IMG/VR virus record: IMGVR_UViG_3300037963_000862
Span: 1 to 36,550 of that record
Strand: one strand, 5' to 3'
Origin: a virus
DNA: 36,550 nt
A program made the position numbers and the translations under genes. The notes under the pieces are model-generated. The model saw only the letters and a list, made by a program, of their open reading frames with translations, made no database searches and had not been told where the DNA came from. Shown here piece by piece: positions 1 through 36,550 of the stretch; within the stretch, counting starts at the first letter, position 1, and every line of letters begins with the position of its first letter.

Positions 1-2248
1 CAACCCAATCAATACTGTCTTCTAGTTCTTTATTAGTATTAGGGTTTACAGCTACTAGTTTTACAGGCTGACCATCTACATACTCAATGCCTAACATATC
101 ACCTAATTTGCCAACCATAATAGATGTTTTTGCATCATCCTTCCCTACATCATTCCAATACTCAGAATCATTAAGATTAAGGATAATTGAATTACCAAGA
201 GCAGGTAAGAGATTGTGCCAAAAACCTTCTTTGTTTTGTAATTGACTAAAGAATTTAATCCCGTACATTTGATCTACCATGTTTTTATGGTCTGTAAAAC
301 CTTCCGGTTGTGCGTAGTTATAGGTCCAAATAAGATGGCCATCTTGTTTCCACATATCTGCTAGCAACTGTTTAGTTTCTTCTGTTGCATTTGGTACTTG
401 TTCCATCCACAATCCTTCAGCAAGGGCTACTTGATCCGCCCCGAACGTTGTTTTCTGCATCCCAATGAAATAGTCCTTAGCAGAACTCTCTAAAGCAGTT
501 TGAAACAAATTTAAATCAGCAGCATTTTTTGTATAAACCGCTCTGTAATCGGCACTTTGATTACCGTAGTCTGCAAAATCAAAATTTCCCATTAGTTCTT
601 GAAGGAGCCCATAGTAATACGCAGGGCTGTTACCTTCTAAACCAGCATAGGTTCCGTTTAAAATGCTATTAGTTCTGTCTGTAAACCTTTGCTGTATAGC
701 GTTATAAGCGAGCTTTGCATCGGCGCTCATCTGGTCATATCTTTTGTTGTAATACTGTTCTTTCTTAAAGTCGAACTCTGCCCATTTAAGTGCTGTATCA
801 GAAGACATCTGTTGGTTTTTAACTAAGGTTGCTTGTTGTTCTATTAAATTGGCTTCTTCAGCAATTCTAGTTGTTTGGTCTTGATATAAGTCTTTAGCTG
901 TTACATTGCCATCTGGTACGCCGGTGTAGTAAGCATTAAAGGTAGCGTCTGTTGCTTCTTTTGGAGTTTGGCCATTTGCCAACACTAATTTTTTTGTACC
1001 ATCTGCTTGAGTTTCAGTTGTAGCCATTACTGTGTTTAACAATAACAGCTCTTTGTATTGTTCTTGTTCGCTCACTTTTTGTGCATCACGTTTTTTAAGT
1101 AGACTGTCTACATCTCTAATACCTTCTTGTTCTAAATTAAAGAAAATTTGTTGTTGTTGTGTTTGGCTAAAGTTAGAGAACTCTCCTCGCTGCGCTAGTA
1201 GGTCTATTTCAGTAGCTAAACGAGTTCCTGTTAAACCTTGTAAAGATGGATAAGCCTCGTCAAAGGTTAAGGTAGTATATAAAGTTGACTCATCAATATC
1301 AGGTGTACCAGGAATATCTACCGGCTTCTCATCTACTATACGTGGTACTTCTATAAAGCTTCTAGTATCAGTTTCATCAGTGTCAACTTGGAAAGTATCT
1401 GCTTCTCCTCTGTTTGGTAAACGATATTTTGGATTAGCGTTGTACATAGTCTCTAGTTGTTTAAGAATAGAATTTGTACTGGCTCTACCTGTGTTGTCAT
1501 CGTAAACAGCAGTAACTAACTCAGTATAATCTGTCACGCCTGGTGCGCCGCCTATATTACTGAGTGGGCTTTGACTTTGAGCTTCTACTGTTCTAATCGC
1601 TCTTGATCTATCTGGATCAGTTCTATCTGCTTCTGCGTTAAGAAAATCTACCCTAGTCTGTAAGCCAGTTTCTACTTCACCTTTTGTATAAACATGAACC
1701 GTATCGTCTTTTGAATCTGTACCAAATACATTAAGTAACCCAAAAAAACCTCTGTCATTTATAAGCGGTGTTACGTAAGCTGTTAAGTCCCCATTTTTAT
1801 ATTGTTTTTCTAACTCAATAGCGTTGGGGTCTCCGGCTGCTGCAGCTTGTGCTACTGAATAAGGCACTGCCCCTTCTTTTGCTACGATAGGTGGGAATAC
1901 TTTCCTGTTTCTTTTTTTAATTAAGTTACCATCTTGATCTTCACTGGTGTAACTGCCAAACGCTTCATTTAAACCCATTGCGTCGCCCACTGTTTCTCTA
2001 TTCCCTTCAGATGTAGTCGTAAAGATTTCAGTAGCATTCTCGGTTAAACGAAGAGTCCCGTCTTTGTCTTCTGCAATAATACCGTAGCCCAGCAAAACTT
2101 CTTTATCTCGTTCGTAGCTACTTTTATCTCTTTGCAGCTGCATCTGTTCTCTAGTTATTCTATTAGCTGCGCTAGTAGTTAAACCCTGCTCTATGTTGCT
2201 TGGCATAGCCAGGCCACTTGCAAAACTTCTTCCAAAATCTACTGCCAT
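1..2248 (-). CDS. Large virion protein, N-terminal 749 residues (3' end beyond window)
   Basis: An open frame starts with ATG at 2248 and stays open to the left edge, so at least 749 residues are present and the C-terminus is missing. The start lies 1 nt after the stop of the preceding gene. The translation is hydrophilic and rich in Gln, Asn, Asp, Thr and Tyr, with no signal peptide and no motif I recognise. Stretches such as QTQQQQIFFNLEQE look helical. It is the last visible gene of the virion module and follows two small Ala/Gln-rich proteins that look like ejection proteins. That position suggests an internal virion or ejected protein. In N4-like phages the giant virion RNA polymerase occupies the same place relative to capsid, portal and terminase, so this could be the N-terminal part of such a protein, but no polymerase motif is visible in the part present. 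Confident as coding; function inferred from position only. Confidence 0.85.
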   Translation of the reverse strand, partial: MAVDFGRSFASGLAMPSNIEQGLTTSAANRITREQMQLQRDKSSYERDKEVLLGYGIIAEDKDGTLRLTENATEIFTTTSEGNRETVGDAMGLNEAFGSYTSEDQDGNLIKKRNRKVFPPIVAKEGAVPYSVAQAAAAGDPNAIELEKQYKNGDLTAYVTPLINDRGFFGLLNVFGTDSKDDTVHVYTKGEVETGLQTRVDFLNAEADRTDPDRSRAIRTVEAQSQSPLSNIGGAPGVTDYTELVTAVYDDNTGRASTNSILKQLETMYNANPKYRLPNRGEADTFQVDTDETDTRSFIEVPRIVDEKPVDIPGTPDIDESTLYTTLTFDEAYPSLQGLTGTRLATEIDLLAQRGEFSNFSQTQQQQIFFNLEQEGIRDVDSLLKKRDAQKVSEQEQYKELLLLNTVMATTETQADGTKKLVLANGQTPKEATDATFNAYYTGVPDGNVTAKDLYQDQTTRIAEEANLIEQQATLVKNQQMSSDTALKWAEFDFKKEQYYNKRYDQMSADAKLAYNAIQQRFTDRTNSILNGTYAGLEGNSPAYYYGLLQELMGNFDFADYGNQSADYRAVYTKNAADLNLFQTALESSAKDYFIGMQKTTFGADQVALAEGLWMEQVPNATEETKQLLADMWKQDGHLIWTYNYAQPEGFTDHKNMVDQMYGIKFFSQLQNKEGFWHNLLPALGNSIILNLNDSEYWNDVGKDDAKTSIMVGKLGDMLGIEYVDGQPVKLVAVNPNTNKELEDSIDWV

Positions 2249-2249
2249 A

Positions 2250-2804
2250 TTAAATCAAAAAGGCCGTCAATAAAGCTGACCCTAATTGTCCTCCAAAACC
2301 TATCATATTTGCACTATGTTGTGCTTTTGCATTTTTATATGCATTATATCTTTGACTTTGCATTTGTGCTGCTTGGCTCATTTGCCCTAAGGCGTTTCTA
2401 TTTACGCCTTGTCCGATGTTTATCAAATCGGCTAAAGTAGCTTGGTTGACTTCCCTTTGGGCAAGTCTTGCGTTGTTAATGCTGCCTACTGAAGCTAAAT
2501 TAGCTCCTCTTTGTAAGCTTCTATTTTGTTCTTGTAGCTGAGCAGCTGAAAGCCCTGCTCCTCCATATCTTTCTAAATTACGTTGTTGGGTTTCTTTTGC
2601 TATTCTTCTTTGTGTTACAGCGTCTTCTCTAGCTTGGTCAATTAAAGAAGTGTCATTTCTAGCTGCTAGTAGTTGTTCTTCAAAACCTCTAAAATCTTCT
2701 ATATACCTATCATAGTCATCTCTAGCCATTTGGGCATAAATTTCTTGCGGATCATCTACTTCCCTTAAACTATCTATCATTCCTAGTATTGTTTTAGCTT
2801 TCAT
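2250..2804 (-). CDS. Putative ejection/internal virion protein, 184 aa
   Basis: The 184-residue product is mostly predicted helix, rich in Ala, Gln, Arg and Asn. It ends in a hydrophobic glycine-containing segment (MIGFGGQLGSALLTAFLI) that could insert in or touch a membrane. It sits 3 nt after the 200-aa gene and 1 nt before the large virion gene, so the three are likely co-translated. No family is recognised with certainty. The composition (Ala/Gln-rich, coiled, small, just upstream of a giant virion protein) is what one expects of ejection proteins such as P22 gp7 or the small proteins flanking N4 gp50. It resembles the next gene upstream in style (Gln-Ala repeats in the middle, glycine-rich hydrophobic tail), which hints at a shared role. 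Function is inference. Confidence 0.8.
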   Translation of the reverse strand: MKAKTILGMIDSLREVDDPQEIYAQMARDDYDRYIEDFRGFEEQLLAARNDTSLIDQAREDAVTQRRIAKETQQRNLERYGGAGLSAAQLQEQNRSLQRGANLASVGSINNARLAQREVNQATLADLINIGQGVNRNALGQMSQAAQMQSQRYNAYKNAKAQHSANMIGFGGQLGSALLTAFLI

Positions 2805-2807
2805 TTT

Positions 2808-3410
2808 TTATCCTGGTGTGTATATATTTTTTAAACCTTCAGCTAGACGTTTGCCAGCTTCGTCTGTGCTAAAGTCAAAGAAGGTTCCGGAACCGCCTGG
2901 GGCAAACTTGTTTTCTAGTCCTTGTGCCAACATAGCACCACCCATTTGTAGAGCTGCACCAGTTCGTGCGTCTCTCATCTGTTGTTTTCTTGTTGCAGAT
3001 TGCAATCTATCAGACTGTGCTAAACGCGCAGCTCCTGCTAGCCCAGTAGTAGCATCTGCTTGCTGTCCCCTTGCTGTAGCTAGAACACCTACTTGTCTTT
3101 GTCTTTGAGCAGTCAAACCTTGAGCTTGAGCTTGAGCTTGCATTTGCATCATGGCTGATACTTTTTCGGCTTGCCCATCTACAGACCTAGTAGCCATTAA
3201 AGATGGTTTTGCTAAAGCTTGTTGGGTATCTGCGCTAGCTCTACCTGCTACAAAATCACCGTAATTTTCTTTTAACGATATATCACGCATCTCCCGTAAC
3301 AACGGGCTATACTTTTCATCAAAATAATCTTTTTCAGCTTTTGCTACTTTTGCTTGTATTTTTTCTGCTTCAGTAGCTTCGTATTCTGGTTTTTTCGGTC
3401 CACCTGCCAT
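2808..3410 (-). CDS. Putative ejection/internal virion protein, Ala/Gln-rich, 200 aa
   Basis: The 200-residue product begins with a charged Lys/Glu-rich helix (residues about 5-45) and carries a striking run of alternating Gln and Ala around residues 88-100 (MQAQAQAQGLTAQ). Further Ala/Gln/Arg-rich helix follows, then a glycine-rich tail. The composition is like small ejected or neck-internal virion proteins of podoviruses. The ATG at 3410 overlaps the last base of the preceding gene's stop, so it is translationally coupled to the GNAT-like gene. There is no catalytic motif. Confident as a gene; the virion role is inferred from composition and from neighbours on both sides. Confidence 0.8.
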   Translation of the reverse strand: MAGGPKKPEYEATEAEKIQAKVAKAEKDYFDEKYSPLLREMRDISLKENYGDFVAGRASADTQQALAKPSLMATRSVDGQAEKVSAMMQMQAQAQAQGLTAQRQRQVGVLATARGQQADATTGLAGAARLAQSDRLQSATRKQQMRDARTGAALQMGGAMLAQGLENKFAPGGSGTFFDFSTDEAGKRLAEGLKNIYTPG

Positions 3411-3841
3411 TATATTTCTTTCCTATATATTCGTGTATCTAATTCCCATCCTATCTCTTTAACGTACGATTCCATTTCTGGAACTCGTGATCTCGCTTCG
3501 AGATACTTACAACCTATTTCTTTGGCTAGGCTGTTAAACCATTCTTCATGGGCTGCCCATTCATGACCGCCCTTATTGTAAGTATACGCTATCCATAGCA
3601 GTAATGTCTTGTCATTTGTAAACTGATCGATTTCTACTCTCAGTATCAAAAAACCTACAGAAGAGGTGTAAAGAAACGCTCGGTTATTTACAACCTCACT
3701 GTAAACATCTTCGGGAATATAAGTAAGAAAAGAGTTTTCTTTTATTATCTCGACTATACCAGGTTTTATTTTATCCCAACACTGCCGAATATCGGCAGGT
3801 TTAGGCAACTCAGTAGTCGATCTCTTTTCCGTACTTTCCAT
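3410..3841 (-). CDS. GNAT-like phage protein, 143 aa
   Basis: The 143-residue product has the alternating strand/helix pattern of a compact GNAT-fold domain: an N-terminal helix (about 17-35), strands around FLYTSSVGFLILRVE and LLLWIAYTYN, a helix (HEEWFNSLAKEIG) and a C-terminal strand near the end. Small proteins of this kind are common in the virion cluster of T7-like and marine podoviruses, near internal virion proteins. I do not see a clear acetyl-CoA loop (Q/RxxGxG/A), so it may be a non-catalytic relative. The ATG at 3841 overlaps the end of the adaptor gene by 32 nt, a strong sign of coupling. Family assignment is tentative. Confidence 0.75.
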   Translation of the reverse strand: MESTEKRSTTELPKPADIRQCWDKIKPGIVEIIKENSFLTYIPEDVYSEVVNNRAFLYTSSVGFLILRVEIDQFTNDKTLLLWIAYTYNKGGHEWAAHEEWFNSLAKEIGCKYLEARSRVPEMESYVKEIGWELDTRIYRKEI

Positions 3842-4484
3842 ACCGTCTCCTTGGCATTCCTATTCCTTTGTACTTAACAGTTCTTTTTACGCCCAAGTCT
3901 CCTCCTCGGGCTCTTAATTCAGCTTGCTGTATTTCTTGGCTAAACTGAAAACTATACTCTTGTGCAGCTCCTATATCACTCCATTCTCTATGGGGCATAC
4001 GCAAAAGTCTATACAAAGCGCCATATATAATCGCATCTCTGTACGTGTTTGAAATTGTTGTGTCTATATTGTTTGAAGACCTAGTAGGCTTCAAAGCTAC
4101 ACTAGCTATGATCTGATCTGACCCACTTGGTACAGGTACTACCCAGAAAGTAGTAGGTGTTTTTTGTAGATATACGTGAGGATTACCCGTTCTATCTCTC
4201 CAATCTGGGTAGTTTAACTCTAGACTACGCGGGCTTATAGGGTCCATGTCCCTACCGTTGTATGTCATATATAGAACTTGATGTACCTCTGTACCAGTAG
4301 GTATTTCAAAATCATACTCATAAACACCAGAAATGGTGTTAAAAGGGTCCATGTCTAAAATGTAAGCTTTAGACCTTTCGCAAAATTCTATAGTTGCAGA
4401 ACGTATTGCTTGTTCTGCTAAGGTGTCTGGACACAAAGGCACGTAAGGCAACACTTCTTTTATTAAAGAAGAATAGGCTGCCAT
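3810..4484 (-). CDS. Head-tail adaptor / tail tube-like protein, 224 aa
   Basis: The 224-residue product has an N-terminal helical part (about 1-40: LIKEVLPYVPLCPDTLAEQA and an acidic helix), a central beta-rich part and a helical C-terminal part with an Arg/Lys-rich end (MPRRRYGKYGKEIDY). This resembles phage adaptor or tail-tubular-A type neck proteins, in which two helical segments hold an inserted beta domain. It lies 2 nt after a second adaptor-like gene, which is the usual podovirus neck arrangement. Likely role: bridging the portal and the short tail. The assignment rests on architecture and context, not on a database match. Confidence 0.75.
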   Translation of the reverse strand: MAAYSSLIKEVLPYVPLCPDTLAEQAIRSATIEFCERSKAYILDMDPFNTISGVYEYDFEIPTGTEVHQVLYMTYNGRDMDPISPRSLELNYPDWRDRTGNPHVYLQKTPTTFWVVPVPSGSDQIIASVALKPTRSSNNIDTTISNTYRDAIIYGALYRLLRMPHREWSDIGAAQEYSFQFSQEIQQAELRARGGDLGVKRTVKYKGIGMPRRRYGKYGKEIDY

Positions 4485-4486
4485 GT

Positions 4487-5212
4487 TTAGCTACCTTGTT
4501 GTTGCATCACCGGAGGAACAGCTCCTATGTTAGAGACACGATCATTATTAGGGTCTAACATCATGGAAGCTTGGTTACCTTGGCCTATACAATTTAAGAA
4601 TAACTGATAATGCTGATTCGCTCTTTGTGCATTACCTGCATATTCAGAATCTTTTTGATAAGCTCTAAACAGTACGTAGTCCATAATAGCATTAGCATAT
4701 ATATCGTCTACTGAGATAACAGCTGACGTATTACCTAAATCACTTGGTGAATCAGAGTACACGATCTCTACGTACGCATTGCCAGATACACCTGGGTACA
4801 CGTAAAAATTCTTTGGGTCATCTTCATCAAATATATAATGCTTGACTGTTGTCCCATGCGCAGCATCTCCTGAGACTGTTGGATCATTCCAATCTGGCTC
4901 TTGTGTGTTAAGGATGTCTACGTTTACTATTCTAATTGCTCTTTTACCTGTTGCACCGCCAGAAGTATCAGACATATTTCTAGTTACTTTAATAAGTCTT
5001 AGACCGCCACTTGGTAAAGACTGTTTAGTGCCTGCAACTAACTGTACATTTGCTGTAGTAGCTGAAGACTCTGGTCTATAGTTAACGATTTCTCTTTGCG
5101 CATCATTTATATATCTAAGTAATTCGGCTTCTGGCCATCTAACACTAGTAGTGTCTTGCAGAATGTCTTTTATCCTAGCTAATATGTTTGCGCCTGTTAA
5201 GGTCCCTGCCAT
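4487..5212 (-). CDS. Phage adaptor protein (neck), 241 aa
   Basis: The N-terminal segment (ILARIKDILQDTTSVRW, then ELLRYINDAQREIVNYRPE) is typical of phage neck adaptor proteins, with a helix carrying RYINDAQREI that packs against the portal ring. A beta-rich middle (about 45-165) and a C-terminal helical part follow, the latter containing IYANAIMDYVLFRAYQKDSEYAGN, also a recurrent motif of this group. The last 30 residues are Gln/Asn/Met-rich. It starts 4 nt downstream of the 108-aa gene and is followed by a second adaptor-like gene. Role: connecting portal to tail. Family recognised from recalled motifs; exact family name not certain. Confidence 0.82.
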   Translation of the reverse strand: MAGTLTGANILARIKDILQDTTSVRWPEAELLRYINDAQREIVNYRPESSATTANVQLVAGTKQSLPSGGLRLIKVTRNMSDTSGGATGKRAIRIVNVDILNTQEPDWNDPTVSGDAAHGTTVKHYIFDEDDPKNFYVYPGVSGNAYVEIVYSDSPSDLGNTSAVISVDDIYANAIMDYVLFRAYQKDSEYAGNAQRANQHYQLFLNCIGQGNQASMMLDPNNDRVSNIGAVPPVMQQQGS

Positions 5213-5216
5213 AATA

Positions 5217-5543
5217 TTACTCCGCTGCTTTCAGCTCTTCTATCAAAGCTGACTTTTTCTTACGTCTGTCAAGCTCGATACCTAGAGTACGTCCGTGTTC
5301 TTCAAGTTGTACTTTAGTCATAGCTTCATAATCTACTTCACTAGACTCTTCTACTACTACTTCTTCAACAACTTCTACAACAGGCTCTTCGACTTCTTTA
5401 TGGTCTTTGATCTCTACACAACCAGCTTGTAAGCATAATAATCCTAAGTCATGTCCAACTTGTCTTGGTTCTCCAGCTTTTAAATGTATAACTGCGCCCC
5501 ATGTTGAAGCTACTGACTTGTCTTCATCTGATTTAATCCACAT
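5217..5543 (-). CDS. Head/neck protein with C-terminal SAP/HeH-like domain, 108 aa
   Basis: Three parts are visible: an N-terminal beta-rich part (1-50), a very acidic low-complexity linker (about 50-70, repeats of Glu and Val) and a C-terminal helix-extended-helix segment (about 74-107: MTKVQLEEHGRTLGIELD, then KKSALIEELKAAE). The last part looks like the SAP/HeH/LEM-type or Rho-N-like small nucleic-acid-binding folds often attached to phage head-completion proteins. A good ribosome binding site (GGAG, 6 nt from ATG) is shared with the terminator hairpin that follows the capsid gene. Function is probably head completion or DNA contact at the head vertex; inferred. Confidence 0.75.
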   Translation of the reverse strand: MWIKSDEDKSVASTWGAVIHLKAGEPRQVGHDLGLLCLQAGCVEIKDHKEVEEPVVEVVEEVVVEESSEVDYEAMTKVQLEEHGRTLGIELDRRKKKSALIEELKAAE

Positions 5544-5554
5544 ATGTTTCTCCT

Positions 5555-5584
5555 AAAAATGGGTGGCTATTAACAGCCACCCAT
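5555..5584 (-). terminator. Rho-independent terminator after the major capsid gene
   Basis: Read on the minus strand, a perfect 10-bp stem (ATGGGTGGCT / AGCCACCCAT) with a 6-nt loop is followed by five T residues. It lies 15 nt after the capsid stop codon and just before the ribosome binding site of the 108-aa gene. It would make capsid mRNA the most abundant product and let only part of the transcripts run on into the neck genes. Confidence 0.85.
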
Positions 5585-5598
5585 AAAATATATCACAA

Positions 5599-6744
5599 TT
5601 AGAATGCAACATCTAACGCAATAACACCAAAGTCTTCATCCTGACCTGTTACGTCTGAATGATAAACTGGCTTCTTGAGTCCGAATATTTTTCCAATTGA
5701 AATACCGTTTTGGTTTCCGTAGTCGAATGTGTCTTCAACTATTTCTGGAATACCAATATCAGCCATAGCTAATGCTTGTGCACCTGCAAAGATACATCTT
5801 GAGTAGTTCACATCAGCGTTAGCACCACCTTTATAACCAGCAGCACCAGCGTTTGATGATGTACCAGTTAAAGCACCACTTGTATTAAACACGTGTCTAA
5901 ACTCGTGGATCATAATGCCATCAACCATTAGACTTGATGAACCAGAGAATAGGCTTGAGCCTGGTCCTCTAACACCAGCTTGCCTTACGTTAGCAAGGAA
6001 ATCTGAGTCAAGTTTAAGGTCAGCCATAACTTGCGGAGTTACGAAAAGATGGAATGTCTCGTCGTTACCTGCGCCTCTTAGGCCTCTGATGTAGTTGTCT
6101 TTAGCATAAGCTTTTAGATCAACAATAGTTTTATAGCTAAGTTTGTCAGCTGCTTCTAGAGCAGTAACGTCTCCAGCTACAAGACCGTTAGTTGCGTCTA
6201 CTCTTCTATGTCTATTAGAAGTTGGCGCACTTACAGCACTTGAGAACTCTAAATCGTTTAGATTTTGCCCTGAGTTCATTGATGGTCTTAGACCACCGTT
6301 GTTCTTAAGGTTATATCCAATACCACTTAAAGTAAGGAATGCTAATTGGTCCATTCTGTCAGCCATTGCATATGCAAGTGCATCTCTTGAATGTTCCCTA
6401 AAGTTTACAACTGACTTTTGATCTGCAAGTCTACCAGATAATCTGTTTGCAAATCTTAGTTGGTCAATTGTTACGACGATGTCGAAAGCTCTTAGTGACT
6501 CTTCGTTCCCTTCGAGAGTGTTGTCTCCAACGATACCATCACCTGTCATGTCGGCTAAAAGTGTTAATACAGCTCTAGCTCCCTTTTCAGATTGGGTAAG
6601 TTCAGAAATTCTCTGAACCATTGCGTTTGAACCCGCACCTGCGAATTGGTTAACGAAGGACATGTTTCTTGCGACACGCCAGAAATCACGTGACCAGATG
6701 GTAAGTTGTTCACTGGTCAACGCAGCAAAATTAGTATTTGCCAT
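5599..6744 (-). CDS. Major capsid protein, N4-gp56 family, 381 aa
   Basis: The 381-residue product matches the N4-gp56/DUF4043-type capsid proteins as I recall them: an N-terminal part with WSRDFWRVARNMSFVNQF, a following GDNTLEGNEE motif, and the block VTIDQLRFANRLSGRLADQKS, with helix HSRDALAYAMADRMDQLAFLTLSGI. A later segment FHLFVTPQVMADLKLD and the C-terminal beta part close the HK97-like fold. The ATG is preceded by GGAG at 7 nt. It follows the scaffold-like gene after a 209-nt leader and is followed by a strong terminator, so it is set up for high, separately controlled expression. High confidence. Confidence 0.93.
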   Translation of the reverse strand: MANTNFAALTSEQLTIWSRDFWRVARNMSFVNQFAGAGSNAMVQRISELTQSEKGARAVLTLLADMTGDGIVGDNTLEGNEESLRAFDIVVTIDQLRFANRLSGRLADQKSVVNFREHSRDALAYAMADRMDQLAFLTLSGIGYNLKNNGGLRPSMNSGQNLNDLEFSSAVSAPTSNRHRRVDATNGLVAGDVTALEAADKLSYKTIVDLKAYAKDNYIRGLRGAGNDETFHLFVTPQVMADLKLDSDFLANVRQAGVRGPGSSLFSGSSSLMVDGIMIHEFRHVFNTSGALTGTSSNAGAAGYKGGANADVNYSRCIFAGAQALAMADIGIPEIVEDTFDYGNQNGISIGKIFGLKKPVYHSDVTGQDEDFGVIALDVAF

Positions 6745-6953
6745 GATAATTCTCCATTAAAATTAACTAACCAGTCGACTTTTGGAGCGACTATTTACCC
6801 GTATACCCACTATCGTAGGGTTGACGCTCTCGTTGTTTGCGGGCACGACCCCGACCAGATTAACGCCGTGATGGGCGAAAAACGATTTTTAACAGGAACG
6901 ACCCTGGTTAGTTATCGTACTAACGGACGAACTTATATATGTTATACCACAGT
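6745..6953 (-). promoter_or_regulatory. Structured leader of the capsid gene with possible extended -10 promoter
   Basis: This 209-nt gap is by far the longest in the virion module. On the minus strand an extended -10 element (TGGTATAAC, at 6949-6941) lies at its 5' end, though no good -35 is visible. An 11-bp inverted repeat closes most of the leader: TAACTAACCAG at 6764-6774 and its complement at 6904-6914. Inside there is a short CGGG/CCCG hairpin and several GGTCG or GTCG repeats. It may be a promoter plus structured 5' leader that sets capsid output. Basis: sequence; the function is inference. Confidence 0.45.
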
Positions 6954-7970
6954 TTATCCGAAATCACCACGCATTCTGCGTAAAGTTTCTGGTGGTAAAG
7001 CATCAAATTCATCAACAGACATTTTACTAATGTCTATTTTCTTTTCTGTTTTGTTCTTGCCTTTCATAGCAGGTGGTTGTTTTTCAGCAGCTTCTATTTT
7101 CTTTTGTGTGTTTGCTACTTTCTTTTTCTCTACTATTTTTTTACCTACAGGGTCTTCTTTTGGTGCAGGTTCACCCATTACATACTTAGTTGCTTTATCT
7201 AAAGCATCTACGCCAGTAAAACCCTGGATCATAAAAGCATCTCTTAAATCTAAAACTTCTTGTGTCTTAGTTTCATCAAAGTCTGCGTGTGTTTCATCTA
7301 ATACAGGAAACTTTGAGGCTAGTTCTGCTGCTTTTTGTTGAAGGGCTACAACTTCTGTACTTTCTTGTACTGTTTTACCCATCCTATTTTGAACCTCAAA
7401 CATCATAGATTGACGTTCCGCACTTCTAATCTCTCCTCTAAGTTTAGCAGCCTCTTCTGTCTTACCATTTAAAACAAGAGATTGATACTCCGCTTCTTTT
7501 TCATCAAAATTATATTCAGGTGCATCTTCTATTTTTTCTATAGGGTTAGTAGCTTCTTCTAGTTTCTTAGCTAAAGCTTTTTGTTTTGCTAGGACTTCAT
7601 CAAACCTAGACTTTGGGATCATCGGTTCTTTTGTTTCAACAGCTGCTGGCGGTACGTCTCCTTCAGGTTGTTGTGTATCTCCTGCATCGTCTTCCAGTAC
7701 TGTTTCTTCTCCTCCACTTTCTGCTTCTTCAGCAACTGCTTCAGTCTCTTCCTCTTCTGCAACCTCTTCAGTTCCTTCCGATGGTTCTTCCTCAGCCTTA
7801 AGTTCTTCGACTTCTTCAACTTCTTCCTCCTTGGGAAATTCTACTTCTTCTTCGAAGTTCATATCTACTTTAAAATCTTTCCCTGCTTCCTCTTCAGGTA
7901 GTGGGTCAGCGCCGGGCATTACATCCATAGTAATGTCGTCTATATTTTCAGTTTTATTTTCTTCTGCCAT
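6954..7970 (-). CDS. Scaffold-like protein, 338 aa
   Basis: The N-terminal 115 residues are extremely acidic and low in complexity (runs of Glu, Val and Ala). The middle (about 125-250) is predicted helix and coiled coil, and the C-terminal third is Lys-rich with a compact ending (ISKMSVDEFDALPPETLRRMRGDFG). An acidic head, coiled middle and basic tail, placed between portal and major capsid protein, is the classic plan of a phage scaffolding protein, whose basic C-terminus binds the coat. The short motif MSVDEFDALP..RRMRG at the end is frequent in scaffolds of this gene order. Strong ribosome binding site (GGAGGT). No protease domain seen. Confidence 0.85.
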   Translation of the reverse strand: MAEENKTENIDDITMDVMPGADPLPEEEAGKDFKVDMNFEEEVEFPKEEEVEEVEELKAEEEPSEGTEEVAEEEETEAVAEEAESGGEETVLEDDAGDTQQPEGDVPPAAVETKEPMIPKSRFDEVLAKQKALAKKLEEATNPIEKIEDAPEYNFDEKEAEYQSLVLNGKTEEAAKLRGEIRSAERQSMMFEVQNRMGKTVQESTEVVALQQKAAELASKFPVLDETHADFDETKTQEVLDLRDAFMIQGFTGVDALDKATKYVMGEPAPKEDPVGKKIVEKKKVANTQKKIEAAEKQPPAMKGKNKTEKKIDISKMSVDEFDALPPETLRRMRGDFG

Positions 7971-7971
7971 A

Positions 7972-10080
7972 TCAATTACCTCCTGTTGTATTCTTTACGG
8001 CTGCAGTTGCCATTTTTACGGCAGCTGCGGTATCACTTTGTTGTACTCTCATGTCGTTTGTCATCTGTGACAATTTCTCACGGAGCATCAACTCCTCACG
8101 TTTAGCTTGTAGTTTACTTTGTAATTCAGCAACCTTCAACTGTGGATCAGCTTCGGCTTGTTCTACTTTCGCTACATTCAGAGCGGCTTCAGTTTGTAAT
8201 CTAGTTACTTCTGCTTCTAGTTTTGCAATCTCAAGCTGCGTACTTCTGATTTGTGATTCCATCTGGAACTGTTGTAATTGTATTTGTTCTTCAGATGGTG
8301 GTGCAGTACCCTGCATTTGTCTAATTCTTTCCGCGATATCTGCTTTACGTGACAAGTGCGAATACTCTACAATCATGTCATCTGGAATAGGTACGCCTAC
8401 GCCACGCAACTCAATAGCTTCAGCAAATTGCATTTCGTCAAAGTTATCTCTAGCAGGAGCAGTGCTAACTACTACGTCATACTCACCTAGAGTAAGATCA
8501 TTTATAATCTGCCCTTCTGGTGTCATTTGGTTTACCCTAACTTTATTTCTAGGTTTATATGGGTCAGACTCATCAGTAACCTGTACAATCCTTTCTTCCG
8601 TGTAGTAAGTCTGTACCATTTGTAATATTTTTTCAGCTAGATATTGTCTAGTTTTTGTTAAATTATCTAAAGGCACTTGTAGCAACATAGAGCCCCTGCC
8701 TTGTTTTGCTTTAATGGCAACACCAGAAACTTCTGGACTATCTGTACCTAACATAGCATCAGTAATACCACTAATTTGTTTTATATTCATGGCTGCTTTT
8801 TGACCAATCCTATCTAAACCTGTAGGTATCTGGTTAGGTGGTATCTTACCAGGAGGCGTAGAGCCACGGTTGTACTCTAGTACGAGGCCAGTTTCCGCAC
8901 CATGTTCTTCTAAATCATCTGCTGTCATACCGGATAGAGACCCGGACTCTACTATCCAACCACTATTAGCGGTTGTGTTTACGATGTGTAGTTCTTGCGA
9001 AGAAATTTTGTTAAGTTGTTCTTGTGGAGACAATAAGTTTCGTACCATACCAAATGGTTTGCCGCGACGGAAGTACGGAAAATATGGAACAATAGTAAAA
9101 TGATCATACGGTGAGAAGTCATCGAACAGCACTACGGTATCCGCGGTCACGGTCCAACGGACTCGTCGCATTTTTTTGGTAAGGATTGACAGACCAAACT
9201 GATCCGCAAAGTCTTCTCTTTTCTTTTTACCCCAAGCGTTTGGTATTTTTCGTTTGTCACCTGTTACAGGATCAACATAATACATACAGTCATCTAATCT
9301 ATAATACTGCCTTTCGATAACACGAATAGACCTAAGCATTCCTGCATTTTCTGGGTCTCCTGGATATTGTTGTCCGTAATTATACTCGTCTGTATCTCCA
9401 TATCTTTCTTCTTCGAACTCCATAGAATCAGCGCCCAATGTTGTACCTGTTTCTGCTAAAAACCTAAGTTTGTCTGCTTTGTCCTGCCCATATACTTCTT
9501 CTATTTCGTCTATACTCATCCACTTGGTTTCAAATATTTCATTCCAAGTTCTTGGGTCATAGTGTTTTGCATCTGGGTCAATAAGAATATCTAGTGGGTC
9601 TTTTGCTTCTACTCTGACTTCGCCTTGTATGTGATCATCATAGTCAATACGTACATCGAAATATCCACGGTCTTGTATGAGGCCATCTGCAAAAACTTGT
9701 TGTTCTACCCAATCTAGTTTGTTGTTATCTGCTATTTGAGAATACACCTGTGTTAAAACATCTGCGATTTCTTGGTTACCGCCGCCTCTAGGTTTGAATT
9801 GTATGTCTGCTTTTTTTGTACTTTGTTCTGCTAGAACAGCATTTACGGTAGGTAATATTGTATTAATAGTTAGAGCAGGTCGTCCTTGGTCATCAAGTTG
9901 TTGCATATCAAACTCATCCCATTGCTGTCCTCTGTAATACTCATCGCATTTTTTTGCCATGTGAATATATTCTTCATGGCCGTGGTCTCGGGCTCTAGTG
10001 TATGCATTCCACTGGTTTTTTGCCAGTTCTAAGTCTGCTGCTTCTTTTGGGTTCTTTTTTGGTTTTTTACTATATGCCAT
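7972..10080 (-). CDS. Portal protein, P22-like, 702 aa
   Basis: The long portal (702 residues from ATG 10080; a GTG at 10089 would add three) carries the P22-type N-terminal signature: EYYRGQQWD, a DDQGRPALTINTILP segment and AEQSTKKADIQF. The crown and stem region contains QLNKISSQELHIVNTTANSGW. Residues about 600-690 form a long coiled coil (QLEIAKLEAEVTRLQTEAAL), as expected for a portal barrel. It follows terminase at once, overlapping or adjoining its stop, and precedes the scaffold gene. It forms the dodecameric DNA channel at one capsid vertex. The ATG start was preferred because the conserved-looking part begins after it and it abuts the terminase stop. Confidence 0.92.
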   Translation of the reverse strand: MAYSKKPKKNPKEAADLELAKNQWNAYTRARDHGHEEYIHMAKKCDEYYRGQQWDEFDMQQLDDQGRPALTINTILPTVNAVLAEQSTKKADIQFKPRGGGNQEIADVLTQVYSQIADNNKLDWVEQQVFADGLIQDRGYFDVRIDYDDHIQGEVRVEAKDPLDILIDPDAKHYDPRTWNEIFETKWMSIDEIEEVYGQDKADKLRFLAETGTTLGADSMEFEEERYGDTDEYNYGQQYPGDPENAGMLRSIRVIERQYYRLDDCMYYVDPVTGDKRKIPNAWGKKKREDFADQFGLSILTKKMRRVRWTVTADTVVLFDDFSPYDHFTIVPYFPYFRRGKPFGMVRNLLSPQEQLNKISSQELHIVNTTANSGWIVESGSLSGMTADDLEEHGAETGLVLEYNRGSTPPGKIPPNQIPTGLDRIGQKAAMNIKQISGITDAMLGTDSPEVSGVAIKAKQGRGSMLLQVPLDNLTKTRQYLAEKILQMVQTYYTEERIVQVTDESDPYKPRNKVRVNQMTPEGQIINDLTLGEYDVVVSTAPARDNFDEMQFAEAIELRGVGVPIPDDMIVEYSHLSRKADIAERIRQMQGTAPPSEEQIQLQQFQMESQIRSTQLEIAKLEAEVTRLQTEAALNVAKVEQAEADPQLKVAELQSKLQAKREELMLREKLSQMTNDMRVQQSDTAAAVKMATAAVKNTTGGN

Positions 10081-10081
10081 A

Positions 10082-11725
10082 TTACGCACTCATCGCCGAT
10101 TTTTTCTTATCGCCTTTTGCTATATATCTTAACCTATCTCTCCAAGAAGGTATATGTTCTGGAGCTTCATAAAAAGTAGCAAACTCCATCATCATTAAAC
10201 CAACCCAGGCCAAAGCGTCCACTTGGTCATCATGCACGCCATTAGGAAAACGAAGAAGTTCAGCCACCATAGGTCCCGTCCATACGGAGTCAGTAGGAAA
10301 ATATACTCTTCCTTGTTGCATTCTACCTTGGATTGCTCTTGCTCTTGCTTCTTTGTCACGTCTTCCTACTTTTAAATCTTTAAAATATGCAGAATGTAGC
10401 CTACGTTCTGATACCCTTTTCTCTAAGAATGGTCCGATGGCCATTTCTATATGGCCGCGTTCTATCCCTACTATACCAGGCCGCCATTGTTCGTAAAGGT
10501 CTAGTATTTTTTCTACGAGTTCGTAACCGTCATACTTTCCGCGCACTAAGTCGACTACGAACATATTATCATACTCGTCGACCCCTACAACGACACCAAC
10601 TGAGTAGTCATTTCTGTCTCGTTGTCCGATGGCCAAATCCCACGCACAATAATAACGCATCTTATCATACTCAACTTCGTCTGGTTCAAAATATTGAATC
10701 ATATCCCTAGTGAAATAATCACCATCATCAGACACAGGGTTTTGTTGATACAACGCTGTCCAGTCTCTAGGACCAATAGCCTTTTGTATCATTTCTAAAG
10801 ATTCGTGGTTGTATCGTTCTGGGTGTAGGGGTTCGCCTTGTTTTCTAAATTCTTCATCTTCTTCTGCAATCGCTGGGTACTTAACTACTTCCCATTCGTC
10901 TGCGCCGTTTTCAGAATGTTGTAGCAAACGTCCGGCTAGATCATCATCATGCCATCTAGTCAGAATGACTAGTATACCCCCACCAGGGGAAAGCCTTGTA
11001 TAAGCAGTAGAGGTATACCAGTCCCACGTGGCCTCTCTGTTATTTTCAGACTCTGCATCTTCTCGGTTTTTTATCGGGTCATCGATTAAAAGTACGTGTG
11101 CACCTTTACCGGTAATACCACCACCGACACCAGCTGCAACATACCCACCACCCTGAGTAGTTTGCCAAGATTCTACAGACTGTGAATCTTTGTCTAATTT
11201 TGTATCTTCAAAAATAGTTTTATAGTTTGGTTCTCTTAAAACTTGTCGTACCTTTCGAGAAAAACTCATCGCCAAAGAACCCGAATACGAACAACTAATA
11301 AACTCATGATCAGGGTTACGCCCGAGGTGCCAAGCAGGAAAGGCCACACTGGCCAACGTACTTTTTCCATGCCTCGGTGGCATGAACAACATTAATCTTG
11401 GGGATTTTTGGTCAGCAACGTCTTGACTAAACTTTTCTAACCTTTTACAGATGTCTTTATGCACCCAACCCGCTTGGTAATCAGGGTTAAACTTCTCTAC
11501 AAATGGCAACATACGTTTTCTAGACAAAATACGTTTTGCCAGTTCTTGTTCTGCACGTAGTTGTTTGTTTAGTTCTTTTTGGTCTGCTTTTTGTTGTTTT
11601 TGGGGCTCAGGAAGTTGGTCTGCTTCGTCCGCCGCGCAGTAAACGCAAAGTCCTTTAGGCAGGACTAGGTTATCTGCTAAAAGTTTCTTGCACTTATAGC
11701 ATTCTATTTTAGTTATATCTGTCAC
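10082..11725 (-). CDS. Terminase large subunit with N-terminal zinc ribbon, 547 aa
   Basis: ATPase and nuclease domains of a DNA-packaging motor are clear. Walker A is MPPRHGKS (115-122), Walker B is around HVLLIDDP (about 205-212), and the RNase H-like nuclease acidic residues lie in YCAWDLAIGQRDRND and near the end in FPNGVHDDQVDALAW. The first 35 residues add a Cys4 pattern (CYKC at 9-12, CVYC at 27-30) that looks like a zinc ribbon, not usual for this family. The start is GTG at 11725, directly after the TAA of a 29-aa basic gene. It cuts and translocates the genome into the prohead. Confidence 0.93.
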   Translation of the reverse strand: MTDITKIECYKCKKLLADNLVLPKGLCVYCAADEADQLPEPQKQQKADQKELNKQLRAEQELAKRILSRKRMLPFVEKFNPDYQAGWVHKDICKRLEKFSQDVADQKSPRLMLFMPPRHGKSTLASVAFPAWHLGRNPDHEFISCSYSGSLAMSFSRKVRQVLREPNYKTIFEDTKLDKDSQSVESWQTTQGGGYVAAGVGGGITGKGAHVLLIDDPIKNREDAESENNREATWDWYTSTAYTRLSPGGGILVILTRWHDDDLAGRLLQHSENGADEWEVVKYPAIAEEDEEFRKQGEPLHPERYNHESLEMIQKAIGPRDWTALYQQNPVSDDGDYFTRDMIQYFEPDEVEYDKMRYYCAWDLAIGQRDRNDYSVGVVVGVDEYDNMFVVDLVRGKYDGYELVEKILDLYEQWRPGIVGIERGHIEMAIGPFLEKRVSERRLHSAYFKDLKVGRRDKEARARAIQGRMQQGRVYFPTDSVWTGPMVAELLRFPNGVHDDQVDALAWVGLMMMEFATFYEAPEHIPSWRDRLRYIAKGDKKKSAMSA

Positions 11726-11815
11726 TTAGTACTTTTTAATTTTTTTCTTCTTCATAGCCGGCTTTTTCTTCTTTTTTGCCGGTTTCTTAGAATATGATCC
11801 TTTACCGTATCCCAT
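11726..11815 (-). CDS. Tiny lysine-rich protein, 29 aa
   Basis: The 29-residue product starts MGYGKGSYSKKPAKKKKK and is more than half lysine. An AGGAG site 7 nt upstream of the ATG and a stop codon that touches the GTG of the terminase gene support real translation. Similar MGYG-plus-lysine peptides occur in this place in marine phage genomes, from memory. It could neutralise DNA charge or act with terminase; no known function. Basis: sequence for the open frame and its signals; the role is inference. Confidence 0.65.
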   Translation of the reverse strand: MGYGKGSYSKKPAKKKKKPAMKKKKIKKY

Positions 11816-11817
11816 AT

Positions 11818-11943
11818 TTACTCCTTTTCCCAAGGGAAAGCTATGCGTTTTCCTTGTTTGTTTTCTTCAACTATGTGACTAGATACATAGGCAAAGGCCC
11901 CTGCACCTATACATGCGATGATTCCTATAGCTATTTCTAACAT
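11818..11943 (-). CDS. Small single-pass membrane protein, 41 aa
   Basis: The 41-residue product has one hydrophobic helix at its N-terminus (about 3-20, LEIAIGIIACIGAGAFAYV) followed by a charged tail ending FPWEKE. An alternative in-frame ATG at 11949 would add two residues and overlaps the previous stop. Its last codons carry the ribosome binding site of the 29-aa gene. The size and topology would fit a holin-like or membrane-contact peptide, but this is not a specific match. It interrupts a run of basic proteins. Confidence 0.6.
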   Translation of the reverse strand: MLEIAIGIIACIGAGAFAYVSSHIVEENKQGKRIAFPWEKE

Positions 11944-12200
11944 TTCCATCTTCTTCTGGCCTGTCTTAGCCTTGAATTTGGGTTTTTTGCTGCTTTTGGG
12001 AACTTTTTCATCTGTCCTGCACTTCTAGCGCAGTAAGATTTACGTCTTTTGGCCGCTTTTGAGCCTTTTTTGACTTTTCCTGTGACTGCTCCCTTTAATT
12101 TTGACCCTGGGTTCTTCCTTCTGTAGGCTTTTATGCCTGCTCTGGTCATTCCAGCGCCTTTTTTCGTTGGCCTAAAGTTCTTTTTGTTCCTTTTAGGCAT
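11937..12200 (-). CDS. Basic Cys-containing small protein (DUF6321-like), 87 aa
   Basis: About 40% of the 87 residues are Lys or Arg. The core contains GAGMTRAGIKAYRRKNPGSKLK, then AVTGKVKKGSKAAKRRKSYCARSAGQMKK and a C-terminal SRLRQARRRWKC. I recall this pattern from an uncharacterised phage/large-virus family (DUF6321-like), but could not search. The ATG at 12200 follows the preceding stop by one base (TAATATG), which is why it is chosen over the upstream ATG at 12221. It belongs to the cassette between the terminase genes. A virion DNA-binding role is plausible; not shown. Confidence 0.75.
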   Translation of the reverse strand: MPKRNKKNFRPTKKGAGMTRAGIKAYRRKNPGSKLKGAVTGKVKKGSKAAKRRKSYCARSAGQMKKFPKAAKNPNSRLRQARRRWKC

Positions 12201-12201
12201 A

Positions 12202-12522
12202 TTATCTCTTTTTCTTGGCACGAGTCCTCCTTTTTACTGCAGGTTTCCTTTTCCTGACTATAGTTTTTACGTTACGTGGCTTCCCGCCTGGATTCCCCGC
12301 TGCACGTTTTCTTCTAACTGCGCTTTTCTTTTGAGAAGCTGTCATAGACCGAGCCTTGGACCTCGGAACACACTTAGGGTACTTACGTTTACCTTTCTTT
12401 TTAGCAGACTTTCTGCCGCAAGGTTGGTATTTACCCTTTTTCTTCGGAGCGCCTATGTCGACCCAATCACCTTTTGGTCCTTTTCCGAACCAAGCAGTAA
12501 GACCGCCAGTAGGCTTAGCCAT
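12202..12522 (-). CDS. Basic small protein with WVDIGAPKK..CGR motif, 106 aa
   Basis: The 106-residue product starts with a short non-basic part (GGLTAWFGKGPKGDWVDIGAP), then KYQPCGRKSAKKK and KRKYPKCVPRSKARSMT with two cysteines, and ends in a long Lys/Arg-rich tail. The WVDhxxPK..CGR...YPKC pattern is one I recall from uncharacterised proteins of phages and giant viruses (DUF5872-like). Start and previous stop overlap as TAATG, so it is coupled to the 61-aa gene. Likely binds nucleic acid by charge; function unknown. Confidence 0.75.
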   Translation of the reverse strand: MAKPTGGLTAWFGKGPKGDWVDIGAPKKKGKYQPCGRKSAKKKGKRKYPKCVPRSKARSMTASQKKSAVRRKRAAGNPGGKPRNVKTIVRKRKPAVKRRTRAKKKR

Positions 12523-12707
12523 TACCTATACCCGCCGCCGCGCTTCTTGTAAGTTCTCACTAACCAACCATTGGCATATGCTGAAGGATAGACCTTAAAC
12601 TTTCTTTTAGCTTCGGCTTTTACTCTTGCGTATAAGCTCGGGTTAGTTGGTGTAGCTCCTTTTCTCTTGCTACTTTTCTTTTTAGTAGTTTTTCTTTTTG
12701 CTGGCAT
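12522..12707 (-). CDS. Basic small protein with KFKVYPSAYANGW motif, 61 aa
   Basis: After a Lys-rich N-terminus the 61-residue product carries SLYARVKAEAKRKFKVYPS followed by AYANGWLVRTYKKRGG. That motif is a recurrent one in short phage and large-virus proteins and is usually found next to the other basic families of this cassette. The ribosome binding site GGAGG lies inside the previous overlapping small gene. No enzymatic residues. I infer a structural DNA- or capsid-binding role only from charge and location. Confidence 0.75.
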   Translation of the reverse strand: MPAKRKTTKKKSSKRKGATPTNPSLYARVKAEAKRKFKVYPSAYANGWLVRTYKKRGGGYR

Positions 12708-12792
12708 TTTTCTTCTTTCCTCCTGAATACCCTTTATTCTTTTTGCCCTTCTTCATGGACATCTTTTTTACTGGTGCGTTAATACAATGCAT
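12682..12792 (-). CDS. Tiny basic protein, 36 aa
   Basis: ATG at 12792 overlaps the TAA of the 37-aa gene as TAATG, and the frame ends 26 nt inside the next gene. The product, MHCINAPVKKMSMKKGKKNK and onward to KKKNY, is mainly lysine with one Cys. It carries the ribosome binding site for the 61-aa gene. The coupling on both sides supports translation, but a frame this short could also be a translational relay. Moderate to low confidence. Confidence 0.5.
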   Translation of the reverse strand: MHCINAPVKKMSMKKGKKNKGYSGGKKKNASKKKNY

Positions 12793-12905
12793 TATTTTCT
12801 CCCTTTCTTTTTCTTTTTAGAACTCATAATTTTTTTCTGAAGAAACTTAGGCAAAGTTTTTTGTTTTGCAGTTAGTTTCTTTTTTGCTGGTTTTTTCTTT
12901 TTCAT
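12792..12905 (-). CDS. Tiny basic protein, 37 aa
   Basis: The ATG at 12905 overlaps the TGA of the 110-aa gene (ATGA). The 37-residue product (MKKKKPAKKKLTAKQ, then TLPKFLQKKI, then a Lys/Arg tail) is highly basic with one amphipathic stretch. It fits the run of similar coupled genes on both sides. No family known to me. Confidence 0.55.
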   Translation of the reverse strand: MKKKKPAKKKLTAKQKTLPKFLQKKIMSSKKKKKGRK

Positions 12906-13234
12906 TTCTTTTTCCCTGTTTTTTTCATTTTGTTTTTCTTAACTCTACTGGCTATGCCCGCAGCTGCTTTATCTTTTTTTCTCATATAAGCAGCAAGAGT
13001 AGGAGCAGTCATTCTGTCTATTTCTAACGGACGTCTACCTGCAGCTCTGAGTCTCTTTCTCTCTGCTTGGTACAACTTTGACATTTTTTCTTTCTTTCGT
13101 ATTTTTGCTTCAAAAGTTTGAGGCGCGGTAGCTACTCTGTTTACTACGTTTCTTCCCCTAGTTTTTGTATCGTCGTATTTAAAAACTTTACGTTTCTTTT
13201 TAGTGGCTCTCGCCTGTTGTGCATATTTAGTCAT
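12902..13234 (-). CDS. Basic protein, 110 aa
   Basis: The 110-residue product is about one third Lys and Arg with few hydrophobic residues. It has a helical middle (SKLYQAERKRLRAAGRRPLE, then TAPTLAAYMRKKDKAAAG) and a basic tail. It overlaps the stop of the terminase small subunit gene by 8 nt and has a GGGAGG site in that gene's end. First member of the basic cassette. Histone-like or packaging-accessory roles are possible, but there is no domain evidence. Confidence 0.7.
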   Translation of the reverse strand: MTKYAQQARATKKKRKVFKYDDTKTRGRNVVNRVATAPQTFEAKIRKKEKMSKLYQAERKRLRAAGRRPLEIDRMTAPTLAAYMRKKDKAAAGIASRVKKNKMKKTGKKK

Positions 13235-13745
13235 TGGTCCCTCCCTTGGGTTCTAAGTATTGCGTATCTACTCCGGCTAGTTTAAGTAGTTCGGAGTCTG
13301 GTAATCTTTCTAACTGTTGTATTTTGTCGACATTAATGTTTACTTGCGTTGCTTGTTCTGGTGCAAATAGACCGTGAAGCTTGCACAACGAATCGACGAC
13401 ATTCTTTTCCTCAGTAGAAGTTGCTGATTTACGATGCGCTTCTAAATACATTTGGGTCGCAGTATTTTTGTCGAATTTTATTTCTTCTCGCATCTCTTCT
13501 CTGAGGTACGAAATTGCTTGGTTTATTTTTGGTTTTTTAAAAACCTCGTACACGTGGTCCAGGTTCCGATATCCAGCTGCACGGCCCGCGGCCGCTTTAC
13601 TCATACCTCTAATAAAATACAAAATTAATCTTTCTTCTTGAACCGAAAGCTCGGATAACTTTACTCCCGCGTAGGGAAAATGAGATTGCAACTCTGCTCT
13701 ATCTTGATCAGTTACTTCCGTAACCTGTGATTCGACTAAACTCAT
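13227..13745 (-). CDS. Terminase small subunit-like protein, 172 aa
   Basis: The region FIRGMSKAAAGRAAGYRNLDHVYEVFKKP (about 48-76) is the helix-turn-helix typical of phage terminase small subunits. It is followed by a helical oligomerisation part (REEMREEIKFDKNTATQMYLEAH) and a C-terminal tail that would contact the large subunit. It is first in the leftward virion operon, and the large subunit lies about 1.5 kb further on, beyond the basic cassette. It recognises packaging sites on DNA. The start at 13745 has no Shine-Dalgarno sequence: see the promoter entry. Confidence 0.8.
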   Translation of the reverse strand: MSLVESQVTEVTDQDRAELQSHFPYAGVKLSELSVQEERLILYFIRGMSKAAAGRAAGYRNLDHVYEVFKKPKINQAISYLREEMREEIKFDKNTATQMYLEAHRKSATSTEEKNVVDSLCKLHGLFAPEQATQVNINVDKIQQLERLPDSELLKLAGVDTQYLEPKGGTND

Positions 13746-13751
13746 ATGCTA

Positions 13752-13781
13752 AAAATACCACATGTGTGGATAACTTGTAAA
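13752..13781 (-). promoter_or_regulatory. Possible sigma70 promoter for the virion operon, leaderless start
   Basis: On the minus strand TTTACA (13781-13776), an 18-nt spacer and TATTTT (13757-13752) form a modest promoter. Transcription would then begin at or within a few bases of the ATG at 13745, which lacks a ribosome binding site, so the mRNA could be leaderless. The spacer holds the palindrome CACATGTG and overlaps a DnaA-box-like site. Confidence 0.35.
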
Positions 13782-13836
13782 TTTTTTGTGGAAAATTTTT
13801 TTTCGAAAAATATGAATTATATCGCTGAGACATCTT
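13765..13836. other. Candidate replication origin: two DnaA-box-like sites and an AT-rich run
   Basis: TGTGGATAA at 13765-13773 is the exact complement of the DnaA box TTATCCACA. TGTGGAAAA at 13787-13795 is the complement of TTTTCCACA, which also fits the TTWTNCACA consensus. Both point the same way, 22 bp apart, and are followed by a strongly AT-rich run to about 13836. The position between divergent gene blocks suits an origin. Two boxes are fewer than in most bacterial origins, and phages with their own PrimPol often do not need DnaA, so this is a candidate only. Confidence 0.35.
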
Positions 13837-13931
13837 CTCCTTCTATCACCAGACACCGTACCCCGACCCGATCACCTTTTACTATCATCTTTCTCGTTTC
13901 AAACTTTTGGAACCTTGTTTTGGTTTTTTGG

Positions 13932-13942
13932 CACGACCCGTG
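13932..13942 (+). promoter_or_regulatory. Leader hairpin 1 (CACG-ACC-CGTG)
   Basis: A 4-bp stem with a 3-nt loop, 57 nt (loop centre to ATG) before the 55-aa gene. On the template strand the loop reads GGT. It belongs to a family of six such hairpins in the first 3.3 kb of the rightward block. Confidence 0.4.
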
Positions 13943-13993
13943 TACCACGGTTCGCGCTCACCGGTCCACTGTATTAATTATTAGGAGTATATT

Positions 13994-14161
13994 ATGAATA
14001 CAGTTTTATCTTACGCATACAATGGCACTAAGTCATTGTTCTTTATCTTACTTGGTCTTGGAGCTATCCTAGCCAAGGCTTTATATCCTATCTTCAACGA
14101 CCTCATGTTCTTGAGAATCATGGTTGGAGTTCTATTCTTAGCCCTTCTAGGCGTCATCTAA
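13994..14161 (+). CDS. Small membrane protein, 55 aa
   Basis: The ATG follows TTAGGAG at 7 nt. Its 55-residue product has two hydrophobic segments (about 13-32, SLFFILLGLGAILAKALYPI, and 37-55, LMFLRIMVGVLFLALLGVI) joined by a short PIFND turn: a two-pass membrane protein with almost no soluble part. It is the first gene of the rightward block and is followed by a strong inverted repeat. Small membrane peptides in first position are common among early phage host-takeover genes. No family match. Confidence 0.75.
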   Translation: MNTVLSYAYNGTKSLFFILLGLGAILAKALYPIFNDLMFLRIMVGVLFLALLGVI

Positions 14162-14172
14162 CTACTATCATC

Positions 14173-14204
14173 AACGCACAATGGTCCTCGCATCATTGTG
14201 CGTT
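14173..14204 (+). terminator. Inverted repeat after the first early gene
   Basis: A perfect 11-bp stem (AACGCACAATG / CATTGTGCGTT) with a 10-nt loop lies 12 nt after the stop codon of the 55-aa gene. There is no long T run after it, so it is a weak terminator or an mRNA-end stabiliser rather than a classical one. Confidence 0.5.
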
Positions 14205-14492
14205 ATCTTGTTCCGTCTGTTCCACGGGTTGCACCCGATGTGGAACCATTTCGTGGAACCACTCCAAACATGCATGCTTATGCACGTTTGGGGGGCATCG
14301 GAACCTGCTTGGTTCCGCTGTTCCACGTAAAACAAAACTGCGTTTTGCAGACGGACAACGAACCACGGTTAAATTGCCTTTAATCGTGGTTCAAAATTCC
14401 ATGGAACCATGGAACCATAACTATAAGACCGCGGTCTTATAACATTTATCGTGTTCCACGTATCGTGGAACCACATGGAACATGTGGAACCA
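14205..14492. repeat. GGAAC/GTTCC palindrome-rich region
   Basis: About 290 bp without a convincing gene hold 13 copies of GGAAC or its complement, many in the longer form CGTGGAACCA. They are arranged as overlapping inverted repeats: CGGAACC/GGTTCCG around 14299-14317, a 14-bp stem with one mismatch at 14360-14392, GTTCCACG/CGTGGAAC with a TAT loop at 14453-14471, and CCACATG/CATGTGG with a GAA loop at 14471-14487. The density is far beyond anything else in the window. It could be an origin or partition-type iteron array, a protein-binding operator, or a structured RNA. Confidence 0.75.
14422..14441. repeat. Perfect 20-bp palindrome
   Basis: TATAAGACCGCGGTCTTATA is identical on both strands, with a CCGCGG core. 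It sits inside the GGAAC-rich region and differs from its repeats, as an operator for a dimeric DNA-binding protein would. Confidence 0.8.
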
Positions 14493-14499
14493 CAGATGT

Positions 14500-14510
14500 G
14501 TCGTCCCGAC
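14500..14510 (+). promoter_or_regulatory. Leader hairpin 2 (GTCG-TCC-CGAC)
   Basis: A 4-bp stem with a TCC loop, enclosed by a further CAGATG/CATCTG pair (14493-14517), 51 nt before the ATG of the 140-aa gene. The template-strand loop is GGA. Confidence 0.45.
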
Positions 14511-14555
14511 TCATCTGTTCTCATGTCAATTGTTCTTTTAACTATAGGAGTAAGT

Positions 14556-14978
14556 ATGGATACAGCGTATGTCATATCAACTCAGATGTTAGAGAACTAC
14601 GGTGCTCATTCAGAGAACGGCAAGTTCAAAGATGGCAATGCACATTGGAAGTTCAAAGGCGGAACCGATTACATCGTCACCGGCTTTGATCGCCCAGCAA
14701 ACGCTGTTGCGTTTGTGTGCGCTTTCTTGAGCAAGTTCTATGAAGGTAGTAGAGGCATGTGTTGGAAGGAATATCCAACAACCGTTCAGACTCATGATGA
14801 ATGGCTTGCTGATCTACCCTCAATAGAGTCTGATGATCCTCAGACTCTTGAGCACAGGCAGTGGATTGTCGACAACGCACGTTACGTTGACGCCAATGAC
14901 ACTGAGTATCCTTATCCTTTCGCCACATGTGGCGCAAATGGTGAGGCGACTTGGTGTCCAAAAACATTGCGTAAGTAG
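14556..14978 (+). CDS. Conserved hypothetical early protein, 140 aa
   Basis: The ATG at 14556 is preceded by AGGAG at 5 nt. An upstream in-frame ATG at 14451 would extend the frame through the palindrome region and is not used here. The 140-residue product begins MDTAYVISTQMLENYGAHSE and contains WKFKGGTDYIV; it is soluble, with six or so aromatic positions and several cysteines near the end (TCGANGEATWCPK). I recall proteins with a YVISTQ.LENYGAH start in other phages but no function. Located in the early mini-gene run. Confidence 0.75.
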   Translation: MDTAYVISTQMLENYGAHSENGKFKDGNAHWKFKGGTDYIVTGFDRPANAVAFVCAFLSKFYEGSRGMCWKEYPTTVQTHDEWLADLPSIESDDPQTLEHRQWIVDNARYVDANDTEYPYPFATCGANGEATWCPKTLRK

Positions 14979-15033
14979 TTCTTACTCATCTGGCGAACCC
15001 CACCTCGGTTTGTAACTCAAGAGGTAATCTTGA

Positions 15034-15064
15034 GGACAGACACACGATCCCGTGTGACTGTTCC
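15034..15064 (+). promoter_or_regulatory. Leader hairpin 3 (CACACG-ATCC-CGTGTG)
   Basis: A 6-bp stem with a 4-nt ATCC loop (15041-15056), extended by GGACAG/CTGTTCC with a bulge. It lies 51 nt before a 16-codon frame. The sequence after it is similar to that after hairpin 1, sharing GTATTAATTATT and AGGAGTA. Confidence 0.4.
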
Positions 15065-15098
15065 TCGAGTCAGTTGTATTAATTATTTAGGAGTAATC

Positions 15099-15149
15099 AT
15101 GTATATCATTCATTTACCTGATGATGTTATTGAAGAGTTATTCTCATAG
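15099..15149 (+). CDS. Possible leader peptide, 16 aa
   Basis: MYIIHLPDDVIEELFS is preceded by a strong site (TTTAGGAGTAATC) and by leader hairpin 3. Its signals match those of the larger genes nearby, so it is probably translated. It is followed by about 118 nt with several short inverted repeats before the 102-aa gene. It could be a leader peptide for that gene, or a remnant of a longer gene. Low confidence as a functional product. Confidence 0.35.
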   Translation: MYIIHLPDDVIEELFS

Positions 15150-15267
15150 CATCACTTCATGCCAAGGTCACCAGCGGACCGATTAGAAAGCGTCTGGGGT
15201 TAGGGTCCGAACTCTCATGCGGGTAATGAAAAAGCCCCGCACCTTGTTAATTTTTTAGGAGAAATCT

Positions 15268-15576
15268 ATGAAACCAATAGACTATGACACTATAACAATT
15301 GCAATCTTGCAAATCGATATCTACGACGGTAGCATCTACCTTGGCAACGCCGACTACATCAGTTGGTATCATGTCAGCATCGTAGTCGATACAAGAGATG
15401 GCGAGCTTACAGACTATGGTCGAAAGCAAATCGCCGACCTTGCAAAGAAGCACACTCGCGACCCTTGGGAATGCGACAAGCTTCTCCAAGGCAGAGTCTG
15501 TCGCAAAGAACCCACTTACATTAAACACAATGTAAGGATTGACCACTCCGGTCAGACCTTTACGACTGACACATAA
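15268..15576 (+). CDS. Hypothetical early protein, 102 aa
   Basis: The ATG lies 7 nt after TTAGGAG. The 102-residue product starts MKPIDYDTITIAILQIDIYD and has alternating short strands, then a helix (YGRKQIADLAKKH) and a basic segment with two cysteines (CDKLLQGRVCRKE). Soluble, no motif I recognise. A strong terminator follows at 15584, so it ends a small transcription unit. Confidence 0.7.
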   Translation: MKPIDYDTITIAILQIDIYDGSIYLGNADYISWYHVSIVVDTRDGELTDYGRKQIADLAKKHTRDPWECDKLLQGRVCRKEPTYIKHNVRIDHSGQTFTTDT

Positions 15577-15583
15577 TATACTC

Positions 15584-15608
15584 GGGGGAGTTCGCTCCCC
15601 CATTTTTT
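15584..15608 (+). terminator. Rho-independent terminator
   Basis: GGGGGAG, a TTCG tetraloop, CTCCCCC, then A and six T residues, 7 nt after the stop of the 102-aa gene. A textbook terminator for rightward transcription. Confidence 0.93.
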
Positions 15609-15622
15609 AACAGGAGGTTAAA

Positions 15623-15718
15623 ATGCTTGATGAAATCATAGTATGCCCTGTATGTGATACAGTGCATGATTCTCAACACACTCAGTGCCCTGAGTGTGAC
15701 ACCGAGTGGGATATTTAA
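15623..15718 (+). CDS. Tiny zinc-ribbon protein, 31 aa
   Basis: ATG preceded by CAGGAGG at 5 nt. The 31-residue product has CPVC at about 8-11 and CPEC at 22-25, i.e. two CPxC knuckles ten residues apart, the minimum for a Cys4 zinc ribbon. Such mini-ribbons are frequent in phage early regions and may bind nucleic acids or host proteins. It lies just downstream of a terminator, so it needs its own promoter or read-through. Confidence 0.7.
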   Translation: MLDEIIVCPVCDTVHDSQHTQCPECDTEWDI

Positions 15719-15753
15719 TCCCACTCGCTCGCTTCGCTCGCTCGTACATCTGC

Positions 15754-15766
15754 CCACGTCCCGTGG
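15754..15766 (+). promoter_or_regulatory. Leader hairpin 4 (CCACG-TCC-CGTGG)
   Basis: A perfect 5-bp stem with a 3-nt TCC loop, 54 nt before the ATG at 15814. The same 13 bases occur again at 16126. The template strand reads CCACG-GGA-CGTGG. Confidence 0.5.
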
Positions 15767-15813
15767 TCAGCGTGTGTATGGGCGAGTGTTAATTTTATAT
15801 CTATATGGAGTAT

Positions 15814-16080
15814 ATGCTTATGGTTAATTTATATAAATTGTTCACTGATTCTGAGTATTTCGGTGATTATCTTATCGCCAATGATTGCTTTTGGTTTGTC
15901 GATCGTTATTGGTATTGGGTTGTGCGTCCTCATTGCGCAAAATATCATCCCGAATCGCTAGCGATTGTCGAGACTTACCATATGCAATGGGAAGTCACCG
16001 CCTGGACGCTGATGTCTCAGCGTAAAGGCGAACCCCTTGCACACTCTGTGTTGCATGGTTTGGCGTCGTGGGACTGTTAG
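15814..16080 (+). CDS. Hypothetical early protein, 88 aa
   Basis: Aromatic-rich 88-residue protein (YLIANDCFWFVDRYWYWVVRP) with several histidines and cysteines. The start at 15814 is chosen because TGGAG lies 5 nt upstream; an in-frame ATG at 15805 is too close to that site. Soluble or peripheral; no family known. It is preceded by leader hairpin 4 and followed by a repeat of that element. Confidence 0.65.
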   Translation: MLMVNLYKLFTDSEYFGDYLIANDCFWFVDRYWYWVVRPHCAKYHPESLAIVETYHMQWEVTAWTLMSQRKGEPLAHSVLHGLASWDC

Positions 16081-16145
16081 TCCCACTCTCGCTCGGGCCT
16101 TCGGCCCTCGCTCGTTGACAGTTGACCACGTCCCGTGGCAACTGT
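16081..16145 (+). promoter_or_regulatory. Leader hairpin 5 with extended stems
   Basis: After the stop codon come GGGCC-TTC-GGCCC (16095-16107) and then CCACG-TCC-CGTGG (16126-16138), enclosed by ACAGTTG/CAACTGT (16118-16145), giving a 12-bp stem with one bulge. Together with flanking TCCCACTC and CTCGCTCGT, this repeats the arrangement at 15719-15766. The next ATG is 113 nt from the loop, further than for the other hairpins. Confidence 0.5.
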
Positions 16146-16244
16146 TCGTGAGTTCTGTGAACTTGATACGGGTGTATCGAGACACTAACCCCGACACCGC
16201 TCATGATGAAAGTGTTGGATTTACTTACCTAGGAGGTAAACATT

Positions 16245-16484
16245 ATGATGTATTCATTATATATACTTAAGCCCGGCAAAGACGGGAAACAAAGAAGCAG
16301 AGAAATTGGTACTGCTACCACTAACAAAGACGGTAGTATTACTAATTGGTATGACGTTGCTATTCCAACAGATGGACAAGGCAACTTCGTTCCTGTCTTC
16401 ATGAGAGAGATTGTTCAGAAAGAGCAATCTGAATCTCAGAATGTCTCAGCATCTAACGGTGCTGAACAAGTAGCAACTGCCTAA
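16245..16484 (+). CDS. Hypothetical early protein, 79 aa
   Basis: Strong site (AGGAGGTAAAC) before the ATG; the second codon is also ATG, so either could start. The 79-residue product has a beta-rich first half (MYSLYILKPGKDGKQRSREI, then NWYDVAIPTDGQGNFVPVFM) and a polar Gln/Ser-rich tail. It resembles small ssDNA- or peptide-binding folds only loosely. A perfect 10-bp stem-loop covers its stop codon. Confidence 0.7.
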   Translation: MMYSLYILKPGKDGKQRSREIGTATTNKDGSITNWYDVAIPTDGQGNFVPVFMREIVQKEQSESQNVSASNGAEQVATA

Positions 16485-16566
16485 CAGTTGCTACTGGGTG
16501 TGTATCTAGGACAACAAGGAGAGCGACTAGACTAAGTAACGAAGAGTGCAAGACAAAGCACACCCA
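16470..16566 (+). promoter_or_regulatory. Two stem-loops after the 79-aa gene
   Basis: GTAGCAACTG/CAGTTGCTAC (16470-16494, loop CCTAA that contains the stop codon) is followed by TGGGTGTG/CACACCCA (16495-16502 and 16559-16566) enclosing 56 nt with two GGA triplets. No T run, so a structured 3' end or leader is more likely than a terminator. This accounts for the 121-nt gap before the next gene. Confidence 0.5.
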
Positions 16567-16605
16567 CCTTACTTAATTTTAACTACAATATATACGGAGG
16601 TAATC

Positions 16606-16836
16606 ATGAAAAATATTGTATTTTCTACTGCCAGTCTACTTGGCAAAGCAAGTAAGCTAGTTGTTTCGCTAACTGGTTCTACTTTTTCAAGCATCAAAGA
16701 TGGCTACATATCTGGTTATACAGGTATCAATACTGTCAATGATGTTAATCCAGCTGTTGAACAGCCAAAGGAGCAAACTCCAACTGTATCTCGTACTCCA
16801 GTACAACAAGAGTTTGACTTCTCTGACATCAGGTAG
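16606..16836 (+). CDS. Hypothetical early protein, 76 aa
   Basis: CGGAGG lies 7 nt before the ATG at 16606. The 76-residue product has an amphipathic or weakly hydrophobic first part (IVFSTASLLGKASKLVVSLTG), a Gly/Tyr/Asn-rich middle and a Pro/Thr/Gln tail ending QQEFDFSDIR. No family recognised. A terminator follows directly. Confidence 0.65.
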   Translation: MKNIVFSTASLLGKASKLVVSLTGSTFSSIKDGYISGYTGINTVNDVNPAVEQPKEQTPTVSRTPVQQEFDFSDIR

Positions 16837-16841
16837 CGGAT

Positions 16842-16866
16842 GGGGGGCTTCGGCCCCCTTTTTTTT
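16842..16866 (+). terminator. Rho-independent terminator
   Basis: GGGGGC, TTCG loop, GCCCCC and eight T residues, 6 nt after the stop of the 76-aa gene. The second textbook terminator of the early block. Confidence 0.95.
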
Positions 16867-16890
16867 ATCATGTTATTTATAGAGGAGGGC

Positions 16891-17049
16891 ATGACATGCC
16901 CGCTTTGTTTACGTCCCATGGACAATGGGACTCACTTAACCACAGCATTTGACTGCCTGCATCTTAGTTTTTGGCAAGATCAGGTTGAGCAACGTCGTAT
17001 ATGCCAGGAGTGTGAGGTAGTCGCTACATCCTGTAGCGACTGTGATTAA
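16891..17049 (+). CDS. Small zinc-finger protein, 52 aa
   Basis: GAGGAGG precedes the ATG at 16891. The 52-residue product starts MTCPLCLRPMD and holds CPLC (3-6), ICQECE (about 37-41) and a C-terminal SCSDCD, i.e. three CxxC pairs. The middle has a DCLHLSFWQDQVE segment. It looks like a treble-clef or ribbon finger with an extra pair. Its last codons form leader hairpin 6. Confidence 0.7.
   Translation: MTCPLCLRPMDNGTHLTTAFDCLHLSFWQDQVEQRRICQECEVVATSCSDCD
17019..17041 (+). promoter_or_regulatory. Leader hairpin 6 (10-bp stem, TCC loop)
   Basis: AGTCGCTACA-TCC-TGTAGCGACT, a perfect 10-bp stem with a 3-nt TCC loop inside the end of the 52-aa gene and 53 nt before the ATG at 17083. It differs in stem sequence from hairpins 4 and 5 but keeps loop and spacing. 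Confidence 0.5.
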
Positions 17050-17082
17050 GTGAGTGTTCTTTATAACTATAAGGAGGTTTAT

Positions 17083-17253
17083 ATGGACGAGGTAGCTATA
17101 CCCCAAGAGGTGTTAGAAAAAGCCGAAGCAAGTGAAATACAATCGCGAGCTGAATTTATGTCTTCTGGTAAGTATATAAATGACTTCATCAGAAGATTCG
17201 AAGCAATGTCATTACTAAAAGGAGGTAATCATGGCAAACGCAAACCATTTTGA
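17083..17253 (+). CDS. Small hypothetical protein, 56 aa
   Basis: Ribosome binding site AAGGAGG lies 6 nt before ATG 17083. The 56-residue helical product (VLEKAEASEIQSRAEF, then YINDFIRRFEAMSLL) ends by reading through the ribosome binding site and start of the next gene, overlapping it by 23 nt. The overlap implies coupled translation. Function unknown. Confidence 0.7.
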   Translation: MDEVAIPQEVLEKAEASEIQSRAEFMSSGKYINDFIRRFEAMSLLKGGNHGKRKPF

Positions 17254-17989
17254 TCCTATGGATCACCCAGTTGGCCCAGAATTGGTCAACGAAGTAGAGA
17301 CCGACGAGTCAATGTTCATGCCTGACACGAACGGCGACCCAATCGGTAGTGAAATCAGAGACGCACAAGACCCTGTGCATCTACCTGACTTTTATTACAA
17401 AAAGTATGCTCTTGATGGCGCAGGTCAACCTATCGCTCAGCAATCTAGAGTGCTCGGTATCATGGAGGTGTTCAAGCAAAAGAAAGACACTCCATACCAG
17501 CATTTCTCTAAAGATGAAGAGACTAGGCAAAAAGAAGAGCAGTACTACATGGACCAAGTCGACACAGTATGTGCTGGCTTGTTACCGTTGCTTGAGTGCG
17601 ACCCACAGTCTACGGGTATCAACTTTTTACAGTTGACGACTAGAACTTGGGCAGAATTCGCATCTATTGCATACGAGTATAAAGAGGAGACCAATGGGGC
17701 TAACCCGAATGAGGCGTTGCCTGATTGGTTGATCGAACGCGAAGACAAGATGTTCAGTCTTGGTCGTAAAGCAAGAATGTTGTCAGCAGTCATTGACAAA
17801 GTTGGCAATCAGTTTGGCTTGAATGATATCGCTCTCAAAGACTTTCGAGTTATGAACGAAATCGAGAGGCGACAGCAACGCTTAGCAGAATGGAACTACA
17901 AGAATCATGCAGATTCATCTGTCAAAGTTGCAACTGATCTAAACAATGCTACACACGAGCATACTAGAACAGTCTTCGAAAACGCGTAA
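17231..17989 (+). CDS. Hypothetical protein, 252 aa
   Basis: The start has AGGAGG 5 nt upstream. The 252-residue product is acidic at its N-terminus (NEVETDESMFMPDTNGDP), then mostly helical with LGRKARMLSAVIDKVGNQ and a conserved-looking IALKDFRVMNEIERRQQRLAEW. No catalytic motif. It leads the operon that also holds the MoxR ATPase and its partner, so it may be a substrate or adaptor for them; that is inference. Confidence 0.75.
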   Translation: MANANHFDPMDHPVGPELVNEVETDESMFMPDTNGDPIGSEIRDAQDPVHLPDFYYKKYALDGAGQPIAQQSRVLGIMEVFKQKKDTPYQHFSKDEETRQKEEQYYMDQVDTVCAGLLPLLECDPQSTGINFLQLTTRTWAEFASIAYEYKEETNGANPNEALPDWLIEREDKMFSLGRKARMLSAVIDKVGNQFGLNDIALKDFRVMNEIERRQQRLAEWNYKNHADSSVKVATDLNNATHEHTRTVFENA

Positions 17990-18080
17990 CGCTTGGCGTC
18001 CACAGGACAATTGGGACGCACTGCACCTTGCTGGTTGGGTGGAGGACAACAATCAGCACTTTATTCCAAAGGAGGTAAAT

Positions 18081-18491
18081 ATGGGATTAGACGCAAACGC
18101 AGGCTTTCAGAAGCCACAACCAAAAAACGTAGAACCAATTGATATCTATGACACAATGGAATCTAAGTTTTATTGGCGTAAACATGCCAGACTACAACAG
18201 TTTATGATGGTCAAATGGCATGCTAACAAAGGAGAGGAGACACCCTTCGGTGTTATGGGCTCTGACTTCAACGGCGGTAATATACTATGGTTGGAGAAAG
18301 ATGACATATTAGAATTACAAGATATGGTAAAGAACGGCGCTCTGCCTTTCTGCCCAGACGGTTTCTTTTGGGGACACCAGTTCCAAGAAGAATCCATGTC
18401 GGAATACAAACAACAAGACCTTAAGTTCTGTGAAGAGGCACTCAAGTGGCTCGAGGAGGGCAAAAAGGTCTGGTACGATTGTTCGTGGTAA
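18081..18491 (+). CDS. Hypothetical protein, 136 aa
   Basis: ATG 18081 is preceded by AAAGGAGGTAAAT, the best ribosome binding site in the area. The 136-residue product is soluble with YDTMESKFYWRKHARLQQFMMVKW, then a Gly/Asp part and an acidic helical end. In the same frame, 30 codons upstream of this start also read like protein (PQDNWDALHLAGWVEDNNQH) but have no start codon with a ribosome binding site, so part of the gene may be a remnant or begin at a non-standard codon. Family unknown. Confidence 0.7.
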   Translation: MGLDANAGFQKPQPKNVEPIDIYDTMESKFYWRKHARLQQFMMVKWHANKGEETPFGVMGSDFNGGNILWLEKDDILELQDMVKNGALPFCPDGFFWGHQFQEESMSEYKQQDLKFCEEALKWLEEGKKVWYDCSW

Positions 18492-18507
18492 ATTATAGGA
18501 GGTAAAC

Positions 18508-19524
18508 ATGCATACAATTAACCCACAAAAACTCAAAGACGAACTTCGAGATTGCCTGAACGCTGGTTATCCAGCAATGATCTGGGGTGGCCCAGGCATA
18601 GGTAAGTCGGAGATTCCAGAACAGGTAGCGCGTGAAATGGGAGTCCCACTCATCGATTTTCGTGCTAACCTGTTCGACCCTGTCGATGTGCGAGGTATTC
18701 CATATATCAAGCAACTCAAAGAAACTGGCAAAAGATTTACATCTTGGGCTGTGCCTGACGTGTTCCCAATCGCAGAGCGCGATGGTGAACGTGGCATCTT
18801 GTTTATTGATGAGTTGCCTACCGCACCACCAGCAACGCAGAATGCATTCTTGCAACTGTTGCTCAACAGACGTATCGGCGACTACAAGCTACCAGATGGC
18901 TGGCAGATTGTGTGTGCTGGTAACAGATTGACTGACTCTGCAGCTGTCTATCAGATGCCAAGCCCAGTCAGAAACAGGCTAGCTCACTATGAGTTGGAGC
19001 CAACACTAGATGACTGGTGTACATGGGCTTATCAAAACAACATCGAACCAGATGTTATTTCATTCATACAGTACAGACCTAACTTACTGTCTGCATTCGA
19101 CGCAGACCAGTATGCTTTCCCAACACCACGTGCTTGGTCAATGGTAAGCAGAAAGATCAAAAGGTCTAACACAGATGAAGAAAGACTATTCTTCGGTGTG
19201 TCATCACTAGTTGGCGATGGTCCAGCAGGCGAGTTTATTGCATTCAGAGAGATTGCTAACAAGCTACCTGATATTGATCAGTTGATCAAAGACCCATCGT
19301 TGTACAAAAAAGATGACAATCCAGCTCTCTTGTACGCACTATCTACTGCTGTTGCTACAAGAGCAGAAGACGCACTGATGGAGAACATCATGAAGCTCAA
19401 CAAAAAATTACCTATTGAGTTTCAGGTTATCTTAATCAAAGGTTGTCTAGCCAAAGACAGACAACTCAAATCACACAACGATGTACGTAAGTGGATCGTT
19501 GACAACGCTAACGTAGTTTTATAG
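18508..19524 (+). CDS. MoxR-type AAA+ ATPase, 338 aa
   Basis: Walker A GGPGIGKS (27-34), Walker B GILFIDE (96-102) and a sensor-1 segment IVCAGNRLTD are clear. The order ARxMGVPLIDFRANLFDPVDVRG between them is typical of the MoxR branch. MoxR ATPases work as chaperones or remodelling enzymes with VWA-domain partners, and such a partner lies two genes downstream. N4-like phages carry a similar AAA+/VWA-type pair. Ribosome binding site AGGAGGT. Likely role: assembly or activation of a phage or host complex. Family assignment firm, biological target unknown. Confidence 0.9.
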   Translation: MHTINPQKLKDELRDCLNAGYPAMIWGGPGIGKSEIPEQVAREMGVPLIDFRANLFDPVDVRGIPYIKQLKETGKRFTSWAVPDVFPIAERDGERGILFIDELPTAPPATQNAFLQLLLNRRIGDYKLPDGWQIVCAGNRLTDSAAVYQMPSPVRNRLAHYELEPTLDDWCTWAYQNNIEPDVISFIQYRPNLLSAFDADQYAFPTPRAWSMVSRKIKRSNTDEERLFFGVSSLVGDGPAGEFIAFREIANKLPDIDQLIKDPSLYKKDDNPALLYALSTAVATRAEDALMENIMKLNKKLPIEFQVILIKGCLAKDRQLKSHNDVRKWIVDNANVVL

Positions 19525-19532
19525 GAGGTTAT

Positions 19533-20198
19533 ATGAAAACAGTTAGATTATCAGAACAGCTCAAACGTGACATACTCAAGAACGCGGAGGATAAGTACAA
19601 CAATGCTAATCCTCCCAAAGAGTGGCCACAAGATGGCTATGCTGTTATACAAAGACTCGGCATCATAGACAAGACCAACAGGTCTAAACAAGTATTCAAA
19701 GAAATATGGGGACAAGACATGCCTATGCGTGAGATTGACAACATTAGACTTGTAGCAGAGCCTGTTGACGCAGATGATGACGGCGAGGGTAATTACAGTT
19801 ACAACAGAAACATAGAGTTTGCTATTCCTTGCACACCTACCAAAGTGCCTAGGTTCATGGCCAACTATGACACGCTTGAATACGAAGTGCCACCAACAGA
19901 CGAGACTATTGTTGAGTGCTTAGCTATACGTGTTTTCAACGACAACCGTGACGATGAGAAACGTGAATACAGAAACAAACTCGACACTGTGATGGATAGA
20001 TTTAGTACGCTAAATCAGTTACTTAAAGCTGCTCCGTACATCAAAGACTTAGTTCCACAAGAGAAACTCACGAAGATGTATGAGAAAGACGATAGATCAG
20101 CAAGACGTAAAGAGCTCGCTGAAGTCGCAGACAACGAACTGCAGGACCTACGTGAGGTTCTGTTAGAAGACGCATTACTAGGAGATGATGACAAATGA
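19533..20198 (+). CDS. Hypothetical protein between AAA+ and VWA genes, 221 aa
   Basis: 221 residues. The N-terminus is a basic helix (VRLSEQLKRDILKNAEDKY). The C-terminal third reads STLNQLLKAAPYIKDLVPQEKL, then TKMYEKDD and a long acidic helix ending EDALLGDDDK. A second gene (22142-22969) has the same plan, with matching start and DLVPEEYL plus LLGED at the end, so the two look like paralogues. The N-terminal LREdI-type helix faintly recalls phage nucleotide-modification-associated proteins (Nmad5), which I cannot confirm. The stop overlaps the next start (ATGA). Confidence 0.8.
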   Translation: MKTVRLSEQLKRDILKNAEDKYNNANPPKEWPQDGYAVIQRLGIIDKTNRSKQVFKEIWGQDMPMREIDNIRLVAEPVDADDDGEGNYSYNRNIEFAIPCTPTKVPRFMANYDTLEYEVPPTDETIVECLAIRVFNDNRDDEKREYRNKLDTVMDRFSTLNQLLKAAPYIKDLVPQEKLTKMYEKDDRSARRKELAEVADNELQDLREVLLEDALLGDDDK

Positions 20199-21301
20199 AT
20201 CAACTATTCGTAAAAGCTAGGTCAAGACTTATTCTTGACAATCCATTCTTCGGCACTTTGTGCTTACGCCAAAAACCTGTTGAATGGGATCAGCCAACCG
20301 GTGCTGTAGACGGTAAGCATCTCTATTTCAATGTTAAATGGTTTGAAAAACTAACAGAAATGGAACGTGTAGGTTTTCTAGCGCACGAAGTAATGCACTT
20401 AGTTCTTATGCATCACACACGTAGACAAGAACGTAATCCGCACAGATGGAATGTTGCAGCTGACTACGCTATCAACAATCATCTTGTTGCAGAGGGATTT
20501 ATCCTGCCGAAAGGCGGTCTCCTGGATGATCAGTACCTTGATATGTCCACCGAGGCTATCTATAACATGCTACCGGAACCTCCTTCGGGTTGGGACACAG
20601 CATTTAAAGATGGCGGTGGTTGTGGCGGAGTGCTCGATCATCCAGACTCTGATGGCACAAGCGGTACAGCTAGTGCCATTGAGTCAGAGTTACAAGTTGC
20701 AGTTAACCAAGCTGCAGAAGCAGCCAAGGCTCAAGGCAAACTGTCCGAGAACATGGAGTCATTGGTATCAGAAATCACTGACCCCAAGGTTGATTGGAAG
20801 AACGTGCTTGCTAGGTTTCTACGTGCTAACAACAAATCAGACTTTACATGGACTCGTCCTAACAGACGATTCATTGGTTCCGGATTGTATCTGCCATCCT
20901 TGCACAACCCGTGTCTCGAAGAGATCGCGATTGCGGTAGATACATCTGGTTCTATAACAGATGAAGAACTGACACAGTTCACAACAGAGACTTCGTACAT
21001 ACTGCACGAGCTCAACCCAGAACGTATCCAGTTCATACAATGTGACGCAGAGGTCAATGAAACTACCGAGTATACTCGTGAGTCACTGCCTCTCAAAGTT
21101 ACATACAAAGGCCGAGGTGGTACTAGTTTCGCGCCAGTCATTGACTACGTCAACGAGCATCATCCTGGTGTTGCTGCTCTTGTGTATCTGACTGACCTCG
21201 AAGCAAGCCAATCAGACTTCGGTGACAAACCACATTACCCAGTACTTTGGGTAACTACATCAAGTGAGGAGGCTCCCTATGGAGAAGTTATCAAAATGTA
21301 A
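20195..21301 (+). CDS. Metallopeptidase-like plus VWA-like protein (DUF2201 type), 368 aa
   Basis: Residues about 55-75 contain HEVMHLVLMHH, an HExxH zinc motif with a further histidine. A glycine- and aspartate-rich linker (about 130-160) follows, then a C-terminal VWA-like domain with DTSGSI (about 250-255) as MIDAS-type metal site and RGGTSFAPV as the second loop. This HExxH+VWA-like pairing is the DUF2201-type protein that accompanies MoxR ATPases. The two genes are separated only by the 221-aa gene. The partner probably recruits or prepares targets for the ATPase. In N4-like phages a VWA protein follows an AAA+ gene, which supports a relationship. Confidence 0.88.
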   Translation: MNQLFVKARSRLILDNPFFGTLCLRQKPVEWDQPTGAVDGKHLYFNVKWFEKLTEMERVGFLAHEVMHLVLMHHTRRQERNPHRWNVAADYAINNHLVAEGFILPKGGLLDDQYLDMSTEAIYNMLPEPPSGWDTAFKDGGGCGGVLDHPDSDGTSGTASAIESELQVAVNQAAEAAKAQGKLSENMESLVSEITDPKVDWKNVLARFLRANNKSDFTWTRPNRRFIGSGLYLPSLHNPCLEEIAIAVDTSGSITDEELTQFTTETSYILHELNPERIQFIQCDAEVNETTEYTRESLPLKVTYKGRGGTSFAPVIDYVNEHHPGVAALVYLTDLEASQSDFGDKPHYPVLWVTTSSEEAPYGEVIKM

Positions 21302-21458
21302 GCAATACGTCCAAGAGTTTGGCGTGTCTGTGTTGACCGGCACAGCAATATTGTTTCTATTATTCGGTCTTGCTACGAGTATTCATTACTCGTTGGTGTT
21401 GCTCGGTGTCGGGGTCGGCCTCGGGTGTATATTTTATTTACTATGGAGATTAATATGA
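21279..21458 (+). CDS. Small two-pass membrane protein, 59 aa
   Basis: ATG 21279 is preceded by GAGGAGG inside the end of the VWA-like gene, overlapping it by 23 nt. The 59-residue product has two hydrophobic helices (about 17-34 and 38-57, the latter LVLLGVGVGLGCIFYLLWRL). It is followed by two more membrane proteins. The function could be inner-membrane modification, or anchoring for the ATPase partner. No family known. Confidence 0.65.
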   Translation: MEKLSKCKQYVQEFGVSVLTGTAILFLLFGLATSIHYSLVLLGVGVGLGCIFYLLWRLI

Positions 21459-21607
21459 CAAACATTGTGTCATCAGTTACCACAGCATTGTGGATACTTA
21501 TCGAACTTATTCAATTCGCATACATGGCCTATCTAATGTGGCTAAGGAGGAATGATGTTACTAGTAGGCATACTCAGCGCGCTAGGGCTGCTTTTGCTTG
21601 CGCTTAA
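21455..21607 (+). CDS. Small membrane protein, 50 aa
   Basis: ATG 21455 overlaps the previous stop (ATGA) and has GGAG 8 nt upstream. One long hydrophobic helix (about 10-32, LWILIELIQFAYMAYLMWL) precedes a basic tail (RRNDVTSRHTQRARA), so the tail should face the cytoplasm. It overlaps the next gene by 56 nt. No family known. Confidence 0.6.
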   Translation: MTNIVSSVTTALWILIELIQFAYMAYLMWLRRNDVTSRHTQRARAAFACA

Positions 21608-21878
21608 AGCAGGCGGACGTAAAACTATCGGCAATGATATCTTTGTTGATGTATTGATTACAATTACATTGATGGTGTGTTTCTACGGCACCTTCAGTGG
21701 CATGGCTGCTGCTATGGTTGGCGGTCTGTGCGCTTCCATTGTTCTCTTCATTCTAAAGAAAACAATGACGCATGAAAAACTTGTAGTCGAGAAAGAAAAA
21801 GTAGACATGCCTCTTGGTATGAAGATTATCAGACCAAGAGTACGTTGGAAAACAATACAACCAGATTGGAGGAGATAA
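21552..21878 (+). CDS. Small membrane protein, 108 aa
   Basis: AAGGAGGA precedes a double ATG (21552 or 21555). Three hydrophobic segments (about 2-18, 30-48 and 50-68) are followed by a charged cytoplasmic tail (LKKTMTHEKLVVEKEKVDMP). Third of three consecutive membrane proteins next to the MoxR/VWA-like genes. Holin-like topology is possible but there is no lysis enzyme nearby. Confidence 0.7.
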   Translation: MMLLVGILSALGLLLLALKAGGRKTIGNDIFVDVLITITLMVCFYGTFSGMAAAMVGGLCASIVLFILKKTMTHEKLVVEKEKVDMPLGMKIIRPRVRWKTIQPDWRR

Positions 21879-21879
21879 A

Positions 21880-22149
21880 ATGGGTAAAGAAACTAAATGC
21901 GACAACTGCGGTGCAGATATAACTACCGGAGACGTATTCGAAGAAACACTTCATTCACAGGTCCACATGTGCCAACAGGCAGGCATGGACCCCATGGAGG
22001 TTATAATCAGAGGGCTAGGATATTTTATGAAAATGAATTATTTTTGCGCTCCTAATACTAAGACAGCAGATGAACTCATAGATGACCTGAAAGTATTCTA
22101 TAGAGAAAATCAAGACACATCACATAAGGAGGTAAGATTAGATGGCTAG
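21880..22149 (+). CDS. Zinc-binding small protein, 89 aa
   Basis: GGAGGAG lies 5 nt before the ATG. CDNC (7-10) with C and H residues further on (HSQVHMC, then YFCAPN) suggests one zinc site in an otherwise helical 89-residue protein. It overlaps the following gene by 8 nt. Role unknown; mini-zinc proteins recur in this block. Confidence 0.7.
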   Translation: MGKETKCDNCGADITTGDVFEETLHSQVHMCQQAGMDPMEVIIRGLGYFMKMNYFCAPNTKTADELIDDLKVFYRENQDTSHKEVRLDG

Positions 22150-22969
22150 TGTACAAATGTCACAGACTTTACGTGACCAAATAACAGATAACTACAAACA
22201 ACAGTTATACAATGCGTATCGTAAGCACCACAACGTGCAACCAGCGATTGACGCGATATTGCAGGGTATCATAGATAACGACTCAGAGTTTGCTACTCTT
22301 TGCAAAATAAACGAAGAGCTTGAACCAGTATTGAAAAGTCTAAAAGAGAAATATAAAGACTTTCATCAATACTATAGTTCAGACCCTATGGTTGACGAAC
22401 TAATAAAAATGTCAACAGAACTTGGTCTTATTTGTAACCCAAACAGAAAAGAGAAAAACCTTTCATTTATTACTAATTGGCATGCACCTTACAACGATGA
22501 GTACAATGAAGACAAGCAACAGCCTGCTTCTGCGAACCACGAAGAGGGAGATGTACCTGTAAAAATAGAAAACTTATCTCCGTTCTACTCACCTGTTAAA
22601 GTTAAAATTGAGTACGAAAGAGGTTGGCAGCGTAAACAGTTTGCACCGCACACAGATGGCAGTGCCATACTTATTACTGATCCTGAGCTATGCGCACAGT
22701 TATCACCTATTGGAGAGATTGAAGTAAAAGTTGGCAATGATGTAGAAACATTCAAAGAATATATCAGTAAGATTACTACGCTCAAAAGGTTTATCGATGA
22801 ATGGCCTGGTGGTAAAGACTTGGTACCTGAGGAGTATCTACAACGTATGCTAGCCAAGAAGACACCGGCTAAAGCAAACCGTATGTCGCCAGATCAGATC
22901 ATACCTGATGAGTTGAAAGAACAGATGAATGAGGTCATACTAACCAATAAACTATTGGGGGAGGACTAA
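22142..22969 (+). CDS. Hypothetical protein, paralogue of the 221-aa protein, 275 aa
   Basis: 275 residues. The start (VQMSQTLRDQITDNYKQQLYNAY) and end (TLKRFIDEWPGGKDLVPEEYLQ, then ELKEQMNEVILTNKLLGED) line up with those of the 221-aa gene at 19533, with a longer middle that includes a Pro/Glu-rich linker and a beta-rich segment. I take them as paralogues from a duplication within the operon. Strong ribosome binding site (AAGGAGGT). The stop overlaps the next start (TAATG). Function unknown. Confidence 0.78.
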   Translation: MASVQMSQTLRDQITDNYKQQLYNAYRKHHNVQPAIDAILQGIIDNDSEFATLCKINEELEPVLKSLKEKYKDFHQYYSSDPMVDELIKMSTELGLICNPNRKEKNLSFITNWHAPYNDEYNEDKQQPASANHEEGDVPVKIENLSPFYSPVKVKIEYERGWQRKQFAPHTDGSAILITDPELCAQLSPIGEIEVKVGNDVETFKEYISKITTLKRFIDEWPGGKDLVPEEYLQRMLAKKTPAKANRMSPDQIIPDELKEQMNEVILTNKLLGED

Positions 22970-23154
22970 TGGAATTAGAACATGAAAAGCAGTGGCAATA
23001 TGACCACAGCAAATCTTATGAGTGCAATATGCAAAGTTGGATAGACGCTGTATATTGGGAACGTAAGAAATATAATGAACGACAACTAACAGACTCTGAA
23101 GCTAAAATGAAGTTTGCAGAGTACTACCCGAGGGACCAGTATGGGAAGACTTAA
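22969..23154 (+). CDS. Small hypothetical protein, 61 aa
   Basis: The ATG at 22969 overlaps the TAA of the preceding gene (TAATG), with GGGGGAGG 5 nt upstream. A charged, aromatic-rich helical product (QWQYDHSKSYECNMQSW, then YWERKKYNERQ). No family seen. It overlaps the next gene by 14 nt. Confidence 0.65.
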   Translation: MELEHEKQWQYDHSKSYECNMQSWIDAVYWERKKYNERQLTDSEAKMKFAEYYPRDQYGKT

Positions 23155-23338
23155 AAATGCAATGTTCGACATAGGACACGAAGCAATGGAAATAGGACTT
23201 GAAGCTACTGCTGACAAGTACTCCATGTCTGTCGATGACATAAAGTTTTGTGTGCTATTCGTATGTGCATATGATGGCAATTGGCAACAATTTGTTGACG
23301 AGGGCCTCTGGGATCAAAGAGACCAGAAACTACATTAA
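23141..23338 (+). CDS. Small hypothetical protein, 65 aa
   Basis: The start at 23141 has GAGGGA 7 nt upstream. The 65-residue product is helical and acidic with MFDIGHEAMEIGLEATADKY and SVDDIKFCVLFVCAYDGNW. An in-frame ATG at 23114 lacks a ribosome binding site. Family unknown. Confidence 0.65.
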   Translation: MGRLKNAMFDIGHEAMEIGLEATADKYSMSVDDIKFCVLFVCAYDGNWQQFVDEGLWDQRDQKLH

Positions 23339-23360
23339 CCTAATATATCATGGAGGATAT

Positions 23361-24200
23361 ATGAATATTAAAGATTTAAATGTTGATGATTTGTTTGCTT
23401 ATCTACCAGAAGGTAAGTTTGCAGGTTATTCAATAACTCGAATAGAAGAAGATAAAATAGAAAACCAAACAGACTACATTATCTATCTTCGTAACATAAA
23501 CAACAACAGACTACGTGTCGTTCCATTTGTTGACCTTATTGAGACAGAGTGGCAACCTATGGTTGGTTGGAAGAACTACAATGCTGTTGAACAAGTACAA
23601 GGTCTTATAGACCCAGATGGCAAAGTACATGCTAATTCAAGAAGATTAATTGAGAATGGCATTATTAAAGACAGCGTGCTTATAGAAACAGATCACAAGA
23701 GCTCTAGAAGAAATACAAGAAAAGCAAAGAAACAAGCTGTAAGTAAAGGTATGCGTAACATTATTGTTAACATGTCACAACCAGGCACCATGGGTGCTGC
23801 TATGCAGAAAGCAGTTGAAGAAATAGCACCTGCAGAACCTGTAAAAGAACCTGATACAAAGGTTGTCCCACAGTATGATTACTCTTCTCTTAGTAGATGT
23901 TATTACAGTGACTTAGATATTATTGGTAAAGCGTACTTATCAGCGGACCCAGATTATTCATACGCTGCAGGAAAGTTTCAACACGAATTGTCCAGAACAA
24001 TGCATGAACAATGTCTTGAAGACTTTAGAAATGGTACTAAAAACTTGTATGAAATAAAACAAACACAAATAAGTGTTAACAAAAAGAAACAAACAGGGTA
24101 TCGTGAACCTATAACATGGCTAACAATGGTTAAACGTTTAGGTAAAGCCATATATAAATTTGGAACAACACAAGAGAAAAAGGAGTTTGGAATACTATGA
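23361..24200 (+). CDS. Hypothetical protein, 279 aa
   Basis: Start at 23361 after TGGAGG; upstream in-frame starts lie within the previous gene and have no ribosome binding site. The N-terminal part (1-85) is beta-rich (GYSITRIEEDKIENQTDYII, then YLRNINNNRLRVV). A basic segment follows (about 115-135: KSSRRNTRKAKKQAVSKG), then a Pro/Glu linker and a helical C-terminal part (FQHELSRTMHEQCLEDFRNG). The basic linker could bind nucleic acid. No family recognised. The stop overlaps the next ATG (ATGA). Confidence 0.72.
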   Translation: MNIKDLNVDDLFAYLPEGKFAGYSITRIEEDKIENQTDYIIYLRNINNNRLRVVPFVDLIETEWQPMVGWKNYNAVEQVQGLIDPDGKVHANSRRLIENGIIKDSVLIETDHKSSRRNTRKAKKQAVSKGMRNIIVNMSQPGTMGAAMQKAVEEIAPAEPVKEPDTKVVPQYDYSSLSRCYYSDLDIIGKAYLSADPDYSYAAGKFQHELSRTMHEQCLEDFRNGTKNLYEIKQTQISVNKKKQTGYREPITWLTMVKRLGKAIYKFGTTQEKKEFGIL

Positions 24201-24427
24201 GTTATTGGAACGATGACTACTTTGAAGTAGCAATGAAAGCAGCATTTGACGCTGCAGGCACTATGAAGTGTCCAAGTTGTGGGAGCCGTTCTTGCGGTTA
24301 TACACCACAAACAAAAATATTTGACTGTGCAGGTTGTGGCCACAAGTGGTCCGACGACGTCAAAGCACAGGCCATGAGACCACTACATGAGAAACCTACC
24401 ATGGAGGTAGATTACTCAGATTGGTAA
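24197..24427 (+). CDS. Zinc-ribbon protein, 76 aa
   Basis: The 76-residue product has CPSC (about 25-28), a nearby CGY, and CAGCGHKW (about 44-51): a TFIIS-type zinc ribbon of about 25 residues between helical ends. Coupled to the 279-aa gene (ATGA). Such ribbons in phages often modify RNA polymerase or bind nucleic acid. It is the last gene before the structured 24.4-24.7 kb region. Confidence 0.78.
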   Translation: MSYWNDDYFEVAMKAAFDAAGTMKCPSCGSRSCGYTPQTKIFDCAGCGHKWSDDVKAQAMRPLHEKPTMEVDYSDW

Positions 24428-24699
24428 CAGTTTGACTCTCTTGACGAAAAGCCATCCAATTAGGTGCGACGCGTCACAACCAGTTTAAACACTGCCGCCT
24501 ACTGGAAAACGAGATGGAGATAGAGAGTCATTTAGTCTAGGATTACCCGGTACAGTGCACCCTATGTAAACATAGATGGGAACGGTATTAAGTAAGGCTC
24601 TTGCGGTGCGATGAAACCTTACCCGCCTTTGAACATACTCAGGAGGAGTATTAGTATAGCCCAAGATTCGGGAACCCGGCTTGGGCTATGCGTCTTAGA
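24428..24699 (+). ncRNA. Candidate structured non-coding RNA, about 260 nt
   Basis: This gene-free stretch can fold extensively on the plus strand. A 9-bp closing stem TGACTCTCT/AGAGAGTCA (24433-24441 with 24522-24530) encloses CCATC/GATGG (24452-24456 with 24513-24517) and CCAGT/ACTGG (24480-24484 with 24501-24505). Then come CTATGT/ACATAG near 24562-24575, GTAAGG/CCTTAC near 24592-24621, ATACTC-AGGAG-GAGTAT at 24635-24651 and the strong end hairpin at 24656-24689. Seven GGA triplets are present, one in a hairpin loop, so CsrA binding is conceivable. No family recognised; it is not a tRNA or tmRNA as far as I can tell. Confidence 0.5.
24656..24689. terminator. Strong hairpin between convergent genes
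   Basis: ATAGCCCAAG/CTTGGGCTAT (10 bp) with an inner CGGG/CCCG pair gives a 14-bp interrupted stem. It lies 11 nt past the end of the minus-strand virion-like gene and after the plus-strand candidate RNA. No T run on either side, so it may be a stem that blocks both transcripts or stabilises RNA ends rather than a classical terminator. Confidence 0.5.
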
Positions 24700-25110
24700 T
24701 TACGCTACTGTAATCCAAATTTCCAATGTACCTGTTGCTACGTCTGAACCAGGAGCTACTTCACAAATGATATCAATTGTATCGTCTGCACTGTAAGTCT
24801 TTGGACATACGTTAACATCCATGTGATCAGCTGAACCGTCTTGGCCTGCTGTTGATGCAGCGATATAGTAATCTGTATCGTCACCATCACCAACACCCCA
24901 GACTAAAGCTGTACCACCGTCAAGGTCACTAGATTTAATTACAACATTATGCACTGTCTCACCAGCAAAAACGTCTACCATTTTGTATACGTCAGCTGCA
25001 TTAGGAGCTGCAGTTATGTTGATCTTAGCGTATCTCACACCAAGAGCCCCACTAGGGAACGGCTTGAATGATTGATTTCCGCTTACCATGTCACTTGTAA
25101 AAGTTGCCAT
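24700..25110 (-). CDS. Virion-like (decoration/fibre) protein, 136 aa
   Basis: The start at 25110 has GGAG 7 nt upstream; an in-frame ATG at 25185 has no ribosome binding site and overlaps the promoter. The 136-residue product is all-beta by pattern, rich in Asp, Gly, Ala, Thr and Val (KINITAAPNAADVYKMVDVF, then TALVWGVGDGDDTDYYIAAS), with the look of a capsid decoration or tail-fibre domain. It is the only minus-strand gene inside the rightward block and stands alone with its own promoter, so it is likely made in large amounts late. Function inferred. Confidence 0.75.
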   Translation of the reverse strand: MATFTSDMVSGNQSFKPFPSGALGVRYAKINITAAPNAADVYKMVDVFAGETVHNVVIKSSDLDGGTALVWGVGDGDDTDYYIAASTAGQDGSADHMDVNVCPKTYSADDTIDIICEVAPGSDVATGTLEIWITVA

Positions 25111-25128
25111 AATATTCTCCAGTTGTTT

Positions 25129-25149
25129 ATTACACCACCATGATGTAAT
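25129..25149 (-). promoter_or_regulatory. Leader hairpin of the virion-like gene
   Basis: ATTACA/TGTAAT with two further pairs inside, in the short 5' leader between the promoter and the ATG at 25110. It could protect the 5' end of an abundant mRNA. Confidence 0.4.
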
Positions 25150-25156
25150 ATCTATA

Positions 25157-25185
25157 GTCATAAAGACAGAAATGTATTTTGTCAA
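25157..25185 (-). promoter_or_regulatory. Sigma70-type promoter
   Basis: On the minus strand TTGACA (25185-25180), a 17-nt spacer and TATGAC (25162-25157). The -35 is perfect and the spacing ideal; the -10 matches at four of six. It drives the lone virion-like gene, implying host RNA polymerase is used for it. Confidence 0.7.
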
Positions 25186-25206
25186 GTTTAATTAAGGAGT
25201 AATTAG

Positions 25207-25419
25207 ATGCCCCCCACACATGTATATGTAAAACGTAATCCAATACATCCATATACATACAATAATCCTGACGACTTGCCCTACATACAATGGAAATATG
25301 TAAAGCTTTCTGTTGCGTATAACATGTATACAAGTAAACAAATCGGTTGGGAGCGTGCAAAAAAACACGAGTACGAAGACTGGTGTAACAAGATGAAAAA
25401 GTTCAAGGAGGAACTATGA
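25207..25419 (+). CDS. Hypothetical protein, 70 aa
   Basis: AAGGAG lies 8 nt before the ATG. The 70-residue product is Pro/Tyr-rich at first (VKRNPIHPYTYNNPDDLPY) and ends in a charged helix (WCNKMKKFKEEL) that carries the ribosome binding site for the next gene. The last bases overlap the next start (ATGA). First gene of the replication block; function unknown. Confidence 0.68.
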   Translation: MPPTHVYVKRNPIHPYTYNNPDDLPYIQWKYVKLSVAYNMYTSKQIGWERAKKHEYEDWCNKMKKFKEEL

Positions 25420-25586
25420 CTTGGAAAATAATAGACGAAGATACTGACGCTATAGAATGTATAGAAGAAATTATATATCAGGCTTATAACGACCCTGCTT
25501 ATATTAAAGCATTTGAAAGAGTAAAAGACCTTGCAAAGAAAGGCATGATTGTTGAAAAGTACATGAAAGAATGGGGTAAACAATAA
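25416..25586 (+). CDS. Small acidic helical protein, 56 aa
   Basis: AGGAGG lies 4 nt before the ATG at 25416, and the stop overlaps the DNA polymerase start (TAATG), so it is coupled on both sides. Product MTWKIIDEDTDAIECIEEII and onward to VEKYMKEWGKQ is helical with an acidic first half. No family; perhaps a polymerase accessory peptide, by position only. Confidence 0.65.
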   Translation: MTWKIIDEDTDAIECIEEIIYQAYNDPAYIKAFERVKDLAKKGMIVEKYMKEWGKQ

Positions 25587-27382
25587 TGCAAAAAATTTAT
25601 TTAGACTTCGAAACATACTATGACGTACAACTTACTCTCAGTAAGATGTCTACCGTACAATATATCAACCATCCTGACTTTAAGGTATGGGGTGTTGGTA
25701 TCAAGGTAGAAGACGGTCCTACTGAATGGTACAACGAAGAAGAAACGCCAGACATACTCGCACAAATAGATTGGGATGAGACTGCGGTCGTATGTCATAA
25801 CACTCTGTTTGACGCGTACATACTCACACAATACTTTGGCTATAAACCTGCGTTCTATTATGATACAGCAGCTATGGCCAGAGGACTGTATCCGAACATG
25901 TCCGCTAGCCTTGCAAAGTCATGCGAACGAGAGTTTCCAAACGATCTAAGTATGCGTAAGGGAGAAGAACTTGTGAATGCTAAAGGTGTACGAGACTTAG
26001 ACCCTGAACTTGATTCGCAAATCGGTGGTTACTGTGTCCAGGACGTGGACCTTACGTACGCACTCTTCCAAAGCTACATTCAGAACTATCCGGACAAAGA
26101 ACTTCGCATCATAGATTTGACTGTACGAATGTTTGTAGAACCAAAACTTATGTTGGACCGCGGACTACTTACAACTTACAAAGATGAGATGGTAACGCGC
26201 ACACAAAATGCGATCCAGGCGTCGGGGCTTACACGAGAAGTATTGGCTTCACAAGTTAAGTTCAAAGAACATTTAGAATCATTAGGTATAGTCGTACCTA
26301 CAAAGAAAAGTCCAACTACTGGCCTACAGATACCTGCGTTCGGTAAGAACGACAGTGCTTATATACAAATGTGTCAAATGTACCCAGAGTACTCGGACAT
26401 TTGGGAAGCTCGTGAGCTGGTAAAGTCACGTATAGAAGAAACCAGAGCTCAACGATTTATAGACTCTACCAACCCTGATGGTACGTTCAGTGTACCGCTG
26501 CGTTACTACGCCGCACACACAGGTAGATTTGGTGGCTCGGACAAAATCAACTTGCAGAACCTGCCAAGAGGTTCAACACTCAGACGTGCAATCATGGCCC
26601 CACCGGGACAACGATTGTACATAGCTGACTTATCTAACATCGAGGCGCGTATGCTAGCATGGTTGGCAAAAGAGTACGATCTCGTGCAGGCTTTTGCCAC
26701 AGGTCGTGACGTATACTGTGAGTTTGCATCTCAGATATATGGTCGAACGATTACTAAAGATGACAAGTTAGAAAGATACGTAGGTAAGACAGCTATACTT
26801 GGTCTAGGGTACGGTATGGGGGCCGATAAGTTTCAGATGACACTTAAGACTGGCTCCCCTTCCGTTGATGTTTCGGACACTGTAGCCCAGACCATCGTGG
26901 CTCAGTACCGTGGCATGTATCCAAACATACCAATGCTGTGGTCCAGCATGAAAGATTCACTCTTTCAAATGTTGAACCCTCGTGGTGTAGGACTAAAGTA
27001 TGGTCCACTAACAATCGAACGACAAGCGCTAGGCTTGCCAAACGGTATGCACTTAAAGTATCCAGGTCTTTATTATTCTGCTGGAAACTTTATGTACAAA
27101 ACAGATCGCAGCGTGATTCGTACACACGGACCTCGAGTTACAGAGAATGTCGTACAAGCCCTGTCACGGCTGGTTATTACCGATCAAATGTTAGACATAC
27201 AAACATTACCTCAGGTAGATATTGTTCTACAGGTACACGACGAAATTATAGCTATTGGTTCAGAACATAATGCTGATGCTACAATGGATAGAATTATTCA
27301 AATTATGCGTACGCCACCCGAATGGTGTAGCGATCTACCGCTCGACGCCGAGGGGGGAGTGAGTAAAGTATATGACAAATAA
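25586..27382 (+). CDS. DNA polymerase I family (family A) with 3'-5' exonuclease, 598 aa
   Basis: Exonuclease motifs are LDFET (D7, E9), VCHNTLFD (about 70-77) and YCVQDVD (about 149-155). Polymerase motif A is ADLSNIEARMLAWL (about 347), motif B is GKTAILGLGYG (about 399) and motif C is VHDEI (about 550). Motif A has SNIEAR where bacterial Pol I has SQIELR, as in many phage enzymes. There is no 5'-3' exonuclease domain. It replicates the phage genome with the PrimPol-helicase two genes downstream. Coupled to the preceding small gene; overlaps the CsrA gene by 11 nt. Confidence 0.95.
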   Translation: MQKIYLDFETYYDVQLTLSKMSTVQYINHPDFKVWGVGIKVEDGPTEWYNEEETPDILAQIDWDETAVVCHNTLFDAYILTQYFGYKPAFYYDTAAMARGLYPNMSASLAKSCEREFPNDLSMRKGEELVNAKGVRDLDPELDSQIGGYCVQDVDLTYALFQSYIQNYPDKELRIIDLTVRMFVEPKLMLDRGLLTTYKDEMVTRTQNAIQASGLTREVLASQVKFKEHLESLGIVVPTKKSPTTGLQIPAFGKNDSAYIQMCQMYPEYSDIWEARELVKSRIEETRAQRFIDSTNPDGTFSVPLRYYAAHTGRFGGSDKINLQNLPRGSTLRRAIMAPPGQRLYIADLSNIEARMLAWLAKEYDLVQAFATGRDVYCEFASQIYGRTITKDDKLERYVGKTAILGLGYGMGADKFQMTLKTGSPSVDVSDTVAQTIVAQYRGMYPNIPMLWSSMKDSLFQMLNPRGVGLKYGPLTIERQALGLPNGMHLKYPGLYYSAGNFMYKTDRSVIRTHGPRVTENVVQALSRLVITDQMLDIQTLPQVDIVLQVHDEIIAIGSEHNADATMDRIIQIMRTPPEWCSDLPLDAEGGVSKVYDK

Positions 27383-27557
27383 AAACCTTATCCTGACTAG
27401 AAAGAAAGGAGATAAAGTTATCATACAACAAGGGGACCAGGTCGTCTGTGTTGTAACCGTAACTAATATAACACCTACCCAATGCAAATTAGGGTTTCAG
27501 GCAGACTCTTCTGTACGTATAGACAGAGAGGAGGTATACTCAAAGAAGGAGATTTAA
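27372..27557 (+). CDS. csrA: CsrA/RsmA-family RNA-binding regulator, 61 aa
   Basis: The 61-residue product is the same size as bacterial CsrA and aligns along its length: NLILTRKKGDKVII matches the first strand LILTRRVGETLMI, and VRIDREEVY matches the conserved VHREEIY. The RNA-contact residues of E. coli CsrA near L4, R6 and R44 are kept; R7 is Lys here. CsrA dimers bind GGA in hairpin loops or ribosome binding sites and block or stabilise mRNAs, mainly for carbon metabolism, motility and biofilm genes. Set between DNA polymerase and primase genes and overlapping the former by 11 nt, it is expressed during replication. It could re-direct host translation or control phage mRNAs. Confidence 0.9.
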   Translation: MTNKNLILTRKKGDKVIIQQGDQVVCVVTVTNITPTQCKLGFQADSSVRIDREEVYSKKEI

Positions 27558-27558
27558 T

Positions 27559-30048
27559 ATGGAAGTTGTTTTTTTAAAAGCAAAAAAACCCCTGTCAAAA
27601 GAAATATCAGAAGAAGGTATCAAACCTTACCCACTGATAAAAAATTTTAGTTCAGAACATTTTGATGTATCAGTAGATAAAAAAGGGTTAGATAAATTAT
27701 ATAAGTTACTTACAGAACAAGCACAGGCTGGTGCATGTTTGCACAAAGGATCGTTAAAACGTCCATTGGACAACGAACCACGGGCATTCATGTCCGAACG
27801 TGCAAACACTACGCAGTTGTTAGTGTTAGATGTTGATGGATTGATTACCTCAAACCCAGGTGACTTACAAGCGTTGGCCGACAAGATAATCTTGCAACTT
27901 CCAGAATGTTTCCACAACGTAAGTTATATTGTTCAGGCCAGCGCGTCTCTTGGGTTCAAGAAAGATACTGTATCTATGCATCTATTCTTTCTTTTAGACA
28001 TGCCAGTACATCCAAAAACTCTCAAAGACTTTATTCGTATGACAAACTACAATAGCGAGTTTCTTGCTGAACAAATAAAGCTTTCAGCTAATGGTCAAAG
28101 TCTTTCGTACATATTAGACCCATCTGTCGCAGACAACAGCAAACTAATATACATTGCACCACCAAAGTTTGTTGGTGTTGAAGACCCTTATCCAGATAAC
28201 AGATTCCTCAAGGTTGACCGTGGTTCGCCTGTTCTTGAAATCTCCTCGTCTTTAATTGGTGTTAATCCTGAAAAGGTACATGCACTTGGTTTGCAGATTA
28301 AAGACAACCTAAGGAAGAAGAACAATCTTCCAAAAAGAAACGGAAAAATAACTACGGTCAACGTTGCTGGAGAAGCGCACGAAGTATTACAAAACCCAGA
28401 CAAAATGACCATCCAGATCACACGTGTGTCCGAACCTTTTGTTAACTGTAATGTTAATGGAGGAGACAGTGGAGGTTATTACTTTGTTTTAACTAATCCA
28501 CATTACATGTATAACTTCAAAGGTGAACCAGTGTGGGAGATAGAAAAAGCAGACCCTGACTTCTATCGCAGTATCTTTGAGATATTTGCAGACAAGATAG
28601 ACACAGATACTAAAAAGAAACCAATTGTATTACGTGACTTTTTCACGGATACCTATTACAACGGAGTGTATGATGAAACTAAACAACAATTTGACGACGA
28701 CTACCCGCTCACGCCCACCGGCAAAAGTTCTGTTAATGATTTTCTTAAGTCTCATGGTCGCCCTACCATGGATTTTGTTCCAGACGCTCGTGTCATATTT
28801 GATCCTAGCAGTGACAAAGGTATTGACTTGGAGACCATTCCATACTCAGTAAATTTATTTAGACGTACACCTTACATGCTGCGCGCAGAAGAAAACGTAA
28901 AAGAACTTTCGTACGGCGAAGCGATCCAGGTGGCAAAGATTGCACCGAACTTTTACAAACTTATGATGCATGCGCTTGGTAACGGCAAACCTGAGTTCGA
29001 ACATTTTATGAACTGGTTAGCTTATATTTACCAATACAAAAAGAAAACAATGACAGCTTGGATATTTACAGGTATACCTGGAACTGGTAAGGGCTTGTTT
29101 GTACACAAGATACTCAAACCTTTGTTTGGTGAACTACAAACACCAATGCGTTCTTTAGAAAATATAGAAGAACACTTTAACTTATATATGAGAACAGCAA
29201 TGTTTCTTGTAGTTGATGAGTTTCGTATGGCTGACTCAGGATCAGTAGGCAAAATGGCCGACAAACTAAAACATCAAATTACAGAACCTAATCTTACAAT
29301 TAGAGCAATGCGTACAAACCAAATCGAGCTGCCGTCTTTCACGAACTTTATATTCCTGACTAACAGAGCAGACGCAGTCAAAATAGAAGACAGCGACAGA
29401 CGATACAACGTAGCGCCACGTCAAGAACAAAAGATAGAACACGTACATCCAGAGCTCTTAGATAACTTGTCCGCACTAGAACCTGAACTATATATTATTG
29501 CAGGTGTATTAGAAAAGTTTAAAGTTGATCAACGTATGGCTCATACAGCACTAGAAAACGATGCAAAGAAAGAAATGAAAGAAGTATCTATGTCAGTGTT
29601 AGAAGAATTTGCAAACGCAATACGTACACGCAACTTAGAATATTTTACAGAAGTGTTAGATATACCGCTTACAAATACATTTGACGCTGGTGGTATAAGT
29701 ACGGCGCAAAGATACCTAAAAGATTGGTTAGCTAACGCTGAAGAAGAACAAATCATACCACTAGCTCACTTTAAGATTGTGTATGACGCACTTACAGATA
29801 GTCGTAATACTTTGTCACAAAGAGACTTTTCTAAACGTATGTCACGATTAAATATTAAGACTGCACGTAAACGTGTAAGCAAAGACCGTGACGCTAAAAT
29901 ACCACGTGGAGTTGTATTAACTTGGAAAATAGACAATAATGTTCGAGAAGAACTTATAAAAGAACACTTTGACGAAAGGGATTTAAACTTATTAGATAAT
30001 GGACAATCTAACGCAACCCAATCGTCCAGACCTAATCTCAACGGTTGA
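27559..30048 (+). CDS. PrimPol-SF3 helicase fusion, 829 aa
   Basis: The N-terminal half looks like an archaeo-eukaryotic primase domain: LLVLDVDG (about 87-94) as the metal motif, and SMHLFFLLD (about 139-147) as the SxH motif. The C-terminal half is a superfamily 3 helicase: Walker A GIPGTGKG (about 504-511), Walker B FLVVDEF (about 549-555), and the sensor-like segment FTNFIFLTNR, then SDRRYNV. A basic C-terminal part follows. It would unwind the fork and make primers for the family A polymerase. Strong ribosome binding site AAGGAG. It overlaps the start of the nuclease gene by 50 nt. Confidence 0.9.
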   Translation: MEVVFLKAKKPLSKEISEEGIKPYPLIKNFSSEHFDVSVDKKGLDKLYKLLTEQAQAGACLHKGSLKRPLDNEPRAFMSERANTTQLLVLDVDGLITSNPGDLQALADKIILQLPECFHNVSYIVQASASLGFKKDTVSMHLFFLLDMPVHPKTLKDFIRMTNYNSEFLAEQIKLSANGQSLSYILDPSVADNSKLIYIAPPKFVGVEDPYPDNRFLKVDRGSPVLEISSSLIGVNPEKVHALGLQIKDNLRKKNNLPKRNGKITTVNVAGEAHEVLQNPDKMTIQITRVSEPFVNCNVNGGDSGGYYFVLTNPHYMYNFKGEPVWEIEKADPDFYRSIFEIFADKIDTDTKKKPIVLRDFFTDTYYNGVYDETKQQFDDDYPLTPTGKSSVNDFLKSHGRPTMDFVPDARVIFDPSSDKGIDLETIPYSVNLFRRTPYMLRAEENVKELSYGEAIQVAKIAPNFYKLMMHALGNGKPEFEHFMNWLAYIYQYKKKTMTAWIFTGIPGTGKGLFVHKILKPLFGELQTPMRSLENIEEHFNLYMRTAMFLVVDEFRMADSGSVGKMADKLKHQITEPNLTIRAMRTNQIELPSFTNFIFLTNRADAVKIEDSDRRYNVAPRQEQKIEHVHPELLDNLSALEPELYIIAGVLEKFKVDQRMAHTALENDAKKEMKEVSMSVLEEFANAIRTRNLEYFTEVLDIPLTNTFDAGGISTAQRYLKDWLANAEEEQIIPLAHFKIVYDALTDSRNTLSQRDFSKRMSRLNIKTARKRVSKDRDAKIPRGVVLTWKIDNNVREELIKEHFDERDLNLLDNGQSNATQSSRPNLNG

Positions 30049-30757
30049 GGTCACGGAGGACGTAGAACTAGGCCTGGTACCTGCATGGTCCTACTCGGCT
30101 TTAAAAACCTTCGAAACCTGCGCATACAGAACTTACATAGCTAAAGTAAAACGTATTAAAGAAGACTATGGTCCAGCCGCAGAACGCGGTACTCGGATAC
30201 ACGATGAGGCTGAAAGATTCGTAAGACACGAACTAGGTGACGAAGTACCCGATTCACTCAGAAAATTTTCACAAAATTTTTTGGAGCTAAAACAACTTTT
30301 TGCAGATGGAAAAGTCCAAACTGAAGGAGAATGGGGGTTTACCCTATCCTGGGAACCGACAGGTTGGATTTCTCCTGACACTTGGGCACGTGTAAAGTTA
30401 GACGCTCTAGTGTCAGAGACAGATACATCAGCTCGTGTTATAGATTACAAGACAGGTAAACAAGCAGGCAATGAGATCGCGCACAGTCAACAAGCATTGA
30501 TCTATGCCATAGCTACCTTCTTTATGTTCCCTGATTTAGAAATAGTAAACACAGAAATGTGGTATCTAGATCATGGAACTACGATGGAGCAAACGTATAC
30601 GCGAGATGAAGCTATGGTTTTTATGCCCAAGCTACATGAGCGAGCAGTTGCTATGACTACTGCGACTAAGTTCCCTCCAAATCCATCTACCTATAACTGT
30701 AGGTGGTGTTCCTTTGGCAAGGGACCAGAACCCCATTGTGAATGGGCTAGTTCTTAG
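29999..30757 (+). CDS. PD-(D/E)XK nuclease, RecB/Cas4-like, with probable iron-sulphur cluster, 252 aa
   Basis: Motifs in order: SALKTFETCAYRTY (first Cys about 41), GTRIHDEAE (about 64-72), VKLDALVS (about 133-140), VIDYKTGK (about 147-154, the D..K catalytic pair) and QQALIYA (about 164). A C-terminal CRWC with another Cys 11 residues later (about 233-247) follows. The Cys-4 layout is that of AddB/Cas4-type exonucleases with a 4Fe-4S cluster. Probably processes DNA ends in recombination. The start overlaps the helicase gene and has no clear ribosome binding site, so translation is likely coupled. Confidence 0.88.
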   Translation: MDNLTQPNRPDLISTVEVTEDVELGLVPAWSYSALKTFETCAYRTYIAKVKRIKEDYGPAAERGTRIHDEAERFVRHELGDEVPDSLRKFSQNFLELKQLFADGKVQTEGEWGFTLSWEPTGWISPDTWARVKLDALVSETDTSARVIDYKTGKQAGNEIAHSQQALIYAIATFFMFPDLEIVNTEMWYLDHGTTMEQTYTRDEAMVFMPKLHERAVAMTTATKFPPNPSTYNCRWCSFGKGPEPHCEWASS

Positions 30758-30779
30758 TTATAATAAAACATTACATATA

Positions 30780-30805
30780 GCGTTCACCCAATAAACACCG
30801 AACGC
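30780..30805. repeat. Short inverted repeat in the nuclease-helicase gap
   Basis: GCGTTC/GAACGC with a 14-nt loop in the 62-nt space before the SNF2-type gene. No T run. Weak hairpin, function unknown. Confidence 0.35.
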
Positions 30806-30819
30806 AATGGTGGAGAAAG

Positions 30820-32166
30820 ATGATTGATAATAATATACCTGCGCCTTACGCGCACCAAGAAGTTACTACTAACTTCATAGTCAAAACAAAAACATGTATG
30901 ATCACGTCCGACCCAGGTACGGGTAAGACACGTGCAGTACTAGACGCCCATGTTATACTTGGTGGTAAGACATTAGTCTTGGCGCCACTCTCTATATTAG
31001 AAGCGGCGTGGGGGGAGGACATACGTAAATTCCAACCCCATATAAAATATGGAGTAGCTTATGCAAAAAATCGTGCAAAAATATTTGAAGATGATACAAA
31101 CGAAATGGTCATCACTAATTTCGAAGCTGTCAACTTCTTACAAAAAAATCCACAGTATTGTAAGCAGTTCGATACAATCGTTATTGATGAGTTTACCGCT
31201 TTTAAAAATCGGGAAGCCAAACGTAGTAAAAATCTCAACAAAATTATCTCATATTTTACTAATAGGATTGCCATGTCTGGTACTCCTAATAGTAATACTA
31301 TTCTAGATATCTGGCATCCAGCGCTTCTCATTGATGGTGGGAAGCGACTGGGCACTAGGTTCTACGCCTTCAGACATCAAGCTTGTACGCCACGGTTCAA
31401 TGGTTTTGCTAACGAATGGATAGACAAACCAGGTATAGAAGAAGCCGTAGCTAACAAACTGTCAGATATATCTATACGTTACGCATTGTCAGACTGTATT
31501 GATTTACCAGATAAAATTGTACGTACAATCAACACAAAGCTAACACCTAACATACAAAAACAATACAAGACCCTAGCTGATGAGTCGGTCTTGTATACTA
31601 AATCAGGTACGGTCAATGCAATCAACGCTGCTGCTCGTGTCAAGAAGTTGCTTCAACTTGTAACGGGCGCAGTGTATGACGAAGACGGTGTAGTCCAGTT
31701 TGTACACCAAGAAAGATACGACATTGTTATGACACTTGTCGGACAACGGGCCCACAGCCTCGTAGCATTCAACTGGAAACACGAACGCGATGCACTAGTA
31801 GAACTAGCTAACAAAGAAGGCATTTCGTACGAGGTTATAGATGGTTCGGTACCTGCTGAACGAAGAAAAGATATAGTATCTAGATACCAAGCTGGGCATT
31901 TCAAAGTCCTGTTCTGTCACCCACAGTCAGCCGGCCACGGTCTTACACTGACAAAAGCTAACACAATCATATGGTGTTCACCTACATATAACGCTGAGCA
32001 CTACCAACAATTCAATCAGCGTATATACAGAGCAGGCCAAACACAAAAGACTGAGACAATTTTGATCCAAGCGAGAGGCACTTGGGAACCTGAGGTATAC
32101 AAAAAACTCAATACCAAGTTAGGCCGTATGGAAAACTTATTACATATCTTAAAGGAGGTATCATGA
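30820..32166 (+). CDS. SNF2-type DNA helicase/translocase, 448 aa
   Basis: Walker A SDPGTGKTR (about 29-37), TLVLAPLSILEAAW (motif Ia), VIDEFTAFKN (about 121-130; DEFT replaces the more usual DEAH/DEAD), MSGTP (about 152-156, motif III) and a C-terminal helicase domain with QFNQRIYRAGQTQ (motif VI, about 397-409). This is the short phage type of SNF2/RapA-like enzyme, without extra domains. It acts on double-stranded DNA, perhaps in recombination or in displacing proteins. Ribosome binding site GGAG; coupled to the next gene by ATGA. Confidence 0.9.
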   Translation: MIDNNIPAPYAHQEVTTNFIVKTKTCMITSDPGTGKTRAVLDAHVILGGKTLVLAPLSILEAAWGEDIRKFQPHIKYGVAYAKNRAKIFEDDTNEMVITNFEAVNFLQKNPQYCKQFDTIVIDEFTAFKNREAKRSKNLNKIISYFTNRIAMSGTPNSNTILDIWHPALLIDGGKRLGTRFYAFRHQACTPRFNGFANEWIDKPGIEEAVANKLSDISIRYALSDCIDLPDKIVRTINTKLTPNIQKQYKTLADESVLYTKSGTVNAINAAARVKKLLQLVTGAVYDEDGVVQFVHQERYDIVMTLVGQRAHSLVAFNWKHERDALVELANKEGISYEVIDGSVPAERRKDIVSRYQAGHFKVLFCHPQSAGHGLTLTKANTIIWCSPTYNAEHYQQFNQRIYRAGQTQKTETILIQARGTWEPEVYKKLNTKLGRMENLLHILKEVS

Positions 32167-32531
32167 AAAAACTAAACGATTTACTTGTAGAAGTGGCAAA
32201 GATAAGAGGCGAAATAAAAACTGTGCAAGCAGAAGAGAAGTCTCTTAAAAGCCAACAACGCGAGTTAGAAAGTCAAATATCTATTAGAATGCAAGAGCAA
32301 GGGCTCGATAAAATTTCTAATGATGTTTGTACAATCTCACTTAAAAATGAGATTGTGCCTACTGTAGAAGATTGGGATCAGCTACACGAGCACATAACAG
32401 ACACTGGTCAGTTTGAGCTCTTGCAAAAGCGTGTATCCGCAACCGCCTACAGAGAACTTATAGCAGCTGGTATGGACGTACCAGGTGTTAAAAGTACGGA
32501 GTTGACCAGAATTAATTTCAGGTCAACGTAA
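32163..32531 (+). CDS. Hypothetical coiled-coil protein, 122 aa
   Basis: A strong heptad coiled coil covers residues 1-48 (LVEVAKIRGEIKTVQAEEKS, then LKSQQRELESQISIRM). A small alpha/beta domain with a polar end follows. Such proteins often follow SNF2-type helicases in phages and may mediate oligomers or ssDNA work, but I cannot name the family. Ribosome binding site AAAGGAGGT. Confidence 0.72.
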   Translation: MKKLNDLLVEVAKIRGEIKTVQAEEKSLKSQQRELESQISIRMQEQGLDKISNDVCTISLKNEIVPTVEDWDQLHEHITDTGQFELLQKRVSATAYRELIAAGMDVPGVKSTELTRINFRST

Positions 32532-32566
32532 TATAAATATTAGATTAAAAAAGGAGAAGCTTCAAT

Positions 32567-33244
32567 ATGTCTAATGATATTAGTATAGTAACGAGTGAGG
32601 TGCCAGCTCACGTTAAAAAAGGCAGTAATCTCGGTAATGAGAATGTTACCGCAGAGCACTTATCTACCCCTCGTATAAAACAACTGCAACAGTTGTCTAA
32701 CGAGATAGATGAGAACCACAGTGAACACATTGAGGGCGTCAAGGTTGGCGACTTCATCAACACTGTAACCAAAGAAAACTACGGACAAGAGTTGTACGTA
32801 GTCAACACTCACTTCAAAGAAGAGTTTGTCGTATGGAGACAGCTTGAGAAAGGTGGTGGTCTTATAGGTACTTTCAACTCTAACGCAGAAGCATTAGAGC
32901 ACTTAGAGAACGAAGGTCTCAAAGTAGAAGACTATGACATCAACCGAACTCAGACTCACACTCTACTTAAAGTCGACGAAAAGACTGGAGAGATTGCTGA
33001 CATACCGTTCTTGTTTGATTGTTCAATATCCAAACTTAAAGTATCAAGAGAGTGGAATACTCAATTGATGAAGTTAGGTGGAGATAGGTTTGCTTCTTTA
33101 TGGAAGCTATCCTCTGTACAAACTGCAAACAAAGCAGGACAGAGATTTATGAACATATCTGTATCTAATGTAGGTTGGTTAAAAGAATCTGCATATGAGT
33201 TAGCTAAAACTTTCTACGAGAATACTTTCGCTAAAACTTCCTAG
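32567..33244 (+). CDS. Putative ssDNA-binding or recombination protein, 225 aa
   Basis: The segment TPRIKQLQQLSNEIDENHSEH (about 34-54), with YVVNTHFKEEFVVWRQ (about 77-92) and GGGLIGTFNSNAEALEHLEN after it, is a pattern I recall from phage replication proteins annotated as hypothetical or ssDNA-binding. The beta-rich centre and C-terminal QTANKAGQRFMNISVSNVGW fit an OB-like fold. It lies between helicase and nuclease genes. No zinc motif. Ribosome binding site AAGGAG 10 nt upstream. Assignment tentative. Confidence 0.72.
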   Translation: MSNDISIVTSEVPAHVKKGSNLGNENVTAEHLSTPRIKQLQQLSNEIDENHSEHIEGVKVGDFINTVTKENYGQELYVVNTHFKEEFVVWRQLEKGGGLIGTFNSNAEALEHLENEGLKVEDYDINRTQTHTLLKVDEKTGEIADIPFLFDCSISKLKVSREWNTQLMKLGGDRFASLWKLSSVQTANKAGQRFMNISVSNVGWLKESAYELAKTFYENTFAKTS

Positions 33245-33254
33245 GTGTAGAAGT

Positions 33255-33293
33255 GCGTACGGCTGCGACATAAACTGTCGTAGCCAAGTACGT
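33255..33293 (+). promoter_or_regulatory. Strong stem-loop before the VRR-NUC gene
   Basis: GGCTGCGACA and TGTCGTAGCC (one GU pair) with a 5-nt loop, extended outward by GCGTAC/GTACGT. A 16-bp interrupted stem in the short gap between two genes, without a T run. It may tune read-through or translation of the nuclease. Confidence 0.55.
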
Positions 33294-33309
33294 ATGTTAT
33301 ACTCTAGGA

Positions 33310-33720
33310 GTGCGTGAAAAGGAGTTCATAAATAAAGTGCACAAGCACTTGCCTAAGGAGATTTATCGTTGGAAGATAAACGATCCTTACCACGGCGGCG
33401 TTCCTGACACATATTACGCAGGTAGTACTGGCTTTTGTTTTATTGAATACAAATACCAAGACACACTACCAAGAAGAGATACTTCTAAAATACAAATACA
33501 TTTGTCTACACAACAACGACTCTGGTTAAAACAACAACACGATTTTAATATTCCCGTGTACGTTGTGCTAGGTTCGCAAGACCGTGTGTACACAACACAA
33601 GACTTTGATCTGCCCCACATTACATTAAAAGAATTTAAAAAGAAAAGCATATCGTTTACAGAATATATGCAAAACCTAACTAACATACTCATAGGAGGTA
33701 AAAATGACGGATTATGTTAA
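33310..33720 (+). CDS. VRR-NUC domain nuclease, 136 aa
   Basis: EKEFINKVHKHL (3-14), then GGVPDTYY (about 29-36), FIEYKYQD (about 45-52, catalytic E.K) and QRLWLKQ (about 68-74). This G.PD...E.K...Q order is that of stand-alone VRR-NUC nucleases (PD-(D/E)XK fold), which cut branched DNA. The frame begins with GTG at 33310, but the nearest AGGAG overlaps that codon; an in-frame GTG at 33337 has GGAG 12 nt upstream but would remove part of the domain. The start is therefore unsure. Confidence 0.85.
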   Translation: MREKEFINKVHKHLPKEIYRWKINDPYHGGVPDTYYAGSTGFCFIEYKYQDTLPRRDTSKIQIHLSTQQRLWLKQQHDFNIPVYVVLGSQDRVYTTQDFDLPHITLKEFKKKSISFTEYMQNLTNILIGGKNDGLC

Positions 33721-33967
33721 CTCACCACCCCACTATAATACTGGGAACATCGAATGCATTGACGCAATAGAAGAAAGTATGACACCTGAAGGTTTCAAAT
33801 GTTATTTAAAAGGTAACATTCAGAAGTACATTTGGCGTTATGAAAACAAAAAAGGACTCCAAGATGTGCTAAAAGCTGAATGGTACCTAAAAAGACTGAT
33901 AAAAACACTCGAAAAAGAAGAATCGTCAGCAGACGCACGTACAAGCCCGCCAGGAGCTTTTGGATAG
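33704..33967 (+). CDS. DUF3310 family protein, 87 aa
   Basis: NSPPHYNTG at the N-terminus (about 6-14), ECIDAIEE, LKGNIQKYIWRYENK (about 35-49) and KAEWYLKRL follow the DUF3310 pattern in the usual order. These small proteins are widespread in phage replication modules, and their role is not settled. An additional polar tail (SADARTSPPGAFG) ends the protein. Ribosome binding site AGGAGGT; overlaps the nuclease gene by 17 nt. A terminator follows, closing the rightward block. Confidence 0.9.
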   Translation: MTDYVNSPPHYNTGNIECIDAIEESMTPEGFKCYLKGNIQKYIWRYENKKGLQDVLKAEWYLKRLIKTLEKEESSADARTSPPGAFG

Positions 33968-33991
33968 TTTTGGACTTAAGGCCTTACTTAC

Positions 33992-34034
33992 CCTCACAAA
34001 ATGCGTTAGACGCGATTCTGTGAGGTCATTTTTT
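33992..34034 (+). terminator. Terminator of the rightward block
   Basis: CCTCACA/TGTGAGG with an inner GCGT/ACGC pair, followed by TCA and six T residues. It sits 24 nt after the last rightward gene and overlaps the end of the convergent HNH gene. Confidence 0.8.
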
Positions 34035-34271
34035 CCCAGAACGACGATTTCTGGGGAAAGAACGGTTTTTTGACCTATCTTGAAGAACTAAATTACTTTT
34101 TCTATGATTCATTGGGTTTCCGTCTACATGATGGATATCAATACGATCTCCTTTGCGCACTCTACCCTCTTTCAAAGCTTGACGTCTAACCTTATTTCTC
34201 ATTGCACGACGTTTCTTTTGTTCAGGCGACTTATGATAACGTTCGTATTCTTGTTTGTAGTTACGTGGCAT
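34026..34271 (-). CDS. HNH homing-type endonuclease, 81 aa
   Basis: A basic N-terminal half (RAMRNKVRRQALKEGRVRKGD) leads to DIHHVDGNPMNHRKSNLVLQ (about 45-64), the HNH motif with its catalytic His and the downstream Asn and His, and an Arg-rich tail. Small free-standing HNH genes of this type are common in phages as mobile endonucleases or packaging helpers. It begins directly at the stop of the adenylate cyclase gene (TAA then ATG, no gap), so it is co-transcribed and coupled with it. No ribosome binding site of its own is evident. Confidence 0.85.
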   Translation of the reverse strand: MPRNYKQEYERYHKSPEQKKRRAMRNKVRRQALKEGRVRKGDRIDIHHVDGNPMNHRKSNLVLQDRSKNRSFPRNRRSGKK

Positions 34272-36032
34272 TTATATAGTATACACCTTCAAAGCTTTTG
34301 CTTTGCCTTTTACTTTTATTTCTCGTACAAAGCTAGCTTCCACACCAGGTGGTAACTTTTTGTACGTACTTTCTCCAATCAGTATATCTACACCTGCTTC
34401 TTTAGTTGCACTCTCTAGTCGTGCAGCTGTATTAACTGCGTCTCCTATTGCTGAATAATCAAACCTGTTATCTGATCCCATGTTACCTACTACTGCTGGG
34501 CCAGTGTTTACACCGATACCAATAGCTATAGGCTCGGACAACTCTTTTTGCATCATTGCTATTCCTGTACGAATGTCTTGGGCACAGGCGACAGCACGTT
34601 GTTCATGTTCATCTAAATCTAGGGGGGAGTTAAAGATGGCCATACATGCGTCGCCTATGAACTTGTCAACCATACCACCATGAGCTTGTATACATTCAAC
34701 TTGTTCAGTTAATACTCTATTCATAATTTCTGTTACTTCTTCAGGCTCTAGCTTTTCGGACAGATTTGTGAACCCCCTGACGTCGGTGAACAAGAACGTA
34801 CAAGTTCTACGCTCTCCTCCTAACTTAAGTAACTCTGGGTTGTTTTGTAATCGTGCAACTTGCCTGGGGTCCAGGTAGTGCTCGAACTGTTTCTTTATCT
34901 GTTGTCTCAATTTATATTGTTCCCCAAACCTTAACCAGAACTCTTGTACTGATATAAGAGTCATTGATACCATACTATAACTAAAATCTATAAGTATATT
35001 ATTTCGTGCAAACCATACGGCAGCTGCACCAGATAACACATACATCCCAACGACTCCAACAATACTGCTGACCACGGGCAACGAACGAACTATAACTGTT
35101 AGTAATAATAGACACCCTACTAATATAAGTAATTCATATAGTAGACTTGCACCCGGTATTTGAGGCACATCTACAGTCAAGCTCTCAGCTACAGCAGCTT
35201 GTACTTCATGCGGATACAACAATCCTACTGGCGTAGCTATTTGGGGCATGATCCCTTTTGCACTCACACCCACAAACACAAACTTATCTTTTACATCTAA
35301 CTCTTGTAGAGTTGTTTTTGCTGTATCAGACCATGTAATCCATCGTCTGCCTATCTCATCTACTGGTATCTCTGCATAGTTAGGCAAAGTAAGTTCTACA
35401 ATCCCACCTTCCTGGCCCTTAATAATGTACGTATCTGACCCAGATATTATCTTCATAACTTCTATACCAAACGATGGGGTCCAACCATCTGGTGTTTGAA
35501 GTAACAAAGGCATCCTTCTAACAAGTTGATCTACATCAGTTCGTGCAGCTGCTAGCCCCTGAGAACTAGCTTGTGCAAGTTCGTACGTGTTTTCTACTAC
35601 ACCCCGTGCAGCAATACCTTGTACGGGAACTCCATCTCCTAGAATTACTGTGCCTGTAGTCGGTGGGTAGTTGTTACTGTCGTTTTCAAACATTGCAAGT
35701 ACGCTAGGCGTGCCCGCTAGTATGTTCGCAAAAGCTTTATCGCCACCAAATCTATCTTGTTGTGGAAAAGATATAACCCAACCCACACCCCAAGCACCTG
35801 CCTCCATAATATCTAAATGTATACGAGCAAGGTCCTGTCTAGGAAAAGGCCACCCGCCCATGCGCTCTACATCCTCTTCTGTTATATCTAACGTTACAAA
35901 GTTGCCTGAAGGTTCTGGTATCTGTACGAGAGCGTCAAATGTTTTTAACTTGAGTATCTCAAGTGCCTGCCAGTTGAATAATAAAGGTATGCATAAGATT
36001 GGTATGCTAAGTAACGAAATCCATTTCTTCAT
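34272..36032 (-). CDS. CHASE2-domain class III adenylate cyclase, 586 aa
   Basis: An N-terminal membrane segment (4-20) and a CHASE2 sensor domain (about 25-275: FDALVQIP, VTLDITEEDVERMGGWPFPR, then FVFVGVSAKGI) lie outside the membrane. Three membrane helices (about 290-370) and the catalytic domain (about 400-585) follow. The last has TFLFTDVRGFTNLSE (first metal Asp), DKFIGDACMAIF (second Asp and the adenine-selecting Lys) and FDYSAIGDAVNTAARLE (adenine Asp, transition-state Asn and Arg). All residues needed for ATP-to-cAMP conversion are present, so it is predicted to be active and ATP-specific. It overlaps the upstream gene by ATGA. A complete sensor cyclase is most unusual in a phage. 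Confidence 0.93.
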   Translation of the reverse strand: MKKWISLLSIPILCIPLLFNWQALEILKLKTFDALVQIPEPSGNFVTLDITEEDVERMGGWPFPRQDLARIHLDIMEAGAWGVGWVISFPQQDRFGGDKAFANILAGTPSVLAMFENDSNNYPPTTGTVILGDGVPVQGIAARGVVENTYELAQASSQGLAAARTDVDQLVRRMPLLLQTPDGWTPSFGIEVMKIISGSDTYIIKGQEGGIVELTLPNYAEIPVDEIGRRWITWSDTAKTTLQELDVKDKFVFVGVSAKGIMPQIATPVGLLYPHEVQAAVAESLTVDVPQIPGASLLYELLILVGCLLLLTVIVRSLPVVSSIVGVVGMYVLSGAAAVWFARNNILIDFSYSMVSMTLISVQEFWLRFGEQYKLRQQIKKQFEHYLDPRQVARLQNNPELLKLGGERRTCTFLFTDVRGFTNLSEKLEPEEVTEIMNRVLTEQVECIQAHGGMVDKFIGDACMAIFNSPLDLDEHEQRAVACAQDIRTGIAMMQKELSEPIAIGIGVNTGPAVVGNMGSDNRFDYSAIGDAVNTAARLESATKEAGVDILIGESTYKKLPPGVEASFVREIKVKGKAKALKVYTI

Positions 36033-36550
36033 CCTGACCCCTGTGTGATTGTAATAGTGGAGTTGCCCCCACCGTTTACTACAATCTGTTGATATTTACC
36101 GTCCTGTATTAATATTATAGTGTACCCCTGTGACGCATCTACGGTCAACTGAGCATTCTGCACAACCTTTCTTTGAAACGCTATTGCATCTCCCTGTAGC
36201 AATGTAACTATCTGTGTCTCTAAGTCCTGTCCTATTTCTGTACCTTGTACCAATGTGCCTGTGGATAAGTTGTCCGAATCAAGTTGGTCTATCTCTTCTA
36301 TAATCGCTAATAAGTCTTCAAAAAAGTTTACATCTAAAAAGTTTATATCTAATTCAGTAAACTCTAGTGCGTCTTCAGCTAGGTAGTCCTGCTCTAGTTC
36401 ATTAAACTCTAAATAATCTATGTCTAGTATTGCCCCGCTATCTGCTACGGACGCTGTGGATGTTTCTGTGGATAAGTTTTCTTCGTCTGGTGGGCTAACA
36501 ATTAACATGTTATCTATGACATCTAAAGTAAGGTCTAAAATAACAGGTGT
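36029..36550 (-). CDS. Acidic protein of unknown function, 5' end beyond window
   Basis: The frame is open to the right edge (174 codons including the stop are visible), so the N-terminus is missing; the ATG at 36508 is probably internal. The visible part is strongly acidic in the first 110 residues, with repeated LEF/LDF-type blocks (DYLEFNELEQDYLAEDALEF), then a beta-rich end with a Gly/Ser/Thr tail (GGGNSTITITQGSG). CHASE2-cyclase genes in bacteria are often paired with FecR-domain proteins and this could be such a partner, but I see no clear FecR motif. It is coupled to the cyclase gene (ATGA). Confidence 0.75.
   Translation of the reverse strand, partial: TPVILDLTLDVIDNMLIVSPPDEENLSTETSTASVADSGAILDIDYLEFNELEQDYLAEDALEFTELDINFLDVNFFEDLLAIIEEIDQLDSDNLSTGTLVQGTEIGQDLETQIVTLLQGDAIAFQRKVVQNAQLTVDASQGYTIILIQDGKYQQIVVNGGGNSTITITQGSG

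Follow-up and report, generated by a model that had tools for sequence, protein, structure and literature searches.

The window analysed here is a stretch of 36,550 nucleotides (IMG/VR record IMGVR_UViG_3300037963_000862, positions 1 to 36,550) from a marine virus of the bacterial host type, that is, a phage. At its left end, on the minus strand, lie P750 (2..2248, truncated by the contig end), P184 (2250..2804) and P200 (2808..3410), three genes of a virion cassette whose fourth member, P2000, comes next after the P750 side, past the left contig end, and is known from relatives. This cassette, P200-P184-P750-P2000, occupies the place of gp52-gp51-gp50 in phage N4, with P184 in the place of gp52 and P750 in that of gp51. 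Six hairpins lie on the plus strand between 13932 and 17041, ahead of early genes. Searches of Rfam gave no match, and no tRNA was found. In a genome collection, one 60.8-kb contig was assigned to a Neomarinimicrobiota MAG; this may be an artefact of binning and is not taken to indicate the host. The idea that the right end of the window is host DNA was dropped, because its genes for a CHASE2-cyclase and FecR are also present in G044 and in three related phage contigs.

An earlier note on this DNA had listed six hairpins within 3.1 kb, and all six places do hold one. The usual architecture is a 25-nt unit, made of an upper stem of 4–6 bp, in most cases a single pyrimidine-pyrimidine mismatch or a bulge, and a lower stem. 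Hairpin 1 (13932..13956) has the core CCGTG-TAC-CACGG at 13938-13950, centred on 13944, plus a lower stem, and adjoins AACC-TTGTTTT-GGTTTTTT, a weak terminator-like sequence. Its TAC form is kept in relatives L101, L103, G003 and G014, whereas the 4-bp reading with an ACC loop, given in the earlier note, is not. Hairpin 2 (14493..14517, CAGATG-T-GTCG-TCC-CGAC-T-CATCTG) is centred on 14505. Hairpin 3 (15034..15063, GGACAG-A-CACACG-ATCC-CGTGTG-A-CTGTTC) has a loop of 4 nt, as had been noted, and the TCC loops of hairpins 2, 4, 5 and 6 also stand. Hairpin 4 (15748..15772, CTG-C-CCACG-TCC-CGTGG-T-CAG) is centred on 15760, and hairpin 5 (16118..16146, ACAGTTG-A-CCACG-TCC-CGTGG-CAACTGT, the single A being a bulge) on 16132. 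Hairpin 6 (17019..17041, AGTCGCTACA-TCC-TGTAGCGACT, centred on 17030) is a plain 10-bp stem without interruption.

The distances from loop centre to ATG, placed at 50–57 nt for five of the six in the earlier note, had to be corrected to 50, 51, about 50, 54, 113 and 53 nt for hairpins 1 to 6 (ATGs at 13994, 14556, 15099, 15814, 16245 and 17083, the third opening a 16-codon ORF), so that five remain near 50. The position of hairpin 5, the distant one, is matched in five relatives (L104, L106, L114, L117 and G002). An intrinsic-terminator-like hairpin (14173..14204, plus strand) separates the first and second units, and further ones are found at 15584-15601 and 16842-16859. Among 29 distinct sites of the family, terminators upstream of the elements numbered 5 versus 3.5 expected, which is not significant, and the terminator argument therefore applies to the window only.

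The hairpins are genuine, and their number greatly exceeds chance. In 3.3 kb of the window there are three perfect hairpins with a TCC loop and a stem of at least 5 bp, whereas 1000 shuffles of these 3.3 kb gave a mean of 0.04 and a maximum of one; the rest of the window contains none. Similarly, 88 non-redundant early regions of relatives contain 25 TCC hairpins, versus 0.4 in shuffles, and 153 hairpins of all kinds, versus 23. The loops of the 29 distinct sites are TCC (19), TAC (6), TTC (2), ACC (1) and CCC (1). The sense loop thus reads TNC in 27 sites, equivalent to GNA on the template strand with G at −10; all 29 read NNC because the set was selected so. Stem sequences vary among sites while Watson-Crick pairing is maintained (238 of 264 scored pairs, with 2 G-T and 3 A-C). 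The loop is closed by a GC pair in 18 sites, by AT in 10, by TA in one and never by CG. A G located 12 nt past the loop centre is found in 26 of the 29 sites, usually within (C)TGTT. What the repeated leaders of the earlier note have in common is this G, whose conservation may owe as much to pairing as to sequence, since it usually closes the stem.

Three tests favour a DNA hairpin on the template strand over an RNA leader: the scarcity of G-U pairs, the relative stability of the two strands, and the search for sigma-70 promoters. If the elements were RNA leaders, host RNA polymerase would transcribe from upstream promoters, and the sense hairpin would stabilise or regulate each mRNA, perhaps via a phage RNA-binding protein. 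The location about 50 nt ahead of start codons would suit such a role, as would the greater distance of hairpin 5 and two traits reminiscent of RNA hairpins bound by proteins, a mismatch in mid-stem and a constant stem length of about 11 pairs. However, G-U pairs are almost absent, and admitting them brought no gain in sites over admitting A-C (36 versus 33). Of the 19 sites whose two strands differ in stability, 18 fold better as template strand and one as sense strand, whereas the corresponding split is 21:15 among the remaining hairpins in these regions. Sigma-70 promoters were not above chance (11 found versus 9.6 expected, with no plus-strand match at the hairpins), and the loop set is that of N4-type DNA promoters. 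We consider the RNA leader unlikely on these grounds. CsrA had been set aside in the earlier note, and rightly, since the mRNA loop is UCC, not GGA, and TAC and TTC loops occur in relatives; a CsrA-like protein gene is nevertheless present in the phage (27372-27557 of the window). The repetition of CACG-TCC-CGTG in the window could also suggest operators, that is, duplex inverted repeats bound by a dimeric repressor. A duplex operator would be expected to conserve its half-sites rather than its loop, but here the half-sites vary freely inside one phage while pairing and loop stay, which makes operators very improbable.

The earlier note had attributed the hairpins to an N4-type virion RNA polymerase (vRNAP), a claim that is not borne out. 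The phrog_2206 profile finds no such enzyme in the family, the N4 protein used as positive control scoring over its full length. An iterated 11-member profile, which detects the vRNAPs of Litunavirus, marine Schitoviridae and EcP1 at E<1e-250, gave no match among all ORFs of near-complete relatives, nor in the window taken together with a relative supplying the remainder of the genome. Searches by tblastn with N4 gp50, gp15 and gp16 were negative, and N4 RNAPII (gp15/gp16) was absent too. The PF00940 search was empty in the family, and its control equally so, which makes this search uninformative. A scan for T7-type and DxDGD motifs returned polA plus chance matches only. P2000 was examined as a candidate and rejected: profile-profile comparison with vRNAP was negative, with no alignment, and the protein had neither a Pfam match nor a convincing PDB match. 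Its middle 1191 residues, modelled with a pLDDT of 72, correspond to no solved fold at E≤0.001, polymerases included. P2000 carries an invariant HExxH...E, a zinc-peptidase-like core, and the viral matches of its middle domain include a "large polyvalent protein". The structure model of P750, with a pLDDT of 46, is uninformative. The capsid family, invoked earlier in support of N4 transcription, is no evidence for it, because the nearest isolate capsids are those of Kochitakasuvirus (KPP25), where the vRNAP profile likewise gives no significant match.

Hairpin class co-segregates, among the genes compared, with the four-gene cassette only. With class labels assigned by eye in 11 genomes, the nearest neighbour by protein similarity had the same class in 11/11 cases for P200, P184 and P750, and in 10/10 for P2000 (p=0.004). 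In contrast, no such link with class was seen for terminase or capsid, nor for the flanking early genes, the fibre genes and the neighbour of P2000 (TerL 3/11, TerS 4/11, p252 0/10, AAA 2/9, P124 1/10, P141 1/8, fibre-region genes 2/10 and 3/8). In TAC-loop phages that are farther away (e.g. G029 and L143), the P750 or P2000 types are unrelated. An ancient two-lineage history could have contributed to the correlation.

Two explanations would account for parts of this picture in other terms. Hairpins and cassette may each be adapted to the host, for instance to a host factor reading the hairpins, and so co-vary without contact; accessory early genes, e14556 and e16606 among them, are indeed restricted to N4-class relatives among those tabulated. 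Yet the fibre-region genes, the usual determinants of host range, are independent of hairpin class, and so are the flanking TerS, p252 and AAA, so that a host-range module seems to us improbable. The reading of the earlier note, in which a vRNAP diverged beyond detection reads true N4-type promoters, would fit the loops, strand and position, all as in N4, as well as the parallel in cassette order and the kinship of the AAA and vWA proteins with N4 gp24/gp25. It has to be reconciled with a profile sensitive enough to see the vRNAPs of other phage groups but silent in this family, and with a P2000 that neither aligns with vRNAP nor resembles a solved polymerase in its middle part; we regard it as quite unlikely.

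Since no recognisable N4-type polymerase is present in the family, some other factor, probably a co-injected protein, would have to read the hairpins. We favour, as the likely explanation, that they are promoters of the single-strand type, read by a virus-specific factor probably originating from the co-ejected cassette. Early DNA entering the cell would become negatively supercoiled and its template strand would extrude the 25-nt hairpin, exposing a GNA loop (GGA, GTA or GAA, for sense TCC, TAC or TTC). The factor, presumably encoded by P200-P184-P750-P2000, whose ejection is suggested by synteny with N4, would recognise the hairpin, and transcription would begin just downstream, at the conserved G, some 40 nt ahead of the start codon. 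It might be a polymerase of an unrecognised kind, or a recruiter of host polymerase to the hairpin.

In the literature that we found, one-strand hairpin promoters are described only for N4-type phages with a giant polymerase. N4-like hairpins without an N4-like polymerase would imply either a new RNA polymerase class in virions or a new way of targeting a host enzyme to a DNA hairpin. It is possible, although we hold it only tentatively, that a second DNA-hairpin early-promoter system exists outside Schitoviridae, whose reader is not an N4-type polymerase but another factor ejected from the virion. This factor would be a polymerase whose fold is not recognised, or else an activator, likewise ejected, that guides host RNA polymerase to extruded hairpins; its hairpin specificity would diversify along with the ejected proteins, with several allelic promoter classes within one phage genus. 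A ready-made set of natural swaps exists in the hairpin classes with the ejection cassettes that match them.

Overall, the elements are N4-like candidate hairpin promoters whose reader is not a recognisable N4-type vRNAP. As in N4, a 3-nt loop reading GGA or GAA on the template strand tops a perfect stem core of at least 5 bp, ahead of the first early genes and with a G shortly downstream. The likeness in loop and orientation drawn by the earlier note holds, as does that in location: the N4 genome has TCC-loop hairpins at 564 and 4553, and the loop of N4 promoter P1 is TTC, from a published oligonucleotide (PMC12633501). The N4 pattern of a 5–7 bp stem with a 3-nt loop is found here, with upper stems of 4–6 bp or longer and one 4-nt loop in the window. 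In contrast, the C-G closing pair of N4, with its enzyme-contacted G at −8, is replaced by G-C or A-T in 28 of 29 sites. The conserved G lies 12 nt from the loop centre, instead of 11 in N4, the distance at which the earlier note had predicted transcript starts. The stem is longer and in two parts, and its lower part would, unlike in N4, overlap the presumed start. The predicted early promoters of the Pseudomonas phages LIT1 and LUZ7 (PMC3715699) are similar in their TTC and TAC loops, their 4–7 bp stems and their location 59–77 nt ahead of the ATG, but they have a C-G closing pair and belong to phages encoding a giant vRNAP. Schitoviridae possess this giant vRNAP and a heterodimeric RNAPII, neither of which was found in the present family. 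In Frpo-type single-stranded promoters of the F plasmid, a DNA hairpin serves host RNA polymerase as a promoter, but those hairpins are much longer and are not known to have a conserved triloop. KPP25 shares with the present phages a genome of about 64 kb and related capsid, terminase, polA and primase genes. It also has two 9-bp triloop hairpins, of no reported function and with a sense loop GGA instead of TCC, each about 51 nt ahead of the first early ATGs. Pseudomonas phages of the KPP25 type are available as isolates in which the proposal could be tested.

The 36,550-base record is linear. Its head module (capsid phrog_334, portal phrog_156, terminase phrog_38) runs leftward, and its early region of small genes without known function (about 13.9–17.2 kb) rightward; 3' of the latter come genes that include those for an AAA ATPase, a DUF2201/vWA protein, DNA polymerase A, a DUF5906 protein and a helicase. 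The AAA and vWA proteins match N4 gp24 and gp25 (27% and 32% identity), and the nearest isolate capsids are those of Kochitakasuvirus (51%). Full-size relatives have genomes of 57–61 kb; one of 60.8 kb (L403) lies within a MAG labelled Neomarinimicrobiota, a placement that may point to the host or result from faulty binning. A CHASE2 plus adenylate/guanylate cyclase protein (34272–36032, minus strand) adjoins a FecR-like gene (36029–36550) and is found at 74–81% identity in three 57–61 kb relatives (G005, G011, G012) and also in G044; it is a phage-borne cyclase, kept in part of the family. A CsrA homologue (27372–27557, plus strand), flanked by the DNA polymerase and DUF5906 protein genes, has matches in 36 related loci or contigs.

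As the earlier note had anticipated, stem-TCC-stem hairpins are enriched: the early region holds three perfect ones, versus 0.04 in shuffled sequence, and the remainder of the window none. Among 88 non-redundant early regions of relatives (182 kb), retrieved via the AAA and small-terminase proteins, 25 TCC-loop hairpins were found versus 0.4 in shuffles, and 153 hairpins fitting a 25-nt model versus 23. Typically, an upper stem of 4–6 bp is followed by one pyrimidine-pyrimidine mismatch or bulge and a lower stem, normally closed by the G at +12. Stem sequences vary (CCACG, GTCG, GCTCG, CCTCG, ACCTCA, CAACG, CAATG, CTCGCG and others), with pairing kept every time. The hairpin at 13932 is present, its loop being better read as TAC, as seen in relatives, than as the ACC proposed initially.

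Symmetric pairs in 29 distinct TNC/NNC elements comprised 238 Watson-Crick, two G-T and three A-C pairs, and a search permitting G-U gained no more sites than one permitting A-C; an RNA hairpin evolving so freely should show G-U pairs. By DNA energies, 18 elements fold more stably on the template strand and one on the sense strand, versus a 21:15 split for other hairpins of the same early regions, although the elements are mutually related, so that pair and strand counts are not fully independent. The template is favoured because sense pyrimidine mismatches become purine mismatches on it, and A-C becomes G-T. Sigma-70-like matches in the early regions were at chance level, none positioned at the hairpins.

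Other elements lie nearby. A GTTCCAC / GTGGAACC repeat cluster (14219–14490) precedes hairpin 2; at least two copies of GTGGAACC occur in 54 of 88 related early regions, and the repeats are possible origin or regulator sites. In the gap from the small terminase to the early region there is a perfect DnaA box, TGTGGATAA (13765–13773), and 24/88 relatives have one no more than 260 nt from where the small-terminase gene starts. Just 5' of hairpins 4 and 5, other hairpins followed by CTCGCTCG (15724–15744 and 16088–16114) are perhaps an unusual terminator; the arrangement recurs in four relatives (L104, L106, L114, L117). The palindrome TTACCT-AGG-AGGTAA (16225–16239), kept in many relatives, spans the Shine-Dalgarno of the gene at 16245 and would mask its ribosome site.

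Homologous leaders of close relatives bear differing structures: hairpins with TTC/TAC loops, a second class (CGNCA-GTCGCTA-CGCTTTG-TGNCG), and 4-bp stems with an ATA, CTA, ACA or AAA loop. G001, of the genomes examined the nearest to the window in terminase and capsid (94–95%), belongs to the second class. Across 11 genomes of known class, labelled by eye, the nearest neighbour shared the hairpin class for all four proteins of the virion cassette (P200, P184 and P750, 11/11 each; P2000, 10/10; p=0.004, close to the minimum attainable with this class split). Class was not tracked in these genomes by terminase, small terminase, p252, AAA, vWA or e17083 (p 0.65–1.0), nor followed by P141, the fibre region or P124, the gene directly adjoining P2000; capsid (p=0.06) and portal (p=0.08) showed a trend at most, and the scaffold-position gene a weak association (0.60 vs 0.54, p=0.002). 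Simple linkage does not account for the co-segregation, because at least 11 kb, including genes that show no association, separates the cassette and the early region. The hairpin classes may be old lineages; TAC loops also occur in more distant phages whose cassettes are unrelated.

The N4-type virion RNA polymerase (vRNAP) expected from the earlier note was not found. Profile phrog_2206 matched N4 but no relative; a match in the isolated Pseudomonas phage KPP25 (7 bits, E=0.007) was unconvincing. An iterated profile of 11 diverse vRNAPs recovers those of LIT1 and EcP1, and marine ones, at E<1e-250, but hit no ORF in any family member, including the nearly whole genome G012. No polymerase was found in the window and G044 (a 47.6-kb relative whose cassette is of the same type), which together cover the gene complement of the window's hairpin class, and N4 gp15/gp16 are absent from the family. 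P2000, a virion cassette protein of about 2,000 residues (1,742–3,087 among relatives whose reading frame is long; for example L314 7001–13234, plus strand), has no similarity to vRNAP. Its invariant H-E-x-x-H and E residues make it a likely zinc peptidase, and its middle 1,191 residues (predicted structure, pLDDT 72) matched no solved fold at E<=0.001. An unrecognised kind of polymerase may reside within P750 or the ends of P2000. The most probable reader of the hairpins is a putatively ejected cassette protein, either such a polymerase or a recruiter of the host enzyme.

The hairpins are candidate promoters that most likely act as the early promoters of N4 do. Classing them as N4 vRNAP promoters, as had been suggested, is not possible, because both the cognate enzyme and the C-G closing pair were sought and not found. 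The cassette matches the N4 order gp52-gp51-gp50, of which gp50 is the vRNAP. KPP25 carries two 9-bp GGA-loop hairpins, GTGATTCGC|GGA|GCGAATCAC at 24030 and GCGCGCTGC|GGA|GCAGCGCGC at 24331, both about 51 nt 5' of the ATGs of its first early genes. N4 has AAGAAGC|TCC|GCTTCTT and AAGCTGC|TCC|GCAGCTT, with GG at 11–12 nt, and its P1 template loop is GAA (oligo in PMC12633501); N4 sense loops are therefore TCC and TTC. In LIT1, for which promoters were predicted ahead of genes 1, 12 and 13 (PMC3715699), TTC and TAC loops precede genes 1, 2, 12 and 13. In N4, -10G, -11G and -8G are touched by the enzyme, and the loop contains a sheared G-A (PMC4496689). The window's hairpin class shares GNA template loops with N4 and LIT1, but its closing pair is purine-pyrimidine, whereas theirs is C-G.
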